From Actinocorallia populi (GTDB lineage: Bacteria; Actinomycetota; Actinomycetes; Streptosporangiales; Streptosporangiaceae): 64,000 bases of DNA. The notes below the pieces were generated by a model, which was given only the letters and a program-made list of their open reading frames with translations, was not told the DNA's origin and did no database searches. The translations under genes and the position numbers were made by a program. Position 1 is the first letter of the stretch, and every line of letters starts with the position of its first letter. The stretch spans positions 248,001 through 312,000 of the forward strand of contig NZ_PVZV01000001.1 of NCBI RefSeq assembly GCF_002995495.1. Direction: 5' to 3'. Positions 1 to 64,000 of this stretch are shown here, in pieces.

Positions 1-49
1 AGCCGAAGCCCTTTTCCGCGTTGAACCACTTCACGGTGCCAGTAGCCAT
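1..49 (-). CDS. Cold-shock protein, CspA family (5' end only)
   Basis: The first sixteen codons on the minus strand read MATGTVKWFNAEKGFG, the hallmark start of CspA-type RNA-chaperone proteins, including the KWFN part of the nucleic-acid-binding surface. The ATG ends at 49 and a GAGGAG ribosome site lies about seven bases ahead of it. The rest of this roughly 67-residue protein is outside the window. The family binds single-stranded RNA and DNA and melts mRNA structure, often constitutively in actinomycetes. Confidence 0.9.
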   Translation of the reverse strand, partial: MATGTVKWFNAEKGFG

Positions 50-395
50 GTCTGAATTCTCCTCTGGAGGCATGCACGGAGCCCGCACCTTACGAGCTCC
101 CAGCTGCCGAAATGACCCCGTCAGGTAGAACCTGTCAAACAAAAATGCGCCACCGCCAGCCAGATGCCTGCGGGGCGCATAGAACGTCTATGGGAACCAC
201 AACTACAACCGCTACTAACTGTAGCCTCTGCCCTCACAAAAAGCAACCGCACGGCCGAAGCCGCTGCGACAGGGCCCTGAGCAGGCAGGACACCGGGGAG
301 CCGCCGCACTCCACGACCACGACCGCGCCGGATGCCTCGCCGTCGAACGCCCCTTCCGGAAGTGGCGTCTTGACCGGCGATCCACACTGACGGGT
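50..395. other. Intergenic region upstream of the cold-shock gene
   Basis: About 345 bases hold no ORF with convincing codon bias. The stretch should contain the promoter and leader of the cold-shock gene on the minus strand and the promoter of the hypothetical gene at 396 on the plus strand. I could not pick out a confident -35/-10 pair. The part around 190-240 is noticeably A/T-richer than the surroundings. Confidence 0.4.
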
Positions 396-1163
396 GTGGA
401 CGGGAACGATCGGGAGTACGCGCGGAGCTGGCTGGCGGCCGACGGCGTCGTAGAGATCAGTGCCGGCGTTTGGACCAGCGCCGAGGAGCCGGATGCACGG
501 CTGACGGCGTGCGAAGTGGCGCACGAATGGGCGCAGGCGGCCCTGAACGACTCCGAACTCGAACCGGTCGAGCGGCTTCGGCTCGGTTTCGGGATGCTGG
601 ACCTGCTCGACGAGTTCTGGGTGACCGCCGAGATCGGCTTCATGGTGAAGGCGGAGAAGAACCCGCAGGTGAACGAGGCGCTCTGGGACGCCTACCGCCG
701 CAGACTCGAGGCGCCGCAGATCGCCGAGAACGTCTCCTACTCCCTGTGGGTGGACTGGTTCGAGAACCACGCCACCGTGGAGACCGCCTTCGCCGAGGTG
801 CTGGGCGCCGACATCGGGGAACTCCAGCGCGGTGGCCGGCTCGACGAGATCACCCGCGATCCGCTGATCCGGAGGGTCCGCCGGGTGCTGGAGGTCTCCG
901 GCCCCGTCCCCTGGACGATCAAGCTCCCCGTCCACCAGGCCGTGGCGGGGTTCCCTGAACTGCACCCCGCGCTGTTCAGGGGCCTCCTCCTCAGCTACCA
1001 CGACGTCTACGGCGACCTCGAACCCCGTGCCGCCCTCGCCCTTCTGGAGCGGCTCGAACTTCCGCCCGGAACCGAGCACCTCGCCACGCTGAGCGCGGTC
1101 CTCAGGGAAGGCCACACCAACCACTACCGCTCCCCGGGGGCCTGGGACCACGCAAAGCAGTGA
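396..1163 (+). CDS. Hypothetical protein, 255 aa
   Basis: GTG start at 396; strong G/C third-position bias supports coding. The soluble, acidic, helix-rich product shows no signal peptide, membrane segment or catalytic motif I recognise. Tryptophan- and acid-rich stretches such as YSLWVDWFENHATVETAF recall small actinomycete proteins of unknown function. It ends 88 bases before the HPF1-like gene in the same orientation, so the two could share a transcript, but nothing else links them. Function unknown. Confidence 0.6.
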   Translation: MDGNDREYARSWLAADGVVEISAGVWTSAEEPDARLTACEVAHEWAQAALNDSELEPVERLRLGFGMLDLLDEFWVTAEIGFMVKAEKNPQVNEALWDAYRRRLEAPQIAENVSYSLWVDWFENHATVETAFAEVLGADIGELQRGGRLDEITRDPLIRRVRRVLEVSGPVPWTIKLPVHQAVAGFPELHPALFRGLLLSYHDVYGDLEPRAALALLERLELPPGTEHLATLSAVLREGHTNHYRSPGAWDHAKQ

Positions 1164-1251
1164 GAAGCGGCAGGGCTTCCACATCCGCACGAAAGCCTGC
1201 GGAAATCAATAAATCCGGCAAACTCCAGCGATAAGCCATTACCATGCACCA

Positions 1252-2196
1252 ATGGATGACGACACACGAAGGCAAGCAGCTCTCGAAACGATGTGGGAGC
1301 GTTTCCCCGCCGTCTCGGAAAGGGTCCAGCAGGTTTACGGACTGCGGCTCCCCCGCCACCTCGCCGTGTTCTGCGCCTTGTGGAAGAGCGCCGATTCCGC
1401 AGAACGGCAGGCGCTCGGCCACCTGGGCGTGGGCCCGTTCGGCGTCTCCGACTACTTCGGCGACGACGGGCTGCGGCTGGTGGGCCGCGACGGGCTGGAC
1501 GAGCGGCTCCACGGCCGCTTCCGGTGCGACCCCGCCGAATTCGTGACGGTGATGACGGGCGGCTCCGACGGGCTGCATTACGGCCTTTGGTACGACGACC
1601 CGGCCGAACTCCCCTCGTTCGTCGCACACAACTACGCCCGCGATTCCGCGGAGACCTGGACCAACCATTTCCCGGCCCTGATCATGGAGCTGCGCGACAT
1701 CGTCTCCATGGCGATGTCGGACTACGGCGACAGCGGCGAGGAGGCGGAAATACTCCAGCCTCTCGTCGCCGCCCTGGAATGGTTCGCCCCTGCGGAGTAC
1801 CAGGCCCTGGAGACCGACGGAAAACCGCGTTGGGCATCGGCGGCGCGGCCTTCCGGCTTCCCCTCGATCTTCCCCGCCCTGCCGCCGGACAGCGGCGATC
1901 CGCACTCGTCGCAGTCGAGCAGCCGCCTGTCGGCCTTCCGGAACGGCACTCCCGAGGCCGCCGAATGGATCACGCGGGCCGAGCAGGAGCTGGCGGCCGG
2001 CAGACCCGCCCTCGCCCTCGCCGTGGGCGGCGAACTGCACTGGATGGACCGCGACGACCACCGGCAGCAGTCCCGGCGCCTTCTCGTCGACGCCTACCGG
2101 CTGCTCGGCCGCGACGCCCTGGCCGACCTCGTCGAAGTGCACACCGCGCACCGCGACCTGCGTTCCGTCGACGTGCTCGTCAAACCCGACCACTGA
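1252..2196 (+). CDS. HPF1-like (DUF2228, 'ADP-ribosylation family') protein
   Basis: The 314-residue product resembles animal HPF1, the accessory factor that completes the PARP1/2 active site for serine ADP-ribosylation. Three blocks match from memory of the family: YGLRLPRHLAVFCALW near residue 28, the core CDPAEFVTVMTGG followed by HYGLWYDDPAELPSFVA near residues 90-125, and the C-terminal LLVDAYRLLGRDALADLVEV near 280. The loop SDYGDSGEEAE (about residues 158-168) falls where human HPF1 has its catalytic acidic loop, but I cannot say whether the catalytic Glu itself is kept. No PARP-like transferase is visible nearby. Bacterial members of PF10228 exist and are essentially uncharacterised. 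ATG start chosen. Confidence 0.7.
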   Translation: MDDDTRRQAALETMWERFPAVSERVQQVYGLRLPRHLAVFCALWKSADSAERQALGHLGVGPFGVSDYFGDDGLRLVGRDGLDERLHGRFRCDPAEFVTVMTGGSDGLHYGLWYDDPAELPSFVAHNYARDSAETWTNHFPALIMELRDIVSMAMSDYGDSGEEAEILQPLVAALEWFAPAEYQALETDGKPRWASAARPSGFPSIFPALPPDSGDPHSSQSSSRLSAFRNGTPEAAEWITRAEQELAAGRPALALAVGGELHWMDRDDHRQQSRRLLVDAYRLLGRDALADLVEVHTAHRDLRSVDVLVKPDH

Positions 2197-2270
2197 CGCT
2201 CTGCCGGGCCGCGATCATCCGACCGGCACGAACGGGCGCCCTTGAGGCGTCGCCTGTGATCGGCCTCCCG

Positions 2271-3404
2271 TCAGGGAGAAGGCCCGGACGGCTCCGTGAC
2301 CTGCGCTGCTCGCTCCTCGGCCTGTCCGGGGAGGAAGAGCCGGACGGTGAGGCCGCCTTGGGGGGCGGCGACAAGGCGGAGGGTGCCGTGGTGGGCGGCG
2401 GTGATGCGGGAGGTGAGAGCGAGACCGAGACCGTGGCCGCGGCGGGTGGGATCAGGGTCGGCGGTACGGCCTCGGCCGCGGAGGAAGGGTTCCAGGTAGG
2501 TCTCGACGGCGTCGGCGGGAAGGCGCGGGCCGGTGTTGGTGACGGTGAGGAGCGCGCGGCCGCCTTCGGCGGAGTCGGGGCCGGTGGTGATGGTGAGGGA
2601 GCCGCCGGAGGAGAGGTTGTGGCGGACGGCGTTCTCGAGGAGGTTGCCGATGGCCCGCCGCAGGAGGACGTCACTGGCCTGGACGGTGACGGGCCGCAGG
2701 TCGGCGGAGACGGCGATGCCGCGTTGGGCGGCTTCGGCGCCGCACGCCTCCAGTGCCTGCGCGGCGACGGCGGCCAGATCGACCGGGGCGGTGGTCAAGG
2801 GGGTGCTGTCGAGCGAGGACAGCTGGAGAAGCGCGTCGATGATCTCTATGCCGCGCTGGTTGGTCTCGTACAGCCTGGTCAGGAGGCGGTCGTCCGGACC
2901 GTCGGGGTCTGCGAGGGCGACCTGCAGCATGGTCCGGGTGATGGCCAGCGGGGTGCGCAGCTCGTGGGAGGCGTTGGCGGCGAAGCGCCGCTGCTCGTCG
3001 AACGAGCGCTGCAGGCGGTCGAGCATGGTGTCGAAGGTGTCGGCGAGATCGGTGAACTCGTCTTTGCGGCCCGTCAGCCGGATGCGGTGGTCGAGGGAGC
3101 CGTTCGCGGCGCGCACGGCCGCCCGGTTGATGTGCTGGAGCGGCCGCAGGACCCATCCGGCCAGCAGCCAGCCGCCGGCCAACCCGATCACCGCCAGTAC
3201 CGCCAGCGCGGCGCCCGACGCCGTCACCAGGGTGTCGAGGATCTCCTCACGCGAAGGAGCCGTCCTCGTGTCCCGGGGGTTCGCCGCGGTGAGGGGGTAG
3301 TTGGGCACGTACCGCATCCCCAGATAGAGGATCGCCATGGTGACCGCCCCCGCGCCCACGAGGAAGCACGCGTAGCCCAGGGTGAGGCGCAACCGCGCGG
3401 TCAC
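2271..3404 (-). CDS. Sensor histidine kinase, VanS/OmpR-partner type
   Basis: Membrane sensor of a two-component system, 377 aa from the GTG at 3404, which overlaps the regulator's stop codon by four bases (GTGA). Two membrane helices at about residues 8-30 and 62-85 frame a very short outer loop of about 30 residues. A HAMP linker (86-140), the H-box ASHELRTPLA (phosphorylated His about 147), the N-box GNLLENAVRHN (about 253-263) and G-boxes HGLGLAL follow in order. The short outer loop suggests sensing at or in the membrane, as in VanS-like kinases. Operon with the OmpR-type regulator; the divergent D,D-carboxypeptidase gene is the likely target. Confidence 0.92.
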   Translation of the reverse strand: MTARLRLTLGYACFLVGAGAVTMAILYLGMRYVPNYPLTAANPRDTRTAPSREEILDTLVTASGAALAVLAVIGLAGGWLLAGWVLRPLQHINRAAVRAANGSLDHRIRLTGRKDEFTDLADTFDTMLDRLQRSFDEQRRFAANASHELRTPLAITRTMLQVALADPDGPDDRLLTRLYETNQRGIEIIDALLQLSSLDSTPLTTAPVDLAAVAAQALEACGAEAAQRGIAVSADLRPVTVQASDVLLRRAIGNLLENAVRHNLSSGGSLTITTGPDSAEGGRALLTVTNTGPRLPADAVETYLEPFLRGRGRTADPDPTRRGHGLGLALTSRITAAHHGTLRLVAAPQGGLTVRLFLPGQAEERAAQVTEPSGPSP

Positions 3405-4075
3405 GGCCGGGGGCTCCCGTCGTCCATCCGGTAGCCGACGCCCGGCACCGTGGCGATGGCGGAGGGCTCGCCCAGCCGGGCCCGCAGCGACGAGATCGTG
3501 ATGCGAATGGCGTTGGTGAACGGGTCGGCGTTCTCGTCCCATGCCCGTTCCAGCAGTTCCTCCGCACTGACGACGCCGCCGCGCGCGGTCATCAGGATCT
3601 CCAGGACGGCGAACTGCTTGCGGGCGAGTGCCACGTAGCGTCCCGCCCGGTAGACCTCGCGGCGGAACGGGTCGAGCCTGATCCCGGCGTACTCGACGAC
3701 CGGCGGCGTCCCCCGCGCCGGGCGGCGGGCCAGGGCACGCAGCCTCACCACGAGTTCGGGCAGGTCGAACGGCTTGGTCAGGTAGTCGTCGGCGCCCAGC
3801 CGGAAGCCGTCGAGCTTGTCGGTGAGGCCGGCCGCCGCGGTGAGCATGAGCACCCGGCAGCCCAGGCCCCGCTCGACCACTCTCCGGCACACCTCGTCCC
3901 CGTGCACGCCGGGAAGGTCGCGGTCGAGCACCACGACGTCGTAATCGTGGACGCCGAGCCGCTCCAGTGCCGCCTCGCCGTCCGGGGCGAGGTCGGCCGC
4001 GATCGCCTCCAGCCGCAGGCCGTTCTGGATCGCCTCGGCGAGATAGACCTCGTCCTCGACGACGAGCACACGCAT
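3401..4075 (-). CDS. OmpR/VanR-family response regulator
   Basis: 224-residue DNA-binding response regulator. The receiver domain shows acidic E7/D8, phospho-acceptor D51 in VVVLDRDLPG, T79 and K101 of LTKPF. A winged-helix Trans_reg_C domain fills residues about 125-220 (FTNAIRITISSLRARLG recognition region). It is the first gene of the pair with the kinase and is divergent from the VanY-like gene; the 118-base space between them holds an inverted repeat that could be its binding site. Length and order are normal for the family. Confidence 0.92.
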   Translation of the reverse strand: MRVLVVEDEVYLAEAIQNGLRLEAIAADLAPDGEAALERLGVHDYDVVVLDRDLPGVHGDEVCRRVVERGLGCRVLMLTAAAGLTDKLDGFRLGADDYLTKPFDLPELVVRLRALARRPARGTPPVVEYAGIRLDPFRREVYRAGRYVALARKQFAVLEILMTARGGVVSAEELLERAWDENADPFTNAIRITISSLRARLGEPSAIATVPGVGYRMDDGSPRP

Positions 4076-4141
4076 CGGACCCCGCTTCTCCCTCGACCAT
4101 CACCGGCCGTGTCACCTTATGCAAGCACGTCTATCGAAAAG

Positions 4142-4159
4142 GTATGCGGAAAGGCATAC
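4142..4159. promoter_or_regulatory. Inverted repeat between the two-component operon and vanY-like gene
   Basis: GTATGC (4142-4147), six bases, GCATAC (4154-4159): a perfect 6+6 inverted repeat about 35 bases ahead of the carboxypeptidase start and about 67 bases ahead of the regulator start. It is a candidate operator for the response regulator or the promoter region shared by both transcription units. The role is inferred from position only. Confidence 0.4.
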
Positions 4160-4193
4160 GGCCTGGTGACACGGGCTGCGGTGCGGTGGGCGC

Positions 4194-4769
4194 ATGCGAT
4201 CTCGTCTTCTTCTGCCCCTGATCGGAGCCGCGAGCGCCCTGGTCCTGAGCGGCTGCGGCCGTCCGCCGGCACCGGACGTCCGGCCCGGCTCCGCGGCCCC
4301 CGGTTCGGCGACGGCCCCGGCGCCCCGAGGCGACGGGCGCATCGCCGACGACCGCGGCCTGAGCCCCTTCGAGACCGACCACGTCGCCCTCACCGAACTG
4401 GACCCGCGGCTGCTGCGAGCCGTCCGCCAGGCGGCGGCGCGGGCCAAGACCGACGGCGTGGACCTGTTCATCACCTCCGGCTGGCGCAGCGCCGACTACC
4501 AACGCCGGCTGTTCGACCAGGCGGTCACCCAGTACGGCAGCCGGGAAGAGGCGAAACGCTACGTCCTTCCACCCGAGAAATCGGCCCATGTCCGGGGGGA
4601 GGCCGTGGACATCGGCCCGACCGACGCCGCCGACTGGCTCGGCCGCCGGGGCGCCGCGTTCGGACTCTGCCAGGTCTACGCCAACGAGATGTGGCACTTC
4701 GAACTCGCGACGCGCCCTGGAGGCGCCTGCCCTCCGCAGCTCCCCGACGCCACCGCGGCCGAGTACTGA
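4194..4769 (+). CDS. VanY-type D-alanyl-D-alanine carboxypeptidase lipoprotein (peptidase M15B)
   Basis: Zinc D,D-carboxypeptidase predicted to trim the terminal D-Ala of peptidoglycan pentapeptide stems outside the membrane. The 191-residue product begins with a lipoprotein signal ending in the lipobox LSGC (Cys21). The M15 motif SAHVRGEAVD gives zinc ligands His132 and Asp139; EMWHFE gives catalytic Glu165 and the third ligand His168. A proline/alanine-rich tether spans about 22-45. It lies divergent from a VanR/VanS-like pair, the same pairing seen in glycopeptide-response loci, but no vanH-A-X genes are here, so wall remodelling under stress is as likely as resistance. Confidence 0.88.
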   Translation: MRSRLLLPLIGAASALVLSGCGRPPAPDVRPGSAAPGSATAPAPRGDGRIADDRGLSPFETDHVALTELDPRLLRAVRQAAARAKTDGVDLFITSGWRSADYQRRLFDQAVTQYGSREEAKRYVLPPEKSAHVRGEAVDIGPTDAADWLGRRGAAFGLCQVYANEMWHFELATRPGGACPPQLPDATAAEY

Positions 4770-4794
4770 CGTCCCGTCCCGAAGGTGGTGCGGG

Positions 4795-6513
4795 TCACTC
4801 GTAGCGGAGCCGCGAGATCACGGAGCGGACGGTTTCGCCGTGCAGTTTCACGACCTCGCGGTCCTGGGTGAGCAGGCCGTTCATCTCGTCCTGCACATCG
4901 CTCAGCTGGGTGTACACGGTGGCGCTCAGCCCGCGCGGGATCGCCGGGATGATCTGCTCCTCGTGGAGGCGCTGGAAGGCGCGGGTCAGGTCCTCGGAGG
5001 AGCGGTAGCGGCGGTAGCCGAAGAGCTTTTCGCTGCTGCGGTGCCCGTCGACGGCCAGGCTGTAGCCGCCGTACTCCGTCAGCGCGAGCACCCGGCGGTC
5101 CCGGCGCCGCCGTTGGCGGGGGACCCGGAAGCGGCGGAAGTAGACGTGCAGGCTGCGCAGGTCGCCGCCGCCCTGGTCGTGCCAGCCGCTGGCGTGGTCG
5201 ACGCTCCGGGTCGTGTCGAGTTCGGCGAGCTCGGCCGCGACCCGGGCCGCGTCGAACTGGCCCCAGCCCTCGTTGAACGGCACCCAGACGGCCAGGCTGA
5301 CCACGTTGCGCAGGTGCTCGACGGTGGCGCGCAGCTCGCGTGCGAACTGCGCGCGGCCGGCGGCGTCGGCGCGGCCGAAGCGGCGGACCGCGCCGAGCCG
5401 GTCGTCGCGCAGCCGGACGAAGGGGGCGACGGCCGGGAGCGTCACGGCCGCCGGGTGGTAGCGGCCGCCTCCGTTGACCATGTCCTGCCAGACCAGGATG
5501 CCGAGCCGGTCGCAGTGGTGGTACCACCGCAGCGGTTCGATCTTGATGTGCTTGCGCAGCATGGTGAAGCCGAGGTTCTTCACGGCCTGGATGTCGCGCA
5601 CCATCGCCTCGTCGGACGGCGGCGTGTACAGGCCCCCCTCCCAGTAGCCCTGGTCGAGGACCCCGGCGTGGAAGTACGGGCGGCCGTTGAGCAGGAGCCT
5701 GGGCAGGCCGGACGCGTCCGGGCCGACGCCGAACGAGCGCATGCCGAAGTAGCCGCGCACCCGGTCCTCGCCGAGGCGGACCTCGACGTCGTACAGGAAC
5801 GGGTCCTCGGGCGTCCACGGCCGGACGTCCTCGACCGGCAGGCGGACCGGCTCGCCGGGCCCGGCCTCCGCGGTCGCGATCACGGCGCCCTCGCGCAGTA
5901 CGTCGATGCGGGCGGTCCGCCCCTCGGCGGCCTCCGCGCGCACGGTGATCTCCACGCACGCCTTCGCGAGGTGCGGGACGATGACCAGGCTCCGGACGTG
6001 CGCCGCCGGCACGGACTCGGCCCAGACGGTCTGCCAGATGCCCGACTGCGGGGTGTACCAGATCCCGCCGTGCTCGCCGCGCTGCTTGCCGCGCGAGTGG
6101 TGGGCGGTGTCCGTCACGTCCCGCACCTTCACCACCAGGGTGTTCTCCCCCGGGACCAGCGCCTCGGTCACGTCCAGGGCGAACGGGAGATAGCCCCCCA
6201 CGTGATCGCCCACCGCCACCCCGTTGAGCAGCACTTCGCAACTCTGGTCCACCGCGCCGAAGTGGAGCAGCACCCGGTCCCGGACGAACCCCTCGGGCAG
6301 CACCAGGGCGCGCCGGTACCACAGCGCCTGGTCCGGCTCCAGCGTCCGCCGGACGCCGGACAGCTCGGCCTCCGGGGAGTAGGGCACCAGGATCTCGCCG
6401 TCGTACGTCTCCGGTTCGGCGGCGTCCGCGGCGGTGATGGCGTAGTCCCACCGCCCGTTGAGGTTCAGGTAGCTGTCGCGGGTGAGTTGCGGGCGCGGGT
6501 ACTCGTCGAGCAT
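4795..6513 (-). CDS. Glycoside hydrolase family 2 protein (beta-galactosidase/glucuronidase-like)
   Basis: 572-residue cytoplasmic-type enzyme without signal peptide. Order: jelly-roll sugar-binding domain (about 12-170, with HSRGKQRGEHGGIWYTPQSG), immunoglobulin-like domain (about 172-262), TIM barrel (about 265-572). Probable acid/base Glu415 in NEGWGQF and nucleophile Glu480 in LTEYGGYS. A short basic stretch RVPRQRRRRDRR (about 463-474) sits just before the nucleophile strand and is unusual for the family. It shares orientation with the MFS transporter 160 bases upstream and probably cleaves a glycoside imported by it. Exact sugar cannot be read from sequence. Confidence 0.88.
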   Translation of the reverse strand: MLDEYPRPQLTRDSYLNLNGRWDYAITAADAAEPETYDGEILVPYSPEAELSGVRRTLEPDQALWYRRALVLPEGFVRDRVLLHFGAVDQSCEVLLNGVAVGDHVGGYLPFALDVTEALVPGENTLVVKVRDVTDTAHHSRGKQRGEHGGIWYTPQSGIWQTVWAESVPAAHVRSLVIVPHLAKACVEITVRAEAAEGRTARIDVLREGAVIATAEAGPGEPVRLPVEDVRPWTPEDPFLYDVEVRLGEDRVRGYFGMRSFGVGPDASGLPRLLLNGRPYFHAGVLDQGYWEGGLYTPPSDEAMVRDIQAVKNLGFTMLRKHIKIEPLRWYHHCDRLGILVWQDMVNGGGRYHPAAVTLPAVAPFVRLRDDRLGAVRRFGRADAAGRAQFARELRATVEHLRNVVSLAVWVPFNEGWGQFDAARVAAELAELDTTRSVDHASGWHDQGGGDLRSLHVYFRRFRVPRQRRRRDRRVLALTEYGGYSLAVDGHRSSEKLFGYRRYRSSEDLTRAFQRLHEEQIIPAIPRGLSATVYTQLSDVQDEMNGLLTQDREVVKLHGETVRSVISRLRYE

Positions 6514-6673
6514 GGAAGGTCTTTCCGTTCCTCAGATCCCGGTGGTGGAGAGCCACACGGAAGTGTCCGGCGGGAGCATCCCGTCTTCGAGCGGGTCGCC
6601 GGCCAGGAGAGCCCGGGGTGCCGCGACAGCGCCACGGGCGCCGTGCCGAAGTCGGTGGTGGACGACCGCGTCG

Positions 6674-7957
6674 TCAGCGAACACCTCGGATCCTCCAGAC
6701 CAGTGAGGCCCCGGTCAGCGCGGCGAGCGCCGCGACGCCGTACATCAGGGGGTAGCCGCCCGCCGAGGTGACCAGCGGCGCGGCGACCACCGGGCCGAGG
6801 ACGAACCCGAGCGAGTTGGCCAGGCTCACCACGCCCAGGTCCTTGCCGCGGTCGGCGTCGGCGGGCAGCAGCCGGGTCACCATGGCCTGGTCGACGGAGA
6901 CGAAGATGCCGGTGCCGGCGCCCAGCAGCCCGGCCGCGACCAGGGCCGCGGTCCAGTTGTCGCCGAAGGCGAGGGTCAGCGCGGCGAGGGCCATCACGGC
7001 GCCTCCGGTGAAGACCACGACGCGGGTGCGGCCGCTGCGGTCCGACCACCAGCCCGCCGCGAGGCCGGGGAGGACGCTGCTCAGCGAGAAGACCGTCACC
7101 ATGACCAGCACGCCCTCCTGGTTCGTGGAGCCGGGGAAGAGGCTCTCGTAGCGCAGCGAATCCCGCAGGTAGTACAGGAGGTAGCCGATGCCCATCGAGA
7201 GCGACAGGTTCACCAGGAAGCGGCTGAGCCAGGCCCAGGCGAAGTCCGGATGCCGCTTCGGGTCGACCCAGAGCCCGGACCAGATCGGCCGGCGCGGTCC
7301 GGGCGGCGGCAGCGCGGGCTCGCGGTAGCGCAGCGGGAACGGCAGGGCCACCACCAGCAGCAGCGCGCCCATGGCCAGGTACCCGGCCAGCAGGTCCTCG
7401 ACCGCGAAGGTCACCACGGCGCCGCCGATCAGCGGGCCGATCAGGACCGCCACTCCGGCCAGCGCGGAGGCCCTGCCGCGCTGGCCGACCGGGACCTGGT
7501 CGGGCACCGCGGCGACCGCGGTGGCCAGCACCAGCGTGAACGCCAGCTGCGCCAGCGCCCAGCCGAGGACGAGGCCGGCGATCGAGTGCTGCGCGCCCAG
7601 GAACCCCAGGGAGGCCGCGGCCAGGAGGGATCCGGCGACCACCCACGGCCGCCGCCGCCCGAACCGGGTGCGGGTGCGGTCCGACAGGGCCCCGGCCAGC
7701 GGGTTGGCGATCGCGGTGACGATCGAGCCGACCGCGAAGACGAGGGCGAGCGACGCCTCCTTGTGGAGGGCGTCGATGCGCTCGACGTGCGAGGGGAGCA
7801 GGATCTGCGTCGACGCGTTCGAGGCCATGATCACGCCGAGCTGGACCAGCGCCAGAAGGGACATCCAACGCAGCGAGACGTCCGGGAACCGGTCGTCGTC
7901 GCGGGCCGCGGGCCTGGCGAGCTCCGTCACGGCCGTCACCTGCCTTAACTGAAACAT
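6674..7957 (-). CDS. MFS transporter, sugar/cation-symporter or SLC45-like
   Basis: About 427 residues with twelve hydrophobic segments. The conserved loop motif GALSDRTRTRFGRRRPWVVA after helix 2 is typical of GPH/SLC45-like sugar symporters. A charged N-terminal tail RPAARDDDRFPD precedes helix 1. The ATG at 7957 is used here, though GTG codons at 7939 and 7930 are possible and the 5' end overlaps a repeated CATGTT/AACATG operator. Head-to-head with a TetR gene and followed by a GH2 hydrolase: a TetR-controlled glycoside uptake and cleavage unit is the likely reading. Confidence 0.82.
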   Translation of the reverse strand: MFQLRQVTAVTELARPAARDDDRFPDVSLRWMSLLALVQLGVIMASNASTQILLPSHVERIDALHKEASLALVFAVGSIVTAIANPLAGALSDRTRTRFGRRRPWVVAGSLLAAASLGFLGAQHSIAGLVLGWALAQLAFTLVLATAVAAVPDQVPVGQRGRASALAGVAVLIGPLIGGAVVTFAVEDLLAGYLAMGALLLVVALPFPLRYREPALPPPGPRRPIWSGLWVDPKRHPDFAWAWLSRFLVNLSLSMGIGYLLYYLRDSLRYESLFPGSTNQEGVLVMVTVFSLSSVLPGLAAGWWSDRSGRTRVVVFTGGAVMALAALTLAFGDNWTAALVAAGLLGAGTGIFVSVDQAMVTRLLPADADRGKDLGVVSLANSLGFVLGPVVAAPLVTSAGGYPLMYGVAALAALTGASLVWRIRGVR

Positions 7958-7997
7958 GAGGAGGCGCCATGTTAGAACATGACGGGTCGCCATGTTA
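7953..7997. promoter_or_regulatory. TetR operator array (CATGTT/AACATG half-sites)
   Basis: Four half-sites lie between the divergent MFS and TetR genes: AACATG (7953-7958), CATGTT (7968-7973), AACATG (7976-7981) and CATGTT (7991-7996). The middle pair forms the perfect palindrome CATGTT-AG-AACATG, and the ten-base block CGCCATGTTA occurs twice, 23 bases apart. This is the pattern of an autoregulating TetR site covering both promoters. A TATGAC -10-like box at 7996-8001 would place a leaderless start at the GTG at 8008. Confidence 0.65.
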
Positions 7998-8007
7998 TGA
8001 CTGTGCC

Positions 8008-8694
8008 GTGGAGAGTCAAGGGGTGCGCCGCACACCGGTGCAGCAGCGCAGCCGCGAACGCGTCGAGCGCATCCTCGACGCCTGCGCCGAACTCCTCGAC
8101 GAGGTCGGCTCCGACGGCCTGACCATCACCGAGGTCGCCCGCAGGGCCGGGGTCCCCACCGGCACCGTGTACCAGTTCTTCGAGGGCAGGCTCGGCCTGC
8201 TGCGCCAGCTGGCCCTGCGCCACCTGGACATCCTGATCGGGCGGCTGCGCGCCCGCGCCGCGGAGGAACCCGGGCTGACCTGGCCGCGCGCGGGGCGGAT
8301 CGTCATCGAGGAGACGGTGCAGATGCGGCGGCTGATCCCCGGCTTCACCGTCGTCGACTTCGGCGAGGCCCGCCCCGGCGGCGAGAAGTACCTGCCCGAG
8401 GGCACCACCGAGGCGGGCGGCGACATCCTCGCCGAACGGCTCTACCGGTTCGCGGTCGAGGAGGCCGGGCTGCCCCCGCTGACCGACCCCTACCGCGTGA
8501 CCAGCCTCGCGATCCAGGCCGCCGGCGCGGGCCTGGAGCTGGCCTTCCGCAACTCCCGCGAGGGCGACACCGCCCTGATCGAGCAGACCGGGCACCTGCT
8601 CGCCGCCTACTTCGCCGACGCCGCCCGGCGTTCGAGCGCCGACCTGCCGGGTCCCGGTGGCCCGGCCCGCACAGACCAGGACGGTGGCCAGTGA
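8008..8694 (+). CDS. TetR-family transcriptional regulator
   Basis: N-terminal helix-turn-helix (RERVERILDACAELL ... GLTITEVARRAGVPTGTVYQFF) and a variable ligand-binding C-terminal domain, about 228 residues. Two starts compete: ATG at 7969 with GAGGAGG only four bases ahead, which lies inside the palindromic operator, and GTG at 8008, which gives a family-like N-terminus and fits a leaderless transcript. I chose 8008. It overlaps the downstream DUF2804 gene by four bases (GTGA). Probably represses the divergent MFS-GH2 unit and itself. Confidence 0.88.
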   Translation: MESQGVRRTPVQQRSRERVERILDACAELLDEVGSDGLTITEVARRAGVPTGTVYQFFEGRLGLLRQLALRHLDILIGRLRARAAEEPGLTWPRAGRIVIEETVQMRRLIPGFTVVDFGEARPGGEKYLPEGTTEAGGDILAERLYRFAVEEAGLPPLTDPYRVTSLAIQAAGAGLELAFRNSREGDTALIEQTGHLLAAYFADAARRSSADLPGPGGPARTDQDGGQ

Positions 8695-9752
8695 CCACGC
8701 ACGAACCAGAGATCATCGCGGCCACCGACCTGTGCGGCCCCGACGGCCGGCTGAACCCCGCCGCCGCGGGCTGGTCGCGCACCCCGCTGCACCGCGCCAA
8801 CCTGAGCGGCTGGGGCCGGACGAAGCGCTGGGAGTACTGGTGCGTCACCTCCCCGACCCACCTGGTCGCGGTGACCGTCAGCGACCTCGACTTCATGGCC
8901 CTCAACTCGTTCTACGTCCTGGAGTACGCGCGGGACGGGCGGCCCGCCGTCGAGTTCGACCGCACCGCGCTGGTCCCCTTCGGCCGCGGGGTCTCCCTGC
9001 CGGAGGGCATCGCCGGAAGCGGCGGCCCGTACGGCGGCGACGTGGTGGTCGGCCCGGAGAAGCCCGTCGGAGGCCAGGTGCGGGTCTCGCTCACCCACGA
9101 ACAGGGCGGCACCCGCCTGCGGGCGCGCGCGGTGTCCCCCGACAGGCGCCCCGTCGAGCTGGACGTCTTCGCCGCGCTGCCGGAAGGCCACGAGACCCTC
9201 AGCGTCGTGGTCCCCTGGGACGAGAAGCGCTTCCAGTTCACCTCCAAGCACACCGCGCGCCCGGCCTCCGGCAGCCTGCGCGTCGGCGACCGCGTCCTGC
9301 CCTTCGCCGAGGACTCCTGGGCGACCCTCGACCACGGCCGAGGCCGCTGGCCCCGCAGCATCACCTGGAACTGGGGCGCCGCCTCCGGCACCACGGACGG
9401 CCGCACCGTGGGCCTGCAGTTCGGCGGCAAATGGACCGACGGCACGGGCGCCACGGAGAACGCCCTGTGCGTCGACGGCCGCCTCGACAAGATCGGCTCC
9501 CCGATCGACTGGCACTACGACCCCGCCGACTTCATGCGCCCCTGGACCCTGCGCACCGCGGACTCCGACCAGGTCGACCTGACCTTCACCCCGTTCCACG
9601 ACCGCCGCACCCGCACCGAGGCCGTGCTCATGGCGAACAACGCCGACCAGTGCTTCGGCCACTACTCCGGTCGCATCAGGACCGACTCCGGCGAGACCAT
9701 CCGGATCGAAGACCTCCTCGGCTGGGCCGAGGAGGTCCACATGCGCTGGTGA
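8691..9752 (+). CDS. DUF2804 family protein
   Basis: 353 residues, usual length for DUF2804 (PF10974). Recognisable blocks include TKRWEYWCVTSP (about 44-55), SITWNWGAASG (about 223-233) and KWTDGTGATENA (about 244-255). The fold is expected to be all-beta. The function of the family is unknown; a lipid- or carotenoid-like ligand-binding role has been suggested for related all-beta proteins, which is inference only. Translationally coupled to TetR by a GTGA overlap, so it is probably under the same control. Confidence 0.75.
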   Translation: MTTHEPEIIAATDLCGPDGRLNPAAAGWSRTPLHRANLSGWGRTKRWEYWCVTSPTHLVAVTVSDLDFMALNSFYVLEYARDGRPAVEFDRTALVPFGRGVSLPEGIAGSGGPYGGDVVVGPEKPVGGQVRVSLTHEQGGTRLRARAVSPDRRPVELDVFAALPEGHETLSVVVPWDEKRFQFTSKHTARPASGSLRVGDRVLPFAEDSWATLDHGRGRWPRSITWNWGAASGTTDGRTVGLQFGGKWTDGTGATENALCVDGRLDKIGSPIDWHYDPADFMRPWTLRTADSDQVDLTFTPFHDRRTRTEAVLMANNADQCFGHYSGRIRTDSGETIRIEDLLGWAEEVHMRW

Positions 9753-9775
9753 TCCGGCCGGCGGTGCGCCCCGGG

Positions 9776-10426
9776 TCAGGAGGTGGTCGCGGTGACCTTG
9801 ATCGCGGGGTTGAACTTGAGCGCGCCGTCGAACGCGATGGTCTCCCCCTCGGTCAGCATCCCCTGGCAGTAGGGCTCCTGACCTTCGGGCGTCCCGAGCC
9901 TGGTCTGGGCGGTCGTGGTCTTCAGGGTGGAGGTGGCGTTGGAGTAGGTCCCCGCCACGGACTGGACGAAGAAGGCACAGGTGGCGCCGGCACCCACCTG
10001 GCTGAACATGTAGGCCGGGGTCGCGGGCGTCATCCCGCTGTGGGTGACCGTGGTCGTCCCCGTCGCGGCGTTGAAACCGGTGGCCCTGAAATAGCTGGGC
10101 CCCACCATGACGCCCAGCATCCCGGCCCATTCTTCTCCACCGGCGCCGGTGCAGGAAATCCGGTGGTAAGAAGTGAACTTCCCCAGGTGCTGGCCGGAGG
10201 TCGTGGACTGGCTCTTCATCTCGCCTATGAGCGGGACATTCGCGCAGGTGAAGAGCGTCCGGCCGGCGGAGTTCTTCACCGTCAGCGGACCCGACGTGGT
10301 GAAGGCGCCGTCGGCATGGGGGTTGACGACCTTCCAGGTCGTGGCCGCGGCCTGCACGGGAGCAGCCTGCGCCCCCAGTGCGAGCAGCGAGGACAGGGCC
10401 AGCAGCGACATGGTCTTCTTGCTCAT
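9776..10426 (-). CDS. Secreted protein of unknown function, 216 aa
   Basis: Sec signal peptide at residues about 1-27 (MSKKTMSLLALSSLLALGAQ, cleavage near VQAA). The mature part is rich in Thr/Ser/Gly, likely beta-sheet, and holds four or more cysteines (FTCANV, ISCTGAG, ATCAFF, PYCQGM) that could form disulfides. I do not recognise a catalytic motif. A good ribosome site (GGAGTGATC) lies just ahead of the ATG. The upstream region has ATACCCG repeats that may be an operator. Seems monocistronic. Confidence 0.75.
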   Translation of the reverse strand: MSKKTMSLLALSSLLALGAQAAPVQAAATTWKVVNPHADGAFTTSGPLTVKNSAGRTLFTCANVPLIGEMKSQSTTSGQHLGKFTSYHRISCTGAGGEEWAGMLGVMVGPSYFRATGFNAATGTTTVTHSGMTPATPAYMFSQVGAGATCAFFVQSVAGTYSNATSTLKTTTAQTRLGTPEGQEPYCQGMLTEGETIAFDGALKFNPAIKVTATTS

Positions 10427-10556
10427 GGGATCACTCCTCCGCCCGCTCCCGCGGGTGTCCGACGATCAGGCTCTGCAGGGAACCTAGATCACGGGGAGCG
10501 GAAAACAAAGGTCTGATTTCTATTTTTCAATGCCGTCCCGAATCGCGTCCCGCAAT

Positions 10557-10597
10557 ATACCCGACGGGTATCGAGGCCACTCCGCCCGACATACCCG
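10557..10597. promoter_or_regulatory. ATACCCG repeats upstream of secreted-protein gene
   Basis: The 15-base palindrome ATACCCG-A-CGGGTAT lies at 10557-10571 and a third ATACCCG copy at 10591-10597, about 130-170 bases ahead of the secreted-protein start. On the minus strand the palindrome overlaps a TATATT sequence. Candidate regulator site; the rest of the 430-base gap (10427-10858) shows no gene. Confidence 0.4.
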
Positions 10598-10751
10598 TTC
10601 CGTCATCCGGCCGCTCGGGGGAACGGGCGGCGGATTCGAGAATGCTCCCGGCCGCCAAGGGCTTTCATCCTTTTGTGAAAACAGGACGGCCTCCGGCGGA
10701 ACCGACGCGATCCTCCCCTGACCCGTGAGCCGACCGGCCTGAAACGCCGGG

Positions 10752-10787
10752 AGGCCCGGCTCCGGACCCATGCCCCGAGCCGGGCCT
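10752..10787. terminator. Intrinsic terminator hairpin
   Basis: AGGCCCGGCTC (10752-10762) pairs with GAGCCGGGCCT (10777-10787), an 11-bp stem. It lies about 70 bases beyond the stop of the SapA-like gene on the minus strand. The stem is almost the same as the one behind the tRNA-Gly gene near 28 kb, so this stem type recurs in the genome. Confidence 0.7.
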
Positions 10788-10858
10788 TCGCGCAGGGAGC
10801 GGAGCACTCCCGTCAGCCGATCCGGCCGACGGGTCGTGCGCCGTGCCCCGCCGGGTGT

Positions 10859-11257
10859 TCAGCCGCAGTGCTCGAAACCGCTGTACCACCACTGGTTGTT
10901 GGTGCCGCCGCCCCACTTGACGCACTGGCCCGCGGCGCTCGCCCGGGTCGGCCCGGCGTAGTAGGAGTAGTCGTCGACGTCGGTGAGCGGGGACTTGTTC
11001 TGGACCTGGAGGTAGGTACCGGTGCGGGTGGGGGTGCCGACGGAGGTCGTCTTGACCGTCACCACGCAGTTGCGGCCGGCCGAGCCGCTGTAGAGCAGGT
11101 AGACGACCGAGCCCTTGAGGGTCTGGGAGTCGATGATGCCGTACCCGGAGCCGCAGACGGCGGCGGGGCTGGTCGCCGCCACGGCCGGAGTCGCGGTACC
11201 CGCGACGGCCGCGGCGAGGGTTCCGGCGGCGAATACGGAGAAAAGTGCCTTCTTCAA
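10859..11257 (-). CDS. Spore-associated protein A-like secreted protein
   Basis: 132 residues with a Sec signal peptide (about 1-28, ending PAVAA). The mature domain begins VCGSGYGIIDSQTL and contains VYLLYSG, NCVVTVKTTS, YYAGPTRA and CVKWGG, a pattern I recognise from the SapA family of small proteins released from Streptomyces spores. Four cysteines are spaced for two disulfides. Function of the family is unknown. Monocistronic, followed by a clear terminator. Confidence 0.72.
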   Translation of the reverse strand: MKKALFSVFAAGTLAAAVAGTATPAVAATSPAAVCGSGYGIIDSQTLKGSVVYLLYSGSAGRNCVVTVKTTSVGTPTRTGTYLQVQNKSPLTDVDDYSYYAGPTRASAAGQCVKWGGGTNNQWWYSGFEHCG

Positions 11258-11312
11258 GAGCGTGCGCCTTTCGTCTCCCGGACGGACACCGGGCTGGCAA
11301 CGATCTTGATTC

Positions 11313-11329
11313 GCGGGAGTGAATCCCGC
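11313..11329. promoter_or_regulatory. Inverted repeat between divergent genes
   Basis: GCGGGA-GTGAA-TCCCGC, 6+6 with a five-base spacer, in the 177-base space between the divergent SapA-like and DUF6891 genes. Possible operator; position is the only evidence. Confidence 0.3.
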
Positions 11330-11434
11330 ATGAACCGGCGGAGGCGGTCTTCACCGATCTTGGTTGCCCCACCATGAACGATCTTGAACCCATTCACCGG
11401 CAAACCGTCCCACCCGTCCGTGATACTCACCCGC

Positions 11435-12340
11435 ATGGTCACGGATCCACGCGAACTCATCAGATTCCATCTCGCCCTGGGGCAGGACGGCCACGGTGCC
11501 CTCCTGAGCCGCTGCAAGGACCACCTGGGAGATTCCACCGACGTCACGCCGATCGTCGCCGAGGAGTTCGCGTCCTACCTGGACGACCAGCGCACCTGGC
11601 CCGACGTCCTCGACTCCGACCGGCTGCTGCGCGCGTTCGGTGACCTGAACACCGCCGGCATCGTCGCCCGCACCGATTTCACCTGCTGCCTGGCCTGCGG
11701 AACGGACGAGATCCACGGCGAGGTCCCCGACGGCCTGGAACGCCGCGGCTACGTCTTCGCCCACCGCCAGGACATGGAGAGCGCCGCCGCCGGTCTCGGC
11801 TGCCACCTGGCCTTCGGCACCTTCGGCGCCGCCACGACCCGCGAGATCGGCGAGGAGGTCGTCACGGCGCTCCGCACCCACGGCCTCGCCCCCGACTGGA
11901 ACGGCGAACCCGCCGTCCGCATTCACGTCCCCCTGACCTGGCGCCGCCGCCGCTTCGGCCACCTCGCCGCCTGGCCGGGCGGGCCCGGTCCCGAGGACAC
12001 GGCCCCGCACCCCCTGCACGTCTTCTACAGCGGTTACCAGAACCGCGTGGAGAACGCCGAAGTCCCCATGTCACTTGCCGAAGCCAGGAACGTCCTCCTG
12101 GAACTGCCCCCCTACGAAGGCAACTTCGCCGGGTTCGTAGGCCGCTCCGAAGGCTGCGTGCAGGTCGCGTGGACGCGGGACGGAGACCTCTCGCTGGACT
12201 CCCCCGACCCCGAGAACCGCTGCTTCCGCCGCCGCAACGTGACCATGGCCGAGGCCGAGAAGATGATCACGATCCTCGCCGACGAAGACCGCGTCGCCAT
12301 CGACGAACTGGGCGGCCTGACCATCGAGCCCTGGTCCTGA
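11435..12340 (+). CDS. DUF6891-like protein
   Basis: About 301 residues from ATG 11435 (MVTDPRELIRFHLALG); an upstream in-frame ATG at 11384 is less likely. Blocks DFTCCLACGTDEI (paired cysteines near residue 85), YVFAHRQDMESA and LHVFYSGY match my memory of the uncharacterised actinobacterial DUF6891 family. Soluble; no signal peptide. The C-terminal 90 residues look like a separate small domain (YEGNFAGFVGRSEGCVQVAW). Function unknown. Confidence 0.6.
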   Translation: MVTDPRELIRFHLALGQDGHGALLSRCKDHLGDSTDVTPIVAEEFASYLDDQRTWPDVLDSDRLLRAFGDLNTAGIVARTDFTCCLACGTDEIHGEVPDGLERRGYVFAHRQDMESAAAGLGCHLAFGTFGAATTREIGEEVVTALRTHGLAPDWNGEPAVRIHVPLTWRRRRFGHLAAWPGGPGPEDTAPHPLHVFYSGYQNRVENAEVPMSLAEARNVLLELPPYEGNFAGFVGRSEGCVQVAWTRDGDLSLDSPDPENRCFRRRNVTMAEAEKMITILADEDRVAIDELGGLTIEPWS

Positions 12341-12486
12341 TCGCGCGTTCCGCCCTCGGCCGTCTCCTCGCCGGAGGCGTGCGCGTGCCGCTTCGAGACG
12401 CTCGCGGTGGTCCGGCATGGAGATCTCCACGGGCCGGGTCTCCAGCTGTCCCAGGACGCCGGAAGACGTTCCGCTCGTACGGACGC

Positions 12487-12520
12487 AACGGGACCACGCC
12501 GATCCCGGCGTGGTCCCGTT
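12487..12520. terminator. Bidirectional terminator
   Basis: AACGGGACCACGCCG (12487-12501), loop ATCC, CGGCGTGGTCCCGTT (12506-12520): a perfect 15-bp stem between the convergent DUF6891 and serine-hydrolase genes, well placed to end both transcripts. Confidence 0.85.
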
Positions 12521-12566
12521 CGTGTCCTATCTGCTGCGTGACGGTGCGGGTTCCCTTTCGAAGTGT

Positions 12567-13670
12567 TCAAGCCGTCGGCTGGGCCGCTTCGTTGGTCTGT
12601 CCGCTGCCGAATACTTCCTGGACGAGGCGCTGGGTGGCTTCCTGGAATGCCGGGCCGAGGGAGAGGTCGGCGTCGTCCACGTAGTTCAGTGCGGCGGTCA
12701 GGGTGGTGGCCCCGTCGGGGGTGGTGTACATCAGTGCGGCGTGGCCGGAGATGCCGCCGTTGTGGGTGATGAGGGTGCCGCCGCCGTTGGGCTGGACGAA
12801 CACTCCCAGGCCGTAGCCGGCCTTGTCCTCGGGGGTGAGCATCTCGGCCAGCAGCCCGGCGGGCAGCAGGCGGCCGCCCACCAGGGCGGTGATGAAGGTC
12901 TGCAGGTCCCGGGTGGTGGAGATCATGTCGCCGCCGCTGGAGATCCAGGACGGGTTCTGACGCGTGACGTCCACGGTCCGGGTCTGGCCGTCTTGTTCGT
13001 AGCGGTAGTAGGCGTGGGCGTGCGGGCCGGGGATCTGCGGGCAGTCGGGCACCACGGTGCCCGTCAGGCCGAGGGGCTCCAGGATGAGGCGCTGCATCTC
13101 CTGGGCGATCGTGCGGCCGGTGACCTTCTCGATCAGCAGCCGGGCCAGCACGTAGTTGGTGTTGGCATAGCTCCAGTCCGTGCCCGGCGCGAACCGCGCG
13201 GGCTTGGACAGCGCCAGCTCCACCAGCTCCTGCGGCCGGTAGACGCGCAGGCGGTCTTGCACCCATTCCCGCCCCGACCACACGATCCCGGGCACGAAGT
13301 CGGGGTAGTAGTCACCGGTGAAGTTGAACACCCCGCTGGTGTGCTGCAACAGCATCCGCACCGTGATCCGCTCGTCCAGCCCGAACCCCGGCAGATAACC
13401 CGCCACCGAATCCTCCAGAGCGATCCGGCCTTTGGCCACCAGCTGCAACACCACCGTCGCGGTGAACGTCTTGGTGTTACTACCGATCCGCACATGCCCC
13501 TCGACCGGCGGCGGCGCATCCCCGCCCAGCTCGGCCGCCCCGGCACTGCCGGCCCACTCGCCGTGCTCGTCACGCACCCGCAGCGACATCCCGACGAAAC
13601 CTGAATCGACGATCTCCTGGATGACCTTCTGCAGTTCGGGGCGGTCCTGACCGTTGGTGGTGGCGGACAT
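12567..13670 (-). CDS. Serine hydrolase, class C beta-lactamase / D,D-peptidase-like
   Basis: About 367 residues. The SxxK motif is SNTK in RIGSNTKTFTATV (about residue 63), the second motif YANTNY (Tyr-x-Asn), and HNGGISGH replaces the usual KTG, as in esterase/D-aminopeptidase members. No signal peptide is visible, so it is probably cytoplasmic, pointing to esterase or peptidase activity rather than antibiotic resistance. Start: ATG 13670 has AAGGAG nine bases ahead; ATG 13676 is closer to that site. The substrate cannot be told from sequence. Confidence 0.82.
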   Translation of the reverse strand: MSATTNGQDRPELQKVIQEIVDSGFVGMSLRVRDEHGEWAGSAGAAELGGDAPPPVEGHVRIGSNTKTFTATVVLQLVAKGRIALEDSVAGYLPGFGLDERITVRMLLQHTSGVFNFTGDYYPDFVPGIVWSGREWVQDRLRVYRPQELVELALSKPARFAPGTDWSYANTNYVLARLLIEKVTGRTIAQEMQRLILEPLGLTGTVVPDCPQIPGPHAHAYYRYEQDGQTRTVDVTRQNPSWISSGGDMISTTRDLQTFITALVGGRLLPAGLLAEMLTPEDKAGYGLGVFVQPNGGGTLITHNGGISGHAALMYTTPDGATTLTAALNYVDDADLSLGPAFQEATQRLVQEVFGSGQTNEAAQPTA

Positions 13671-13759
13671 GATCATGTACTCCTTCACATCTGTGACGAA
13701 CGTCCATCGCATGGACGGCTGGTGGAAAGCGGTCCCGTGCCGGGGGCACGCGGGTGCGG

Positions 13760-14425
13760 TCAGAGGCTGCGGGCGGTGATGTCGCCGTAGGCGGTGGTGG
13801 CCTGGATGGCGAGCCCGGCGGCGGCGCCTTCGGTGTTCCTGAGGGCGTTGGTGATCCGGCCGTAGGAGGTGCCGGCGTCCAGGGTCGCCGAGACACCGGG
13901 AGCGGCGCCGACCGTCAGGTCGCCCGCCTGGGTGTCGAGCACGAGCGTTCCGCGCACGGCTTCGGTGACGCGGATGTCGCCCTTGGCGGTGCGGATCTGC
14001 CCGGGGCCGTCGAGGCGGCTGATGTGGACGTCACCGGCTTCGACGGCGATACGGGCGCCGGCGGCCTCGTCGATCTCGATCCAGCCGTGGGCGTTCTCGT
14101 AGTCGATCTCGCCGAGCCGTCCCACGACCCGGAACTCGGCGCTGGCCGTCCTGGCCCTCAGGGCGGAGCCGGCGGGCAGGCGGACGGTCACCTCGACCGA
14201 CCCCGAGGACCCGAGGAGCCGGTCGGCGGCCGGGTCCTCGATCCGCAGGACGCCCTCGCCGTACTCGACGCGGATCCGCTCCGCGGCCTTCACGTCACGA
14301 CCCCGGGAAGGATCGGCGGGACGCACCTCGACCGTGGTGTCCGCCCGGTCGTCGGCGATGAGCTGGATGCGCCCGGCGGGGACGTCCAGGACGGTGGAGA
14401 TCGGGGTGGGGGTGGGGAACCGCAT
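13760..14425 (-). CDS. DUF4097-type beta-helical protein
   Basis: 221 residues from ATG 14425, which has GGAGG six bases ahead. The body repeats short beta-strand units (SAEFRVVGRLGEIDYENAHG, IAVEAGDVHISRL, IRTAKGDIRV, LVLDTQAGDLTVG, TSYGRITNAL) typical of DUF4097/DUF4098 right-handed beta-solenoid domains. No signal peptide or membrane segment. In actinomycetes such genes often sit next to a repressor or ABC exporter, but neither is here. The upstream region is unusually palindrome-rich and A/T-rich. Function unknown. Confidence 0.72.
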   Translation of the reverse strand: MRFPTPTPISTVLDVPAGRIQLIADDRADTTVEVRPADPSRGRDVKAAERIRVEYGEGVLRIEDPAADRLLGSSGSVEVTVRLPAGSALRARTASAEFRVVGRLGEIDYENAHGWIEIDEAAGARIAVEAGDVHISRLDGPGQIRTAKGDIRVTEAVRGTLVLDTQAGDLTVGAAPGVSATLDAGTSYGRITNALRNTEGAAAGLAIQATTAYGDITARSL

Positions 14426-14500
14426 CGTGGCCTCCTGCGCCTCGTCGTTTCTGACATCGCAAACGCTACGTTGCTTTCCAAAATTAGGCAAGGAGTTCAT

Positions 14501-14592
14501 TGCGTAAAAACTACGTTTACGCAGGTAGAAGCAAGCATATTGTTGCAACAGTCTCGAAACTAACGCAACGATCACCACCGATCCGTTGCAAC
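14501..14592. promoter_or_regulatory. Palindrome cluster upstream of DUF4097 gene
   Basis: TGCGTAAA (14501-14508) and TTTACGCA (14516-14523) form an 8+8 inverted repeat. TGTTGCAACA (14541-14550) and GTTGCAAC (14585-14592) are perfect palindromes, and GCAACG/CGTTGC elements recur between and before them (for example TACGTTGC at 14467-14474). The stretch is A/T-rich compared with its neighbours. It is probably a regulator-binding region for the DUF4097 gene. Confidence 0.5.
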
Positions 14593-14930
14593 ACATTGGG
14601 AGTGAACGCTATGGCGGAGACCTCGGGGAGCACCCAGGGAAGCGATACCGTCCGCAGCAGCCCGAACCGGCCGGTCCCAAGACCGACGGGCTTCTCGTGG
14701 ACCTCTGGCGGGTCGGCACCGGCGAGTCCGGCAAGGGCACCGTCGCCCTCGACGGCCCCGGCTGGTTCACCGCCCGCGTCGCTCCCGGCGGCCCGGCCGA
14801 CGGAGGACCACCCGTCACCGGCCGTCCGGTGCCGAACTACGGCACCCGGGCCCTCGCAGGCTGCCCCCGTGATCTCCGTGGCCGCGACCACCCGCGGCTT
14901 CCGCTCATCCGTCCACGCACCCGCCGAGGG
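14593..14930 (+). other. Degenerate coding remnant or non-coding gap
   Basis: No clean gene. One plus-strand reading frame (about 14655-14850) shows strong G/C third positions and a plausible protein stretch (TDGLLVDLWRVGTGE, then VALDGPGWFTARVAP), but it lacks a convincing start and runs on into the antisense of the DUF4303 gene. It may be the remains of a small gene. I do not recognise the family. Confidence 0.3.
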
Positions 14931-15494
14931 TCAGGCCTCCTCGAGCCGCCGCAGGTACTCGGCCAGTTCGGGGACCGTCGGCAGCACCCGCGGGTCGACG
15001 CTCTCCCGGATCAGGCCGGCCTCCTCGTCCCCGCGCTGCCCTTCGAGAACGGCGACGACGAATCCGGACGGAAGCGAGCGGTGGACGCCGCCCCGGCGCG
15101 CTGTGGCGGTCATCGCCCTGCAGACCTTGGCCATCGCGGCGTCGTGCGCCTCCTCGAGCGCGCTCAACGCCGCGTCCTGCTCGGCCTCGGTGGCAGCGGA
15201 CGCCAGGTACTCCTCGGTGAGCCGGCGGTACCAGGGCGACATCGCGCCGCTCGCGGCGTCCAGGACGTCCCACCCCCACTCCGACGGGACGAACCGCGTC
15301 GAGTACCCGCCGTCCTCGCGTACCGCCGCCTCGGTGTTGGCGGCCAGAGCAGGCGAAAGGATCTGGACGTCGTCCATGTAGAAGAGATGGAAGGCCGCGG
15401 CGTACAGCCGCTCGCCTGGACATGCCTCCGCGAGACCGCTCAGAACGCGGCATCCGTGGTCATGCCATGCCGTCTCGAAGGCGCCCCAGTCCAT
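14931..15494 (-). CDS. DUF4303-like protein
   Basis: 187 residues, soluble. The N-terminal FETAWHDHGCRVLSGLAEAC and FYMDDVQILSPALAANTEA with RFVPSEWGWD (about residues 66-75) match the DUF4303 pattern; some members of this SMI1/SUKH-associated group act as immunity-like proteins, but no toxin gene is visible here. Divergent from the WD40 kinase gene across about 125 bases. Function not known. Confidence 0.6.
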   Translation of the reverse strand: MDWGAFETAWHDHGCRVLSGLAEACPGERLYAAAFHLFYMDDVQILSPALAANTEAAVREDGGYSTRFVPSEWGWDVLDAASGAMSPWYRRLTEEYLASAATEAEQDAALSALEEAHDAAMAKVCRAMTATARRGGVHRSLPSGFVVAVLEGQRGDEEAGLIRESVDPRVLPTVPELAEYLRRLEEA

Positions 15495-15620
15495 CGCCGC
15501 ATGCTACTCCGGACCTTTCAGCGAAATCCGGTTCTCCTTCTCGCGGACGGTGCTTCCTGAAAAGATCCATCGAATGCCCGGCTGCGGCGTCTCCGTCCGC
15601 CCCGGGGGATCGGAGGCGAC

Positions 15621-17360
<1,740 letters not shown>

Positions 17361-17499
17361 CCACGTCCTCGCCGTCTCCTCCACCGGGAACCCGCCGAAC
17401 GGTCTGCCCGGCAGGCCCCCCAGCGCTTCGCCCACACCACCCGGAGCAGACCGGCGACAGGATTTGTAAGCTGCGTATGGGTGCGGCTCATCAGCGGTC

Positions 17500-19788
17500 T
17501 TATCCGCTGCGGTGACCCGCGTTCCCCTGCTGCTTCTCCAGGATGCCCAGGTTGTGCATGGCCTGGGGCGCGGCATCCGCATGCCCGGAGTCGATGGCTT
17601 GTTGATAGAGGACACGTGCAGCGTCCAGATTTCCCCGCTGCTTCTCCAGAACGCCCAAACTGTTCATCGCCCGGGGCGCAACATCTGCATGCCCGGAAGC
17701 AGCGGCCTTGCCGTACCAAGAGCGCGCGGCATCCAGATTCCCCTGCTGCTTCTCCAGAATGCCCAGGTTGCGCATGGCCCGAGGTGCTTCGTCTACGTGC
17801 CCTGAATCGATGGCCTGCCGATAAAGGGCACGTGCAGCATCTAGATTCCCCTGTTTCTCTTCCAGATACCCCCAGCCGTTCATCGCCTGTGGCACAACAT
17901 CTGCATGCCCGGAAGCAGCGGCCTTGCCGTACCAGGAACGCGCAGCGTCCACGTTCCCCTGCCGCTCCTCCAGAATGCCCAGGCTGCGCATGGCCCGGGG
18001 CATTTCGTCTACGTGCCCTGAATCGATGGCCTTGCCGTACCAGGAACGCGCGGCGCCCAGATTCTCCTGTTCCCCCTCCAGGTATCCCAGGCCGCGCATG
18101 GCCCGAGGCATTTCATCTACGTGCCCTGAATCGATGGCCTTGCCGTACCAAGAACGTGCCGCGTCCACGTTCCCCTGCCGCTTCTCCAAGATGCTCAGGC
18201 TGTTCATAGCCCACGGCGCGGCATCTGCATGCCCGGAGGCGGCGGCCTTGCCGTACCAGGAAAGCGCAGCGTCCACGTTCCCCTGCTGCTCCTCCAGATA
18301 CCCCAAGCTGTTCATCGCCCGGGGCGCGGCATCTGCATGCCCGGAATCGATGGCCTTGCGATACCAGGAACGCGCAGCGTCCACCTTCCCCTGCCTCTTC
18401 TCCAAAATGCCCAGGCTGCGCATGACTCGCGGCACGGTGTCCGCGTGCCCGGATTCGACGGCCTGCAGATAGAGGACACGTGCAGCATCCAGATTCCCCT
18501 GCTGCTCCTCCAGATACCCCAAGCTGTTCATCGCCCGGGGCGCGGCATCTGCATGCCCGGAATCGATGGCCTTGCGATACCAGGAACGCGCCGCATCCAC
18601 GTTCCCCTGCCTCTTCTCCAGAATGCCCAGGTTGCGCATGGCCTGAGGCGCGACGTCTGCATGCCCGGAGTCGATGGTTTTGCCGTACCAGGAGCGCGCC
18701 GCGTCCGCGTTCCCCTGCTGCTTCTCCAAGATGCCCAGGTTGTTCATAGCCCACGGCGCGGCATCTGCGTGCCCGGAGGCGGCGGCCCTGCCGTACCAGG
18801 AGCGCGCAGCGTCCGCGTTCCCCTGCTGCTCCTCCAGGTATCCCAGGCTGCGCATGGCCCGGGGCGCCTCGTCGGGGTGTGCGGAATCGATGACCTGTTG
18901 GTAGAGGGCGCGTGCTGCTTCGATGTCGCCGGCTTTCGTTCGGTCAGCCGCGGCGGCGAGCAGTTCGCCGCGCTTGGGCGGACCAGCCAGGGATGCGAGG
19001 ACCGAGGCGTGGTCGGGACGCTGCTCGGGGTCTTTCTGGAGCAGCGTATGAACGAGTTCGTCGAGGTGGCGGGGAACACCGGGACGCGCGATGCGCGGTG
19101 GGGGAAGAGTGAGGTGCTGGCCCATGAAGGCGGTGACGGTGGGGCCGGGAAAGGGCGGAGCACCCGTGAGGAGGGCGTGCAGGATGCTTCCCACCGCGTA
19201 CAGGTCCGTCCGGTGGTCGACCGGCCGGCCCAGCCACTGCTCGGGTGCCATGTAGGCGGGTGTCCCGATCTGGCGGCCGTTGATGCTGTGGCTGGCCGAC
19301 GCCTCGGCGATGTGGGCGATCCCGAAGTCGCAGATCTTGATCTCGTCACCGGCCAGGAGCATGAGGTTGCCCGGTTTGAGATCCCGGTGCACGATCCCCT
19401 TCTCATGGGCGGCGCTCAGCGCCCGCACCACCTTCTCCATCAGCCTCACCGCCCTGCCGGGCTCCAGTCCCTGCGGATGCTCGGCGAGCTCACGGCCGAG
19501 ATCCTTGCCCTCGAGGAACTCCATCACGAGGTACCACTGCCCGTCGTACTCCCCGAAGTCCTCGACCGACGTGACCCCGGGATGGTTCAACCGGACCGCG
19601 ATCCGGGCCTCCTGCCGGAACTTGCTCAGCCACAACGGTTCAGAGGCCGCCACATGCCGGTACAGGAACTTGATGGCCACCCGTTGCTCCCGCAACAGAT
19701 CCTCGGCCGTCCACACCTCGCCGAACCCGCCCTGCCCCAGCCTCTTCCCCACCTGGTAACGCCCGGCGATCTCCAGCCCCGCTCGCAC
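17500..19788 (-). CDS. Ser/Thr protein kinase with thirteen 36-residue TPR/Sel1-like repeats
   Basis: 762 residues. The kinase domain (about 10-270) has Lys40, Asp136 in HRDLKPGN and Asp154 in DFG, aligning without gaps to the neighbouring WD40 kinase; long blocks are identical (for example GEYDGQWYLVMEFL). From about 282 come thirteen near-identical 36-residue units, typified by DAARSWYGKAIDSGHADAAP then RAMNSLGILEKQQGN, forming a helical TPR/Sel1-like solenoid. The unit breaks off mid-repeat at the C-terminus (GNAGHRSG), as if the array were cut or slipped. No membrane segment; likely docks proteins. GTG start at 19788. Confidence 0.92.
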   Translation of the reverse strand: MRAGLEIAGRYQVGKRLGQGGFGEVWTAEDLLREQRVAIKFLYRHVAASEPLWLSKFRQEARIAVRLNHPGVTSVEDFGEYDGQWYLVMEFLEGKDLGRELAEHPQGLEPGRAVRLMEKVVRALSAAHEKGIVHRDLKPGNLMLLAGDEIKICDFGIAHIAEASASHSINGRQIGTPAYMAPEQWLGRPVDHRTDLYAVGSILHALLTGAPPFPGPTVTAFMGQHLTLPPPRIARPGVPRHLDELVHTLLQKDPEQRPDHASVLASLAGPPKRGELLAAAADRTKAGDIEAARALYQQVIDSAHPDEAPRAMRSLGYLEEQQGNADAARSWYGRAAASGHADAAPWAMNNLGILEKQQGNADAARSWYGKTIDSGHADVAPQAMRNLGILEKRQGNVDAARSWYRKAIDSGHADAAPRAMNSLGYLEEQQGNLDAARVLYLQAVESGHADTVPRVMRSLGILEKRQGKVDAARSWYRKAIDSGHADAAPRAMNSLGYLEEQQGNVDAALSWYGKAAASGHADAAPWAMNSLSILEKRQGNVDAARSWYGKAIDSGHVDEMPRAMRGLGYLEGEQENLGAARSWYGKAIDSGHVDEMPRAMRSLGILEERQGNVDAARSWYGKAAASGHADVVPQAMNGWGYLEEKQGNLDAARALYRQAIDSGHVDEAPRAMRNLGILEKQQGNLDAARSWYGKAAASGHADVAPRAMNSLGVLEKQRGNLDAARVLYQQAIDSGHADAAPQAMHNLGILEKQQGNAGHRSG
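17522..18930 (-). repeat. 13 x 108-bp tandem coding repeat
   Basis: DNA coding for the solenoid of the kinase above repeats every 108 bases, thirteen times. Copies differ by scattered substitutions and alternate between an IDSGH-type and an AASGH-type unit, showing block duplication of pairs. High identity makes the tract prone to copy-number change and to assembly collapse. Confidence 0.9.
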
Positions 19789-19988
19789 TCAAGCCTCCCC
19801 GCTCTCGGCCCACCGCCCCCATCATCCCGACTCGACCCTCCTCCACACCAGGAAAAGTCACACCCCATGCCCATGTCCGATCCGAGCACTCCACGCCGGC
19901 CGACGGCCTTGCCCACAGCCGGACGAAGCCTCAGCGAGAACTGATCCGAACCGTCACCTTGAGCCTCTTCATGAAGGAGACTCACCGT

Positions 19989-20279
19989 ATGCCCACCGAA
20001 CACCTGGAGTGCGAGGGCGCGAACTGGATGCTCCTCGACACCTATGTCCCCTCCTCGTCGGAGTGGAGCATCGAGCTGACCAAGGTGACGCCGGACAACG
20101 AGTTCGTAGTCGGCATCGCGGTCCCTGACGATGACCTCGGCCGTCCCTGCACCGTCTCGATCCACACCGAAGAGAACATCCCGAACGCCGTCCTGCTCCG
20201 CCTGCTCCTGAGGGTGGCGGACACCAGCCGTCACGCGGGCGTCGAGCACAGGCGAGAACGCTCATCGCCAGAATCCTGA
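19989..20279 (+). CDS. Small hypothetical protein, 96 aa
   Basis: ATG 19989 has AAGGAG nine bases ahead; an upstream TTG at 19959 is in frame but lacks a site. Codon bias is clear. The acidic product (CEGANWMLLDTYVPSSSEWS, then VVGIAVPDDDLGRPCTVSIH) has no recognised domain. It lies about 200 bases upstream of and divergent from the repeat kinase. Function unknown. Confidence 0.6.
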   Translation: MPTEHLECEGANWMLLDTYVPSSSEWSIELTKVTPDNEFVVGIAVPDDDLGRPCTVSIHTEENIPNAVLLRLLLRVADTSRHAGVEHRRERSSPES

Positions 20280-20579
20280 TCACCCGCCCTGGCAATCGTC
20301 CCCGCGTCGGTGCGACTGGGGACTTGAGCCGCTGTGCTGTGGGTGAGACGCTCGTCTGGTCACCTCAACAGGTGTTGCCGGGGCACCCGAGGTCCGAGAC
20401 CGAACCGGCGGGAGAAAGCGGCGGCGCAGGTGGCAGCCGTACGCGTGACGCACGATCGGCGTCCCGAATGAACCCCTCTGGAACCCGGCCTGAACGGCGG
20501 CGGAAGCGGGGCCCGAGCCCCCGCTTCGCCCGGTCAACCGGCTCTGCCCGCGCGAACATGCCGAGCCTAGAATGACCGA
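20280..20579. other. Intergenic gap with a hairpin
   Basis: Three hundred bases without a credible gene. GAAGCGGGG (20503-20511) pairs with CCCCGCTTC (20518-20526) around a six-base loop, a 9-bp stem about 55 bases ahead of the next gene. It may be a terminator for the small gene upstream or a leader structure. Confidence 0.4.
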
Positions 20580-21005
20580 ATGAGACGACGCAGCCCTCAG
20601 GAGAAGAAACGTCTCAGCTATGCCCGCGATCGGCGAAACGACTATGGCGAGAACGACAAGAGTTCACGCTCCGCCGTCCGACTCAACAAGCGCTTTCCGC
20701 ACAGGGCCAACCGCGTACTCGTCCGTCAAGACCTGAGAACCGCGTCCGGCATCCTGGATCCGGACCGCGGATCCGCAGCCGAAAGCACCTTGCTGGCCCG
20801 GCGCCCCAAAAGCTGGAGAAAGGTCCCCGACAGATCCCTCGGCGATCACGTCGAAGCCGCTCTAGCCCGCCGAATCTCCAAGGAAAAGGCCGATACCTCC
20901 TCCCGACACCGGCTGGCCGAAGTCCGGGCACAGCGGCGTTCTCACCGCCGCCGCGCCGGCAAGGCCACGTTGACCTACTCGGGCACCTGGCCCCAGAACT
21001 GGTGA
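20580..21005 (+). CDS. Small basic hypothetical protein, 141 aa
   Basis: Strongly basic and hydrophilic. The N-terminus SPQEKKRLSYARDRRNDYGE followed by NDKSSR resembles a group of actinobacterial hypothetical proteins I have seen near regulators and toxin-antitoxin genes. No known fold. Followed by a terminator shared with the convergent antitoxin gene. Nucleic-acid binding is a guess from charge alone. Confidence 0.6.
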   Translation: MRRRSPQEKKRLSYARDRRNDYGENDKSSRSAVRLNKRFPHRANRVLVRQDLRTASGILDPDRGSAAESTLLARRPKSWRKVPDRSLGDHVEAALARRISKEKADTSSRHRLAEVRAQRRSHRRRAGKATLTYSGTWPQNW

Positions 21006-21076
21006 GAGCACCCCAGACCGCAGAACACCGGCCGGCAGAGCATCGCCCTGCCGACTGCGACCATCGCGAACGGCTG

Positions 21077-21114
21077 AAGGCCCTGCTCGGGATCTCTATC
21101 CGGAGCAGGGCCTT
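21077..21114. terminator. Bidirectional terminator
   Basis: AAGGCCCTGCTC (21077-21088) and GAGCAGGGCCTT (21103-21114) form a perfect 12-bp stem with a 14-base loop between the convergent basic-protein and antitoxin genes. Confidence 0.8.
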
Positions 21115-21131
21115 CATCTCGAAAGCGGCCC

Positions 21132-21425
21132 TCACGGACGAGTGCTCCGACCTGCGGGAGCTCCCATCGCGCGGCCGATGCGGTCGAGCATGTCAAGGGT
21201 GGGAACACCACCGCCGAGTTCGATGCGGGACAAGGTCGGCTGGGTGATCCCGGCCTTCCTGGCTACTTCGGCCTGGGTGAGATTCCGGCCGATACGGATG
21301 TCGCGGAGCCTGTCTCCCAGAGCCAGATCACGGACGGCCTGGGTGTACTCGGGATGCTCCTGGACCTCTTCGCCCTGGAGCCGCTTGGCCTTGAGGGTCT
21401 TCCAAGTACTGTGTCTGGCCATCAC
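21132..21425 (-). CDS. HigA-like XRE antitoxin
   Basis: 97 residues. The helix-turn-helix NLTQAEVARKAGITQPTLSR (about 49-68) is the Cro/C1 type found in HigA antitoxins; the N-terminal part is acidic. The ATG overlaps the toxin stop by four bases, the usual order toxin-then-antitoxin. It probably binds the toxin and represses the operon. Confidence 0.82.
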   Translation of the reverse strand: MMARHSTWKTLKAKRLQGEEVQEHPEYTQAVRDLALGDRLRDIRIGRNLTQAEVARKAGITQPTLSRIELGGGVPTLDMLDRIGRAMGAPAGRSTRP

Positions 21426-21700
21426 GGCCTCCTGTCGAAAACATGGGTGACGGTCATGTCGTGTTCCGCCTGGCAGACCCTCTTGGCCCTGACGGCCCGG
21501 TTCACGTCATCGTGCTGCGGTCCGTTGCGCGTCTTGGCGAAGACCGTGAGCAGCACGATCGCCGGTCCTCCCGGTTTCCAGAAGGTGATCCGCCATGAAC
21601 GGTCACCCACCGCCAACCGTAGTTCGCTCACCCCGTCCCGCAGGCTCTTGACGTGATCGCCATCGGGCACGCCGCCCTTCTCCACGAGGTAGCGGTCCAC
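21422..21700 (-). CDS. RelE/HigB-like toxin, perhaps 5'-truncated
   Basis: 92 residues from a GTG at 21700. The core ELRLAVGDRSWRITFWKPGG, then IVLLTVFAKTRNGPQHDDVN, matches phage Gp49-like/RelE toxins that cut mRNA on the ribosome. Relatives usually carry 20-30 more residues before this point, but here an in-frame TGA lies at 21725-21727, only eight codons upstream. The gene may have lost its N-terminal helix, or it may be a short variant. Paired with HigA by overlap. Confidence 0.65.
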   Translation of the reverse strand: MDRYLVEKGGVPDGDHVKSLRDGVSELRLAVGDRSWRITFWKPGGPAIVLLTVFAKTRNGPQHDDVNRAVRAKRVCQAEHDMTVTHVFDRRP

Positions 21701-21799
21701 GTTCCGAGGACCGGAGGCAACGCGTCACCCGATCACCTGCGACCACGCGAAAGCCTCAACCCCAACGTGGCGGTCGTCGTAGTCAGCCGATAACCGATT

Positions 21800-22531
21800 T
21801 CACATCAGGTCCAGGACCAGGCTGCTCCAACCAAGGGCATGGGGCGCTTGCCAGTCAGCCCTTCCACCGCGACGAGCGAGCTCGCGTCCCTCCTCGAAGC
21901 TGCCACGCACCAATGGACCGACCGCGAGGGCGCGTTCTATCAGTAGCCGTGCCTGATCAAGCTCGCCTCGACTCACTGCCAGCTCCACAAGATGCTGAGC
22001 CCGCCCTTTCACCAGACGGTCCGGAACCGTTTCTGCCAAACGGGCTGGATCGATCGTGCTTGCGAACCACGGGAAAGCGATCTCTGCGACGTGCTCCGCC
22101 CATGCCCCGACCCTTGAAAGGCGGCTTTCCGGCTGAGAGAGTTCCACCCAGTATCGCGAGGTCAGGTCCAGGAAACTGGTCGTGCACGCTAGGCCGGCCA
22201 GCCCTTCCGGCCGCTTCGCCGACAGCTCCGGATGCCTCTCGCGCCACTCCTTGACCTGGTCATCGTGGACAGCCAGTCCCGCGACCCAAACCTTGGTCCG
22301 TTTGCCCGCCCGGTTCCGGTAGGACGAGGACAACTCAACTTGTTCCCGCCGCTCTCCCCGGTGCCGCTCCCAACTCTTGCGCGATCGCACCCAAGAAAAG
22401 CCCGCGGCGGTCCACTGCCGCTCAACCCACTTCCCCGTCGCCTGGACGACCTCGCGCGACAACCGGGCTTTAACCAAAAGCTCAACAAGGTCGACACGAA
22501 CAGCAGCCTCGTCAGAACCAACCACCGACAC
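21800..22531 (-). CDS. Hypothetical protein, 243 aa
   Basis: Start set at GTG 22531, which has AGGA six bases ahead; an ORF continues upstream to 22621 without a better site. The layout (LVELLVKARLSREVVQ, then QWTAAGFSWVRSRKSWERHR and a helical C-terminal half) recalls DUF4304-like proteins, but I am not sure. Soluble. Third-position G/C bias is weaker than in core genes, consistent with acquired DNA. Function unknown. Confidence 0.5.
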   Translation of the reverse strand: MSVVGSDEAAVRVDLVELLVKARLSREVVQATGKWVERQWTAAGFSWVRSRKSWERHRGERREQVELSSSYRNRAGKRTKVWVAGLAVHDDQVKEWRERHPELSAKRPEGLAGLACTTSFLDLTSRYWVELSQPESRLSRVGAWAEHVAEIAFPWFASTIDPARLAETVPDRLVKGRAQHLVELAVSRGELDQARLLIERALAVGPLVRGSFEEGRELARRGGRADWQAPHALGWSSLVLDLM

Positions 22532-23096
22532 AGAATGTCCTACTAAGCCAGGCAAGACGAGTACCGTGCATCTCCATCCCAGCCACGCACCAACCTCGAC
22601 CCAACGTGGCAACCTACGCATTACAAGACAAACGAGCGGCGTCCAGGGCCGTCCACACCTGTCCTCTGGTCAGCCCGGAGAGGCCGCATGCCCGCGGTCC
22701 GACCGAACCTAGCGGACCGCCTTGAACCCGTAGAGAAAGTCCTCATCGGGAGTGCTGGGCCTCTTGTCGTGACCTGGGAGATGCTTGACGCTCCTGTCCC
22801 AATCGATACTGACGGATGCTTGTTCGGCTTGGCTGTCATGCGTTCGTTTGCGGGCGTCTCACAGGTCAGAGGCCGGGATCGGCACTGGTGGAGTTGTCGG
22901 TTGTCGAGCAGTGTTGTCGGGGGTGTCAGTGACCGAGGCCGCTTGCGGGCGGGGTACCTCATCAGAGCATGCGTGCCTGGCTGGGTTGGCCGACCGGTCG
23001 AAGAAAGCCGGCCTCCTCACCAAAGCGGATGTGATGCCTGCGGGCGGCGAGGCGGTGGGGCGCGGCCTAAGGCGTGTTGGCCCGATGCGGTGGGGG
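22532..23096. other. Intergenic region, 565 bases
   Basis: Several overlapping ORFs in both strands but none with consistent codon bias, start site or recognisable product. Base composition is less G+C-rich than the flanks. It may hold decayed genes. I see no tRNA, repeat or hairpin of note. Confidence 0.4.
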
Positions 23097-23285
23097 TCAG
23101 AGTCCGTAGGAGTCGGTTTTCACGGCGTGGGTGAGGGTCCGCCATTGGGCTGGGGTGAGGAAGAGGGGCGGGGTGGCCGGGTGCTTGGAGTCTCGGATGG
23201 CTATGGAGGGGCCCAGACGGGTGAGTTCTACGCAGGAGCGGTCGTCGCCTGCGCCTGAGTGGGAGGACTTGCGCCAGGTGGTCAA
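23097..23285 (-). CDS. DUF397 protein
   Basis: 62 residues. The motif WRKSSHSGAGDDRSCVEL and the ending IAIRDSKHP define DUF397, small actinobacterial proteins encoded beside XRE/DUF5753 regulators, probably as an antagonistic partner. The ATG overlaps the regulator stop by four bases, so the two are co-translated. Confidence 0.93.
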   Translation of the reverse strand: MTTWRKSSHSGAGDDRSCVELTRLGPSIAIRDSKHPATPPLFLTPAQWRTLTHAVKTDSYGL

Positions 23286-24094
23286 GAGGACTCCAGGAGG
23301 GTGTGGAGAAGAGTTTTGGTGGCTGCTCGGGTGAGGGCGTCGGCGCCTATGTGATCGAAGGCGATGGCGCAGGTACGGACGCCGGAGGCTTCGGTGACCA
23401 GGCGGCCGCCTATAGCCGCGTCGGTGTAGGCGATGTCGCCGGAGGCGGTCGTCAGGATCTCGAAGGGGCCGTTGAGTCCGACGTGCAGACCGCTCGACAG
23501 GGGAACGACTCTGATGATCGTGTTCGGGTGGTCGGCGGCTTCCAAGAGCTTGGAGAGCTGGCCTTGGGCGAAGGGCCTGGCCTTGAGACGTAGCAGGGCG
23601 TTCTCATCGATCAGGACAGAGACGTGGGGCGGGTCGTCGCTCGTCAGGATCTGCTGGCGTCCCAGACGTGCGGCCACTTGCTCGTCCACCTGTGTCGATC
23701 GGCCTGCGGTGAGTACAGCGCGGGCGTACTCCTCTGTTTGGAGGAGCCCTGGAATCCACGATACTTCGTGAATTCTGATCAATGAGGCGTGTGCTTCGTA
23801 GCGCAGGTATTCGACGAACCAGTCCGGGTTGTGGGCCGTGGTCGCATAGAAGTAGATGCGTTCGAGCAGGCCGCCGGTCTCCCAGGCTTCGTCTAGTTTG
23901 CGGCAGGCTTCTTCGCTCGGCTTGTGACGGGCGGCTTCCCAGTTCTGGACAGTCTTGCGCGAGGTGGGGACGTGACAGGCAGCGTCGGCCAAGGATTCTC
24001 CCCGGCTCGTGCGCTGGAAGCGCAGCTCGTAGGCCAGCCAAGCCCACATGCCGGTCTTCGGATCCACTGACTGTGGGGCGCTGGTCGTCGACAC
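23282..24094 (-). CDS. XRE-family regulator with DUF5753 domain
   Basis: 270 residues from GTG 24094, with GGAGGAG just upstream. N-terminal helix-turn-helix (about 20-75; ESLADAACHVPTSRKTVQNW) and the C-terminal DUF5753 domain (RIHEVSWIPGLLQTEEYARA, VLIDENALL, PFEIL). Actinomycete family related to the BldB-WhiJ-type developmental system of XRE, DUF397 and ATPase partners. Divergent from the ATPase gene across about 100 bases. Confidence 0.9.
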   Translation of the reverse strand: MSTTSAPQSVDPKTGMWAWLAYELRFQRTSRGESLADAACHVPTSRKTVQNWEAARHKPSEEACRKLDEAWETGGLLERIYFYATTAHNPDWFVEYLRYEAHASLIRIHEVSWIPGLLQTEEYARAVLTAGRSTQVDEQVAARLGRQQILTSDDPPHVSVLIDENALLRLKARPFAQGQLSKLLEAADHPNTIIRVVPLSSGLHVGLNGPFEILTTASGDIAYTDAAIGGRLVTEASGVRTCAIAFDHIGADALTRAATKTLLHTLLESS

Positions 24095-24195
24095 TTCGGC
24101 TCCTCCAACTGTCTTGACTGTCCCGCGAGGCAACCAAGAGTAATCATCTGGTGTCAATCTGTTCCCGGAATCGGTGTCGTTTCGAGGGGGCGGAA

Positions 24196-24693
24196 GTGTC
24201 GAGAGGCGAGGTTCGGCTTGAGGGCGGGCGCTCAGAGACGCAAGACACGCGAGACGGTCTGGCCTATTGGTCACAGGAGAAGGAGTTCCTCGCCGAGCTG
24301 GCACAGGTGAGGGTGGGGAGGAGATGGGTGCGGGAGGTGTTTCCGCCCATGTGCTCGTTGCGGGACGACTGCGTGACGGTGCTGTCGGAGTTGCTCGCGA
24401 ACTGCGCCGAGCATGGCGGCGGCGGGCAGGTGAGCGTGCTCGTGACGCATGTGTGGGGACGGGTGACGGGGATGCTGGTGCACCATGCGGCACCCACAGC
24501 TCAGGTATGGATTCCCGAGCTGGAAGTGGACGAGGTCGGGAACATCGAGCAGTTGGAGGAGTCGGGCCGCGGGTTGGTCGTGGTGGCCGAACTCTGCGGC
24601 GGAGAAGTGGAGATCGTCCAGAAGGCCGATCGCACGGTGACACGGTGGCGGCTTCACGGCAGCTGTTCTTGTGAAGAGGCTGATGGGTATTGA
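24196..24693 (+). CDS. Anti-sigma-like ATP-binding protein (HATPase_c_2)
   Basis: About 165 residues from GTG 24196. VLSELLANCAEHGGGGQVSV carries the N-box of RsbW/SpoIIAB-like GHKL kinases, and SGRGLVVVAELCGG the G-box region. Single-domain forms of this type are abundant in actinomycetes next to XRE/DUF397 pairs, where they act in poorly understood signalling. The substitution ANCAEHG for the usual TNAVRHG is mild. Divergent from the XRE-DUF397 operon. Confidence 0.82.
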   Translation: MSRGEVRLEGGRSETQDTRDGLAYWSQEKEFLAELAQVRVGRRWVREVFPPMCSLRDDCVTVLSELLANCAEHGGGGQVSVLVTHVWGRVTGMLVHHAAPTAQVWIPELEVDEVGNIEQLEESGRGLVVVAELCGGEVEIVQKADRTVTRWRLHGSCSCEEADGY

Positions 24694-25054
24694 GGCGGAG
24701 CAGATCGAGGGGCGGCCTCGTGCCGACGGACCGAAGGCAGGGTGTACGAGCCGCCAGGCTCGGGGCACCGCCGAACCTTCTGGCGTTCCTACACGGAGCA
24801 TGGCCAGGTGTTCTCGGGCGGTGCAGAAGAGAGCGCTCGGCCAACGGGGAGCGGGAGCCCCTCGTCCGGGGTCTGGGGCTGAGCCCCGGAGAACACAGTT
24901 TCGAGCGTAGCGAGGGCCATGCTTTCAGGAGCGGCAGGCAGGAGGTGGCTGATCCTCCGTCGGCTAATTGCCCGTTAATCGTCCACGCTAGATCAACAGC
25001 CCTGGAAACGATGAGGCCCGACCCGGGATCATGTCCCTGAGCTGGGCCTTCGCT
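24694..25054. other. Intergenic region ending in a degenerate terminator copy and an abiEii remnant
   Basis: No gene. ATTGCCCGTTAATCG near 24967-24981 equals the last codons and stop of the AbiEii gene at 26208-26222, so it looks like the 3' scar of a lost copy. It is followed at 25013-25050 by a degenerate copy of the tRNA-Gly terminator stem (AGGCCCG ... GAGCTGGGCCTT). Confidence 0.6.
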
Positions 25055-25100
25055 ATGAGAGCGGATGACGGGAATCGAACCCGCGCTGCCAGCTTGGGAA
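25055..25100. repeat. tRNA-Gly 3'-half copy (attachment-site-like, copy A)
   Basis: 46 bases match the anticodon-loop-to-3'-end half of the intact tRNA-Gly gene (28064-28109) with one change (GCC for GTC). The match stops exactly inside the anticodon loop, a classic crossover point for tyrosine integrases. The next ~95 bases share blocks with those after copy C (CTCTGACCTGCGA and GTTCACCCTGGCT), like integrase arm-site DNA. Not a functional tRNA. Confidence 0.85.
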
Positions 25101-25264
25101 TCAAACGAAGCTCCGCCCTTCCAACCTCTGACCTGCGAGCGGCTCTGCCCGCGGATATCCCTACTGCCCTCCGTTCACCCTGGCTGATTGCACGGCGATC
25201 CGGCGCAGCTGCATGTCAGTCGGGTGCTGCTGCGCTAGGTCGTTCGTTGGTGCACACTGGGTGT

Positions 25265-25573
25265 ATGAGGTACGCGGACAGGCGGACTTATGCGATACCG
25301 GAGGACCTGGCCCAGTTGACCGGGCCCGTCTCCGGTGTCGTCGAGCTGCCTCGTCACCTCGACTGGTCCGAGCAGCGCACCTATGACCTCGACGACCCGG
25401 CCCAACTCGGGCTGATGTACGAGCGAGTGATCCGGGAGGCGTCCTCTCCGGAAGATCTCGCCACCTACCTCGACGCCCAGACTCTCGTCCGCTGCTGGGG
25501 ACGCCTCTACCTGCCCGTACAGGCGCGTCGGCTCTGGGAGATCCGGTTCCCGTCCCTGGTGGCGGCGGCGTAG
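25265..25573 (+). CDS. Putative antitoxin partner of AbiEii
   Basis: 102 residues from ATG 25265 (MRYADRRTYAIPEDLAQLTG). It ends eight bases before the AbiEii-type gene. Small proteins with this start and the ending LYLPVQARRLWEIRFPSL recur upstream of AbiEii nucleotidyltransferases in actinomycetes, so it is the likely antitoxin, although it is not the usual winged-helix AbiEi. First gene of cassette 1. Confidence 0.65.
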   Translation: MRYADRRTYAIPEDLAQLTGPVSGVVELPRHLDWSEQRTYDLDDPAQLGLMYERVIREASSPEDLATYLDAQTLVRCWGRLYLPVQARRLWEIRFPSLVAAA

Positions 25574-25580
25574 CCCCGGG

Positions 25581-26219
25581 ATGGATCCTCTCCACGAACT
25601 GGTGACGCGTATCGGTCTTGCCGCGACCGGCGAGTACGGGTTCGCTCTCGCCGGCGGCTACGCCGTTCAAGCGCACGGCTTCCTCGACCGGATCTCAGAA
25701 GACGTCGATCTGTTCACGGTGGACGAAGCGAGAGCCCAGTTCCAGGAAGCGGTCACCGCTGCGGTCGACGCCTACCGCAACGAGGGCTTCGACGTTGAGA
25801 CGACCCTGGCCGGAGACGGTTTCGTCCGGTTGCTCCTCATCTCGTCCGACGGTCGCTCGGTGAAGGTGGAGTTGGGCATCGACTGGCGGGCACACGCCCC
25901 GGTCACGCTGCCCGTAGGTCCCGTTCTGCATCCTGATGATGCCGTCGGCAACAAGGTCGCAGCACTTTACGGCAGGGCTGAAGTACGCGATTTCGTCGAT
26001 GTGGAGGCGATCCTTCGAAGCGGTCGCTACACGACCCATGATCTGCTGCGCCTCGCCGCCAACGCAGACCCCGGCTTCGAGCCCGAGATGTTCCTGCTCG
26101 CCCTCAACGCCCTCGACCGCCTTCCCGACCAGGCGTTCGCCGTCCATGGGCTCTCGCCGGTCCGCACCCACGAACTGCGCCAACGCTTCAAAGCATGGGC
26201 AGCCGAGATTGCCCGTTAA
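25581..26219 (+). CDS. AbiEii/AbiGii-type nucleotidyltransferase toxin
   Basis: 212 residues. Motifs GGYAVQAHG and EDVDLF (metal-binding Asp-x-Asp) are the active-site elements of AbiEii/MenT-like toxins, which transfer nucleotides to tRNA or other targets. VGNKVAALYGRAEVRDFVD is the conserved third block. Full length. Ends (ATTGCCCGTTAA) directly before terminator copy B. Member of cassette 1 in the tRNA-anchored array. Confidence 0.88.
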   Translation: MDPLHELVTRIGLAATGEYGFALAGGYAVQAHGFLDRISEDVDLFTVDEARAQFQEAVTAAVDAYRNEGFDVETTLAGDGFVRLLLISSDGRSVKVELGIDWRAHAPVTLPVGPVLHPDDAVGNKVAALYGRAEVRDFVDVEAILRSGRYTTHDLLRLAANADPGFEPEMFLLALNALDRLPDQAFAVHGLSPVRTHELRQRFKAWAAEIAR

Positions 26220-26254
26220 TCGCCCGCGCCAGATCCACATCCCCAGAAACGATC

Positions 26255-26292
26255 AAGGCCCGGCTCCGGATTCACATCCTGAGCTGGGCCTT
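26255..26292. terminator. Terminator copy B (tRNA-Gly terminator family)
   Basis: AAGGCCCGGCTC (26255-26266) and GAGCTGGGCCTT (26281-26292), same stem as behind the intact tRNA gene. Here it joins directly to a toxin gene that has lost its 5' half, with no tRNA copy in between. Confidence 0.8.
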
Positions 26293-26301
26293 CGTTATTG
26301 G

Positions 26302-26550
26302 ATGGGCCGCCCCTTGGTCGACCGGCTGGAGGGCTCGCAGGTCCACAATCTGAAAGAGCTGCGGCCCGGCTCGGCAGTGCACTCCGAGATCAGGATCATC
26401 TTCGTCTTCGACCCCTGGAGGTCAGCGATCCTCCTGGTAGGCGGGGACAAGTCAGGGGACTGGTCGGGCTGGTACCGGCGGGCCATCCCCCGTGCCGAGG
26501 AACTGTACGCCAAATACGTGAAGGAACGAGAGGCCGAGGAGGGACAGTGA
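26302..26550 (+). pseudogene. HigB-like toxin fragment lacking its N-terminal third
   Basis: In-frame codons from an ATG at 26302 read MGRPLVDRLEGSQVHNLKEL, then SEIRIIFVFDP and GWYRRAIPRAEELY, matching the last 80-odd residues of the neighbouring toxin at 27245. The first ~50 residues and the promoter are gone: the sequence joins terminator copy B at about 26293. The antitoxin downstream is complete. Probably an inactive toxin, created by a deletion at the repeat. Confidence 0.82.
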
Positions 26551-26885
26551 TGACGGACTTCCCCAAGTGGAGTGACGTGCGGGCCGACATCGTCGCCGAA
26601 GCCGGCGGAGAACAGGCCGTGGCCGAGGCCCGCAAGCGCAACCAGTCCTACATCGACGGACACCGACTCGCCGAACGCCGCACCTCACTCGGTCTCACCC
26701 AAAGCGAAGTCGCCGAACGCATGGGCGTCACCAAAGGCCGCGTCTCCCAGATCGAACGCGGCGAGGTCTCCACCGTGGACGCCATCGCCCGCTACGTCCA
26801 AGCCCTCGGCGGACACCTCCAGATCTCCGCCGTCTTCGGCGACGACCCGTACATCCTGCGCGGCACCAACACCGACACCGCATAA
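26550..26885 (+). CDS. HigA-like XRE antitoxin
   Basis: 111 residues. Helix-turn-helix LGLTQSEVAERMGVTKGRVS (about 50-69) followed by the conserved VDAIARYVQALGGHLQISAV. ATG 26550 overlaps the toxin-fragment stop; GTG 26547 is an alternative. Ribosome site GAGGAGGGA lies upstream. Full length, so it survives the damage to its toxin and could cross-neutralise related toxins. Confidence 0.88.
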   Translation: MTDFPKWSDVRADIVAEAGGEQAVAEARKRNQSYIDGHRLAERRTSLGLTQSEVAERMGVTKGRVSQIERGEVSTVDAIARYVQALGGHLQISAVFGDDPYILRGTNTDTA

Positions 26886-26950
26886 CCCTGCCCCGGTCAC
26901 CTCATCAACCACTCACCACCCGCACCAGGGCAACAGCCCTAGAAACGATC

Positions 26951-26988
26951 AAGGCCCGGCTCCGGGCTCACATCCTGAGCCGGGCCTT
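26951..26988. terminator. Terminator copy C (tRNA-Gly terminator family)
   Basis: AAGGCCCGGCTC (26951-26962) and GAGCCGGGCCTT (26977-26988), perfect 12-bp stem, directly ahead of tRNA-half copy C and after the antitoxin of cassette 2. Confidence 0.85.
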
Positions 26989-26992
26989 CGCT

Positions 26993-27038
26993 ATGAGAGC
27001 GGATGACGGGAATCGAACCCGCGCTGTCAGCTTGGGAA
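26993..27038. repeat. tRNA-Gly 3'-half copy (attachment-site-like, copy C)
   Basis: 46 bases identical to the 3' half of the intact tRNA gene, ending in the anticodon loop (CTTGGGAA), then diverging. Its downstream flank shares blocks with copy A. Marks the left edge of cassette 3. The 205 bases that follow to the toxin promoter hold no gene. Confidence 0.88.
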
Positions 27039-27234
27039 ACAAACGAAGATCCAGTCTCATGGCCTCTGACCTGCGAACCACTCCGCCCGCGAGTGCCCTC
27101 TACTGACCCCTGTTCACCCTGGCTAATTGCACGCCACCGCCCGTCTCACCTGGCTGAGCACAGCTCCCACAGCGCCGTGCCTCAGACCAGGCACATGAGG
27201 GCATCAAGGGCGCCAGGCGTCCCGAGGAGAGCAC

Positions 27235-27263
27235 GAGACAGAACATGACTGAATGGTTATACT
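27235..27263 (+). promoter_or_regulatory. Leaderless promoter of toxin-antitoxin pair
   Basis: GAGACA (27235-27240), 17 bases, TATACT (27258-27263), with the ATG at 27270 seven bases further. Transcription would begin at that ATG, giving a leaderless mRNA. This argues that the real toxin start is 27270, not the upstream ATG at 27245. Confidence 0.7.
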
Positions 27264-27649
27264 CGCTGCATGAGCTGGGAGATCAGCCTTCACCGGAGGT
27301 CGAGGCGTGGTACCTGCAGATCTGCAAGACCGACCCAGAGAGCGCAGACCTGATCAAAGACGCGATCGATCAGCTCGCCGAGGAAGGACCTACGGCACGT
27401 CGCCCGCTGGTGGACCGGGTCCAAGGCAGCCGCTACCACAACATGAAGGAACTGCGTCCTCCCTCCTCCGGCACGAGCGAGATCCGGATGCTGTTCTGCT
27501 TCGATCCCGCCCGGGAAGCGATCTTCCTAGTCGCCGGAGACAAGGCCGGCAACTGGAACCGCTGGTACCGAGAGGCGATACCGCTGGCCGATGAACGGTT
27601 CACCGAACACCTGATCACCCTCAAGGAAGAAGAGCAGGAGGAGCGATGA
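27245..27649 (+). CDS. HigB-like toxin, N-terminal region probably frameshifted
   Basis: An open frame from ATG 27245 gives 134 residues with the HigB/RelE core RPLVDRVQGSRYHNMKELRP, then EIRMLFCFDPAREAIFLVAG and NRWYREAIPLADERF; the family cuts mRNA at ribosomes. However, the family-like start MSWEISLH lies in another frame from ATG 27270, exactly where the promoter puts the transcript start, and runs to an early stop. One base missing in the C run at about 27293-27294 would join MSWEISLH to PEVEAWYLQICKTDPES. So the toxin may be inactive, or the base may be a sequencing error. Confidence 0.75.
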   Translation: MTEWLYSLHELGDQPSPEVEAWYLQICKTDPESADLIKDAIDQLAEEGPTARRPLVDRVQGSRYHNMKELRPPSSGTSEIRMLFCFDPAREAIFLVAGDKAGNWNRWYREAIPLADERFTEHLITLKEEEQEER

Positions 27650-27978
27650 GCACCCGCTACAGCAAGTGGTCAGACGTCAAGGCCAAGGGAGCCTCGCTCG
27701 ACCCCCGCAGCGAGGAAGAGCAGGCCGCCGGAGCCGCCATCGCGCGCGAACGGCGCGAAGCCTACGTCCGCGGATTCCAGCTCGCCGAGATCCGCCAGGC
27801 CGCCGGCGTCACCCAGGCCGAGCTCGCCCAGACCCTAGGCGTCAGCCAGGCACGAATTTCCAAGATCGAACACGGCGAGGTCTCCGGCATCGACGTCGTA
27901 CGCGACTACATCACCGCCCTCGGCGGCCACCTCGACCTCGTGGCTACCCTAGGCGACCGAACCTGGAAGGTCGCCTGA
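27646..27978 (+). CDS. HigA-like XRE antitoxin
   Basis: 110 residues. Helix-turn-helix AGVTQAELAQTLGVSQARIS (about 63-82), ending ITALGGHLDLVATLGDRTW as in other HigA proteins of this operon type. ATG overlaps the toxin stop by four bases. Full length; last gene of cassette 3 before the terminator and intact tRNA. Confidence 0.9.
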   Translation: MSTRYSKWSDVKAKGASLDPRSEEEQAAGAAIARERREAYVRGFQLAEIRQAAGVTQAELAQTLGVSQARISKIEHGEVSGIDVVRDYITALGGHLDLVATLGDRTWKVA

Positions 27979-28021
27979 CAGCACGGCAGCCCACCCTGAA
28001 CAGATAGCCCCGAAAGCAACC

Positions 28022-28059
28022 AAGGCCCGGCTCCGGACTCACGCCCTGAGCTGGGCCTT
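28022..28059. terminator. tRNA-Gly terminator (copy D)
   Basis: AAGGCCCGGCTC (28022-28033) with GAGCTGGGCCTT (28048-28059), a 12-bp stem with one wobble. It lies ten bases beyond the 3' end of the tRNA-Gly gene on the minus strand and also after the antitoxin on the plus strand, so it can end both. Confidence 0.88.
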
Positions 28060-28068
28060 TGTGATGAG

Positions 28069-28139
28069 AGCGGATGACGGGAATCGAACCCGCGCTGTCA
28101 GCTTGGGAAGCTGAAGTTCTACCATTGAACTACATCCGC
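28069..28139 (-). tRNA. tRNA-Gly(CCC)
   Basis: 71 bases fold into a full cloverleaf: acceptor GCGGATG/CATCCGC, D-stem GTTC/GAAC, anticodon stem TCAGC/GCTGA with loop TTCCCAA (anticodon CCC), and T-arm CGGG-TTCGATT-CCCG. CCA is not encoded. Its 3' half and terminator are duplicated at 25.0 and 27.0 kb, marking it as the integration site of mobile DNA. Confidence 0.95.
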
Positions 28140-28198
28140 GCGTGTCTCCGGGGAGACGGCTGCGTGAAACATAGTAGCGGAAGCTCGGGACTGGTGGG

Positions 28199-28633
28199 TC
28201 AGGAGCTCATGCGGAACCTGACCGGGGGGGCGTCCGGGGTCGGGTCGCCCACCAGGAGGTGGGCGTGGAGGTGGCGGATGGTGCCGCCGGTGTGGCGGCA
28301 GTCGCCGTTGCGGACGCCCAGGGCGTAGTAGGTCAGGTCGTGGTGTTCGCGGGCCCAGGCCAGGGCGGTGAAGAGCTCCAACTGGGCGGGTTCGCTCAGG
28401 TCTGCCATGTCCTCGACGTGTTCGTGGGGGAGCAGGAGGAGGTGGAGGTCGGCGCCTTTGTAGGGGTAGGCATTGGGGGTGATGGTCCAGTGGGCGCCTT
28501 CCCACAGGATGCGCTGGGTGCCTTCCTTGCGGAACGCGTCGGGGCAGAAGAGGCAGATGCCGGCGGCTTCGAGGCGTTGCATCTCGGCCAGCTGCTCGGG
28601 GGTGCGGTGGTTGTCGAAGCAGTACAGGCTCAT
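28199..28633 (-). CDS. HIT-family nucleotide hydrolase/transferase
   Basis: 144 residues. The histidine triad is HLHAHLL in HTGGTIRHLHAHLLVG near residue 125; ICLFCPDAF near residue 27 resembles the first Cys of a zinc pair. HIT proteins split nucleoside phosphoramidates or dinucleotides. Last gene of a thyA-dfrA-HIT operon, starting in the stop of dfrA (ATGA), which suggests a nucleotide clean-up role. Confidence 0.87.
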   Translation of the reverse strand: MSLYCFDNHRTPEQLAEMQRLEAAGICLFCPDAFRKEGTQRILWEGAHWTITPNAYPYKGADLHLLLLPHEHVEDMADLSEPAQLELFTALAWAREHHDLTYYALGVRNGDCRHTGGTIRHLHAHLLVGDPTPDAPPVRFRMSS

Positions 28634-29124
28634 CGGGCGTATTCGATGAAGGAGTAGCCGGAGTGGTCCTGGCGGGAGCGTTCGGTGAAGCCGGTGAGCC
28701 AGCCTTCGGGCATGGTGGCGTCGCCGTCGACGTCGCGGTGGACGCGGGTGAGGTGGATCTTCGTGATGTCGGGGAGGGCCTGGGCGTAGACCGAGGAGCC
28801 GCCGCAGACGAAGATCTCCCGGCCGTCCGGGGCCGCCAGGCTCCGGGCCGCGGACAGTGCCTCTTCGATGGTGGTGGTGACGGTGGTGTCGGGGTGGGGG
28901 GCCACTTCCGACGGGTCGCGGGTGAGCACGACCGTGCTGCGGTCGGGGAGGGGCCGGCCCAGCCGCGTGATGATGGAGTCGTAGGTCTTGCGGCCCATCA
29001 CGACCACGTTGCCGGTGGTCAGCTTCCTGAAGTGGCGCAGGTCCTCGGGGAGGTGCCACGGGAGGGCGTTGTCCCTGCCGATGACGTCGTTGGCGGCCGC
29101 GGCGACGATCAGGATGAGGGTCAT
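28630..29124 (-). CDS. dfrA: Dihydrofolate reductase
   Basis: 164 residues, normal length. LILIVAAAANDVIGRDNALP, then PWHLPEDLRHFRKLT, the NADPH site VVVMGRKTYDSI and IFVCGGSSVYAQAL are all conserved; the catalytic Asp of the LPWHLPED region is present. Reduces dihydrofolate made by thymidylate synthase, whose gene lies immediately upstream with an ATGA overlap. Trimethoprim target. Confidence 0.95.
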   Translation of the reverse strand: MTLILIVAAAANDVIGRDNALPWHLPEDLRHFRKLTTGNVVVMGRKTYDSIITRLGRPLPDRSTVVLTRDPSEVAPHPDTTVTTTIEEALSAARSLAAPDGREIFVCGGSSVYAQALPDITKIHLTRVHRDVDGDATMPEGWLTGFTERSRQDHSGYSFIEYAR

Positions 29125-30020
29125 GAGGACACCGGGATTCCGGGCATGGACGGGTGGGGGTCGTAGTCCGTCACGTCGAAGTGGTCGCCGCGGAAGTCGT
29201 GGATGTCGTCGATCTTCATGCCGACGTCGGTGAGGCCGACGGTGGGCAGGCGGCGGGGTTCGCGGTCCAGGAGGACGCGGACGGCGTCGGCCTGGTCCTC
29301 GTAGATGTGGGCGTCGGAGATCGTGTGGTAGAAGGTCGACGCCTCGTGGCCGGTCAGGTGCTCCAGCATCAGGAGCAGGGCGGCGTACTGCACCATGTTG
29401 GACGGGACGCCGATCGGGAGGTCGCCGGAGCGCTGGAACATGTGCAGGTGGAGTCTCCCGTCCAGGACGCGGACGTGGACCCAGCCGTGGCAGGGGGCGA
29501 TGGTCGCCTTGGGCGTCTTGCCGGTCCCGCGCACGAGGTACTGGGGGATCCAGGGGCTGACGAAGTGGGTGCGGTCGCCGGGGAGCTCGCGGATCTGCTC
29601 GACCAGGTGCCGGAACTGGTCGAAGCCCTCGGGCTGCTCCAGCGACGGGAAGGAGTGGAACGCGCCGCCGTACGAGCCGGGGCCGAGTTCTCCGGGGGCG
29701 AGGCCGCGCTTGGACGTCTTCGCCTCGGTGGCCCAGGCACCCCACCAGTCGCAGCCGTACTCGGCCAGCTCCTCCAGGGTGGTCGCGCCGTTGATGAAGG
29801 CGCACAGCTCACCGATGGGCTTGCGCCAGAACGAGCCGAGGCTGCGCTCGGTGATCAGCGGGAAGCCGTTGGCCAGGTCGAAGCGCATGGTCTGCTGCAT
29901 CAGCGTCAGCGCGGCGGGGCCCTGCCGGGTCGGGACGCGGACGCCCTCGTCGAGCACCCGCCGGAGGAGTTCCCGGTACTGCCCGTCCGGAGTCCGCTCC
30001 GCATAGGGCAAGTAGCGCAT
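29121..30020 (-). CDS. thyA: Thymidylate synthase
   Basis: 299 residues. Makes dTMP from dUMP using methylene-tetrahydrofolate. Catalytic Cys177 lies in TIAPCHGWVHVRV; RSGDLPIGVPSNMVQYA (about 197-213) is the phosphate- and dUMP-binding block, with Asn208 aligned to the usual dUMP-binding Asn. HVRV instead of the common QFY after the Cys and an extra segment before it (KTSKRGLAPGELGPG) mark a divergent form. First gene of the thyA-dfrA-HIT operon. Confidence 0.93.
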   Translation of the reverse strand: MRYLPYAERTPDGQYRELLRRVLDEGVRVPTRQGPAALTLMQQTMRFDLANGFPLITERSLGSFWRKPIGELCAFINGATTLEELAEYGCDWWGAWATEAKTSKRGLAPGELGPGSYGGAFHSFPSLEQPEGFDQFRHLVEQIRELPGDRTHFVSPWIPQYLVRGTGKTPKATIAPCHGWVHVRVLDGRLHLHMFQRSGDLPIGVPSNMVQYAALLLMLEHLTGHEASTFYHTISDAHIYEDQADAVRVLLDREPRRLPTVGLTDVGMKIDDIHDFRGDHFDVTDYDPHPSMPGIPVSS

Positions 30021-30206
30021 GAAAGACCTTCCGGGAGCCTCAGGAGTGACAGACGAAGCAAGGCTACCCTCGCCGCCCCCTCCTCCCGGAACCGGCGCTC
30101 CGATCGGAGCCGGTGCCCCGAACAGCCCCTTTTCCCGAGCCCAGCAGGTCACAACACCCGACGCGATAGCATGAATCCGCTGAAGCCGATCGGGAGGAAA
30201 GCAGGA

Positions 30207-30770
30207 GTGACCAGGAGCACGCAGAAGAAGCGCCCCTTGGTCAGCCGCGACTTCTTCGACGACGCCTCGAACTTCGAACTCCGCTACGTCCAGGACTACG
30301 ACCGCATCAGCGAGATCGTCGACGCCCTGCGCGCCGTCGACAACCGCATCGTCCTGACCAACGGCTCCTTCGACATCCTGCACGAGGGCCACTCCATGTA
30401 CCTGGAGGCCTGCCGCGGCTTCGGCGACTTCCTGATCGTGGGCGTCGACAGCGACGACAAGATCCGCGCCCGCAAGGGCCCGCACCGCCCGGCCGTCCCG
30501 GAGATGGAGCGCCTGCGCATGGTCACCCACCAGCGCGGTGTGGGCCTGGTGACGCTCAAGCACCTCGACCACGAGAAGTGGGCGCTGATCAAGGCGGTCC
30601 GCCCGGACGTCCTGATCGCGACGGCCGAGACGTACTCCCCCGAGCAGATCGCCGAGCTGGAGGCGAAGTACTGCGGCGAGGTCCGCGTCCTGGAGCGGAT
30701 GGCGACGATCAGCACGTCGGCCCGCCTGCGCCGCATCCAGCTCGGCCTGGCCGAGAACGCGGAGCGATGA
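30207..30770 (+). CDS. Cytidylyltransferase-like nucleotidyltransferase (RfaE2/HldE-like)
   Basis: 187 residues from GTG 30207, which has GGAGGAAAGCAGGA upstream. IVLTNGSFDILHEGHSMYLE (about 48-67) is the HxGH nucleotide-binding motif, and VGVDSDDKIRARKGPHRP plus ISTSARLRRI the second conserved end, as in ADP-heptose synthase or glycerol-3-phosphate cytidylyltransferases. Overlaps the next gene, a deaminase, by four bases, so they form an operon divergent from thyA. Substrate unknown. Confidence 0.82.
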   Translation: MTRSTQKKRPLVSRDFFDDASNFELRYVQDYDRISEIVDALRAVDNRIVLTNGSFDILHEGHSMYLEACRGFGDFLIVGVDSDDKIRARKGPHRPAVPEMERLRMVTHQRGVGLVTLKHLDHEKWALIKAVRPDVLIATAETYSPEQIAELEAKYCGEVRVLERMATISTSARLRRIQLGLAENAER

Positions 30771-31591
30771 GCGGTAGCGCGAAGCGGCTCGTCCTCTACC
30801 TCCCCGTCCTGCACGCCGGCTACGAGCGGCTCCTGGAACGCCACGGGGACGCCGAGGTCCTCCTCCTCGGCAGGGGCTTCCACGAGGTGTTCCCCGCCCT
30901 CCGCAAGGACATCCGCGCCCTGGACCCCGCGAGGGCGGCCGCCTATCTGGGCGGCCCGCCCCGGGTGAGGGTCATCGAGCCCGAGGACCTCCCCGGCGCG
31001 CTGGCCGGGGATCTCGTCATGCCCGACGAGGAGGTCATGCGCGAGCTGGCCGGCAGGTACGGCCTGGAACCCGCCTTCGAGCGGACCTTCCTGCGCTGGG
31101 ACCGCCCGTGGAGCCTGGAGGAGGCGCCGGTCGGCTCGGCCGGGATCACCAGGACGGAGCTCGACCGCCACTTCATCAGGGAGGCCCGGGGCCAGGCCGG
31201 GCGCAGCTCCGACTGGTGGCGGCAGGTGGGCGCCGTGGCCGTCCGGGACGGCGAGGTCCTCGCCGAGGCCTACAACCGCCACCACCCCTCGGAGTACTCC
31301 CCCTACGTCGACGGCGACCCGAGGAACGAGTTCCGCAGAGGGCTGCGCGCGGACCTCTCCACCGCCATCCACGCCGAGGCCGCCGTGGTCGCCGAGGCGG
31401 CGCGTGAGGGCTTCTCCCTCAGGGGCGCGGACCTCTACGTCACCGCGTTCCCCTGTCCCGCGTGCGCCCGCCTGATCGCCGAGACGGGCTTCCGCAGGCT
31501 CTACTTCACCGGCACCTACTCCGTGCTGGACGGCGAGGGCGTCCTCAAGGCCGCGAACGTCGAACCGGTGTGGGTGGATCTCAACGGTTAA
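30767..31591 (+). CDS. Deoxycytidylate-deaminase-like protein with N-terminal extension
   Basis: 274 residues. The C-terminal domain (about 135-270) has the zinc deaminase motifs IHAEAAVV (His202, Glu204) and FPCPACARL (Cys230, Cys233), and ITRTELDRHFIREA resembles the start of dCMP deaminases. The first ~120 residues (LVLYLPVLHAGYERLLERHG, then VIEPEDL) are a separate domain I do not recognise, perhaps nucleotide-binding. Coupled with a nucleotidyltransferase. It might supply dUMP to the thymidylate synthase encoded alongside. Confidence 0.8.
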   Translation: MSGSAKRLVLYLPVLHAGYERLLERHGDAEVLLLGRGFHEVFPALRKDIRALDPARAAAYLGGPPRVRVIEPEDLPGALAGDLVMPDEEVMRELAGRYGLEPAFERTFLRWDRPWSLEEAPVGSAGITRTELDRHFIREARGQAGRSSDWWRQVGAVAVRDGEVLAEAYNRHHPSEYSPYVDGDPRNEFRRGLRADLSTAIHAEAAVVAEAAREGFSLRGADLYVTAFPCPACARLIAETGFRRLYFTGTYSVLDGEGVLKAANVEPVWVDLNG

Positions 31592-31657
31592 ACCAGGAGA
31601 CGGTAACAACCTGGCAACGCCGTCGTCGCGGGGAAAGTATTCAACGTCACACCTGTC

Positions 31658-32302
31658 GTGCGTGTGAGGAAGGGCCTGGCACGGCGGGTGCGGCGCGGGC
31701 CGACCCTGCTGCTGCCGGAGGTGCCCCAGCGGCTTCTGGAGACCGTGCGGCTGTTCGCTCCGGAGGCCCGGCAGGAGGAGGGGGTCGTCGTGGCGGGCTC
31801 GGCCCTGCTCGAGGGCCCGTTCGAGGTGACGTCCCGGCTGGCCCGGCTGGCGGAGCTTCCCGAGGGCTGGGCCGTGGCCTATGTGGGCGAGGGCCCGGAC
31901 GGCCTGGTGGCGGGGCTGGCCAGGCGGCTCGGCGGGTTGTGGTTCCAGAACGGCCGCCCCGTGGCGTACCGGGACGACGAAGACCAGACGGTCACCGTCT
32001 ACCTGCCGCGGAGGCCCGACCCGGAGAGGCTGACGAGCCTCGTGGAGAACACCACGTACACCGCCACCCCCGACACCGACCTCTACAGCGGCGGGCTGGT
32101 CTCCCTGCTCGTCCAGAAGGTGCACGAGCACCATGTCACGTGCGACCTGCACTCCGCCGACGCCCACCGGCTGGGCCACACCGCGCTGGCCATCGCCCGC
32201 GAGTTCGGCGGCGTCGCCCTGGACGGCGACGGCTACCGCATCACGGCCCCGGAAGACCTGAAGCCCGTCCCCAGGCAGCGGGGACGGGCTTCAGAACACT
32301 GA
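31658..32302 (+). CDS. Hypothetical protein, 214 aa, whose 3' end forms a terminator
   Basis: GTG 31658. Basic N-terminus (VRKGLARRVRRGPTLLLPEV), then alpha/beta-looking sequence without membrane segments; LPRRPDPERLTSLVENTTYT and HEHHVTCDLHSADAHRLGHT are distinctive but match no family I know. Its last fourteen codons lie in a 15-bp perfect hairpin that would serve as the transcription terminator. Function unknown. Confidence 0.55.
   Translation: MRVRKGLARRVRRGPTLLLPEVPQRLLETVRLFAPEARQEEGVVVAGSALLEGPFEVTSRLARLAELPEGWAVAYVGEGPDGLVAGLARRLGGLWFQNGRPVAYRDDEDQTVTVYLPRRPDPERLTSLVENTTYTATPDTDLYSGGLVSLLVQKVHEHHVTCDLHSADAHRLGHTALAIAREFGGVALDGDGYRITAPEDLKPVPRQRGRASEH
32258..32294. terminator. Terminator overlapping a coding end
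   Basis: CTGAAGCCCGTCCCC (32258-32272), loop AGGCAGC, GGGGACGGGCTTCAG (32280-32294): perfect 15-bp stem between convergent genes, eight bases ahead of the plus-strand stop codon at 32300-32302. Confidence 0.82.
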
Positions 32303-32313
32303 CCGGGGAGAGG

Positions 32314-34449
32314 TCACTCCTTGCCGGCGGGGACCGCGGCGGGCTTGATCGACTGGAGCAGCAGCTGCGCCACGTCGACGACCTCCAGGGTCTCCTTGGC
32401 CTCACCGGAGGTCTTCTTCTCGTTGATGGCGTCGCCGAGCATCACGAGGCAGAAGGGGCAGGCCGTGGACACGGTGTCGGGGTTGGTCTCCAGGGCCTCG
32501 TCGACGCGCTCGGTGTTGATGCGCTTGCCGATGCGCTCCTCCATCCACATGCGCGCGCCGCCGGCGCCGCAGCAGAAGCCCTTGTCCTTGCAGCGGTGCA
32601 TCTCCTGCGTCTTGACGCCGGGGACCTTCGCCATGATGTCGCGCGGCTGCTTGTAGACCTTGTTGTGGCGGCCGAGGAAGCAGGGGTCGTGGTAGGTGAT
32701 GTTCTCCTCGATGGGAGTCACCGGCACGAGCTTGCCGTTGTCGACCAGGTCGGCGAGCAGCTGGGTGTGGTGGACGACGTCGTAGTTGCCGCCGACCTGC
32801 GGGTACTCGTTGGCGAGGGTGTTGAAGCAGTGCGGGCAGGTGGCGACGATCTTCTTGACGCCCGCGTCGTTCAGGGTCTCGACGTTCTGCTGGGCCATGC
32901 CCTGGAAGAGGTACTCCATGCCGAGGCGGCGGGCCGGGTCACCGGTGCAGGCCTCCATCGGGCCGAGCACGGCGAACTTGACGCCCGCGGTGTGCAGCAG
33001 CTCGGCGACGGCCTTGGTGGTCTTCTTGGCCCGGTCCTCCAGGGCGCCGGCGCAGCCGACCCAGAAGAGGTACTCGGCGTCCTCGGGGATCTTCTCGTCG
33101 ATGACCTCGACCTCGAAGTCCAGCTCCTCGATCCACTCGAGGCGCTTCATCTCGCCCATGCCCCACGGGTTGCCCTTGTTCTCGAGGTTGCGCAGCATGA
33201 CGCCGGCCTCGGACGGGAAGGACGACTCGATCATGGCCTGGTAGCGGCGCATGTCGAGGATGTGGTCGATGTGCTCGATGTCGACGGGGCACTGCTCGAC
33301 GCAGGCGCCGCAGTTGGTGCAGGACCACAGGACGTCGGGGTGGATGACGCCGTCGTCGGCGACCAGCGGCTTGTCGACCTCCATGGCGAGCTTCTGCTCG
33401 TCGGTGAAGGCGCCCTGCTGCTCCTCGGTGGCCATGAAGAACGGCGCCTTGTGGAAGGCGTGGTCGCGCAGCTCCATGATCAGCAGCTTGGGCGACAGGG
33501 GCTTGCCGGTGTTCCAGGCGGGGCACTGCGACTGGCAGCGGCCGCACTCGGTGCAGGTCGCGAAGTCGAGGAAGCCCTTCCAGGTGAAGTCCTCGATCTT
33601 GCCGCGGCCGAAGAGGTCCTCGTCGGGGTCGGCCTCTTCGAAGTCGAGGCTGGTGCCGTCGGCCTTGAGGACCGGCTGCACGGCGCCCAGGCCGTTCGGG
33701 CGGCGCTTGAACATGACGTTCAGCGGCGCGAGGAAGATGTGCAGGTGCTTGGAGTTCACCACGATGACGAGGAACACCAGCGCCACGCCGATGTGCAGCA
33801 GCAGGCCGATCGAGCCGAGGATCTCCAGCGTGTCGTACGACATGCCCTCGAAGAGCCTGCCGGTGGCGTAGGAGCCGAACGCGGCCTTGCCGAACCCGAG
33901 GTGGTCCATCGCGGACAGCACGCCGCGGTAGAAGAACATCGTCCAGACCACATTGAAGATCATGAACAGGATCAGCCACGCGCCGCCGGTGTGCGAGCCC
34001 TTGAACCGGGACTTGCGGTCGAGCTTGGCCGGGGCGTTCTTGATCCGGATGATGCTGAAGACCACCAGGCCCAGGAAGCACATGATCGCGATGAAGTCCT
34101 GGACGAACCCGATCGGGCCCCAGGTCTGCAGGATCGGAATGTGCGCGTCGAGCCCGAAGAACAGGCCGACGGCGGCTTCGAGGTACACCGTGGCCAGCAG
34201 GAAGAACGCCCACATGACGAAGAAGTGGGCCAGGCCGGGGATGGTCCACTTGAGCAGCTTGCGCTGCCCCAGGACCTCGGTCACCTGGTCTTCGACGTCG
34301 GCCTTGGGGTCACGCTTGACGCTGGCGACCCGATCCGGAGCGGGCTGCCCGCTCTTGAACAGGTTCCATAGGAAGAGCACTCGCTTCCCGGCGAGGAACA
34401 GGGTCACCGCAATGCCGGCGAGCCCGATTATCAACGTGAGCCAGAACAT
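32314..34449 (-). CDS. Membrane Fe-S reductase, heterodisulfide-reductase-like (Rv0338c type)
   Basis: 711 residues. Four or five membrane helices in the first ~245 residues resemble a NarI-type quinone/haem module. Two ferredoxin-type clusters follow: CTECGRCQSQCP and CTNCGACVEQCP. Two CCG-like domains close the protein (CPHCFNTL ... YHDPCFLGRHN; FCCGAGGARMW ... CPFCLVML), as in HdrD and GlcF. The actinobacterial family (mycobacterial Rv0338c) is conserved and thought to pass electrons between flavoproteins and menaquinone. Monocistronic. Confidence 0.9.
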   Translation of the reverse strand: MFWLTLIIGLAGIAVTLFLAGKRVLFLWNLFKSGQPAPDRVASVKRDPKADVEDQVTEVLGQRKLLKWTIPGLAHFFVMWAFFLLATVYLEAAVGLFFGLDAHIPILQTWGPIGFVQDFIAIMCFLGLVVFSIIRIKNAPAKLDRKSRFKGSHTGGAWLILFMIFNVVWTMFFYRGVLSAMDHLGFGKAAFGSYATGRLFEGMSYDTLEILGSIGLLLHIGVALVFLVIVVNSKHLHIFLAPLNVMFKRRPNGLGAVQPVLKADGTSLDFEEADPDEDLFGRGKIEDFTWKGFLDFATCTECGRCQSQCPAWNTGKPLSPKLLIMELRDHAFHKAPFFMATEEQQGAFTDEQKLAMEVDKPLVADDGVIHPDVLWSCTNCGACVEQCPVDIEHIDHILDMRRYQAMIESSFPSEAGVMLRNLENKGNPWGMGEMKRLEWIEELDFEVEVIDEKIPEDAEYLFWVGCAGALEDRAKKTTKAVAELLHTAGVKFAVLGPMEACTGDPARRLGMEYLFQGMAQQNVETLNDAGVKKIVATCPHCFNTLANEYPQVGGNYDVVHHTQLLADLVDNGKLVPVTPIEENITYHDPCFLGRHNKVYKQPRDIMAKVPGVKTQEMHRCKDKGFCCGAGGARMWMEERIGKRINTERVDEALETNPDTVSTACPFCLVMLGDAINEKKTSGEAKETLEVVDVAQLLLQSIKPAAVPAGKE

Positions 34450-34722
34450 CTGTTCCGTCCTCCTGAGGTACGGCCATCGGCTGAAGCGTAGGGCTCGCTA
34501 CAGGCTGTCATGACATGGGGCCCCCGATTGTACCGACGAGTAACTTGTTGGGCCAAGCCGCCGGAGCCTCGAGTTGACGGGCCGATCCCCGCTAGAGGTA
34601 CCCCGCGTTTCCCGTTCGTGACACAACAGATCTTGGAATGCCTGTTTTGTGAGGTTACTCTCACCGGCAACAGGAGGCAGGCGCGGCCTCCCTTTTTCAC
34701 CCACCCCCCAAGGAGCAAGTCC

Positions 34723-35412
34723 ATGCGCCGTGTCATCACGACCGGGCTCGCCACACTGGCTCTGACCTTCGGTTTCGCCGCCGCACCAGCCTCCGCGGCC
34801 AACCCCTACACCCCGTCCGAGGCCGACTTCGCCGACTGCCCGCCCAAGCCGGCCGGCGCCACGGAGTGGAAGTGCTTCGTCATGACGGCGCTCGACGGGC
34901 AGTTCCGGCTCAAGAACATGAAGGTGCGGATCGACCATGCCGTACGGTTCACCGTCGCCCAGGGCAAGGTGAACGGGCAGAAGGTCGCGCAGATGGGCGC
35001 GGTGCGCGGCGAGGCGATGCCCTTCGTCACCGGCGTGCTCGGCACTCCGCTGGAGGTGCCCGACCCCACCGGCTGGCAGGTGAAGATCGAGTCCACCGGG
35101 CAGGCCTCCCCCGGCGTCCTGTACCCGTCCAAGATCGGGCTGAAGGCGCGCATCATCGGCGAGGGCCTCGGCGACAACTGCTGGATCGGCTCGGACGCCG
35201 CCCCCGTCGTGCTCGCCCCCCGCATCCAGTGGAGCATCCCCTCGCTCCAGGGCGGCCTGCTCATGGTCAAGGCCAAGGTCTACGACGACGTCTTCGCCAT
35301 CGACTGGGCGACCGGCTGCCAGAGCCCGCTCGTCAACACGCTGATCGGCAAGGCCAACGCCACCAGCAACCACTTCGACGCCACCTGGGCGATCCGCCAC
35401 AAGACCTTCTAA
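34723..35412 (+). CDS. Secreted protein of unknown function (tandem paralogue 1)
   Basis: 229 residues from ATG 34723 with AAGGAG upstream. Signal peptide about 1-26 (cleaves near ASAA). The mature N-terminus shares SEADFADCPPKPAGA and the C-terminus IRHKTF with the next gene, and both have paired cysteines, so they arose by duplication. Beta-rich; no catalytic motif. Possibly surface or spore-coat proteins (guess). Confidence 0.78.
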   Translation: MRRVITTGLATLALTFGFAAAPASAANPYTPSEADFADCPPKPAGATEWKCFVMTALDGQFRLKNMKVRIDHAVRFTVAQGKVNGQKVAQMGAVRGEAMPFVTGVLGTPLEVPDPTGWQVKIESTGQASPGVLYPSKIGLKARIIGEGLGDNCWIGSDAAPVVLAPRIQWSIPSLQGGLLMVKAKVYDDVFAIDWATGCQSPLVNTLIGKANATSNHFDATWAIRHKTF

Positions 35413-35424
35413 GGGGACGTCCAG

Positions 35425-36144
35425 ATGAAACTCCGCCGTATCGGCGTCGTCTTCGGCGTCGCCGCGCTCGCCCTCGGGCTGACCTCCTCCCCCGCCAGCG
35501 CCGAGCTGTCCTACGTTCCCTCCGAGGCCGACTTCGCCGACTGCCCGCCCAAGCCGGCGGGCGCCGAGAAGTGGACGTGCTACGTCTCCACCGCGCTGGA
35601 GGGCGGCTTCACCCTCGGCACCAAGCGGAACATCCGCATCCTCATCGACAAGCCGATGCGGATCACGTCCGCCGAGGGCCAGCTCGCCGACGGCACCAAG
35701 GTGGCCGCGTTCGGCGGCGTGCGCCAGCCGCAGAACTTCAAGGTCGTGACGGTCGTGCCCGGCACCAAGGCCATCCTCTCCGTCCTGCCGGAGATCGAGG
35801 GCCGGTTCGTCGGCGTCGGGCTCAATGGCGACGAGGCCGACGAGTTCAAGGTGCGGTTCCAGTTGTGGAGCCCGGGCGGCCTGCTCGGTCCGAACTGCAC
35901 GATCGGCACGGACGCCGCCCCGATCGTCTTCAAGCCGAAGATCAACGTCTCGATGCCGTGGCTGTTCTGGCTGACCCCGATGGCCAAGGTCTGGGCGAAC
36001 GAGAAGAACTTCGCGCTGCCGGCCTCCACCGGCTGCAACGCCTACCCCCTGCTGGGCCACCCCGACCAGCTGCTGGGCCTGCCCTCGGGCGGCGGTACCA
36101 ACTCCGCCGACTTCGTCTGGGCGGTTCGGCATAAGACGTTCTGA
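35425..36144 (+). CDS. Secreted protein of unknown function (tandem paralogue 2)
   Basis: 239 residues. Signal peptide about 1-26 (ALGLTSSPASAE). Same layout as its neighbour 12 bases upstream: EADFADCPPKPAGAEKW start, NCTIGTDAAPIVFKP middle (the neighbour has NCWIGSDAAPVVLAP), VRHKTF end. It carries an extra loop near the C-terminus (HPDQLLGLPSGGG). Co-transcribed. Function unknown. Confidence 0.78.
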   Translation: MKLRRIGVVFGVAALALGLTSSPASAELSYVPSEADFADCPPKPAGAEKWTCYVSTALEGGFTLGTKRNIRILIDKPMRITSAEGQLADGTKVAAFGGVRQPQNFKVVTVVPGTKAILSVLPEIEGRFVGVGLNGDEADEFKVRFQLWSPGGLLGPNCTIGTDAAPIVFKPKINVSMPWLFWLTPMAKVWANEKNFALPASTGCNAYPLLGHPDQLLGLPSGGGTNSADFVWAVRHKTF

Positions 36145-36308
36145 TTCGTTATCAGCGAGGCGTTCACTTCGGGATAAGCGGCGGGTTACGCTCCTCATCC
36201 CGGAGCACGCTCCCCCCTAGACGAACAGGCTCGTTGCCTTCCCCCCCGAGAGGTGACGGGCCTGTTCCCTTTCCCGCCCCGTCCCGCCGAGGACCCGGAG
36301 CCGGAGAA

Positions 36309-36357
36309 ACGGACAGGCCCGCCGCTTTCCCCCCGGAAGCGAGCGGGCCTGTTCCGT
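36309..36357. terminator. Strong two-part terminator stem
   Basis: ACGGACAGGCCCGC (36309-36322) pairs with GCGGGCCTGTTCCGT (36343-36357) around an inner stem CGCTT/AAGCG. A weaker, similar GAACAGGC ... GCCTGTTC pair lies just before it (about 36224-36291). It separates convergent genes. Confidence 0.75.
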
Positions 36358-36375
36358 GTTCCTATTGTCCCCCGT

Positions 36376-37509
36376 TCACGGCGCTTCTTCCGTCCAACCG
36401 GACGAGACGATCGTCACTGCGTTCCACAGGGCGCCCGCGGGCAGGGTCCTTTGATAGCCGCCCGGCTCGACGATGACGCTGTCGGTCTGGAGGGCGCGTC
36501 CGGTCGCCCGGTCGAACACGAGGCGGTTGAGGAGGACGGCGCCGCTCGCCTTCTCCTTCATCGTCACCGCGGTGCCCGACCTGCCCTCGAAGTCCGTGAC
36601 GTTCTCCACCACCTGGACGGTCTTGAGCTCCGCCAGCATCCGGAACGCCGCGCCGCGGACCTTGGGGGTCACCGGCATGTCCGCGATCAGGCCGGTGGTG
36701 ACGCGGTAGAGCCAGGCCTCGGACGTCATGGGAACGCTGGACGACTCGGTGTCATGGCCCTTGTAGGAGCGGAGAAGCCATGCCTTGAGCCGCTTCGGGT
36801 CGCCCGGAAGCTCCTGCAGCTCCTTCATCGTGACGTTCTTGCCGAGCCAGAAGACCTTGTCCCCGTCCACCAGCCGGCTGCGGGAGACCCTTTCTTTCCC
36901 GGGCTCCCGGTCGATCGGGTAGGAGGCCTGTTCGGCGCTACCGGCTTTGACGGGCTTCGGGGCGCCCACGGAGACCTTGGACGGGGAGCCCGCCTGCTTC
37001 CACGCCGCCTCGTCCTCCGGCGAGGGGAACTCGAATCCGCGCCGCTGCGAACGGCTGATCTGCTCCCCGCCGGGTGCGTACGGTGTCCACGCCTCCGTTT
37101 CACTCAGCTCGTAGACGGCGTACGAGGGCTCGCCCTGCACGCGTGACATGTGGCGCTGAACGGACGTGGAGCTCCACCAGGTGCCGGTCTTCTCCTGCTG
37201 CGCCTCGGCCTGGGTCGCGGCGGACAGCAGGACCGTCCGGGCGTCCAGCGCCACGGAAGCGGTCGGGGCGACGACGGGATCGGTCGAGACCTCTGCCTGG
37301 GGGTCGAAGAGCACGCCGGAGGCCACCACCGCAGCCGCCGTCACGGCCCCCGCGAGCCCCAGACCCCATACGGGTCGGAAGCTCCGCCGTGACGCCGTCT
37401 GCCGGTGCTGGGAGAAGGCGTGGTCGAGTTCCCGGGTCCGCGTACCGGGGTCCGTGGGGGTGTCCAGGTGAGCGGGCCGGGCCGCACGAAGACGTTCCAT
37501 CGAGTTCAT
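36376..37509 (-). CDS. CU044_5270-type membrane protein (ECF sigma partner)
   Basis: 377 residues from ATG 37509, overlapping the sigma stop by four bases. Cytosolic N-terminal ~45 residues with RTRELDHAFSQ, a membrane segment (about 48-68), then a large outer domain (TWWSSTSVQRHMSR, GRSGTAVTMKEK, VFDRATGRALQTDSV). This family is found after ECF sigma genes in actinomycetes and is thought to be its membrane regulator, though no zinc-binding motif is present. Confidence 0.82.
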   Translation of the reverse strand: MNSMERLRAARPAHLDTPTDPGTRTRELDHAFSQHRQTASRRSFRPVWGLGLAGAVTAAAVVASGVLFDPQAEVSTDPVVAPTASVALDARTVLLSAATQAEAQQEKTGTWWSSTSVQRHMSRVQGEPSYAVYELSETEAWTPYAPGGEQISRSQRRGFEFPSPEDEAAWKQAGSPSKVSVGAPKPVKAGSAEQASYPIDREPGKERVSRSRLVDGDKVFWLGKNVTMKELQELPGDPKRLKAWLLRSYKGHDTESSSVPMTSEAWLYRVTTGLIADMPVTPKVRGAAFRMLAELKTVQVVENVTDFEGRSGTAVTMKEKASGAVLLNRLVFDRATGRALQTDSVIVEPGGYQRTLPAGALWNAVTIVSSGWTEEAP

Positions 37510-38030
37510 GAGCACTCCTGGGGGGAGATCCGGACCTGGGGAGAGATCCGTGCGGGGGTTTCTTCGAGTGCCCGCGTGAGGCGTTTGCGGGCACGGTGCA
37601 GCCGTACGCGGAAGGCCGCCTGACCGCAGCCGACGACCGCGGCGGCGTCCTTCACCGCCAATCCCTGCCAGGCGACGAGCAGGAGCAGCTCCCTGTCGTC
37701 CTCCGAGAGGGAGGCCAGGGCGCGCAGCACCTCCAGCCGCTCGGCCACCTGCTCGGCGTGGTCGCCTTCGGTCCAGGCCCTCAGTTCCGCCTGCAGGGAG
37801 TCGCGGCGGACCTGGGCCCTGATGTTCTCCCGCAGCACGTTGCGGGCCACCCCGATGAGCCAGGGCAGGGGCTGCTCCGGCAGGTCGTCCAGCCGCCGCC
37901 AGGCGATCGCGAAGGTCTCGCTGACCACCTCGTCGGCGATCTGCCGGCCCGCCCGGCTGACCACGTAGGCCCACACCCGTTGTCGGCACCCGTCGTACAT
38001 CTCGGTGAAGCGCCGGTGATCTTCGTTCAC
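37506..38030 (-). CDS. ECF sigma factor
   Basis: About 174 residues from GTG 38030, which has GGGGGAG close ahead; an upstream GTG at 38063 lacks a site. Region 2 (VSETFAIAWRRLDDLPEQPL, PWLIGVARNVL) and region 4 (LLLLVAWQGLAVKDAAAVVG ... AFRVRLHRARKRL) are complete. Directs RNA polymerase to unknown promoters; controlled most likely by the partner membrane protein it is coupled to. Confidence 0.9.
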   Translation of the reverse strand: MNEDHRRFTEMYDGCRQRVWAYVVSRAGRQIADEVVSETFAIAWRRLDDLPEQPLPWLIGVARNVLRENIRAQVRRDSLQAELRAWTEGDHAEQVAERLEVLRALASLSEDDRELLLLVAWQGLAVKDAAAVVGCGQAAFRVRLHRARKRLTRALEETPARISPQVRISPQECS

Positions 38031-38170
38031 GCGCTCCCCCCTTCGTCCGGCCGTCTCTGACACCGGGTAGTGGTCGCCAGAGAACTCCTGTTACATCCCA
38101 TCTCATCGGGACAGGCGATTCGGGAACATCTGGAGCTGCTCAACCGTTCTGCCAGTAGATCGGCAAGAAA

Positions 38171-38191
38171 GTTGAGTCGGGGGGACTCAAG
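38171..38191. promoter_or_regulatory. HAIR operator (HspR binding site)
   Basis: GTTGAGT-N7-ACTCAAG, one base from the HAIR consensus CTTGAGT-N7-ACTCAAG, 94 bases ahead of dnaK. The repressor HspR, encoded in the same operon, binds such sites with DnaK as co-repressor, giving heat-shock control. A second diverged site is not evident. Confidence 0.92.
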
Positions 38192-38284
38192 TGATTTGAC
38201 ACTGGAACGCCCCCACGGCATCCTTGGACCAGCAGATCTCTTTCAGGCCGACCAAGACCTGACGAACAACGGAGGATTCTGACG

Positions 38285-40122
<1,838 letters not shown>

Positions 40123-40126
<4 letters not shown>

Positions 40127-40707
40127 CCAACTCTCAGGACGAACCGGTGATCCGCGACTCGCGGCGCATCGATCCTGAGACCGGTGAGCTGCGGACTCCT
40201 CCCGCCGAGCAGACGGACGAGGAGGAGCCCGCGGCCCTGGCCGGGGAAGTGGTCGATGAAGCCGCCGAGCAGCCCGCGGACGGCAGGCTGCAGGAGGAGC
40301 TCGACGAGCGGACCGCGGATCTTCAGCGGTTGCAGGCCGAGTACGTCAACTACCGCAGGCGGGTCGAACGGGACCGGGTGGCCGTGCGCGAGCAGGCCAT
40401 CTCCGGGGTCGTCACCGACCTGCTGCCCGTCCTCGACAGCCTCGACAAGGCGCGCGAGCACGACGAGCTGGTCGGCGCGTTCAAGTCCGTGGGCGAGTCC
40501 CTGGAGACCATCCTGGGCAAGCTGGGACTGGAGAAGTTCGGCTCGGTCGGCGAGCCGTTCGACCCCAACGTGCACGAGGCGCTGACCCACGTGCCCTCAC
40601 CGGACGTGACCGAGGAGCAGATCCTCGAGGTCTACCAGCCGGGTTACCGGATCGGTGAGCGCGTGGTGCGGCCCGCACGGGTCGTCGTCGCCGGCCCGCA
40701 GGACTGA
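40123..40707 (+). CDS. grpE: Nucleotide exchange factor GrpE
   Basis: 194 residues. Acidic disordered head (about 1-50), long helix [20 protein letters not shown], then the beta head ([20 protein letters not shown]). Releases ADP from DnaK. Starts by GTG overlapping dnaK stop. Followed by a strong hairpin before dnaJ. Confidence 0.96.
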
Positions 40708-40720
40708 AAACAGAACAATC

Positions 40721-40750
40721 CGCCCCGGGGGTGCCGCCACCCCCGGGGCG
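40721..40750 (+). terminator. Intercistronic hairpin between grpE and dnaJ
   Basis: CGCCCCGGGGGTG (40721-40733), loop CCGC, CACCCCCGGGGCG (40738-40750): a perfect 13-bp G+C stem, with a run of six T eleven bases later (40762-40767). It looks like an attenuator or an RNA-processing or stability element inside the operon. Confidence 0.7.
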
Positions 40751-40780
40751 CACCGAAGCACTTTTTTCGAAGGGGAGCCG

Positions 40781-41950
40781 GTGAGCACCAAGGACTACCT
40801 TGAGAAGGACTACTACAAGTCCCTCGGTGTCGCCAAGAACGCCACCCAGGACGAGATCAAGAAGTCTTACCGGAAGCTCGCCCGCAAGTACCACCCCGAC
40901 GCCAACAAGGGCGACGTCGAAGCCGAGGACCGCTTCAAGGAGATCTCCGAGGCCTACGACGTCCTGTCCGACGACAAGCGCCGCAAGGAGTACGACGAGA
41001 TCCGCGCCTACGGCGGCGGCGCCTTCCGGCGCGGTCCGGGCGGCGGCGGCACCCAGGGCTTCGACCTGAACGACCTGTTCGGCAACGCGGGCGGCGGCGC
41101 CGCCCCCGGCGGGCTCGGCGACATCTTCGGCGGGCTGTTCGGCCGGGGCGCGCGGACCACCGGCCCGACCACCGCGGGCAGGCGGTCCCGCCGCGGCCAG
41201 GACATCGAGTCCGAGGTGACGCTGACGTTCTCCGAGGCGCTCGAGGGCATCACGGTCCCGCTGCGGCTGTCGTCCGAGGCCCCCTGCCCGACGTGCCGGG
41301 GCACCGGCGCCAAGGCCGGGACGCTGCCGAAGGTCTGCCCGCACTGCGAGGGCACCGGCCAGGAGACCCGCAACATGGGCGGCTTCGGGTTCGCCGAGCC
41401 GTGCAGCAGGTGCCACGGGCGCGGCATGGTCGTGGACGACCCGTGCGGCACGTGCCGGGGCAGCGGCCGGGCCATGAGCACCCGCACCATCCAGGCCAGG
41501 GTCCCGGCCGGCGTCAAGGACGGCCAGACCATCCGGCTCAAGGGCAAGGGCGCCCCCGGCGAGAACGGCGGGCCCCAGGGCGACCTCCTGGTCAAGCTGA
41601 AGGTCACCCCGCACCCGGTGTTCGGCCGCGAGGGCGACAACCTGACCGTCACCGTGCCGGTGACGTTCCCCGAGGCCACGCTCGGCGGCGAGATCCTCGT
41701 GCCGGTGCACGGCGGCCAGCCGGTGAAGCTGCGCATCCCCGAGGGCACCCCCAACGGGCGCACGTTCCGGGTCAGGGGCCGCGGGGCGACCCGCCGCGAC
41801 GGCACCAAGGGCGACCTGCTCGCCACCGTCGAGGTGCAGGTCCCGCAGAAGCTGAGCAATGACGAACGCGAGGCGCTGGAACGCTTCGCCCGGAGCCACC
41901 GCGGCGAGGAGCTGCGGGACGACCTCGTGAGACAAGCCAAGGAGGGGTAG
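40781..41950 (+). CDS. dnaJ: Chaperone DnaJ (Hsp40, zinc-finger form)
   Basis: 389 residues from GTG 40781. J-domain with YHPDAN (HPD that stimulates DnaK), Gly-rich linker (about 85-135), four zinc motifs [24 protein letters not shown] and CGTCRGSG, then the two substrate-binding barrels. Type I DnaJ of the HspR operon (DnaJ1-like). Its stop overlaps the hspR start by one base. Confidence 0.97.
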
Positions 41951-42384
41951 TGAACCTTCCTGACGACACCCCTGTCTACGTCATCTCGATCGCGGCGCAG
42001 CTGTCCGGGCTCCACCCGCAGACGCTGCGCACCTACGACCGGATGGGGCTGGTGTCGCCCGGCCGCACGTCCGGCCGGGGCCGGCGCTACTCCATGCGCG
42101 ACATCGTCATGCTGCGCGAGATCCAGCGCCTCTCCCAGGAGGAGGGCGTCAACCTCGCGGGCATCCAGAAGATCCTCGAACTCCAGCACGCCAACGAGGA
42201 GCTCCACGCGGAGATGAAGCGGCTGCGGAGGCTGGTCGAGGATCTGGGCAACGAACTCGAATCCACCCGAGCCGTGGCGGCACGGCTGGCCCAGCTGCGC
42301 GGGGAGAGCCGCGGAGGGGACCTCGTGCCGATCAGGCAGGCCGGGGTCGTCATCTGGCGGCAACAGCAGGAATCCGGGGGCTGA
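41950..42384 (+). CDS. hspR: Heat-shock repressor HspR (MerR family)
   Basis: 144 residues. MerR helix-turn-helix ([20 protein letters not shown], then [16 protein letters not shown]) and a coiled-coil dimer helix ([20 protein letters not shown]). Binds the HAIR site ahead of dnaK, with DnaK as co-repressor. GTG start at 41950. One base separates it from clpB, so clpB is in the same unit. Confidence 0.95.
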
Positions 42385-42385
42385 A

Positions 42386-44977
<2,592 letters not shown>

Positions 44978-45029
44978 CCCTTCGTCGCCGGGCTGCGCCC
45001 CTTTGGGGCGCGGCCCCGGCGACGAAGGG
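44978..45029. terminator. Long terminator after clpB
   Basis: CCCTTCGTCGCCGGG (44978-44992) pairs with CCCGGCGACGAAGGG (45015-45029), with inner stem GCGCCCC/GGGGCGC and loop TTT: nearly 25 bp of stem beginning directly at the clpB stop. Confidence 0.88.
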
Positions 45030-45052
45030 CCCTCGAGAGCAGCCGAACGCCA

Positions 45053-45135
45053 CCCGCGCCCTCCGGGCGCGGGCCCGGCGAAGGACGCCTTCCAGGGCGG
45101 GCAGCCGTCGGCCCGCGCCTTGCAGCGCGGGTTTT
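45053..45135. terminator. Two further hairpins downstream of clpB
   Basis: CCCGCGCCC-TCC-GGGCGCGGG (45053-45073) and CCCGCGC-CTTGCA-GCGCGGG followed by TTTT (45112-45135). The last also suits the convergent SDR gene, ending it on the minus strand. Three stacked stems isolate the operon. Confidence 0.7.
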
Positions 45136-45143
45136 CGGCGGGA

Positions 45144-45905
45144 TCAGGGCATGCCGCCGTCGACGCGGAGGGTGGCGCCGCTGGTGTAGCTGGACGCGTC
45201 GGAGATCAGGTAGAGGACCGCGCCGACGATCTCGGCGGGGTCGCCGATGCGCTGGAGGGCGTGGGGGCGTACTCCTTCGGCGAGTCTGTCCTCGTCCCAG
45301 CCGCGGGTGGCACCGGTGGCGAAGGGGCCGGACATCAGGGTGTTGACGCGCACCTTCGGGCCCAGTGCCAGGGCGAGGCCCTCGGTGAGGGCGTTGAGGC
45401 CCGCCTTCGCCGCGGCGTAGGGGACGATCGCGGGGCGGGGCCGGATCGAGCCGGTGGAGCTGATGTTGAGGATCGCGCCGCGGCCCGCCTCGGCCATGCG
45501 CTCACCCGCCAGGACGGACAGGCGGAAGGGGCCCTTCAGGTTGAGGTTGAGCACGGAGTCGAACAGCTTCTCCGTGACCGAGCCGAGGTCGTCGTAGACC
45601 GGGGACATGCCCGCGTTGTTGATCAGCGCGTCGAGCCTGCCGAACCGCTCGTAGACGGCGTCGACCAGTCCCGGCAGCTGGTCCCAGCGCCCCACGTGCA
45701 CGCCGTAGGGCATCGCCGCCCGCCCGGTGGCCTCCTCGATCTCCCTTGCCGTCCTGGCGCAGGCGTCGCGGTCCCGGCTGGCCACCACGACGTCCGCCCC
45801 GCACCTCGCCGCCGCGAAGGCCATCTCCCTGCCCAGCCCCCGGCTCCCGCCGGTGACCAGCACGACCCGCCCCGTCAGATCGAAGAGCTCGTCCGCGTAA
45901 CCCAT
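45144..45905 (-). CDS. SDR-family oxidoreductase
   Basis: 253 residues from ATG 45905, with GGAGG ahead. NAD(P)-binding TGGSRGLGREMAFA, NNAGMSP, catalytic Ser of ISSTGS, Tyr-x3-Lys in VPYAAAKAGL, and C-terminal DGGMP. Classical short-chain dehydrogenase; Arg in the glycine motif region and ASRDRD near strand 2 favour NADP(H). Substrate unknown. Monocistronic. Confidence 0.9.
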   Translation of the reverse strand: MGYADELFDLTGRVVLVTGGSRGLGREMAFAAARCGADVVVASRDRDACARTAREIEEATGRAAMPYGVHVGRWDQLPGLVDAVYERFGRLDALINNAGMSPVYDDLGSVTEKLFDSVLNLNLKGPFRLSVLAGERMAEAGRGAILNISSTGSIRPRPAIVPYAAAKAGLNALTEGLALALGPKVRVNTLMSGPFATGATRGWDEDRLAEGVRPHALQRIGDPAEIVGAVLYLISDASSYTSGATLRVDGGMP

Positions 45906-46019
45906 TCGCGCCTCCCGCATTCCACGATAGGAGAATGTCATTCTCCATAGGCAGAATGCTAGTTACCAGAGCTTCGCCTCACAAGACCGCCCGGCCCGCG
46001 CCGTCCGTACGATGAGCAC

Positions 46020-46586
46020 GTGGCAGGTCGCAGCAGAAAACAGAAGAAGCCGGACTCGCGGAAGAGGGCCGAAGCCGCACAGAAGGCGCAGACCGCGCAG
46101 AGGGCACGCACCGCGCGACGGGCCCGCGCCCCCCGGCTCCCGGCCGGTCGGCCCGCGAAGCGCACCCCGTGGCTTCCCCTGCTGCTCCGCGGCCTGCTCG
46201 TCGTGGCCGCCGGCTACCTGGCCTCGCTCATCTCCTTCGTCTCCTTCTTCAGCGGCGGCACCCTCTTCGCCGCCGACCCCGCCCGCCCCTTCTCCGGAGC
46301 GGCCCTGATCGCCGGAGGCGTCCTCCTCCTCCCCCCGCTCCTCTACTACGGCGCGGCGAGACTGACGGCCGCCGCCACTCCCCTCACCCGGACCTGGCAG
46401 GGCCGTCTCCGCTGGAGCATCGTCGCCTACGTCCTCACCATGCTCCTCGCGGTCCTCCTGGACTTCAGCCAGATCTCCTTCCTCCTGGCCGCCCTCCCCG
46501 CCGCCTTCATCCTCGGCGAACGCACCTTCCGCGCCGCCCTCCTGGCCTGCGCTCTCCTCACCTGCACCGTCATCGCCCTCTGGTGA
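46020..46586 (+). CDS. Small membrane protein, 188 aa
   Basis: GTG start. A strongly basic N-terminal tail of about 48 residues (RSRKQKKPDSRKRAEAAQKA, then QRARTARRARAPR) is followed by four membrane helices (about 52-75, 90-110, 128-148, 165-188). No known family. The basic tail could bind RNA, ribosomes or phospholipid heads (guess). Followed by a tandem repeat tract. Confidence 0.6.
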   Translation: MAGRSRKQKKPDSRKRAEAAQKAQTAQRARTARRARAPRLPAGRPAKRTPWLPLLLRGLLVVAAGYLASLISFVSFFSGGTLFAADPARPFSGAALIAGGVLLLPPLLYYGAARLTAAATPLTRTWQGRLRWSIVAYVLTMLLAVLLDFSQISFLLAALPAAFILGERTFRAALLACALLTCTVIALW

Positions 46587-46597
46587 CCACCACGCCT

Positions 46598-46910
46598 AAA
46601 ACGAAGCACCACCTCCGGCCAGGGCGCCCCACCACCTTGGGACCGCCATCAGCACCTTCGCCACCTGGCGAACACCAACCCGAAACGACGCGCCGCCCCC
46701 GACCGGAGCATCCCGCCGCCCAGGGACCACCATCAGCATCTGCACCACCTGACGAACACCAACCCGAAACGACGCGCCACCTCCGACCGGAGCGCCCCGC
46801 CGCCTTGGGACCGCCATCAGCACCTTCGCCACCTGGCGACACCAACCTGAGAACGACGCGCCGCCCCCGCCGGGGCGTCCCGCCGCCCCGGGACCGCCGT
46901 CGGCGTCCTG
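46598..46910. repeat. Tandem ~84-bp imperfect repeat
   Basis: Four copies of about 84 bases; the landmark GAAACGACGCGCC recurs at 46682 and 46766, with GAACGACGCGCC at 46851 and a diverged copy near 46598. The period is a multiple of three, and a minus-strand ORF (46570-46941) would read a 28-residue repeat (RRWRVVSGWCSSGG...), but it lacks a ribosome site. Coding status is unclear. Confidence 0.7.
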
Positions 46911-46949
46911 TCGCCGGAGGGTCGGCGGCCGGGTCGGGCACGGCGGGCG

Positions 46950-47657
46950 TCAGGGCAGGGGGGCCGCGAGGTAGGGGACGGGCGGTCGGCCGGGCCGGAC
47001 GACGAGTTCGGTGCCCGCGGGGGCGGTGCGCAGGGTCGTCTCGACGGCGGCGGCGACCTCGTCGGCGCTGAGCATGGGGATGCCGGCCGCGCGGAAGCGG
47101 TCGCGGGCCCCCGCGGTCAGCGGGGTGTCGACGAGGCCGGGGCAGACGGCGCTGAGGCGGACGCCCTCCTGGGACAGGGTGGCGGACAGGGCGCGGACCA
47201 GGCCGATGACGGCGTGCTTGGTCATCGTGTAGACGGGGTCCTGCGCGACGCCGTGCAGGGCCGCCAGGGAGGCGACGGCGACGATGGAGCCGCCGCCTCC
47301 CGCGCGCATGACGGGGAGGGCGGCGCGCAGCCCGTAGACGACGGAGTGCTGGTTGACGCCGACGACGGCCTGGTAGCGGTCGAGGTCGAGGGTGGCGGGG
47401 TCCTTGTCGACGGAGTTGGTGCCGGCGTTGAGGACGAGCAGGTCGAGCCGGTCGCCGGCGGCCGCGACGGCCCGCAGCGACAGGTCCGGGTCGGTCAGGT
47501 CCCCCACCAGCGCGGCGCCGCCGATGGAGGCGGCGACGCCTTCGACCTTCGGGTCGCGGTCCACCAGGACGCAGCGGGCTCCGGAGGCGGCCAGGCGGCG
47601 GGCGACGGCCTCGCCGATCCCGCCCGCGGCTCCCGTGACGATCGCGGTCTCACCCAT
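46950..47657 (-). CDS. SDR-family oxidoreductase
   Basis: 235 residues from ATG 47657 (GGGAG ahead). TGAAGGIGEAVARRL cofactor motif, VLNAGTNS in place of NNAG, VASLAAL catalytic Ser, VYTMTKHAVIG Tyr-x3-Lys. VDRDP at strand 2 (Asp) favours NAD(H). Divergent from a TetR gene with a palindrome between them. Confidence 0.88.
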   Translation of the reverse strand: MGETAIVTGAAGGIGEAVARRLAASGARCVLVDRDPKVEGVAASIGGAALVGDLTDPDLSLRAVAAAGDRLDLLVLNAGTNSVDKDPATLDLDRYQAVVGVNQHSVVYGLRAALPVMRAGGGGSIVAVASLAALHGVAQDPVYTMTKHAVIGLVRALSATLSQEGVRLSAVCPGLVDTPLTAGARDRFRAAGIPMLSADEVAAAVETTLRTAPAGTELVVRPGRPPVPYLAAPLP

Positions 47658-47666
47658 GATGATCTC

Positions 47667-47686
47667 CCTACTTACATGTAGGTAGG
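47667..47686. promoter_or_regulatory. TetR operator palindrome
   Basis: CCTACTTACATGTAGGTAGG is a 20-base palindrome with one mismatch, between the SDR start (47657) and the divergent TetR start (47724). Likely site of TetR autoregulation and SDR repression. Confidence 0.72.
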
Positions 47687-47723
47687 TGACGGTAGCGGAC
47701 GGCCGCACCGGTACGGTCGTCGG

Positions 47724-48329
47724 GTGGCAGAACAGACGCCGGGCGGCAGGCGCGAGGAGATCGTCGCGGTCGCGCTCGAGATGGTCGCCGAGCGCGGCTA
47801 CCGCGGGACCTCCCTGGACGCGATCGCGCGGGAGGTCGGGCTGACCCGCCAGGGGGTCCTGCACTACTTCCCCGGCAAGAAGCACCTGCTGGCGGAGATC
47901 CTGCGGCGCCGCGAGGACCTCAACCGCGAGCACCTGCTGGCCGGGCACGCCCATGAGGACTGGCCCGCCCAGATGGCCCGGGTCGTCGACCACGACCACC
48001 GGCGGCCCGGCCTGGCCCGCGCCTACAGCGTGCTGATGGCCGAGAGCGTCACCAGCGGCCATCCCGCCCAGGAGTACTTCCGCGACCACTACGCCGCCGC
48101 GCGTGAACGCATGGTCGCGGCCTTCACCGACCGGTGGGGCGAACGCCTGCCCAGCGGCCTGACCCCGCGCGCCGCCGCCGTCGCGCTCCTCGCACTCCTG
48201 GACGGCATGCAGCAGCAATGGCTCCTGGACCGCGACCAGGCCGACCACCCGCAGATCATCCGGGAGGTCCTCACCGTCGTGCTCGGCACCGGCCCGCACC
48301 CCGAGGATCCGGAACCCGGCCCCGGATGA
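47724..48329 (+). CDS. TetR-family regulator
   Basis: 201 residues from GTG 47724. Helix-turn-helix YRGTSLDAIAREVGLTRQGV then LHYFPGKKHLLAEIL; the C-terminal ligand domain ends GMQQQWLLDRDQ, similar to regulators of lipid or aromatic degradation. Controls the divergent SDR gene in all likelihood. Confidence 0.9.
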   Translation: MAEQTPGGRREEIVAVALEMVAERGYRGTSLDAIAREVGLTRQGVLHYFPGKKHLLAEILRRREDLNREHLLAGHAHEDWPAQMARVVDHDHRRPGLARAYSVLMAESVTSGHPAQEYFRDHYAAARERMVAAFTDRWGERLPSGLTPRAAAVALLALLDGMQQQWLLDRDQADHPQIIREVLTVVLGTGPHPEDPEPGPG

Positions 48330-48366
48330 CTCCGTCCGCCGCCGGTGGCCCCTCACACGCCGCGGT

Positions 48367-49545
48367 TCAGGACCCGCCGCGGAAGAGGCGCTTCACGAAG
48401 GGGACGGTGTGCTTCAGGGAGGCCGAGAGGGTGCCGCTGTGGTCGGTGGCGTAGGTCTTGAAGGTGAGGGGCTGGCGGTTGGACCTCAGGACGCCGACAT
48501 AGGCGAGGGTGGCGGGGATGGGGACGTCGGTGTCCTTGAGGCCGTGGGCCATGAAGAAGGGCTTGTCGAAGCCTGATTCCGGCATCCCCATGTAGGCGCG
48601 CACGGTCTTGCGGAAGCCTGGGAGGGCCGACGGCGGGCTGGTGAAGTAATCACCGACGTTGACGTTCTTCAGGTGCTTCTCGAAGGTGAAGACGCATTCC
48701 TTCTCGGCCAGGGACAGGTATTCGCGGCCGGTGGGGGTCAGGATCTCGTCGATGCCCAACTCGGGATGGACGTGCCTGAGGCTGGTGAAAATGTAGGTGA
48801 GGTAGGCGGTCAGGCCGGGCGGCAGCGCTATCGGGGGGACCTTCGGGCCCAGGGGCAGGAGGTAGTTCTCGATGTACGCGGGGGTGCCTGTGCCGACCGC
48901 GCCCCGGTAGTCGAGGCGGGAGCCGCCGAACTCGGTGGCGTGGCGGGCGGTGTAGACGGCTGCACCGGCGCCCTGCGACTGGCCGATGGTGACCCACTTG
49001 CGCGCGAGCCGGGCGGACCTGGGGAAATGGCGGCCGGAGAATTCGCGGGCCGCCAGCACCATGTCCACGACGTTGTAGGCGGTCGTCTTGCCGTCGAGAT
49101 AGGCGGGCAGGCCCCGGGTGCCGAGGCCCGCGTAGTCGCTGGCGACGACCGCGTACCCCTGGCGCATCCAGGAGGCGAGGTACTTCCAGTCGCGTTCGGG
49201 AAGCGCGGGACCGGTGCGGGACGGGGCGCACGAGTCGTGCAGGCCGGACGTGCCGTGCGCCCAGGAGATGACCGGCCAGCCGCCCTTGGGCGCCCTGCCG
49301 CGGGGGACGAACACCGTGCCGGTGCTGCGCGCCCGCTTGCCGAACGCGTCCACCGTCACGTAAGTGAGGACGAACGCCCTGCTCGTCGTCTCCGGTATCC
49401 ACAACGAGCGCGCCAGCGGCGACCATGACACCACGGATCCCCGGGGAGTTCGCGCCTCCGCCGAGGCGGGCCCCCCGTACGGCAACAGGACCGAGAGGAG
49501 CACGAGGACAGCGAGGGTCCCCCTTTTCAAGGGCCGGACTGGCAT
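48367..49545 (-). CDS. Secreted lipase/esterase (LIP family)
   Basis: 392 residues. Signal peptide about 1-30 (cleaves near ASAEA). Alpha/beta hydrolase with oxyanion region VISWAHGTSGL, nucleophile elbow GQSQGAGAA (Ser190), acid near HGLKDTDVPIP and His in ATDHSGTLSAS. Matches the secretory lipase group (PF03583) that splits triacylglycerols. Monocistronic. Confidence 0.88.
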   Translation of the reverse strand: MPVRPLKRGTLAVLVLLSVLLPYGGPASAEARTPRGSVVSWSPLARSLWIPETTSRAFVLTYVTVDAFGKRARSTGTVFVPRGRAPKGGWPVISWAHGTSGLHDSCAPSRTGPALPERDWKYLASWMRQGYAVVASDYAGLGTRGLPAYLDGKTTAYNVVDMVLAAREFSGRHFPRSARLARKWVTIGQSQGAGAAVYTARHATEFGGSRLDYRGAVGTGTPAYIENYLLPLGPKVPPIALPPGLTAYLTYIFTSLRHVHPELGIDEILTPTGREYLSLAEKECVFTFEKHLKNVNVGDYFTSPPSALPGFRKTVRAYMGMPESGFDKPFFMAHGLKDTDVPIPATLAYVGVLRSNRQPLTFKTYATDHSGTLSASLKHTVPFVKRLFRGGS

Positions 49546-49608
49546 ACGGGCCTCCGCGGTCGCACGGTGTCTGCCGGAGGCTACAACGCGGACCGCCGCC
49601 AGGACTTG

Positions 49609-50007
49609 TCAGTTCTGGATGGAAGGCCGGACCCCTGATGGTCGGATCGCACGAAGGACGGCCACCGCCGCGCCCGTCGCGGCGAGCATGCCGATCACGA
49701 CCATGCCGGCGCCGATCGCCCACAGGCCGCTGTCGTCGTCGGACCAGTCGACGACGACGGCCAGCGCCATGCCGAAAGTGGGGGCGAGGACCGCCGTCCA
49801 GGGGCGGCGGGCCAGTGCCGTCGCCACGACCAGCGCGGCCAGGACGACCACGAGGCCGGCCACCTGCCAGGCCTCGTAGGGGCCGCTGACACTGCCGTCG
49901 GGATGCTCGTCGTACTTCTGGTCCCAGCCGAGCCAGACCGCCCAGTTCGCCGCCGTGAGAGCCGCCACCGCGACCCAGGCACCGGCCTTCTTCAACGCAT
50001 CGCTCAT
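49609..50007 (-). CDS. Small membrane protein, 132 aa
   Basis: Four hydrophobic helices (about 8-27, 46-65, 69-88, 96-118) with a polar loop KYDEHPDGSVSGPYEAWQ after the first. Recurrent type of actinomycete hypothetical membrane protein; no motif of function. Divergent from the small basic protein at 50326. Confidence 0.6.
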   Translation of the reverse strand: MSDALKKAGAWVAVAALTAANWAVWLGWDQKYDEHPDGSVSGPYEAWQVAGLVVVLAALVVATALARRPWTAVLAPTFGMALAVVVDWSDDDSGLWAIGAGMVVIGMLAATGAAVAVLRAIRPSGVRPSIQN

Positions 50008-50094
50008 GAGAAGAGAATCCCCTCTCCGGCGGCGCCCTCGGCACCGTCGGGATACTCAATCACCGCTGAGTACCCGAACCCGCGAAGAAATATG

Positions 50095-50123
50095 TTGACA
50101 CCACCGCGGCCCGAGTTTATTGT
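50095..50123 (+). promoter_or_regulatory. Sigma-A-type promoter with long leader
   Basis: TTGACA (50095-50100), 17 bases, TATTGT (50118-50123). Transcription would start near 50130, leaving a leader of about 195 bases before the small basic gene. The leader is pyrimidine-rich near 50255-50300. Confidence 0.65.
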
Positions 50124-50325
50124 CATGGGCATGGAGATTTGATTCTTACGGGTTGAGCCCCCCGGCGCCCACGCGGCGCGGGCAGGTTCCCCTTCCCTCA
50201 TCTCATCACACAACCCTTGTGCCGTCGACGTCCCAGGACGTCTCCGTCCGGCCCGGGTCTCTTCCTTTCTTCTTTCACTTCAATGCCCTGCCCTTTTTAC
50301 GCGGCGGGCACGGAGGTTTTTCACC

Positions 50326-50553
50326 ATGCGCGACGGCAGCCGAATTCAGCGACCCCAGAACATCACCATTCCCGGTTTCGAGAATTCGCAGGAGGCTGTT
50401 TTGCCCGCCAAGAACAACAACAAGAAGTCCAACCGCAAGTCCCTGCTCAAGGGAGCCGACCAGCGGCACACCGCCATGGGCCGGCACGCCGCGGGACGCC
50501 ACAACGCCCGCAAACTGCCGACCCGGCAGATGAACAACCGCGGCGGCCGCTGA
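50326..50553 (+). CDS. Small, very basic protein (50-75 aa)
   Basis: ATG 50326 with GGAGG nine bases ahead gives 75 residues; TTG 50401 with GGAGG five bases ahead gives about 50 (PAKNNNKKSNRKSLLKGADQ, then RHTAMGRHAAGRHNARKLP). Both sites are good, so both forms may be made. Rich in Lys, Arg, Asn and His with no acidic tail; looks like a nucleic-acid- or ribosome-binding peptide. No family recognised. Confidence 0.6.
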   Translation: MRDGSRIQRPQNITIPGFENSQEAVLPAKNNNKKSNRKSLLKGADQRHTAMGRHAAGRHNARKLPTRQMNNRGGR

Positions 50554-50555
50554 GG

Positions 50556-51437
50556 TCATCCGGCGGTGTGGTCGCCGAGCCTCTCGCACAGCGACCACAC
50601 CGCCGCCCGCGCCCTCGGGTCGCGGACGCTCTCCGGCCACGGCGTACGACGCCCGCCGGGTCCGATGTAGACATCGGTGACGCCCTCGAATCCGGCGTCG
50701 GACGCCAGGCGGACGGCCGCCCGGGCCGGCTTGGCCAGGTCCGACAGCACGAACGGGCCCAGTACCCGCAACAACGGGACCACCGGGCGGTAGGCCCTCG
50801 GGAACGAGGACATGGGCAGGCCCTGGTTGCCCGGCGTGTTGCCGTGTCCCGGGTAGACCACGTTGACGGTCACGCCCGTGCCGGCCAGGCGTCCGGCCAT
50901 CTCATGGCTCATCGCCATGAGCGCCGTCTTGGCGTGGTTGTACTGGCTGAACGTCCAGCCCACCCGGATCTTCTCGCCCTGCAGGTTGTCCGGGTCGATC
51001 GCCCCGCCCGGTATCCCTCCGGTGACGTTGACCACGCGCCCCCGGCCTTCCCTCAGCAGCGGCAGCAGCAGGTTCGTGAGGGTGAACGGGGTGAGGACGT
51101 TGGCGGCGAAGGTCGCCTCCAGTCCCTCCTCGGTCGGAGGCAGGCACGGATCGAGCACGCCGAAATTGTTGACGAGGGCGTGCAGCCGGTCGGTCCGCTC
51201 CCGCACCCGCCGTGCCAGGTCGCGCACGTCGCGCTGGAGCAGCAGATCGGCGGTGAGCGCCTCGACCTCGGCGTTGCCGGCGGAACGGGCGATCTCCGCC
51301 GCGGCGGCCGCCGCCCTGCCCGCGTCGCGCCCCACCAGGAGGACTCTCGCCCCGAGCCCGGCGAGCCCGCGCGCCGTCTCCTTTCCGATCCCCCCGGTAC
51401 TTCCGGTCACCAGCACCGTTCTGCCTCGCAGGTCCAT
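50556..51437 (-). CDS. SDR-family oxidoreductase (retinol-dehydrogenase-like)
   Basis: 293 residues from ATG 51437. TGSTGGIGKETARGLAGLGA, VNNFGVLDP (NNFG for NNAG), YNHAKTALMAM (Tyr-x3-Lys) and a long C-terminal part typical of RDH/WWOX-like SDRs. The usual catalytic Ser is replaced in VTGGIPG, which is odd. Divergent from a TetR gene across a palindrome. Confidence 0.87.
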   Translation of the reverse strand: MDLRGRTVLVTGSTGGIGKETARGLAGLGARVLLVGRDAGRAAAAAAEIARSAGNAEVEALTADLLLQRDVRDLARRVRERTDRLHALVNNFGVLDPCLPPTEEGLEATFAANVLTPFTLTNLLLPLLREGRGRVVNVTGGIPGGAIDPDNLQGEKIRVGWTFSQYNHAKTALMAMSHEMAGRLAGTGVTVNVVYPGHGNTPGNQGLPMSSFPRAYRPVVPLLRVLGPFVLSDLAKPARAAVRLASDAGFEGVTDVYIGPGGRRTPWPESVRDPRARAAVWSLCERLGDHTAG

Positions 51438-51472
51438 CTCCCGCCTCCCCTGTGCGCACCAAATGAAATTCT

Positions 51473-51487
51473 TGTCACCTGATGACA
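51473..51487. promoter_or_regulatory. TetR operator palindrome
   Basis: TGTCA-CCTGA-TGACA, a 5+5 inverted repeat in the 86-base space between the divergent SDR and TetR genes, near the SDR promoter. Likely regulator site. Confidence 0.6.
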
Positions 51488-51523
51488 TTAATAACACATG
51501 ATGCCGTTCGCTAACCTCGGTGC

Positions 51524-52141
51524 ATGCCGAGAACCAAGGGGACCGGAAGCGATCTGCGGCAGCGGACGCGGCGGGCGGTGCGCGCCGAGCTGGCCGAACT
51601 GGCGATGGCGATGTTCGTCGAACGCGGCTACGACCAGACGACCGTCGACGACATCGCAGCCGCGGCGGGCCTGTCCAAACGCAGCTTCTTCCGCTACTTC
51701 CCCGCCAAGGAGGACGTCGTCTTCGACGAGGTGGAGGAGGTCGCCGACCGCGTCGCCGCCGACATCCGCGCGCGGAGCGGCGACGAACCCGCGTGGGACT
51801 GCCTGCACGCCGTCCTGCGCCGCTGGAACGGCGAGATCCTCGATGCACGCAGGGAGCTGACCGGGTTGCGGTTGATCGAGTCGAGCCCCGCGCTGCGCGC
51901 CCGGCTGCACCACAGGCGCGACGAACTCCGGGTCAGGGTCGGCGAGGCGCTGCTCCAGCGTGAGGGCTCCGAACTGGACGTGTTCACCGCCGACCTGCTC
52001 ACCGCCGCCGCGGGAGCCGCGCTGGACGCGGCCGACCGGGCGTGGCTGCGTTCGGACGGCACGGCCGACCGCGGGGAGCTCGTCGACCGCGCCTTCGCGT
52101 TGCTGGCCCCGCAACGGTCTCGGGACCGCCCCGGAACGTGA
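51524..52141 (+). CDS. TetR-family regulator
   Basis: 205 residues. Helix-turn-helix YDQTTVDDIAAAAGLSKRSF then FRYFPAKEDVVF, a common drug/lipid-responsive subtype (like those of AcrR). C-terminal domain GLRLIESSPALRARL. Probably represses the divergent SDR gene. Confidence 0.9.
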   Translation: MPRTKGTGSDLRQRTRRAVRAELAELAMAMFVERGYDQTTVDDIAAAAGLSKRSFFRYFPAKEDVVFDEVEEVADRVAADIRARSGDEPAWDCLHAVLRRWNGEILDARRELTGLRLIESSPALRARLHHRRDELRVRVGEALLQREGSELDVFTADLLTAAAGAALDAADRAWLRSDGTADRGELVDRAFALLAPQRSRDRPGT

Positions 52142-52226
52142 AGACGACGACCGGCCCGGTGGAGAGGTCGCGGGGCCGGCCGTCGGTATGCGTACCGGGT
52201 CATGTGGCCCGGCGGTGCGCGTCGGG

Positions 52227-53207
52227 TCAGGCGAGGGTGCGGAGGCGGCGGAGGGCCAGCACGATCAGCAGCGCGGTGAGCGCGAGGAAGATGCCGGTCT
52301 CGATGCCCTGGAACAACCAGAAGCGGTCGCCGGGCTGGTAGAGCTGCCACTGGTGGGCGCCGGGGCCCAGCGACTGGATCTCCTGGCCGCAGGCCGACTC
52401 CGCGGGGCAGGGGCCCATCCGCGCGTCGGGCATGATGAGCTCGCCCGATCCGTCGCGCACACCGTGCGACTGGATCCAGTCGCCGGAAGCGGAATTGGGC
52501 TGGTCGGTGCTCAGCAACGAGTAGGTCAGCTCCTTCGGCGCCAGGTAGCGGGGCCGTGCCAGCAGCTCGATCCCGCCGCGCACGACGGTGAAACCCGCGA
52601 GCGCCACGCCCATAGCGGGCAGCACCCTGCGCCAGTACGTTCCGGTGAAGACGCCCAGCGCCAGGGCGAACAGGGTGTAGGCCACGGGCACCACGCCCTG
52701 CACGTCGAAGGCGAGGTACTCCATACGGGAGCCCACGGCGGCCACCAGCGGGGTGAACCACCAGGAGACGCCCAGCGCGTACACCACGGCCACCAGCAGC
52801 GCGAACCCGCCGATCAGCCCGAGCTTGGCCAGTGCCCAGCGGGTACGGCTGACGCCCTGCGTCCACACGAACCGGTGGGTGCCCTGCTCCAGTTCCCTGG
52901 CCACCAGCGGGGCACCGAAGAAGACGCCCACGAAGACCGGCAGGATCACGAACAGGACAGCGACGAAGGCCAGGCTGCTGTACTTCTGCTGGAACTCGTT
53001 GGCCAGCCTCTGGCACTCGGCCGCGCTCTCCGTCTGCGGGATCAGCGAGGCGGTGCCCAGCCCGTCCATGCAGGCCTTCAGGCCGGTGTCCTCGAACCGC
53101 CCGTGCATCGTCAGGCCGGTGGGCACCAGGATCGCCGCCAGCGCGGCCAGGGCGATCAGCGTGTACAGCACCTCCTTGCGGTGCTGCCTCCAGGTCAGCC
53201 AGATCAC
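52227..53207 (-). CDS. ABC-2 type transporter permease
   Basis: 326 residues, about six membrane helices (first at about 14-34), with a long outer loop between the first two (FEDTGLKACMDGLGTASLIP). RELEQGTHRFVWTQGVSRTR is typical of ABC-2 permeases. Starts within the end of the ATPase gene (ATGA overlap). Substrate unknown; such GntR-linked systems often export antibiotics or peptides. Confidence 0.85.
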   Translation of the reverse strand: MIWLTWRQHRKEVLYTLIALAALAAILVPTGLTMHGRFEDTGLKACMDGLGTASLIPQTESAAECQRLANEFQQKYSSLAFVAVLFVILPVFVGVFFGAPLVARELEQGTHRFVWTQGVSRTRWALAKLGLIGGFALLVAVVYALGVSWWFTPLVAAVGSRMEYLAFDVQGVVPVAYTLFALALGVFTGTYWRRVLPAMGVALAGFTVVRGGIELLARPRYLAPKELTYSLLSTDQPNSASGDWIQSHGVRDGSGELIMPDARMGPCPAESACGQEIQSLGPGAHQWQLYQPGDRFWLFQGIETGIFLALTALLIVLALRRLRTLA

Positions 53208-54094
53208 GCGGTCACCTCCCAGGCGGTCTCCGCCTCGCGGGTCTCGGCGTCGGCCAGATACGCCAGGACGAGGTCCTCCAGGCCCACCTCGTGCTCGGTC
53301 CAGCCGGACGCCGGAGCGGGCAGCGCCCGGGAGCGCACCAGGAGGGTCGACTGGCGTTCGGTGTGCGCGGCGCGGACCACCTTGTCCACGCCGGCCGGCG
53401 TCGCGGCGTCGCGCGGCCCGATCAGGAGGCGGTGCCCGTCCAGCAGCTCGTCGACGGACCCGGACAGCTGGACGTGTGCGGTCTGCAGGACGATGAGGTG
53501 GTCGCAGGTGCGTTCCAGCTCCGCCAGCAGGTGCGACGAGAACAGCACGGTGGTCTCGCTCTCGGCGACCGCGCCCATCAGCGCCTGCATGAACTCCCGG
53601 CGGGCGAGCGGGTCGAGGGCGGCGACGGGCTCGTCCAGCAGCAGGAGCCGCGGCCGTTTGGCCAGCGCCAGGGCGAGCGCGACCTGCGCGCGCTGGCCGC
53701 CGGAGAGCTTGCCGACCGGCCTGTCCGGCGGGATGTGCAGCGCGGACAGGCGGTCGCGGGCGAGCGCGGCGTCCCAGCGCCGGTTGAGCCTGCCCCCGAG
53801 GGAGATGAGCTCGCGTGCGGTGAAGTCCCGGTACAGCGGGGTGTCCTGGGCGACGAAGCCGATCTCGTCGAGCACCTCGGGGCCGCCGCGCGGCTCCCGG
53901 CCGAACACGCGCACCCGTCCGGAGTCGGGCTTCAGCAGCCCGACGGCCAGGTGCAGCAGCGTGCTCTTGCCCGCGCCGTTCGGCCCGACGAGCGCGGCGA
54001 CCCGTCCTGGGGGCAGTTGGAGCGAACAGTCCTGCAACGCCCAGGTCCGCCCGTAGCGCTTGCCCAGTCCCTCTGCTTCCAGAGCCTGTTCCAT
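53204..54094 (-). CDS. ABC transporter ATP-binding protein
   Basis: 296 residues. Walker A GPNGAGKST, signature LSGGQRAQV, Walker B LLLLDEPVAALDP, H-loop SSHLLAELE. C-terminal ~70 residues (GHRLLIGPRDA) resemble drug-resistance-type ATPases. Encoded between a GntR regulator (one base apart) and the permease. Confidence 0.93.
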   Translation of the reverse strand: MEQALEAEGLGKRYGRTWALQDCSLQLPPGRVAALVGPNGAGKSTLLHLAVGLLKPDSGRVRVFGREPRGGPEVLDEIGFVAQDTPLYRDFTARELISLGGRLNRRWDAALARDRLSALHIPPDRPVGKLSGGQRAQVALALALAKRPRLLLLDEPVAALDPLARREFMQALMGAVAESETTVLFSSHLLAELERTCDHLIVLQTAHVQLSGSVDELLDGHRLLIGPRDAATPAGVDKVVRAAHTERQSTLLVRSRALPAPASGWTEHEVGLEDLVLAYLADAETREAETAWEVTA

Positions 54095-54095
54095 C

Positions 54096-54530
54096 TCACG
54101 CTCCCCGGCTGTCGGCCGGCGCCGCGAGGTCCTGCGGCGCCGGAGGTTCGAAGTCGCTCCGCATCGTGGTGTCGATCAGGGCGGCGATGTCCTCCCGCGA
54201 CAACCCCGCCTTGCGCGCCTTGCCCAACCAGACCACCAGTTCCTCCCTCAGCTCCCCCTGGCTGGCCAGAGACGGCCCGGCGAGGGTGTTCACCACGAAC
54301 GTCCCCACCCCCGGCCGCCCTTCGGCCAGCCCTTCCAGCTCCAGCTCCCGGTAGGCCTTGTGCACCGTGTTCGGGTTGATGGCCAGCGACTGCGCCACCT
54401 CCCGCACCCTCGGCAACCGGTCCCCCGGCCGCAACAACCCCACCCGCAACGCCTGCTTCACCTGCAGGACGAGCTGCATGTACGTCGCGACCCGCGACCG
54501 CCCGTCCAGCACGAACTCGATCACCGGCAT
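54096..54530 (-). CDS. GntR-family regulator, YtrA subfamily
   Basis: 144 residues. Winged helix LRPGDRLPRVREVAQSLAIN then PNTVHKAYRELELEGLAEGR; short C-terminal dimer helix instead of a ligand domain, the YtrA layout. First gene of the operon with the ABC transporter, with its operator directly ahead. Probably a repressor relieved by cell-envelope stress. Confidence 0.92.
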   Translation of the reverse strand: MPVIEFVLDGRSRVATYMQLVLQVKQALRVGLLRPGDRLPRVREVAQSLAINPNTVHKAYRELELEGLAEGRPGVGTFVVNTLAGPSLASQGELREELVVWLGKARKAGLSREDIAALIDTTMRSDFEPPAPQDLAAPADSRGA

Positions 54531-54535
54531 CCCTT

Positions 54536-54557
54536 CCTATTGTTCTACTACAATAGG
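54536..54557. promoter_or_regulatory. YtrA-type operator
   Basis: CCTATTGT-N6-ACAATAGG, perfect 8+8 inverted repeat immediately ahead of the GntR start. Sits in the promoter of the GntR-ABC operon. Confidence 0.82.
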
Positions 54558-54673
54558 ACAGCACGCGGGGGCGTCCCGGCGCAACCTCTTCGCCCGGCCC
54601 TCTCGTTCTGGTGGTTCTCATCACCTCGCCGAGTTGCGGGTCATGTGGACGGGAAGGGAAGAGTTCGGGTGTG

Positions 54674-56269
54674 ATGGCAGGCATGACGGCAGCATTGGTG
54701 ATTGGGCCACTCCTCCGAAATGTCACGGAGCAGACGGCGACCGTGTGGGTGGAGACGAGCGAGGCCTGCGAGGTGAGCGTGCTCGGACGGGCCGAGCGGA
54801 CGTTCACGCTGCACGGTCACCACTACGCCCTGGTGGACGTGGAGGGGCTGGAGCCGGGGAGCTCCACGGCCTACGAGGTGCTGCTGGACGGCAGGAAGGT
54901 GTGGCCGCAGCCGGGAAGCGAGTTCCCGCCCAGCACCATCCGGACGGTCGACCCGTCGCGGACCCCTCAGGTGGCCTTCGGCTCGTGCCGGGTGTCACCG
55001 GCCTCGCAGGAGACGCACGGGGTGGACGCGCTGAGCGCCTTCGCGCACGAGCTGAAGAACGGGGCCGAGCCTCCGACGATCCTCGCGATGATCGGCGACC
55101 AGGTCTACGCCGACGCCACCGGCGAACGCATGCAGGAGTTCATCAAGGGCCGGCGCGACATCGAGAGCGGCGCGGGCGACGAGATCGCCGACTTCGAGGA
55201 GTACACCGAGCTGTACCGGCTGGCCTGGATGACCGATCCGGCCGTCCGCTGGCTGTTCTCGACCGTGCCGGTCTACAGCATCTTCGACGACCACGACGTC
55301 CGGGACGACTGGAACACCTCCTACGTGTGGCGGAAGTGGGTGGCCGAGCAGTCCTGGTGGAAGTCGCGGATCGTCGGCGGCCTCGCCTCGTACTGGGTCT
55401 ACCAGCACCTGGGCAACCTCACCCCGGAGAAGCGCCGCGCGGACCCGCTCTACCAGCGCGTCAAGGAGGCGGCGGACGGCGGCGGGATCCTCGACGAGTT
55501 CGCCGAGCGGGCCGACCTGGACCCCTCGACGGCCCGCTGGTCCTTCCGGGTCGACCTCGGCGGCACCCGGCTGGTCTTCATCGACACCAGGGCGTCGCGG
55601 CTGCTGACCGAGACACGCCGCGCGATGCTCGACGACACCGAGCAGGCGTGGGTCGACGAGCAGCTCACCGGGGACGTCGACCAGCTCGTCATCGCCAGCT
55701 CGCTGCCGTTCCTGCTGCCGCCCGTCATCCACCACGCCGAGGCGTGGAACGAGAAGGTCGCGGCGGGCGGGCGCAAGGGCGACCACACCAGGAACGGTTT
55801 CGGGGAGAAGCTCCGGCAGGTGATCGACCTGGAGCACTGGGCGGCCTTCGGAGACAGCTTCGACGCCGTCGCCAAGGCCGTCGTCGAGGTGGCGGGCGGG
55901 CGGCGCGGCAGGCCCCCGGCGCACATCTCGTTCCTCGGCGGCGACGTGCACTACAGCTACCTGGCGCGGGTGAAGGGGCTGCCGATCAACCAGATCGTCT
56001 GCTCGCCGTTCCGCAACCCGCTCGGCGCGAAGTTCCAGTGGGCCAACCGGCTCGCGGCCATGGTGTGGGGGAACGTCCCCGCGCGGCTCGTCGCCAAGAC
56101 CGCGCGGGTGCCCCGGCCGCCACTGCGCTGGCGGCTCACCGACGGACCCTGGTTCGACAACGCGATCGCCACGGTCGGCCGCGACGAAGTCGTCTGGCGG
56201 ACTCCGTCCGGCCCGACCGCCCTGACCGAGCTGCACCGGGCTCCGTTGGACCACGGACGGACGCGCTGA
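54674..56269 (+). CDS. PhoD-like alkaline phosphatase / phosphodiesterase
   Basis: About 531 residues from ATG 54674. N-terminal fibronectin-like domain (ATVWVETSEACEVSVLGRAE), then the metallophosphatase core: AFGSCR, AMIGDQVYAD, FDDHDVRDDW and LGGDVHYSYLARV give the metal-binding Asp, Asn/Asp and His. No signal peptide, so this is a cytoplasmic PhoD-like member; substrate uncertain. Followed by a minisatellite. Confidence 0.88.
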   Translation: MAGMTAALVIGPLLRNVTEQTATVWVETSEACEVSVLGRAERTFTLHGHHYALVDVEGLEPGSSTAYEVLLDGRKVWPQPGSEFPPSTIRTVDPSRTPQVAFGSCRVSPASQETHGVDALSAFAHELKNGAEPPTILAMIGDQVYADATGERMQEFIKGRRDIESGAGDEIADFEEYTELYRLAWMTDPAVRWLFSTVPVYSIFDDHDVRDDWNTSYVWRKWVAEQSWWKSRIVGGLASYWVYQHLGNLTPEKRRADPLYQRVKEAADGGGILDEFAERADLDPSTARWSFRVDLGGTRLVFIDTRASRLLTETRRAMLDDTEQAWVDEQLTGDVDQLVIASSLPFLLPPVIHHAEAWNEKVAAGGRKGDHTRNGFGEKLRQVIDLEHWAAFGDSFDAVAKAVVEVAGGRRGRPPAHISFLGGDVHYSYLARVKGLPINQIVCSPFRNPLGAKFQWANRLAAMVWGNVPARLVAKTARVPRPPLRWRLTDGPWFDNAIATVGRDEVVWRTPSGPTALTELHRAPLDHGRTR

Positions 56270-56700
56270 ACGTCCGGACGAACGCCCGGGACGCCCGTCC
56301 GGACGCGCCAGGCGCCCAGACGGACGCCCCGGACTCCCGAACGGACTCCCAGAGCATCCAGACGGGCGCACAGGCGCCCGAAGGCGGACGCACGAAGCGT
56401 CCAAAGGCGGACACCTGAGGCATCCAGACGGGCACACGAGGTGCCCGGACAGACGCGCACGGCATCCAAAGGCGGACGCACAAAGCATCCAGGCGGGCGC
56501 CCACGGCGTCCGGACGGGCGCCCACGGCATCCAAAGGCGGACGCACGAAGCGCCCAGATGGGCGCTCTAGGCGTCCGGACGGATGCGCAGGCATCCAAAG
56601 GCGGGCACACGAGGCGCCCTGATGGACGCCCAGGCGCCCTGGTGGGTGCGCGAGGCGTCCGGGTGGACGAGAGTCCGGGTGGGCGTGCTAGGCGTCCAGG
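56270..56700. repeat. Minisatellite of ~21-23 bp units
   Basis: About seventeen degenerate units starting GCATCC, GCGTCC or GCGCCC, with forms such as GCATCCAAAGGCGGACGCAC (seen in slight variants four times). Unit length varies (about 18-23), so no single reading frame is kept. It lies between phoD-like and TPR genes, overlapping only the last codons of the latter. Confidence 0.75.
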
Positions 56701-57248
56701 AGGGCGTCGTACTCGTCCTCGGGACGGCCCAGGTCCACGCGGGCGCGGAAGCGCAGCCGCAGCAGCCCTTCGAGGCTGTCGGTCGCGTCTCCGCGCTCGT
56801 GTTCGGGCCGGCTGAGCACGAGGTCGGCGCCCTCGGTGGCCCAGGTGTGCACGCCCAGCAGGTCGCCGTGCTCGTACAGCACCTCGGCGACGCTGCGGTA
56901 CACCTCCGGGTCGCTGGGCCTGCTGTCCCTGACCTGTGCCAGCAGGTCCAGCGCCCCGGCGTTGTCGCCCAGCTGCAGCAGGGCGTCGGCCAGGTAGACC
57001 CGGGGGTCCCCGTACACCTCGCCGCCGTCCTCGATGGCCTTGCGGTACAGCTCCGCGGCACGCGCGTGGTCACCGGCGTGCTGGAACTGCTCTCCGGCCC
57101 GCAGCAGCACCTTGGCCCGGGAGACACCTCCCGCACCGGTGGCCCGGTCCGCCAGCTCTGCGAGACGCACCGCGGCGTCCCGGTGCTGACCGGTCCGCAG
57201 GCCGTCGAACTCCAGATCGTCGAGATCGGCTTCCGTCACGTGGGTCAC
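56688..57248 (-). CDS. Tetratricopeptide repeat protein, 186 aa
   Basis: Four or so TPR units (AKVLLRAGEQFQHAGDHARA, then AELYRKAIEDGG and LADALLQLGDNAGALDLLAQ). Acidic, soluble; likely a scaffold. Head-on with the minisatellite and phoD-like gene. The last codons (YDALLDA) enter the repeat border. Function unknown. Confidence 0.8.
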   Translation of the reverse strand: MTHVTEADLDDLEFDGLRTGQHRDAAVRLAELADRATGAGGVSRAKVLLRAGEQFQHAGDHARAAELYRKAIEDGGEVYGDPRVYLADALLQLGDNAGALDLLAQVRDSRPSDPEVYRSVAEVLYEHGDLLGVHTWATEGADLVLSRPEHERGDATDSLEGLLRLRFRARVDLGRPEDEYDALLDA

Positions 57249-57494
57249 GGCTATGACGTTACCCGCGAGTCGCCCCCGAAACCGGAGGAATCCTCAAGAT
57301 CGTCTAAACCCACGCCAGCGGCGAGCATGTTCCGGAGCGCCCCCAAACCACGCACCGCGCCGAGCACCGGCGACGGAGGCCGCGGCGGAGACCGGCGAGG
57401 CGGAAGGGCGGCGGAACCCGGCCACGGGAACCCGCGGTGAAGTGCCGCAGGACGCCCGGCCGCGGCGGAGGTCACGGCGAGAACCGCGACGGGG

Positions 57495-59009
57495 TCAGCG
57501 GCGGGCCCGTTCGAGGGCGTCCCAGAAGCCCCGGCGCAGGGCGTGGCGGACCTCGTCGTGCAGGAGGAAGTCGATCGGCAGGGCCGAGCCCTGCAGGAGG
57601 CGCGCCTCGAGGTCGGAGGGCATGCGCGGCTTGCGGGCGAGGACGGCTTCCAGCCACAGCGCGGGCGCGTCCCTGGCGACGGACTCGCCGAAGTCCTGGC
57701 CCTCGGAGTGCGCGGCCTGGACGGCGTCGGACAGGGAGGGCGCGGGCTGGGCGGCGCGCGGCTGGGGGACCAGGGAGTTCGTCCCGGTGTAGGAGCCGTA
57801 CGTCGGGGGGTTCTGCAGGGGCGGCTGGGCGGGGGGAGGCGTCAGCGGGTAGGCGGGCAGGCTGCCGGCGTTCGTGCCCGCGTGGCCGGTGTACCCGTCC
57901 GTGCCCGTCGTGGTGGGGCCGCCGAAGCCGCCGGAACCCGTGGACGTCGGGCTGGAGAAGGCGTCCGGTTCCGTGGACGTGAGGCTGCCGAAGCCGCCGG
58001 GGTTCGTGGACGTCGGACCGCCGAAGCCGCCGGAACCCGTCGAGGTGGGGCTGGAGTAACCGCCCGTGGACGTGGGGCCGCCGAAGCCGCCGGAACCCGT
58101 GGACGTCGGGCTGGAGTAACCGCCCGTGGACGTCGGGCTGGAGTAGGACTGCGGCGACAGGGACGGGGACGTCGACGTCGGGGACGGCAGGGCGCTCGGG
58201 CCGGCGGACGGCGGCGAACCGTAGGAGGGGGTGGTGTAGCTCGGCTGGGACTGCTCCGGCGAGGTCGAGCCGAAGAGCCCGTTCAGCACGGCCGCGGCGC
58301 CGCCTTCGGCCGGGGCGGCGAGCTGCGACACCGCGGCGGGCTGCGGGGTGAGCGGGGTGGACGGCGGCGGCGAGGGGTGCGCGGTGTCCTGGAGCACCGA
58401 GAGCGGGGAGCCGCTCATGGTGCCGTGGCCGTTGGACAGCGGGGACGGGCCGGTGTCGTAGGCGCGGTCCACACCCGACAGGAGGCTGACGTACGGGCGG
58501 AGGTCGCCGGAGCCGACCGCGACGACGTCGTCGCACTCCTGGCGCAGCACCCGCGAGAACGTCGTGGAGCCCTCGCCCGCGACGTGCATGACGGTGACGC
58601 GCACACCGAGGTCCTGCGCGTCGCACAGCACGCCCGCGAGGTCCTCGTCGCCGCTGACGACGACGGCGTCGGCGATGGCGCGGTTGCGCGCCAGGGTCAT
58701 CAGGTCGCGGTTCAGCTCGGTCTCGACGCCGTCGCCGCGGCCCGGACGGGTACGGCCCAGCCGCAGCTTCAGGCCGGGGAGGTCGGCCAGCGCCTCGTGT
58801 TCGGGGCCGCGCCTGCCCTCGGCCGCGGACCCGTACCAGTAGCAGCGCAGCAGCGGCAGTCCCGAGTGCTCCCTGGCCAGCTCGCCCAGCCGGTCGAGCA
58901 GCCCGCTGAAGTTCCAGGAGACCCGCTCGCTCTGGCGGGTCCCGTGCACCGCCATCGCGCCGTCCGACAGCAGGTAGCCGGCGTCTATGAACAGCGCACA
59001 GCGATCCAC
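57495..59009 (-). CDS. NYN-domain protein with low-complexity linker
   Basis: 504 residues from GTG 59009. N-terminal NYN/PIN-like RNase fold (about 1-175): CALFIDAGYLL, ETELNRDLMTLA and VVVSGDEDLAGVL carry the acidic metal site. A disordered linker (about 195-410) repeats units like SSPTSTGSGGFGGPTSTGGY. A short C-terminal domain (about 425-504: RKPRMPSDLEARLLQGSALP) is helical. Likely an RNA-processing enzyme; the linker may drive clustering. Confidence 0.83.
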   Translation of the reverse strand: MDRCALFIDAGYLLSDGAMAVHGTRQSERVSWNFSGLLDRLGELAREHSGLPLLRCYWYGSAAEGRRGPEHEALADLPGLKLRLGRTRPGRGDGVETELNRDLMTLARNRAIADAVVVSGDEDLAGVLCDAQDLGVRVTVMHVAGEGSTTFSRVLRQECDDVVAVGSGDLRPYVSLLSGVDRAYDTGPSPLSNGHGTMSGSPLSVLQDTAHPSPPPSTPLTPQPAAVSQLAAPAEGGAAAVLNGLFGSTSPEQSQPSYTTPSYGSPPSAGPSALPSPTSTSPSLSPQSYSSPTSTGGYSSPTSTGSGGFGGPTSTGGYSSPTSTGSGGFGGPTSTNPGGFGSLTSTEPDAFSSPTSTGSGGFGGPTTTGTDGYTGHAGTNAGSLPAYPLTPPPAQPPLQNPPTYGSYTGTNSLVPQPRAAQPAPSLSDAVQAAHSEGQDFGESVARDAPALWLEAVLARKPRMPSDLEARLLQGSALPIDFLLHDEVRHALRRGFWDALERARR

Positions 59010-59232
59010 GAGAACACCGAACCTCTCGACCCTGGGGTAGCTCTAGCGTAGTGAAAGCCACTCGTGCCGTATGCCGTTCCGGCGATTCGCCATCCTTCAC
59101 CGCGCAAAGAACGTGCGCAAGAGCCCGGACTCGAGCAGAGTGACCTGGGTAACTGCCAGCGCGGACGTTACCAGTCGTTCTGGTCTGTCCGGAATGAGTT
59201 CACACCATCTTTACACTGAATCTCGATACCGG

Positions 59233-61566
59233 TCAGCGATGAGAAGGTGCTGTGATCGTGACGACGCCCACCACCGTGGCGTCGGCGGTGGAGACCACCT
59301 CCAGCACGGACGGGTCGCCGAGCTCCGCTTCGTAGGCCACCGCGTCCATGCCGAAGGCGAGCGCCCTGCCGCTGTGGGGCAGCGTGCCGGTGAACGCGTT
59401 GGGCGAGCTCAGCGGCCTCCCGTCGAGCAGCACCCTGTCTCCCGCGCGGGCGGCGTCGCCCTCCCAGGCGAGCAGCCCGATGCGCGCCGCGGGACCGCCG
59501 CGCGGCAGCCCGCCCAGCGGGACGCGCAGGCGTGTCGCGTCGGCGACGCCGAGCGGCCGGGCGCCGTCGAGCACCACGGTGCGGGCGGGCGCGGCCGCCG
59601 GGTCGTCGGCGACGACCACCAGGCTCCAGCCCGCGTACCTGCCGGGGCCTTCGAGCGCGGGCACGTCGGCCACCCACCAGCGGCCCCGCCCGCCCCGGCG
59701 CACCTGCTCGGTGACCTCGGCGAACGCCTGGTAGGCGCGCTGTCCGGGCAGGCCGACCCGGTCCACCCAGGACGCCTCGACCGTCCGGTAGCCGCCGGAC
59801 GGGCCGCGCAGCCGCGCGGTGTACTCGCGGGCGCGGGCGGCGTCCCGCCCGGTGGTGCCCGACCAGTAGAGCCCGGCCCAGCGCACCCTGCCCGGCACCT
59901 CCAGCACGGCCGGGCTGGAGGTGCGGGTGTCGGCGGCGCCGTCGAGGTCGAGCGGGCCCATCTCCCACTGGTCGTTGTCGAGCCGCACTCCCCTGCGCTG
60001 CCGGGCCAGCCCGCATGCGGCCTCCCGGTGCGGGCAGCTCAGCAGGACGTTGCCCGCCGTGGTGACGCGCGCCCGCCCTTCGGTGACGAACCGGGCGGGC
60101 AGCCCCGACGTGCTCACCCCCGTCGAGGCGCGGGCGCTCACCCGCGAGCCGGCGAGCCGGACCTCGGGCGACGCCCCGGCGCGCGCGTCGGAGGCCACGG
60201 CGACGGGCAGCAGGGCCGAGCTCCCGCCGCCGGGCGGGAGCGGGACGTGGACGCAGCGCAGCGCGCGCTCCGCGGGCAGGCACGACCATCCCGCGCCGGC
60301 CGGGCCGTCCGAGCGCACACCGCGCGGCAGCGACACGTCGGCCACGACCTCGCCGGACGGCGCGTTCCCGGCGTTCCACACCGTGAGGACGACGACGCCC
60401 GTCCGGCCCGGCTGCAGCACTCCGGCCGTCCCGATGTCCGCCTCCAGCACCGGCGCGGCCCACGGCTCGACGGGCCGCGGCGGCACGGGCGACGTGGGCA
60501 GGGAGGCCGGCGGGCGGGCCTTCGGGCCTCCGCCGGGCCCGGCCCCTCTGTCCGCGCGGTCGGTCCGGTCCGTCTGCGCCCGGCGGGAGGGTGAGAGCGA
60601 CGGCTGCTCCGGCCCCGCCGCCACCCGTGCCTCGTCGGGGACATCCGGCCGTTGAGCGGGCTCCGTCCCGCTCAACGGCCACGCCAGCAGCCCCGCGGTG
60701 AGCGCGGCGACCAGGACACCGGCCGCCAGCGCCTGTTTTCGCCGGTTCGGGGACGAGCGCCACCACCATGCCGCCAGCACCGCGCCCGCCCACCGGAACG
60801 GCCGTCCGAAGCCTCCCGGCACCAGGTAGCCGGAGGCGGCCGTGCCCAGCACGAGAGCCGCGACGTCCGGCAGGCGGCCGTCGACCTCCCGCAGGTCGGC
60901 GACCGCGGTCCTGCACCGCGCGCACTCCCCCAGATGCCGCCGCATCCGCGCGTTCTCGCGGTCGGGGAGGTCGCCGCGCAGGTAGACGCGGATCCTGCCG
61001 AGCAGCGGGCGGCACTCCTCGGGCTGCTCCTCCGCGGGATGCAGCCGCAGGTACGCCTGCCTGAGCCCTTCCCTGGCGCGGTGCGCCAGGGCGGTGACCC
61101 CGTCGGCGCCGATCCCGAACAGCGGCAGCACCCGCGCCGGGCTCGCGCCCTCGACCGCGGTGTGCCAGAGCACCGCCCGCCACCGCTCGGGCAGCGAGAG
61201 GTACGCCCGGACCATCGGCCTGTGCTCCAGCCCCTCCAGCGCCGGGTCGACGAACGGCGCGTCCGGGTCGAACGCCTCGCGCTCCTCGTCCGGGTGCCCG
61301 GCGAGCCTGCGGCGCAGGGTGGTGAGCAGGAAGGGCCGGAAGGCGTCGGACGGGCCGCCGCCCTGCCGCAGGATCTCGAACACGCCGGCGAAGGCCAGGT
61401 CCACGGCGGCCTCGGCCTCGGCCTGGTCGCGCGTCAGCAGCCCCGCCAGCCGCAGCGCCGCCCGCCCGTGCCGTTCACGGAGCACCCCGCAGGCCTCGTC
61501 ATCACCTTCTCTGGCCCTTGTGATGAGGACGGCATCACCCTGATCCGCCCCGGCGTGCTCACCCAT
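59233..61566 (-). CDS. ECF sigma factor fused to zinc anti-sigma motif, membrane helix and surface domain
   Basis: 777 residues from ATG 61566 (AAAGGGGAA ahead). Sigma region 2 (about 12-90) and region 4 (about 115-172; FGIGADGVTALAHRAREGLR), then a zinc anti-sigma motif HLGECARCRTAV (His211, Cys215, Cys218). A membrane helix (about 279-297) follows. The outside part (about 300-777) has a proline-rich stalk, a DUF11-like beta domain (VLTVWNAGNAPSGEVVADVS) and a C-terminal beta domain (WAGLYWSGTTG). It reads as a membrane-tethered sigma factor that may need release by proteolysis. Confidence 0.8.
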   Translation of the reverse strand: MGEHAGADQGDAVLITRAREGDDEACGVLRERHGRAALRLAGLLTRDQAEAEAAVDLAFAGVFEILRQGGGPSDAFRPFLLTTLRRRLAGHPDEEREAFDPDAPFVDPALEGLEHRPMVRAYLSLPERWRAVLWHTAVEGASPARVLPLFGIGADGVTALAHRAREGLRQAYLRLHPAEEQPEECRPLLGRIRVYLRGDLPDRENARMRRHLGECARCRTAVADLREVDGRLPDVAALVLGTAASGYLVPGGFGRPFRWAGAVLAAWWWRSSPNRRKQALAAGVLVAALTAGLLAWPLSGTEPAQRPDVPDEARVAAGPEQPSLSPSRRAQTDRTDRADRGAGPGGGPKARPPASLPTSPVPPRPVEPWAAPVLEADIGTAGVLQPGRTGVVVLTVWNAGNAPSGEVVADVSLPRGVRSDGPAGAGWSCLPAERALRCVHVPLPPGGGSSALLPVAVASDARAGASPEVRLAGSRVSARASTGVSTSGLPARFVTEGRARVTTAGNVLLSCPHREAACGLARQRRGVRLDNDQWEMGPLDLDGAADTRTSSPAVLEVPGRVRWAGLYWSGTTGRDAARAREYTARLRGPSGGYRTVEASWVDRVGLPGQRAYQAFAEVTEQVRRGGRGRWWVADVPALEGPGRYAGWSLVVVADDPAAAPARTVVLDGARPLGVADATRLRVPLGGLPRGGPAARIGLLAWEGDAARAGDRVLLDGRPLSSPNAFTGTLPHSGRALAFGMDAVAYEAELGDPSVLEVVSTADATVVGVVTITAPSHR

Positions 61567-61673
61567 GGATTCCCCTTTGCCCCTGCCTGAATGTAACCTA
61601 TTGGCTACCGAGGGTCGCCGGGGCGGATTCCACAAAGCGTTATTCCGGCCGGGCGGATTCCAGGAGCGGGGGT

Positions 61674-62132
61674 TCAGAGGTCCTCGATCAGCTCCAGCAG
61701 CGCGGGCGCGAGCCCGGCGGGTCCGGCCTCGGCCGTACGCCAGGCGCGCAGCCGCGCCGCGTCCAGCCGCGGGTCCCCCGGGGAGGTCGCCAGGTAGCCG
61801 CACGGGGCGTCCGGCCAGTCGCCGGCCGGCGCGGGCGGCTCCGCGTCCACGAAGACGTAGCCGCCCACCAGCCGGTGCGCGGCACGCTGCGCGCCGCCGA
61901 GCGCGGGCAGCGCCGGACCGGCCGCGCCGTACGCCACCAGGACGAGCGGCGTCCGCGGGCCCGCCGCGCCGATCCGCAGCGCGGCCCCCGCCACGTACCG
62001 GGGGCCCGCCTCGGGCGCGTCCGGCGGGTCGGCCGCCACGAGGCCGTGCCCCGCGGCGCGCAGCTCGCCGTACGGCGTGCGGGACGGGGGGAAACCGAGG
62101 AGAACGAGAGTGCCGGGCGTCATACCGGCCAT
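61674..62132 (-). CDS. Alpha/beta-hydrolase-like protein lacking the nucleophile
   Basis: 152 residues. The order TLVLLGFPPSR, VLVAYGAAGPAL, GGYVFVDAEPP and CGYLATSPGDP follows a shortened hydrolase fold, but the elbow is GAAG instead of GxSxG, and no His is clear. Probably non-catalytic. Sits between the sigma fusion and pyrE. Function unknown. Confidence 0.6.
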   Translation of the reverse strand: MAGMTPGTLVLLGFPPSRTPYGELRAAGHGLVAADPPDAPEAGPRYVAGAALRIGAAGPRTPLVLVAYGAAGPALPALGGAQRAAHRLVGGYVFVDAEPPAPAGDWPDAPCGYLATSPGDPRLDAARLRAWRTAEAGPAGLAPALLELIEDL

Positions 62133-62191
62133 CGTGGCAGTTCGCGGGACGCGCGATGCCCGGACGCCGCCGGGCGCTCTAGGGTTTGGGG

Positions 62192-62725
62192 GTGAGCGAT
62201 CGCGATGAGCTGCTGGAAGAGATCAAGACCAAGGCCGTGGTGCACGGCGACTTCACCCTGTCGTCGGGGAGGAAGGCCTCCTTCTACGTGGACCTGAGGA
62301 GGATCACCCTGGACGGGACGGCGGCGCCGCTCGTCGGCCGGGTGATGCTCGACCTGACCACCGACCTCGGGTACACCGCCGTGGGCGGGCTGACGCTGGG
62401 CGCGGACCCGGTGGCGGCGGCGATGCTGCACGCCGCGGCGGCGCGGGGGCAGCGGCTGGACGCGTTCGTGGTGCGCAAGGCCGTCAAGCAGCACGGGATG
62501 CAGCGGCGGATCGAAGGGCCGGACATCGCCGGCAAGCGGGTGCTGATCGTGGAGGACACCTCCACCACGGGCGGCTCCCCGCTGACGGCGGTGGAGGCGG
62601 CCCGGGAGGCCGGTGCGACGGTGGTCGGCGTGGCGACCGTGGTGGAGCGCAGCGCGGCCGAGCCGATCACGCGGGCGGGCCTGGAGTACCGGTACGCCTA
62701 CGACCTGGAGTCGCTGGGCCTGTGA
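62192..62725 (+). CDS. pyrE: Orotate phosphoribosyltransferase
   Basis: 177 residues from GTG 62192. Catalyses orotate + PRPP to OMP in pyrimidine synthesis. FTLSSGRKASFYVDLRR, GLTLGADPVAAAM, and the PRPP loop VLIVEDTSTTGGSPL are conserved, with Lys in VRKAVKQHG. Normal length. Upstream of fba as in other actinomycetes. Confidence 0.95.
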   Translation: MSDRDELLEEIKTKAVVHGDFTLSSGRKASFYVDLRRITLDGTAAPLVGRVMLDLTTDLGYTAVGGLTLGADPVAAAMLHAAAARGQRLDAFVVRKAVKQHGMQRRIEGPDIAGKRVLIVEDTSTTGGSPLTAVEAAREAGATVVGVATVVERSAAEPITRAGLEYRYAYDLESLGL

Positions 62726-62804
62726 ACCCGGGGCCGGGCGGCCGCGGCGGCGCGGATCGTCCGGCCCGACCCCCGGGGGCCGGCACCGTCCCGGACGGAC
62801 GGAC

Positions 62805-63257
62805 TCATTCGACGAGTTCGGGCACTCCGCCGACGAACCGGATGCTGATGTTCCCCTTGGCGGGGAGCTGGAAGCGCTTGCCCTTGACGGTGATCCGGAC
62901 CGCGGACGCGTCCGAGATCGTCAGGTCCAGGTCCTTCCAGCTGATGTTGCGGATGTCGCCCCGGTTGAACAGGCCGTTCCAGATGACCTCGCTGTTGCCC
63001 GGCTCGGCGGCGTAGACCTTGACGCTCTGCCCGACGACCTCCAGCTTGGCGTAGGGCTGCTGGCTCTCGCCCTTGGTCAGGACCTGCGCGGGCTGCTCCT
63101 GTGGAGACGCGGTGGCGCCCGGGGCGGCGCTCTCGGAGTTCATGGAGCGCACCAGCGCCGAACCGCCGACCGCGATCAGGCCGATGACCACGGCTACGGC
63201 CACGACGATGATCGCGATACGAGCGAGACCCTGAGGGTCATTCCGGTGACGTCCCAC
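62805..63257 (-). CDS. Single-pass membrane protein with DUF4115-like domain
   Basis: 150 residues from GTG 63257. Short basic N-terminus, one membrane helix (about 12-36), stalk, then an outer beta domain (VIWNGLFNRGDIRNISWKDL, then AVRITVKGKRFQLPAKGN) like the C-terminal DUF4115 domain of RodZ. Lacks the RodZ helix-turn-helix. Probably cell-envelope related. Convergent with pyrE. Confidence 0.72.
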   Translation of the reverse strand: MGRHRNDPQGLARIAIIVVAVAVVIGLIAVGGSALVRSMNSESAAPGATASPQEQPAQVLTKGESQQPYAKLEVVGQSVKVYAAEPGNSEVIWNGLFNRGDIRNISWKDLDLTISDASAVRITVKGKRFQLPAKGNISIRFVGGVPELVE

Positions 63258-63663
63258 GCGCCAGAGAGTATCGACACAAAGGGAGTGGGGCGACCGGTAT
63301 GACCTATCCGTAGGAGATAAACACATCCGTTATCTCCTGACCGAGACGCTTGGTTTCGGTCTTCCCTTTCCCCGTTCCGTGTCCGCCCGGAGCCCGCGGC
63401 GGTGGCGGCCGGTGCCGCCGGACCCGCCCCCGCGGTGCCGATTAATAGAACAAATAGGACGGCGAGCTAAAAAACCCCACAGTGGCACAAGGTGGCCTAA
63501 GTGGTGGAGATGTGCTGGTGGGAGGTACCGGCAGGCAGAACCCCTGTCCGGGTCCGGAGAGGGGGTACGAGATAGTAAGGGCTGAGGCAGACCATCGCCG
63601 CACCCTCCTGCGGCACCACCGCTCCGGCGGTGGCTGACCTGCCCCGTCATGAGAGGAACGCAC
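63258..63663. other. Intergenic leader region of fba
   Basis: About 400 bases without a gene. GGAGATAA (63313-63320), nine bases, TTATCTCC (63330-63337) forms a perfect 8+8 inverted repeat 56 bases ahead of the membrane-protein start. From about 63440 the sequence turns A/T-richer (AATAGAACAAATAGGAC), then gives a G-rich, hairpin-capable tract (about 63500-63640) up to the fba ribosome site GAGAGGAACG. A structured leader or small RNA is possible. Confidence 0.5.
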
Positions 63664-64000
63664 ATGCCCATCGCCACTCCCGAGGTCTACGCCGAGATGC
63701 TCGACCGCGCCAAGCAGGGCGGCTTCGCATACCCGGCGATCAACGTGACCTCCAGCCAGACGCTCAACGCGGCACTGCGCGGGTTCGCCGAGGCGGAGAG
63801 CGACGGCATCATCCAGGTGTCCACCGGCGGCGCCGAGTACCTGTCCGGCTCCCTCAAGAGCATGGTCACCGGCTCCGTGGCGTTCGCCGAGTACGCGCGC
63901 GTCGTGGCGGCCGAGTACGACGTCCGGATCGCGCTGCACACCGACCACTGCCCGAAGGACAAACTGGACGGGTTCATGCGCCCGCTGATCAAGATCTCCC
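63664..64000 (+). CDS. fba: Class II fructose-bisphosphate aldolase (5' part)
   Basis: The first 112 residues: MPIATPEVYAEMLDRAKQGG, then FAYPAINVTSSQTLNAALRG and IALHTDHCPKDKLDGF, which holds the zinc-binding His and catalytic Asp of class II aldolases. Splits fructose 1,6-bisphosphate in glycolysis. Runs off the window. Confidence 0.97.
   Translation, partial: MPIATPEVYAEMLDRAKQGGFAYPAINVTSSQTLNAALRGFAEAESDGIIQVSTGGAEYLSGSLKSMVTGSVAFAEYARVVAAEYDVRIALHTDHCPKDKLDGFMRPLIKIS

Follow-up and report, generated by a model that had tools for sequence, protein, structure and literature searches.

Animal HPF1 helps the DNA-repair enzyme PARP1 and, as a PARP1/2 cofactor, directs ADP-ribosylation to serine. 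HPF1 (C4orf27; PF10228, the former DUF2228) has been described as a cofactor dedicated to PARP1/2 in eukaryotes; according to a 2016 paper it is conserved in metazoans and in a small number of protozoa, and nearly all organisms that have PARP1 also have HPF1 (PMC4858568). The human protein contacts PARP through F268, F280, D283, C285, and K307, and its catalytic acid, E284, is positioned by R239 together with Y238 and D286 (PMC7884425); Y238 and R239 are said to occur in all HPF1 orthologues (PMC4858568). Bacterial PARPs are known, with a sporadic distribution (Perina et al. 2014, PMC4245714). A second family of relevance here is the SUKH superfamily (SMI1/KNR4, YobK, Syd), whose members form the widest class of immunity proteins (PMC3482391). 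A literature search, with incomplete journal coverage, turned up neither a paper dealing with HPF1 homologues in bacteria nor one linking HPF1 to SUKH proteins.

The gene described here lies in a window of 64,000 nucleotides (NZ_PVZV01000001.1, positions 248,001 to 312,000) from the soil-type bacterium Actinocorallia populi; the features discussed are collected in Table 1. The ORF has exactly the coordinates given in the first-pass annotation, with an ATG start, a TGA stop, and 314 codons. Its codon-position GC values (0.73/0.48/0.87) are of the coding type and dN/dS between pairs of its relatives is 0.11-0.42; together, these identify a real gene under purifying selection. PF10228 is the sole Pfam family found for the protein (45.2 bits over a cut-off of 27.1, E 1.3e-11), and a single-sequence search of the PDB gave HPF1 chains alone at E < 1e-8 (E 6e-12), each in two blocks. 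Twelve relatives from the genome collection, sampled from actinomycetes (Actinoplanes, Dactylosporangium, Virgisporangium, Catenuloplanes, and Streptomyces), Myxococcota, and one Anaerolineae, are 33-61% identical, most of them 46-61%, and share invariant motifs; a profile built from the bacterial sequences spans the whole length of solved HPF1 structures (E 7.3e-21). An AlphaFold2 model (mean pLDDT 93.1, pTM 0.91) matched only HPF1 entries at E <= 0.001 in Foldseek (E 1.1e-11), and VIA-align placed it on HPF1 in its PARP1 complex (6m3i) with Z 26.2 and an rmsd of 3.2 over 288 residues. The protein is an HPF1 homologue over its whole length. The first-pass annotation, which had proposed a full-length bacterial HPF1-like protein with core and C-terminal blocks, was correct in this, and the unrelated fold that it had named as a refutation did not appear when the structure was predicted.

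Table 1. Coordinates of the HPF1-like gene, its parts, and other genes considered; positions are those of the window except for the UDG-ART fusion.
Feature	Position	Strand	Remarks
255-aa protein	396-1163	+	no match in Pfam, NCBIfam, or PADLOC
HPF1-fold protein gene	1252..2196	+	stand-alone, 314 aa, PF10228 match
N-terminal alpha/beta domain, residues 1-162	1252..1737	+	HPF1 N-domain best, SUKH-type next
Top-conserved block R-x3-D-P-x-E-F-x-T ... GSDGLHYGLWYDDP, residues 89-117	1516..1602	+	has residues in common with human and Nematostella HPF1
C-terminal TPR-like helical domain, about residues 219-304	1906..2163	+	structural matches; columns common to animal HPF1
Hairpin AEQELAAGRP, residues 243-252	1978..2007	+	counterpart of HPF1 ANDECDYG carrying D283/E284
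UDG-ART fusion	G000:C1:240852-242591 (= L045:4853-6592)	+	uracil-DNA-glycosylase-like N-part, PF01129 C-part

The genome search for PARP-like enzymes suggested at first pass was run, and the PARP catalytic domain (PF00644) was not detected in the A. populi genome, which is scored 100% complete. Of the 22 genomes with the HPF1-like gene that were searched (A. populi itself, 15 further carriers, and six more from myxobacteria), 21 gave no PARP as judged by this one Pfam model. Enhygromyxa alone gave a PF00644 match, and the search is thus able to find a PARP; the protein (L048:7650-9461, + strand) also has a weak WGR match. Together with the HPF1-like protein of the same genome (L010), it may form a genuine HPF1-PARP pair in a bacterium, of which Enhygromyxa, the only carrier genome with both genes, would be a natural case. 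Bacterial WGR-PARPs of this type are a possible class of enzymatic partner, although absent from the A. populi genome and from 21/22 carriers. Because a full-length HPF1 homologue occurs where no PARP catalytic domain can be detected, the question of what it partners is a real one. It could be answered by supposing that the protein is a genuine PARP cofactor whose PARP was missed in a draft genome, as the joint presence of a WGR-PARP and an HPF1-like gene in Enhygromyxa might suggest, but the completeness of the A. populi genome with no PF00644 candidate, the 21 of 22 carriers lacking PARP, and the loss of contact residues described below largely refute this explanation, which we consider very improbable.

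The catalytic hairpin was compared next to its human counterpart, which reads ANDECDYG-MGLELG where the bacterial sequence is AEQELAAGRPALALAVG, three residues longer. HMM alignment to vertebrate HPF1, MAFFT, and hhalign each pair E284 with E246, a column that holds E in 24 of 34 bacterial rows and Q in five; an ungapped phmmer alignment instead pairs E284 with A249, three residues away, where an acid is present in 3/34 rows. In neither register are D283, C285, D286, F280, or K307 conserved across the 34 rows, and the D283-equivalent column is acidic in at most four of them. The positions of F280, D283, C285, and K307 in the 314-aa protein are occupied by R/Q, Q/A, L/G, and Q, respectively (two alignments); F268 was left out of the scoring, the alignment around it being uncertain. 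The columns aligned to Y238 and R239 are mixtures of S/L/A/G and S/A/G and are likewise not conserved. Near them is a GDPR motif, with R in 19/34 rows and H in the A. populi protein. One myxobacterial copy, L024, has two Asp at the alternative positions, and its relatives do not. With the contact and positioning residues gone in either register, no more than one functional residue of HPF1 survives. The acidic loop that the first-pass annotation had wanted checked may therefore have kept one Glu, E246, which could still act like E284, but D283 and the flanking contact and positioning residues are gone. The equipment with which HPF1 completes PARP (F280, D283, C285, D286, K307, Y238, and R239) is not conserved in the bacterial protein. 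Since contact residues, Y238/R239, and co-occurrence with PARP all failed, the protein should not be filed as a PARP-cofactor HPF1. It resembles HPF1 in its full-length homology, two-domain fold, and 32 conserved columns; it differs in the lack of a genomic PARP, of the contact residues, and of Y238/R239, in the longer hairpin, and in being mostly stand-alone.

E246 might instead be lent to a different ADP-ribosyltransferase (ART), such as the UDG-ART fusion, KptA/Tpt1, or an undetected ART. The first-pass annotation had seen no ADP-ribosyltransferase nearby, and this holds within the examined 1-12 kb of the window; however, the genome encodes an R-S-E (arginine-type) ART, the one in the UDG-ART fusion (PF01129, E 6.9e-12), ~6.7 kb upstream and shortly beyond the window's edge, and KptA is also present. 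The profile alignments that put E246 at E284, with E in 24/34 rows, fit such a role. Against it, the UDG-ART is not found in the neighborhoods of the other carriers examined, and an HPF1-like gene is missing from the four plasmid-collection records with UDG-ART, one of them a Nonomuraea replicon of 11.85 Mb; KptA occurs in 19/22 carriers and in 3/14 control genomes, and was judged too widespread and unspecific to be informative; and Y238, R239, and D286, which position E284, are not conserved. Lending E246 to another ART is accordingly an unlikely function. The UDG-ART has relatives in Nonomuraea, Embleya, and Streptomyces that are 74-81% identical. The usual first motif of uracil-DNA glycosylases is GQDPYH; here it is GQNPYP, and the UDG part is possibly inactive. 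WGR proteins were also considered as partners. Among the sampled genomes from the family of the Actinoplanes carrier, they occur in 20/28 strong carriers versus 77/173 other genomes (Fisher p 0.013), the split having been made by hand from two tables with carriers defined as matches at E < 1e-30; genome size and kinship confound this association and there is no positional linkage, and it was set aside as a weak lead only.

Modelled alone (pLDDT 91), the N-domain again found HPF1 first (Z 12.9), followed by YobK (Z 6.4), Knr4 (5.2), and Syd (4.6), all three below the safe level and all of the SUKH class. The predicted SUKH-type resemblance of the N-domain is weak, the scores being modest, although the pattern is consistent. 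The protein differs from SUKH proteins in this weak score, in having no Pfam SUKH match, in its extra TPR-like domain, and in that no toxin partner gene was found. The C-domain matches TPR proteins (BamD and others, Z 8-9) in the helical hairpins of residues 219-304 and in the A/G/A spacing A243-G250-A255; unlike TPR proteins, it has one to two hairpins only, and the likeness may reflect a common arrangement. A SUKH-kind toxin-immunity protein with an added helical domain would account for YobK, Knr4, and Syd ranking right behind HPF1, and would belong to the widest class of immunity proteins. It is nevertheless a doubtful identification: no toxin or tandem immunity gene was recognized beside the copies in flanks of up to 6 kb, no neighbor is common to different lineages, PADLOC gave no match, and across phyla the sequences are too uniform (46-61% mostly, with invariant motifs) for fast-evolving immunity proteins.

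At 32 columns, human and Nematostella HPF1 have the same residue as at least 85% of the bacterial rows. In the C-domain, these columns include G259, L262, L277, Y282, R287, A291, H297, and R301; those in the N-domain include R89, D93, E96, F97, T99, G103, H109, G111, D115, P117, and N127. The residues shared by bacteria and animals are densest in the N-domain (R89, D93, E96, H109, and D115; the human residues in these columns are R107, D111, E114, H128, and D134), and conservation within the bacterial family peaks in block 85-117 (81% mean). The 32 columns include neither Glu284 nor any residue with a demonstrated PARP1 contact. This points to a conserved N-domain site that spans bacteria to humans and has a testable function, but several of the conserved polar residues may be structural rather than site-forming. 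The N-domain could be a small-molecule or nucleotide sensor, or an enzyme, acting through R89/D93/E96/H109/D115, with the animal link to PARP secondary. A single block, present in animals too, holds more invariant polar residues than a plain scaffold needs; structural searches, however, returned no known enzyme fold, and we know of no ligand reported at this site in HPF1 structures. We rate a sensor or enzyme as rather improbable.

Because there is no PARP and most PARP-binding residues are lost, the protein probably does something older. The best explanation, to which we assign a probability of about 0.55, is that this HPF1-fold protein binds a partner independently of PARP. Its SUKH-like alpha/beta N-domain and TPR-like helical C-domain would work without PARP in A. 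populi, most likely as a soluble adaptor or regulator that binds other proteins. In the N-domain, the conserved site (R89, D93, E96, H109, D115) is a candidate grip on a partner or ligand, and the TPR-like groove (H263, W264, H297, R301) would be a second; these are the parts that selection has preserved. On this view, the supply of a catalytic Glu to PARP1/2 would be a later, eukaryotic use of the fold. The homology and fold, the missing PARP and contact residues, the placement of conserved sites elsewhere, and the lack of an operon partner are observed, whereas the role as an adaptor, the location of its binding sites, and the evolutionary order are inferred. The adaptor reading also draws on domain fusions, since myxobacterial copies are joined to other domains as adaptors often are: L024:1504-3066 (- strand) is fused to a KOW domain, and L046:4126-6081 to ankyrin repeats and a UvrD-type Tudor domain. 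Two further myxobacterial copies, L010 and L022, and the Anaerolineae copy L009 have an additional N-terminal part with no Pfam match. The N-terminus of L046 has a SWIM-like Cys/His pattern, also Pfam-unmatched.

The complete fold occurs here in bacteria that have no PARP, and this breaks the coupling of HPF1 to PARP. It is possible, although we put it forward only tentatively, that HPF1 descends from an older protein of the SUKH-plus-TPR type, which bacteria would continue to employ in the absence of PARP, was not a PARP helper by origin, and retains the N-domain site in humans; if this is true, human HPF1 is implied to have a PARP-independent activity. In a tree of the family, one long branch sets off the three animal rows; this tree gives no root, and hence no direction of transfer between bacteria and eukaryotes.

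The HPF1-like gene is rare, patchy, and chromosomal. Strong profile matches were present in 28/201 genomes from the family of the Actinoplanes carrier and the gene in 7/237 Myxococcota; the Pfam model, which is less sensitive than the profile, found 1/396 Actinomycetota (the A. populi genome) and 1/251 Chloroflexota (an already known carrier). Of two other species in the genus, one carries the gene. Weak profile matches L018, L019, and L029 look like chance and were dropped. The HPF1-like frame of L017 (G446:C246) is interrupted by two in-frame TGA codons, leaving open frames 802-2019 and 2026-2487, and is either a disrupted gene or the product of misassembly. Plasmid, phage, and viral collections contained no HPF1-like copy and a BFVD fold search gave nothing at E <= 0.001; a mobile or viral origin was rejected on these grounds.

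An all-against-all comparison of flanking ORFs (flanks up to 6 kb) revealed no neighbor conserved between lineages, and both the 396-1163 gene and the nearby two-component system are therefore incidental. The former, rightly described at first pass as an unknown protein, is not beside any other HPF1-like copy and was discarded as a partner. Window 2271-4769 holds the two-component system (an OmpR-type response regulator and a histidine kinase, minus strand) and, divergent from it, a gene for a VanY D-Ala-D-Ala carboxypeptidase (4194-4769, + strand), a layout that recalls the control of cell-wall stress. At window positions 1-49 (- strand), the start of a cold-shock protein gene (MATGTVKWFNAEKGFG) runs off the left edge, and DUF2804 and DUF6891 genes, both of unknown function, are found at 8691-9752 and 11384-12340, respectively, both on the + strand.
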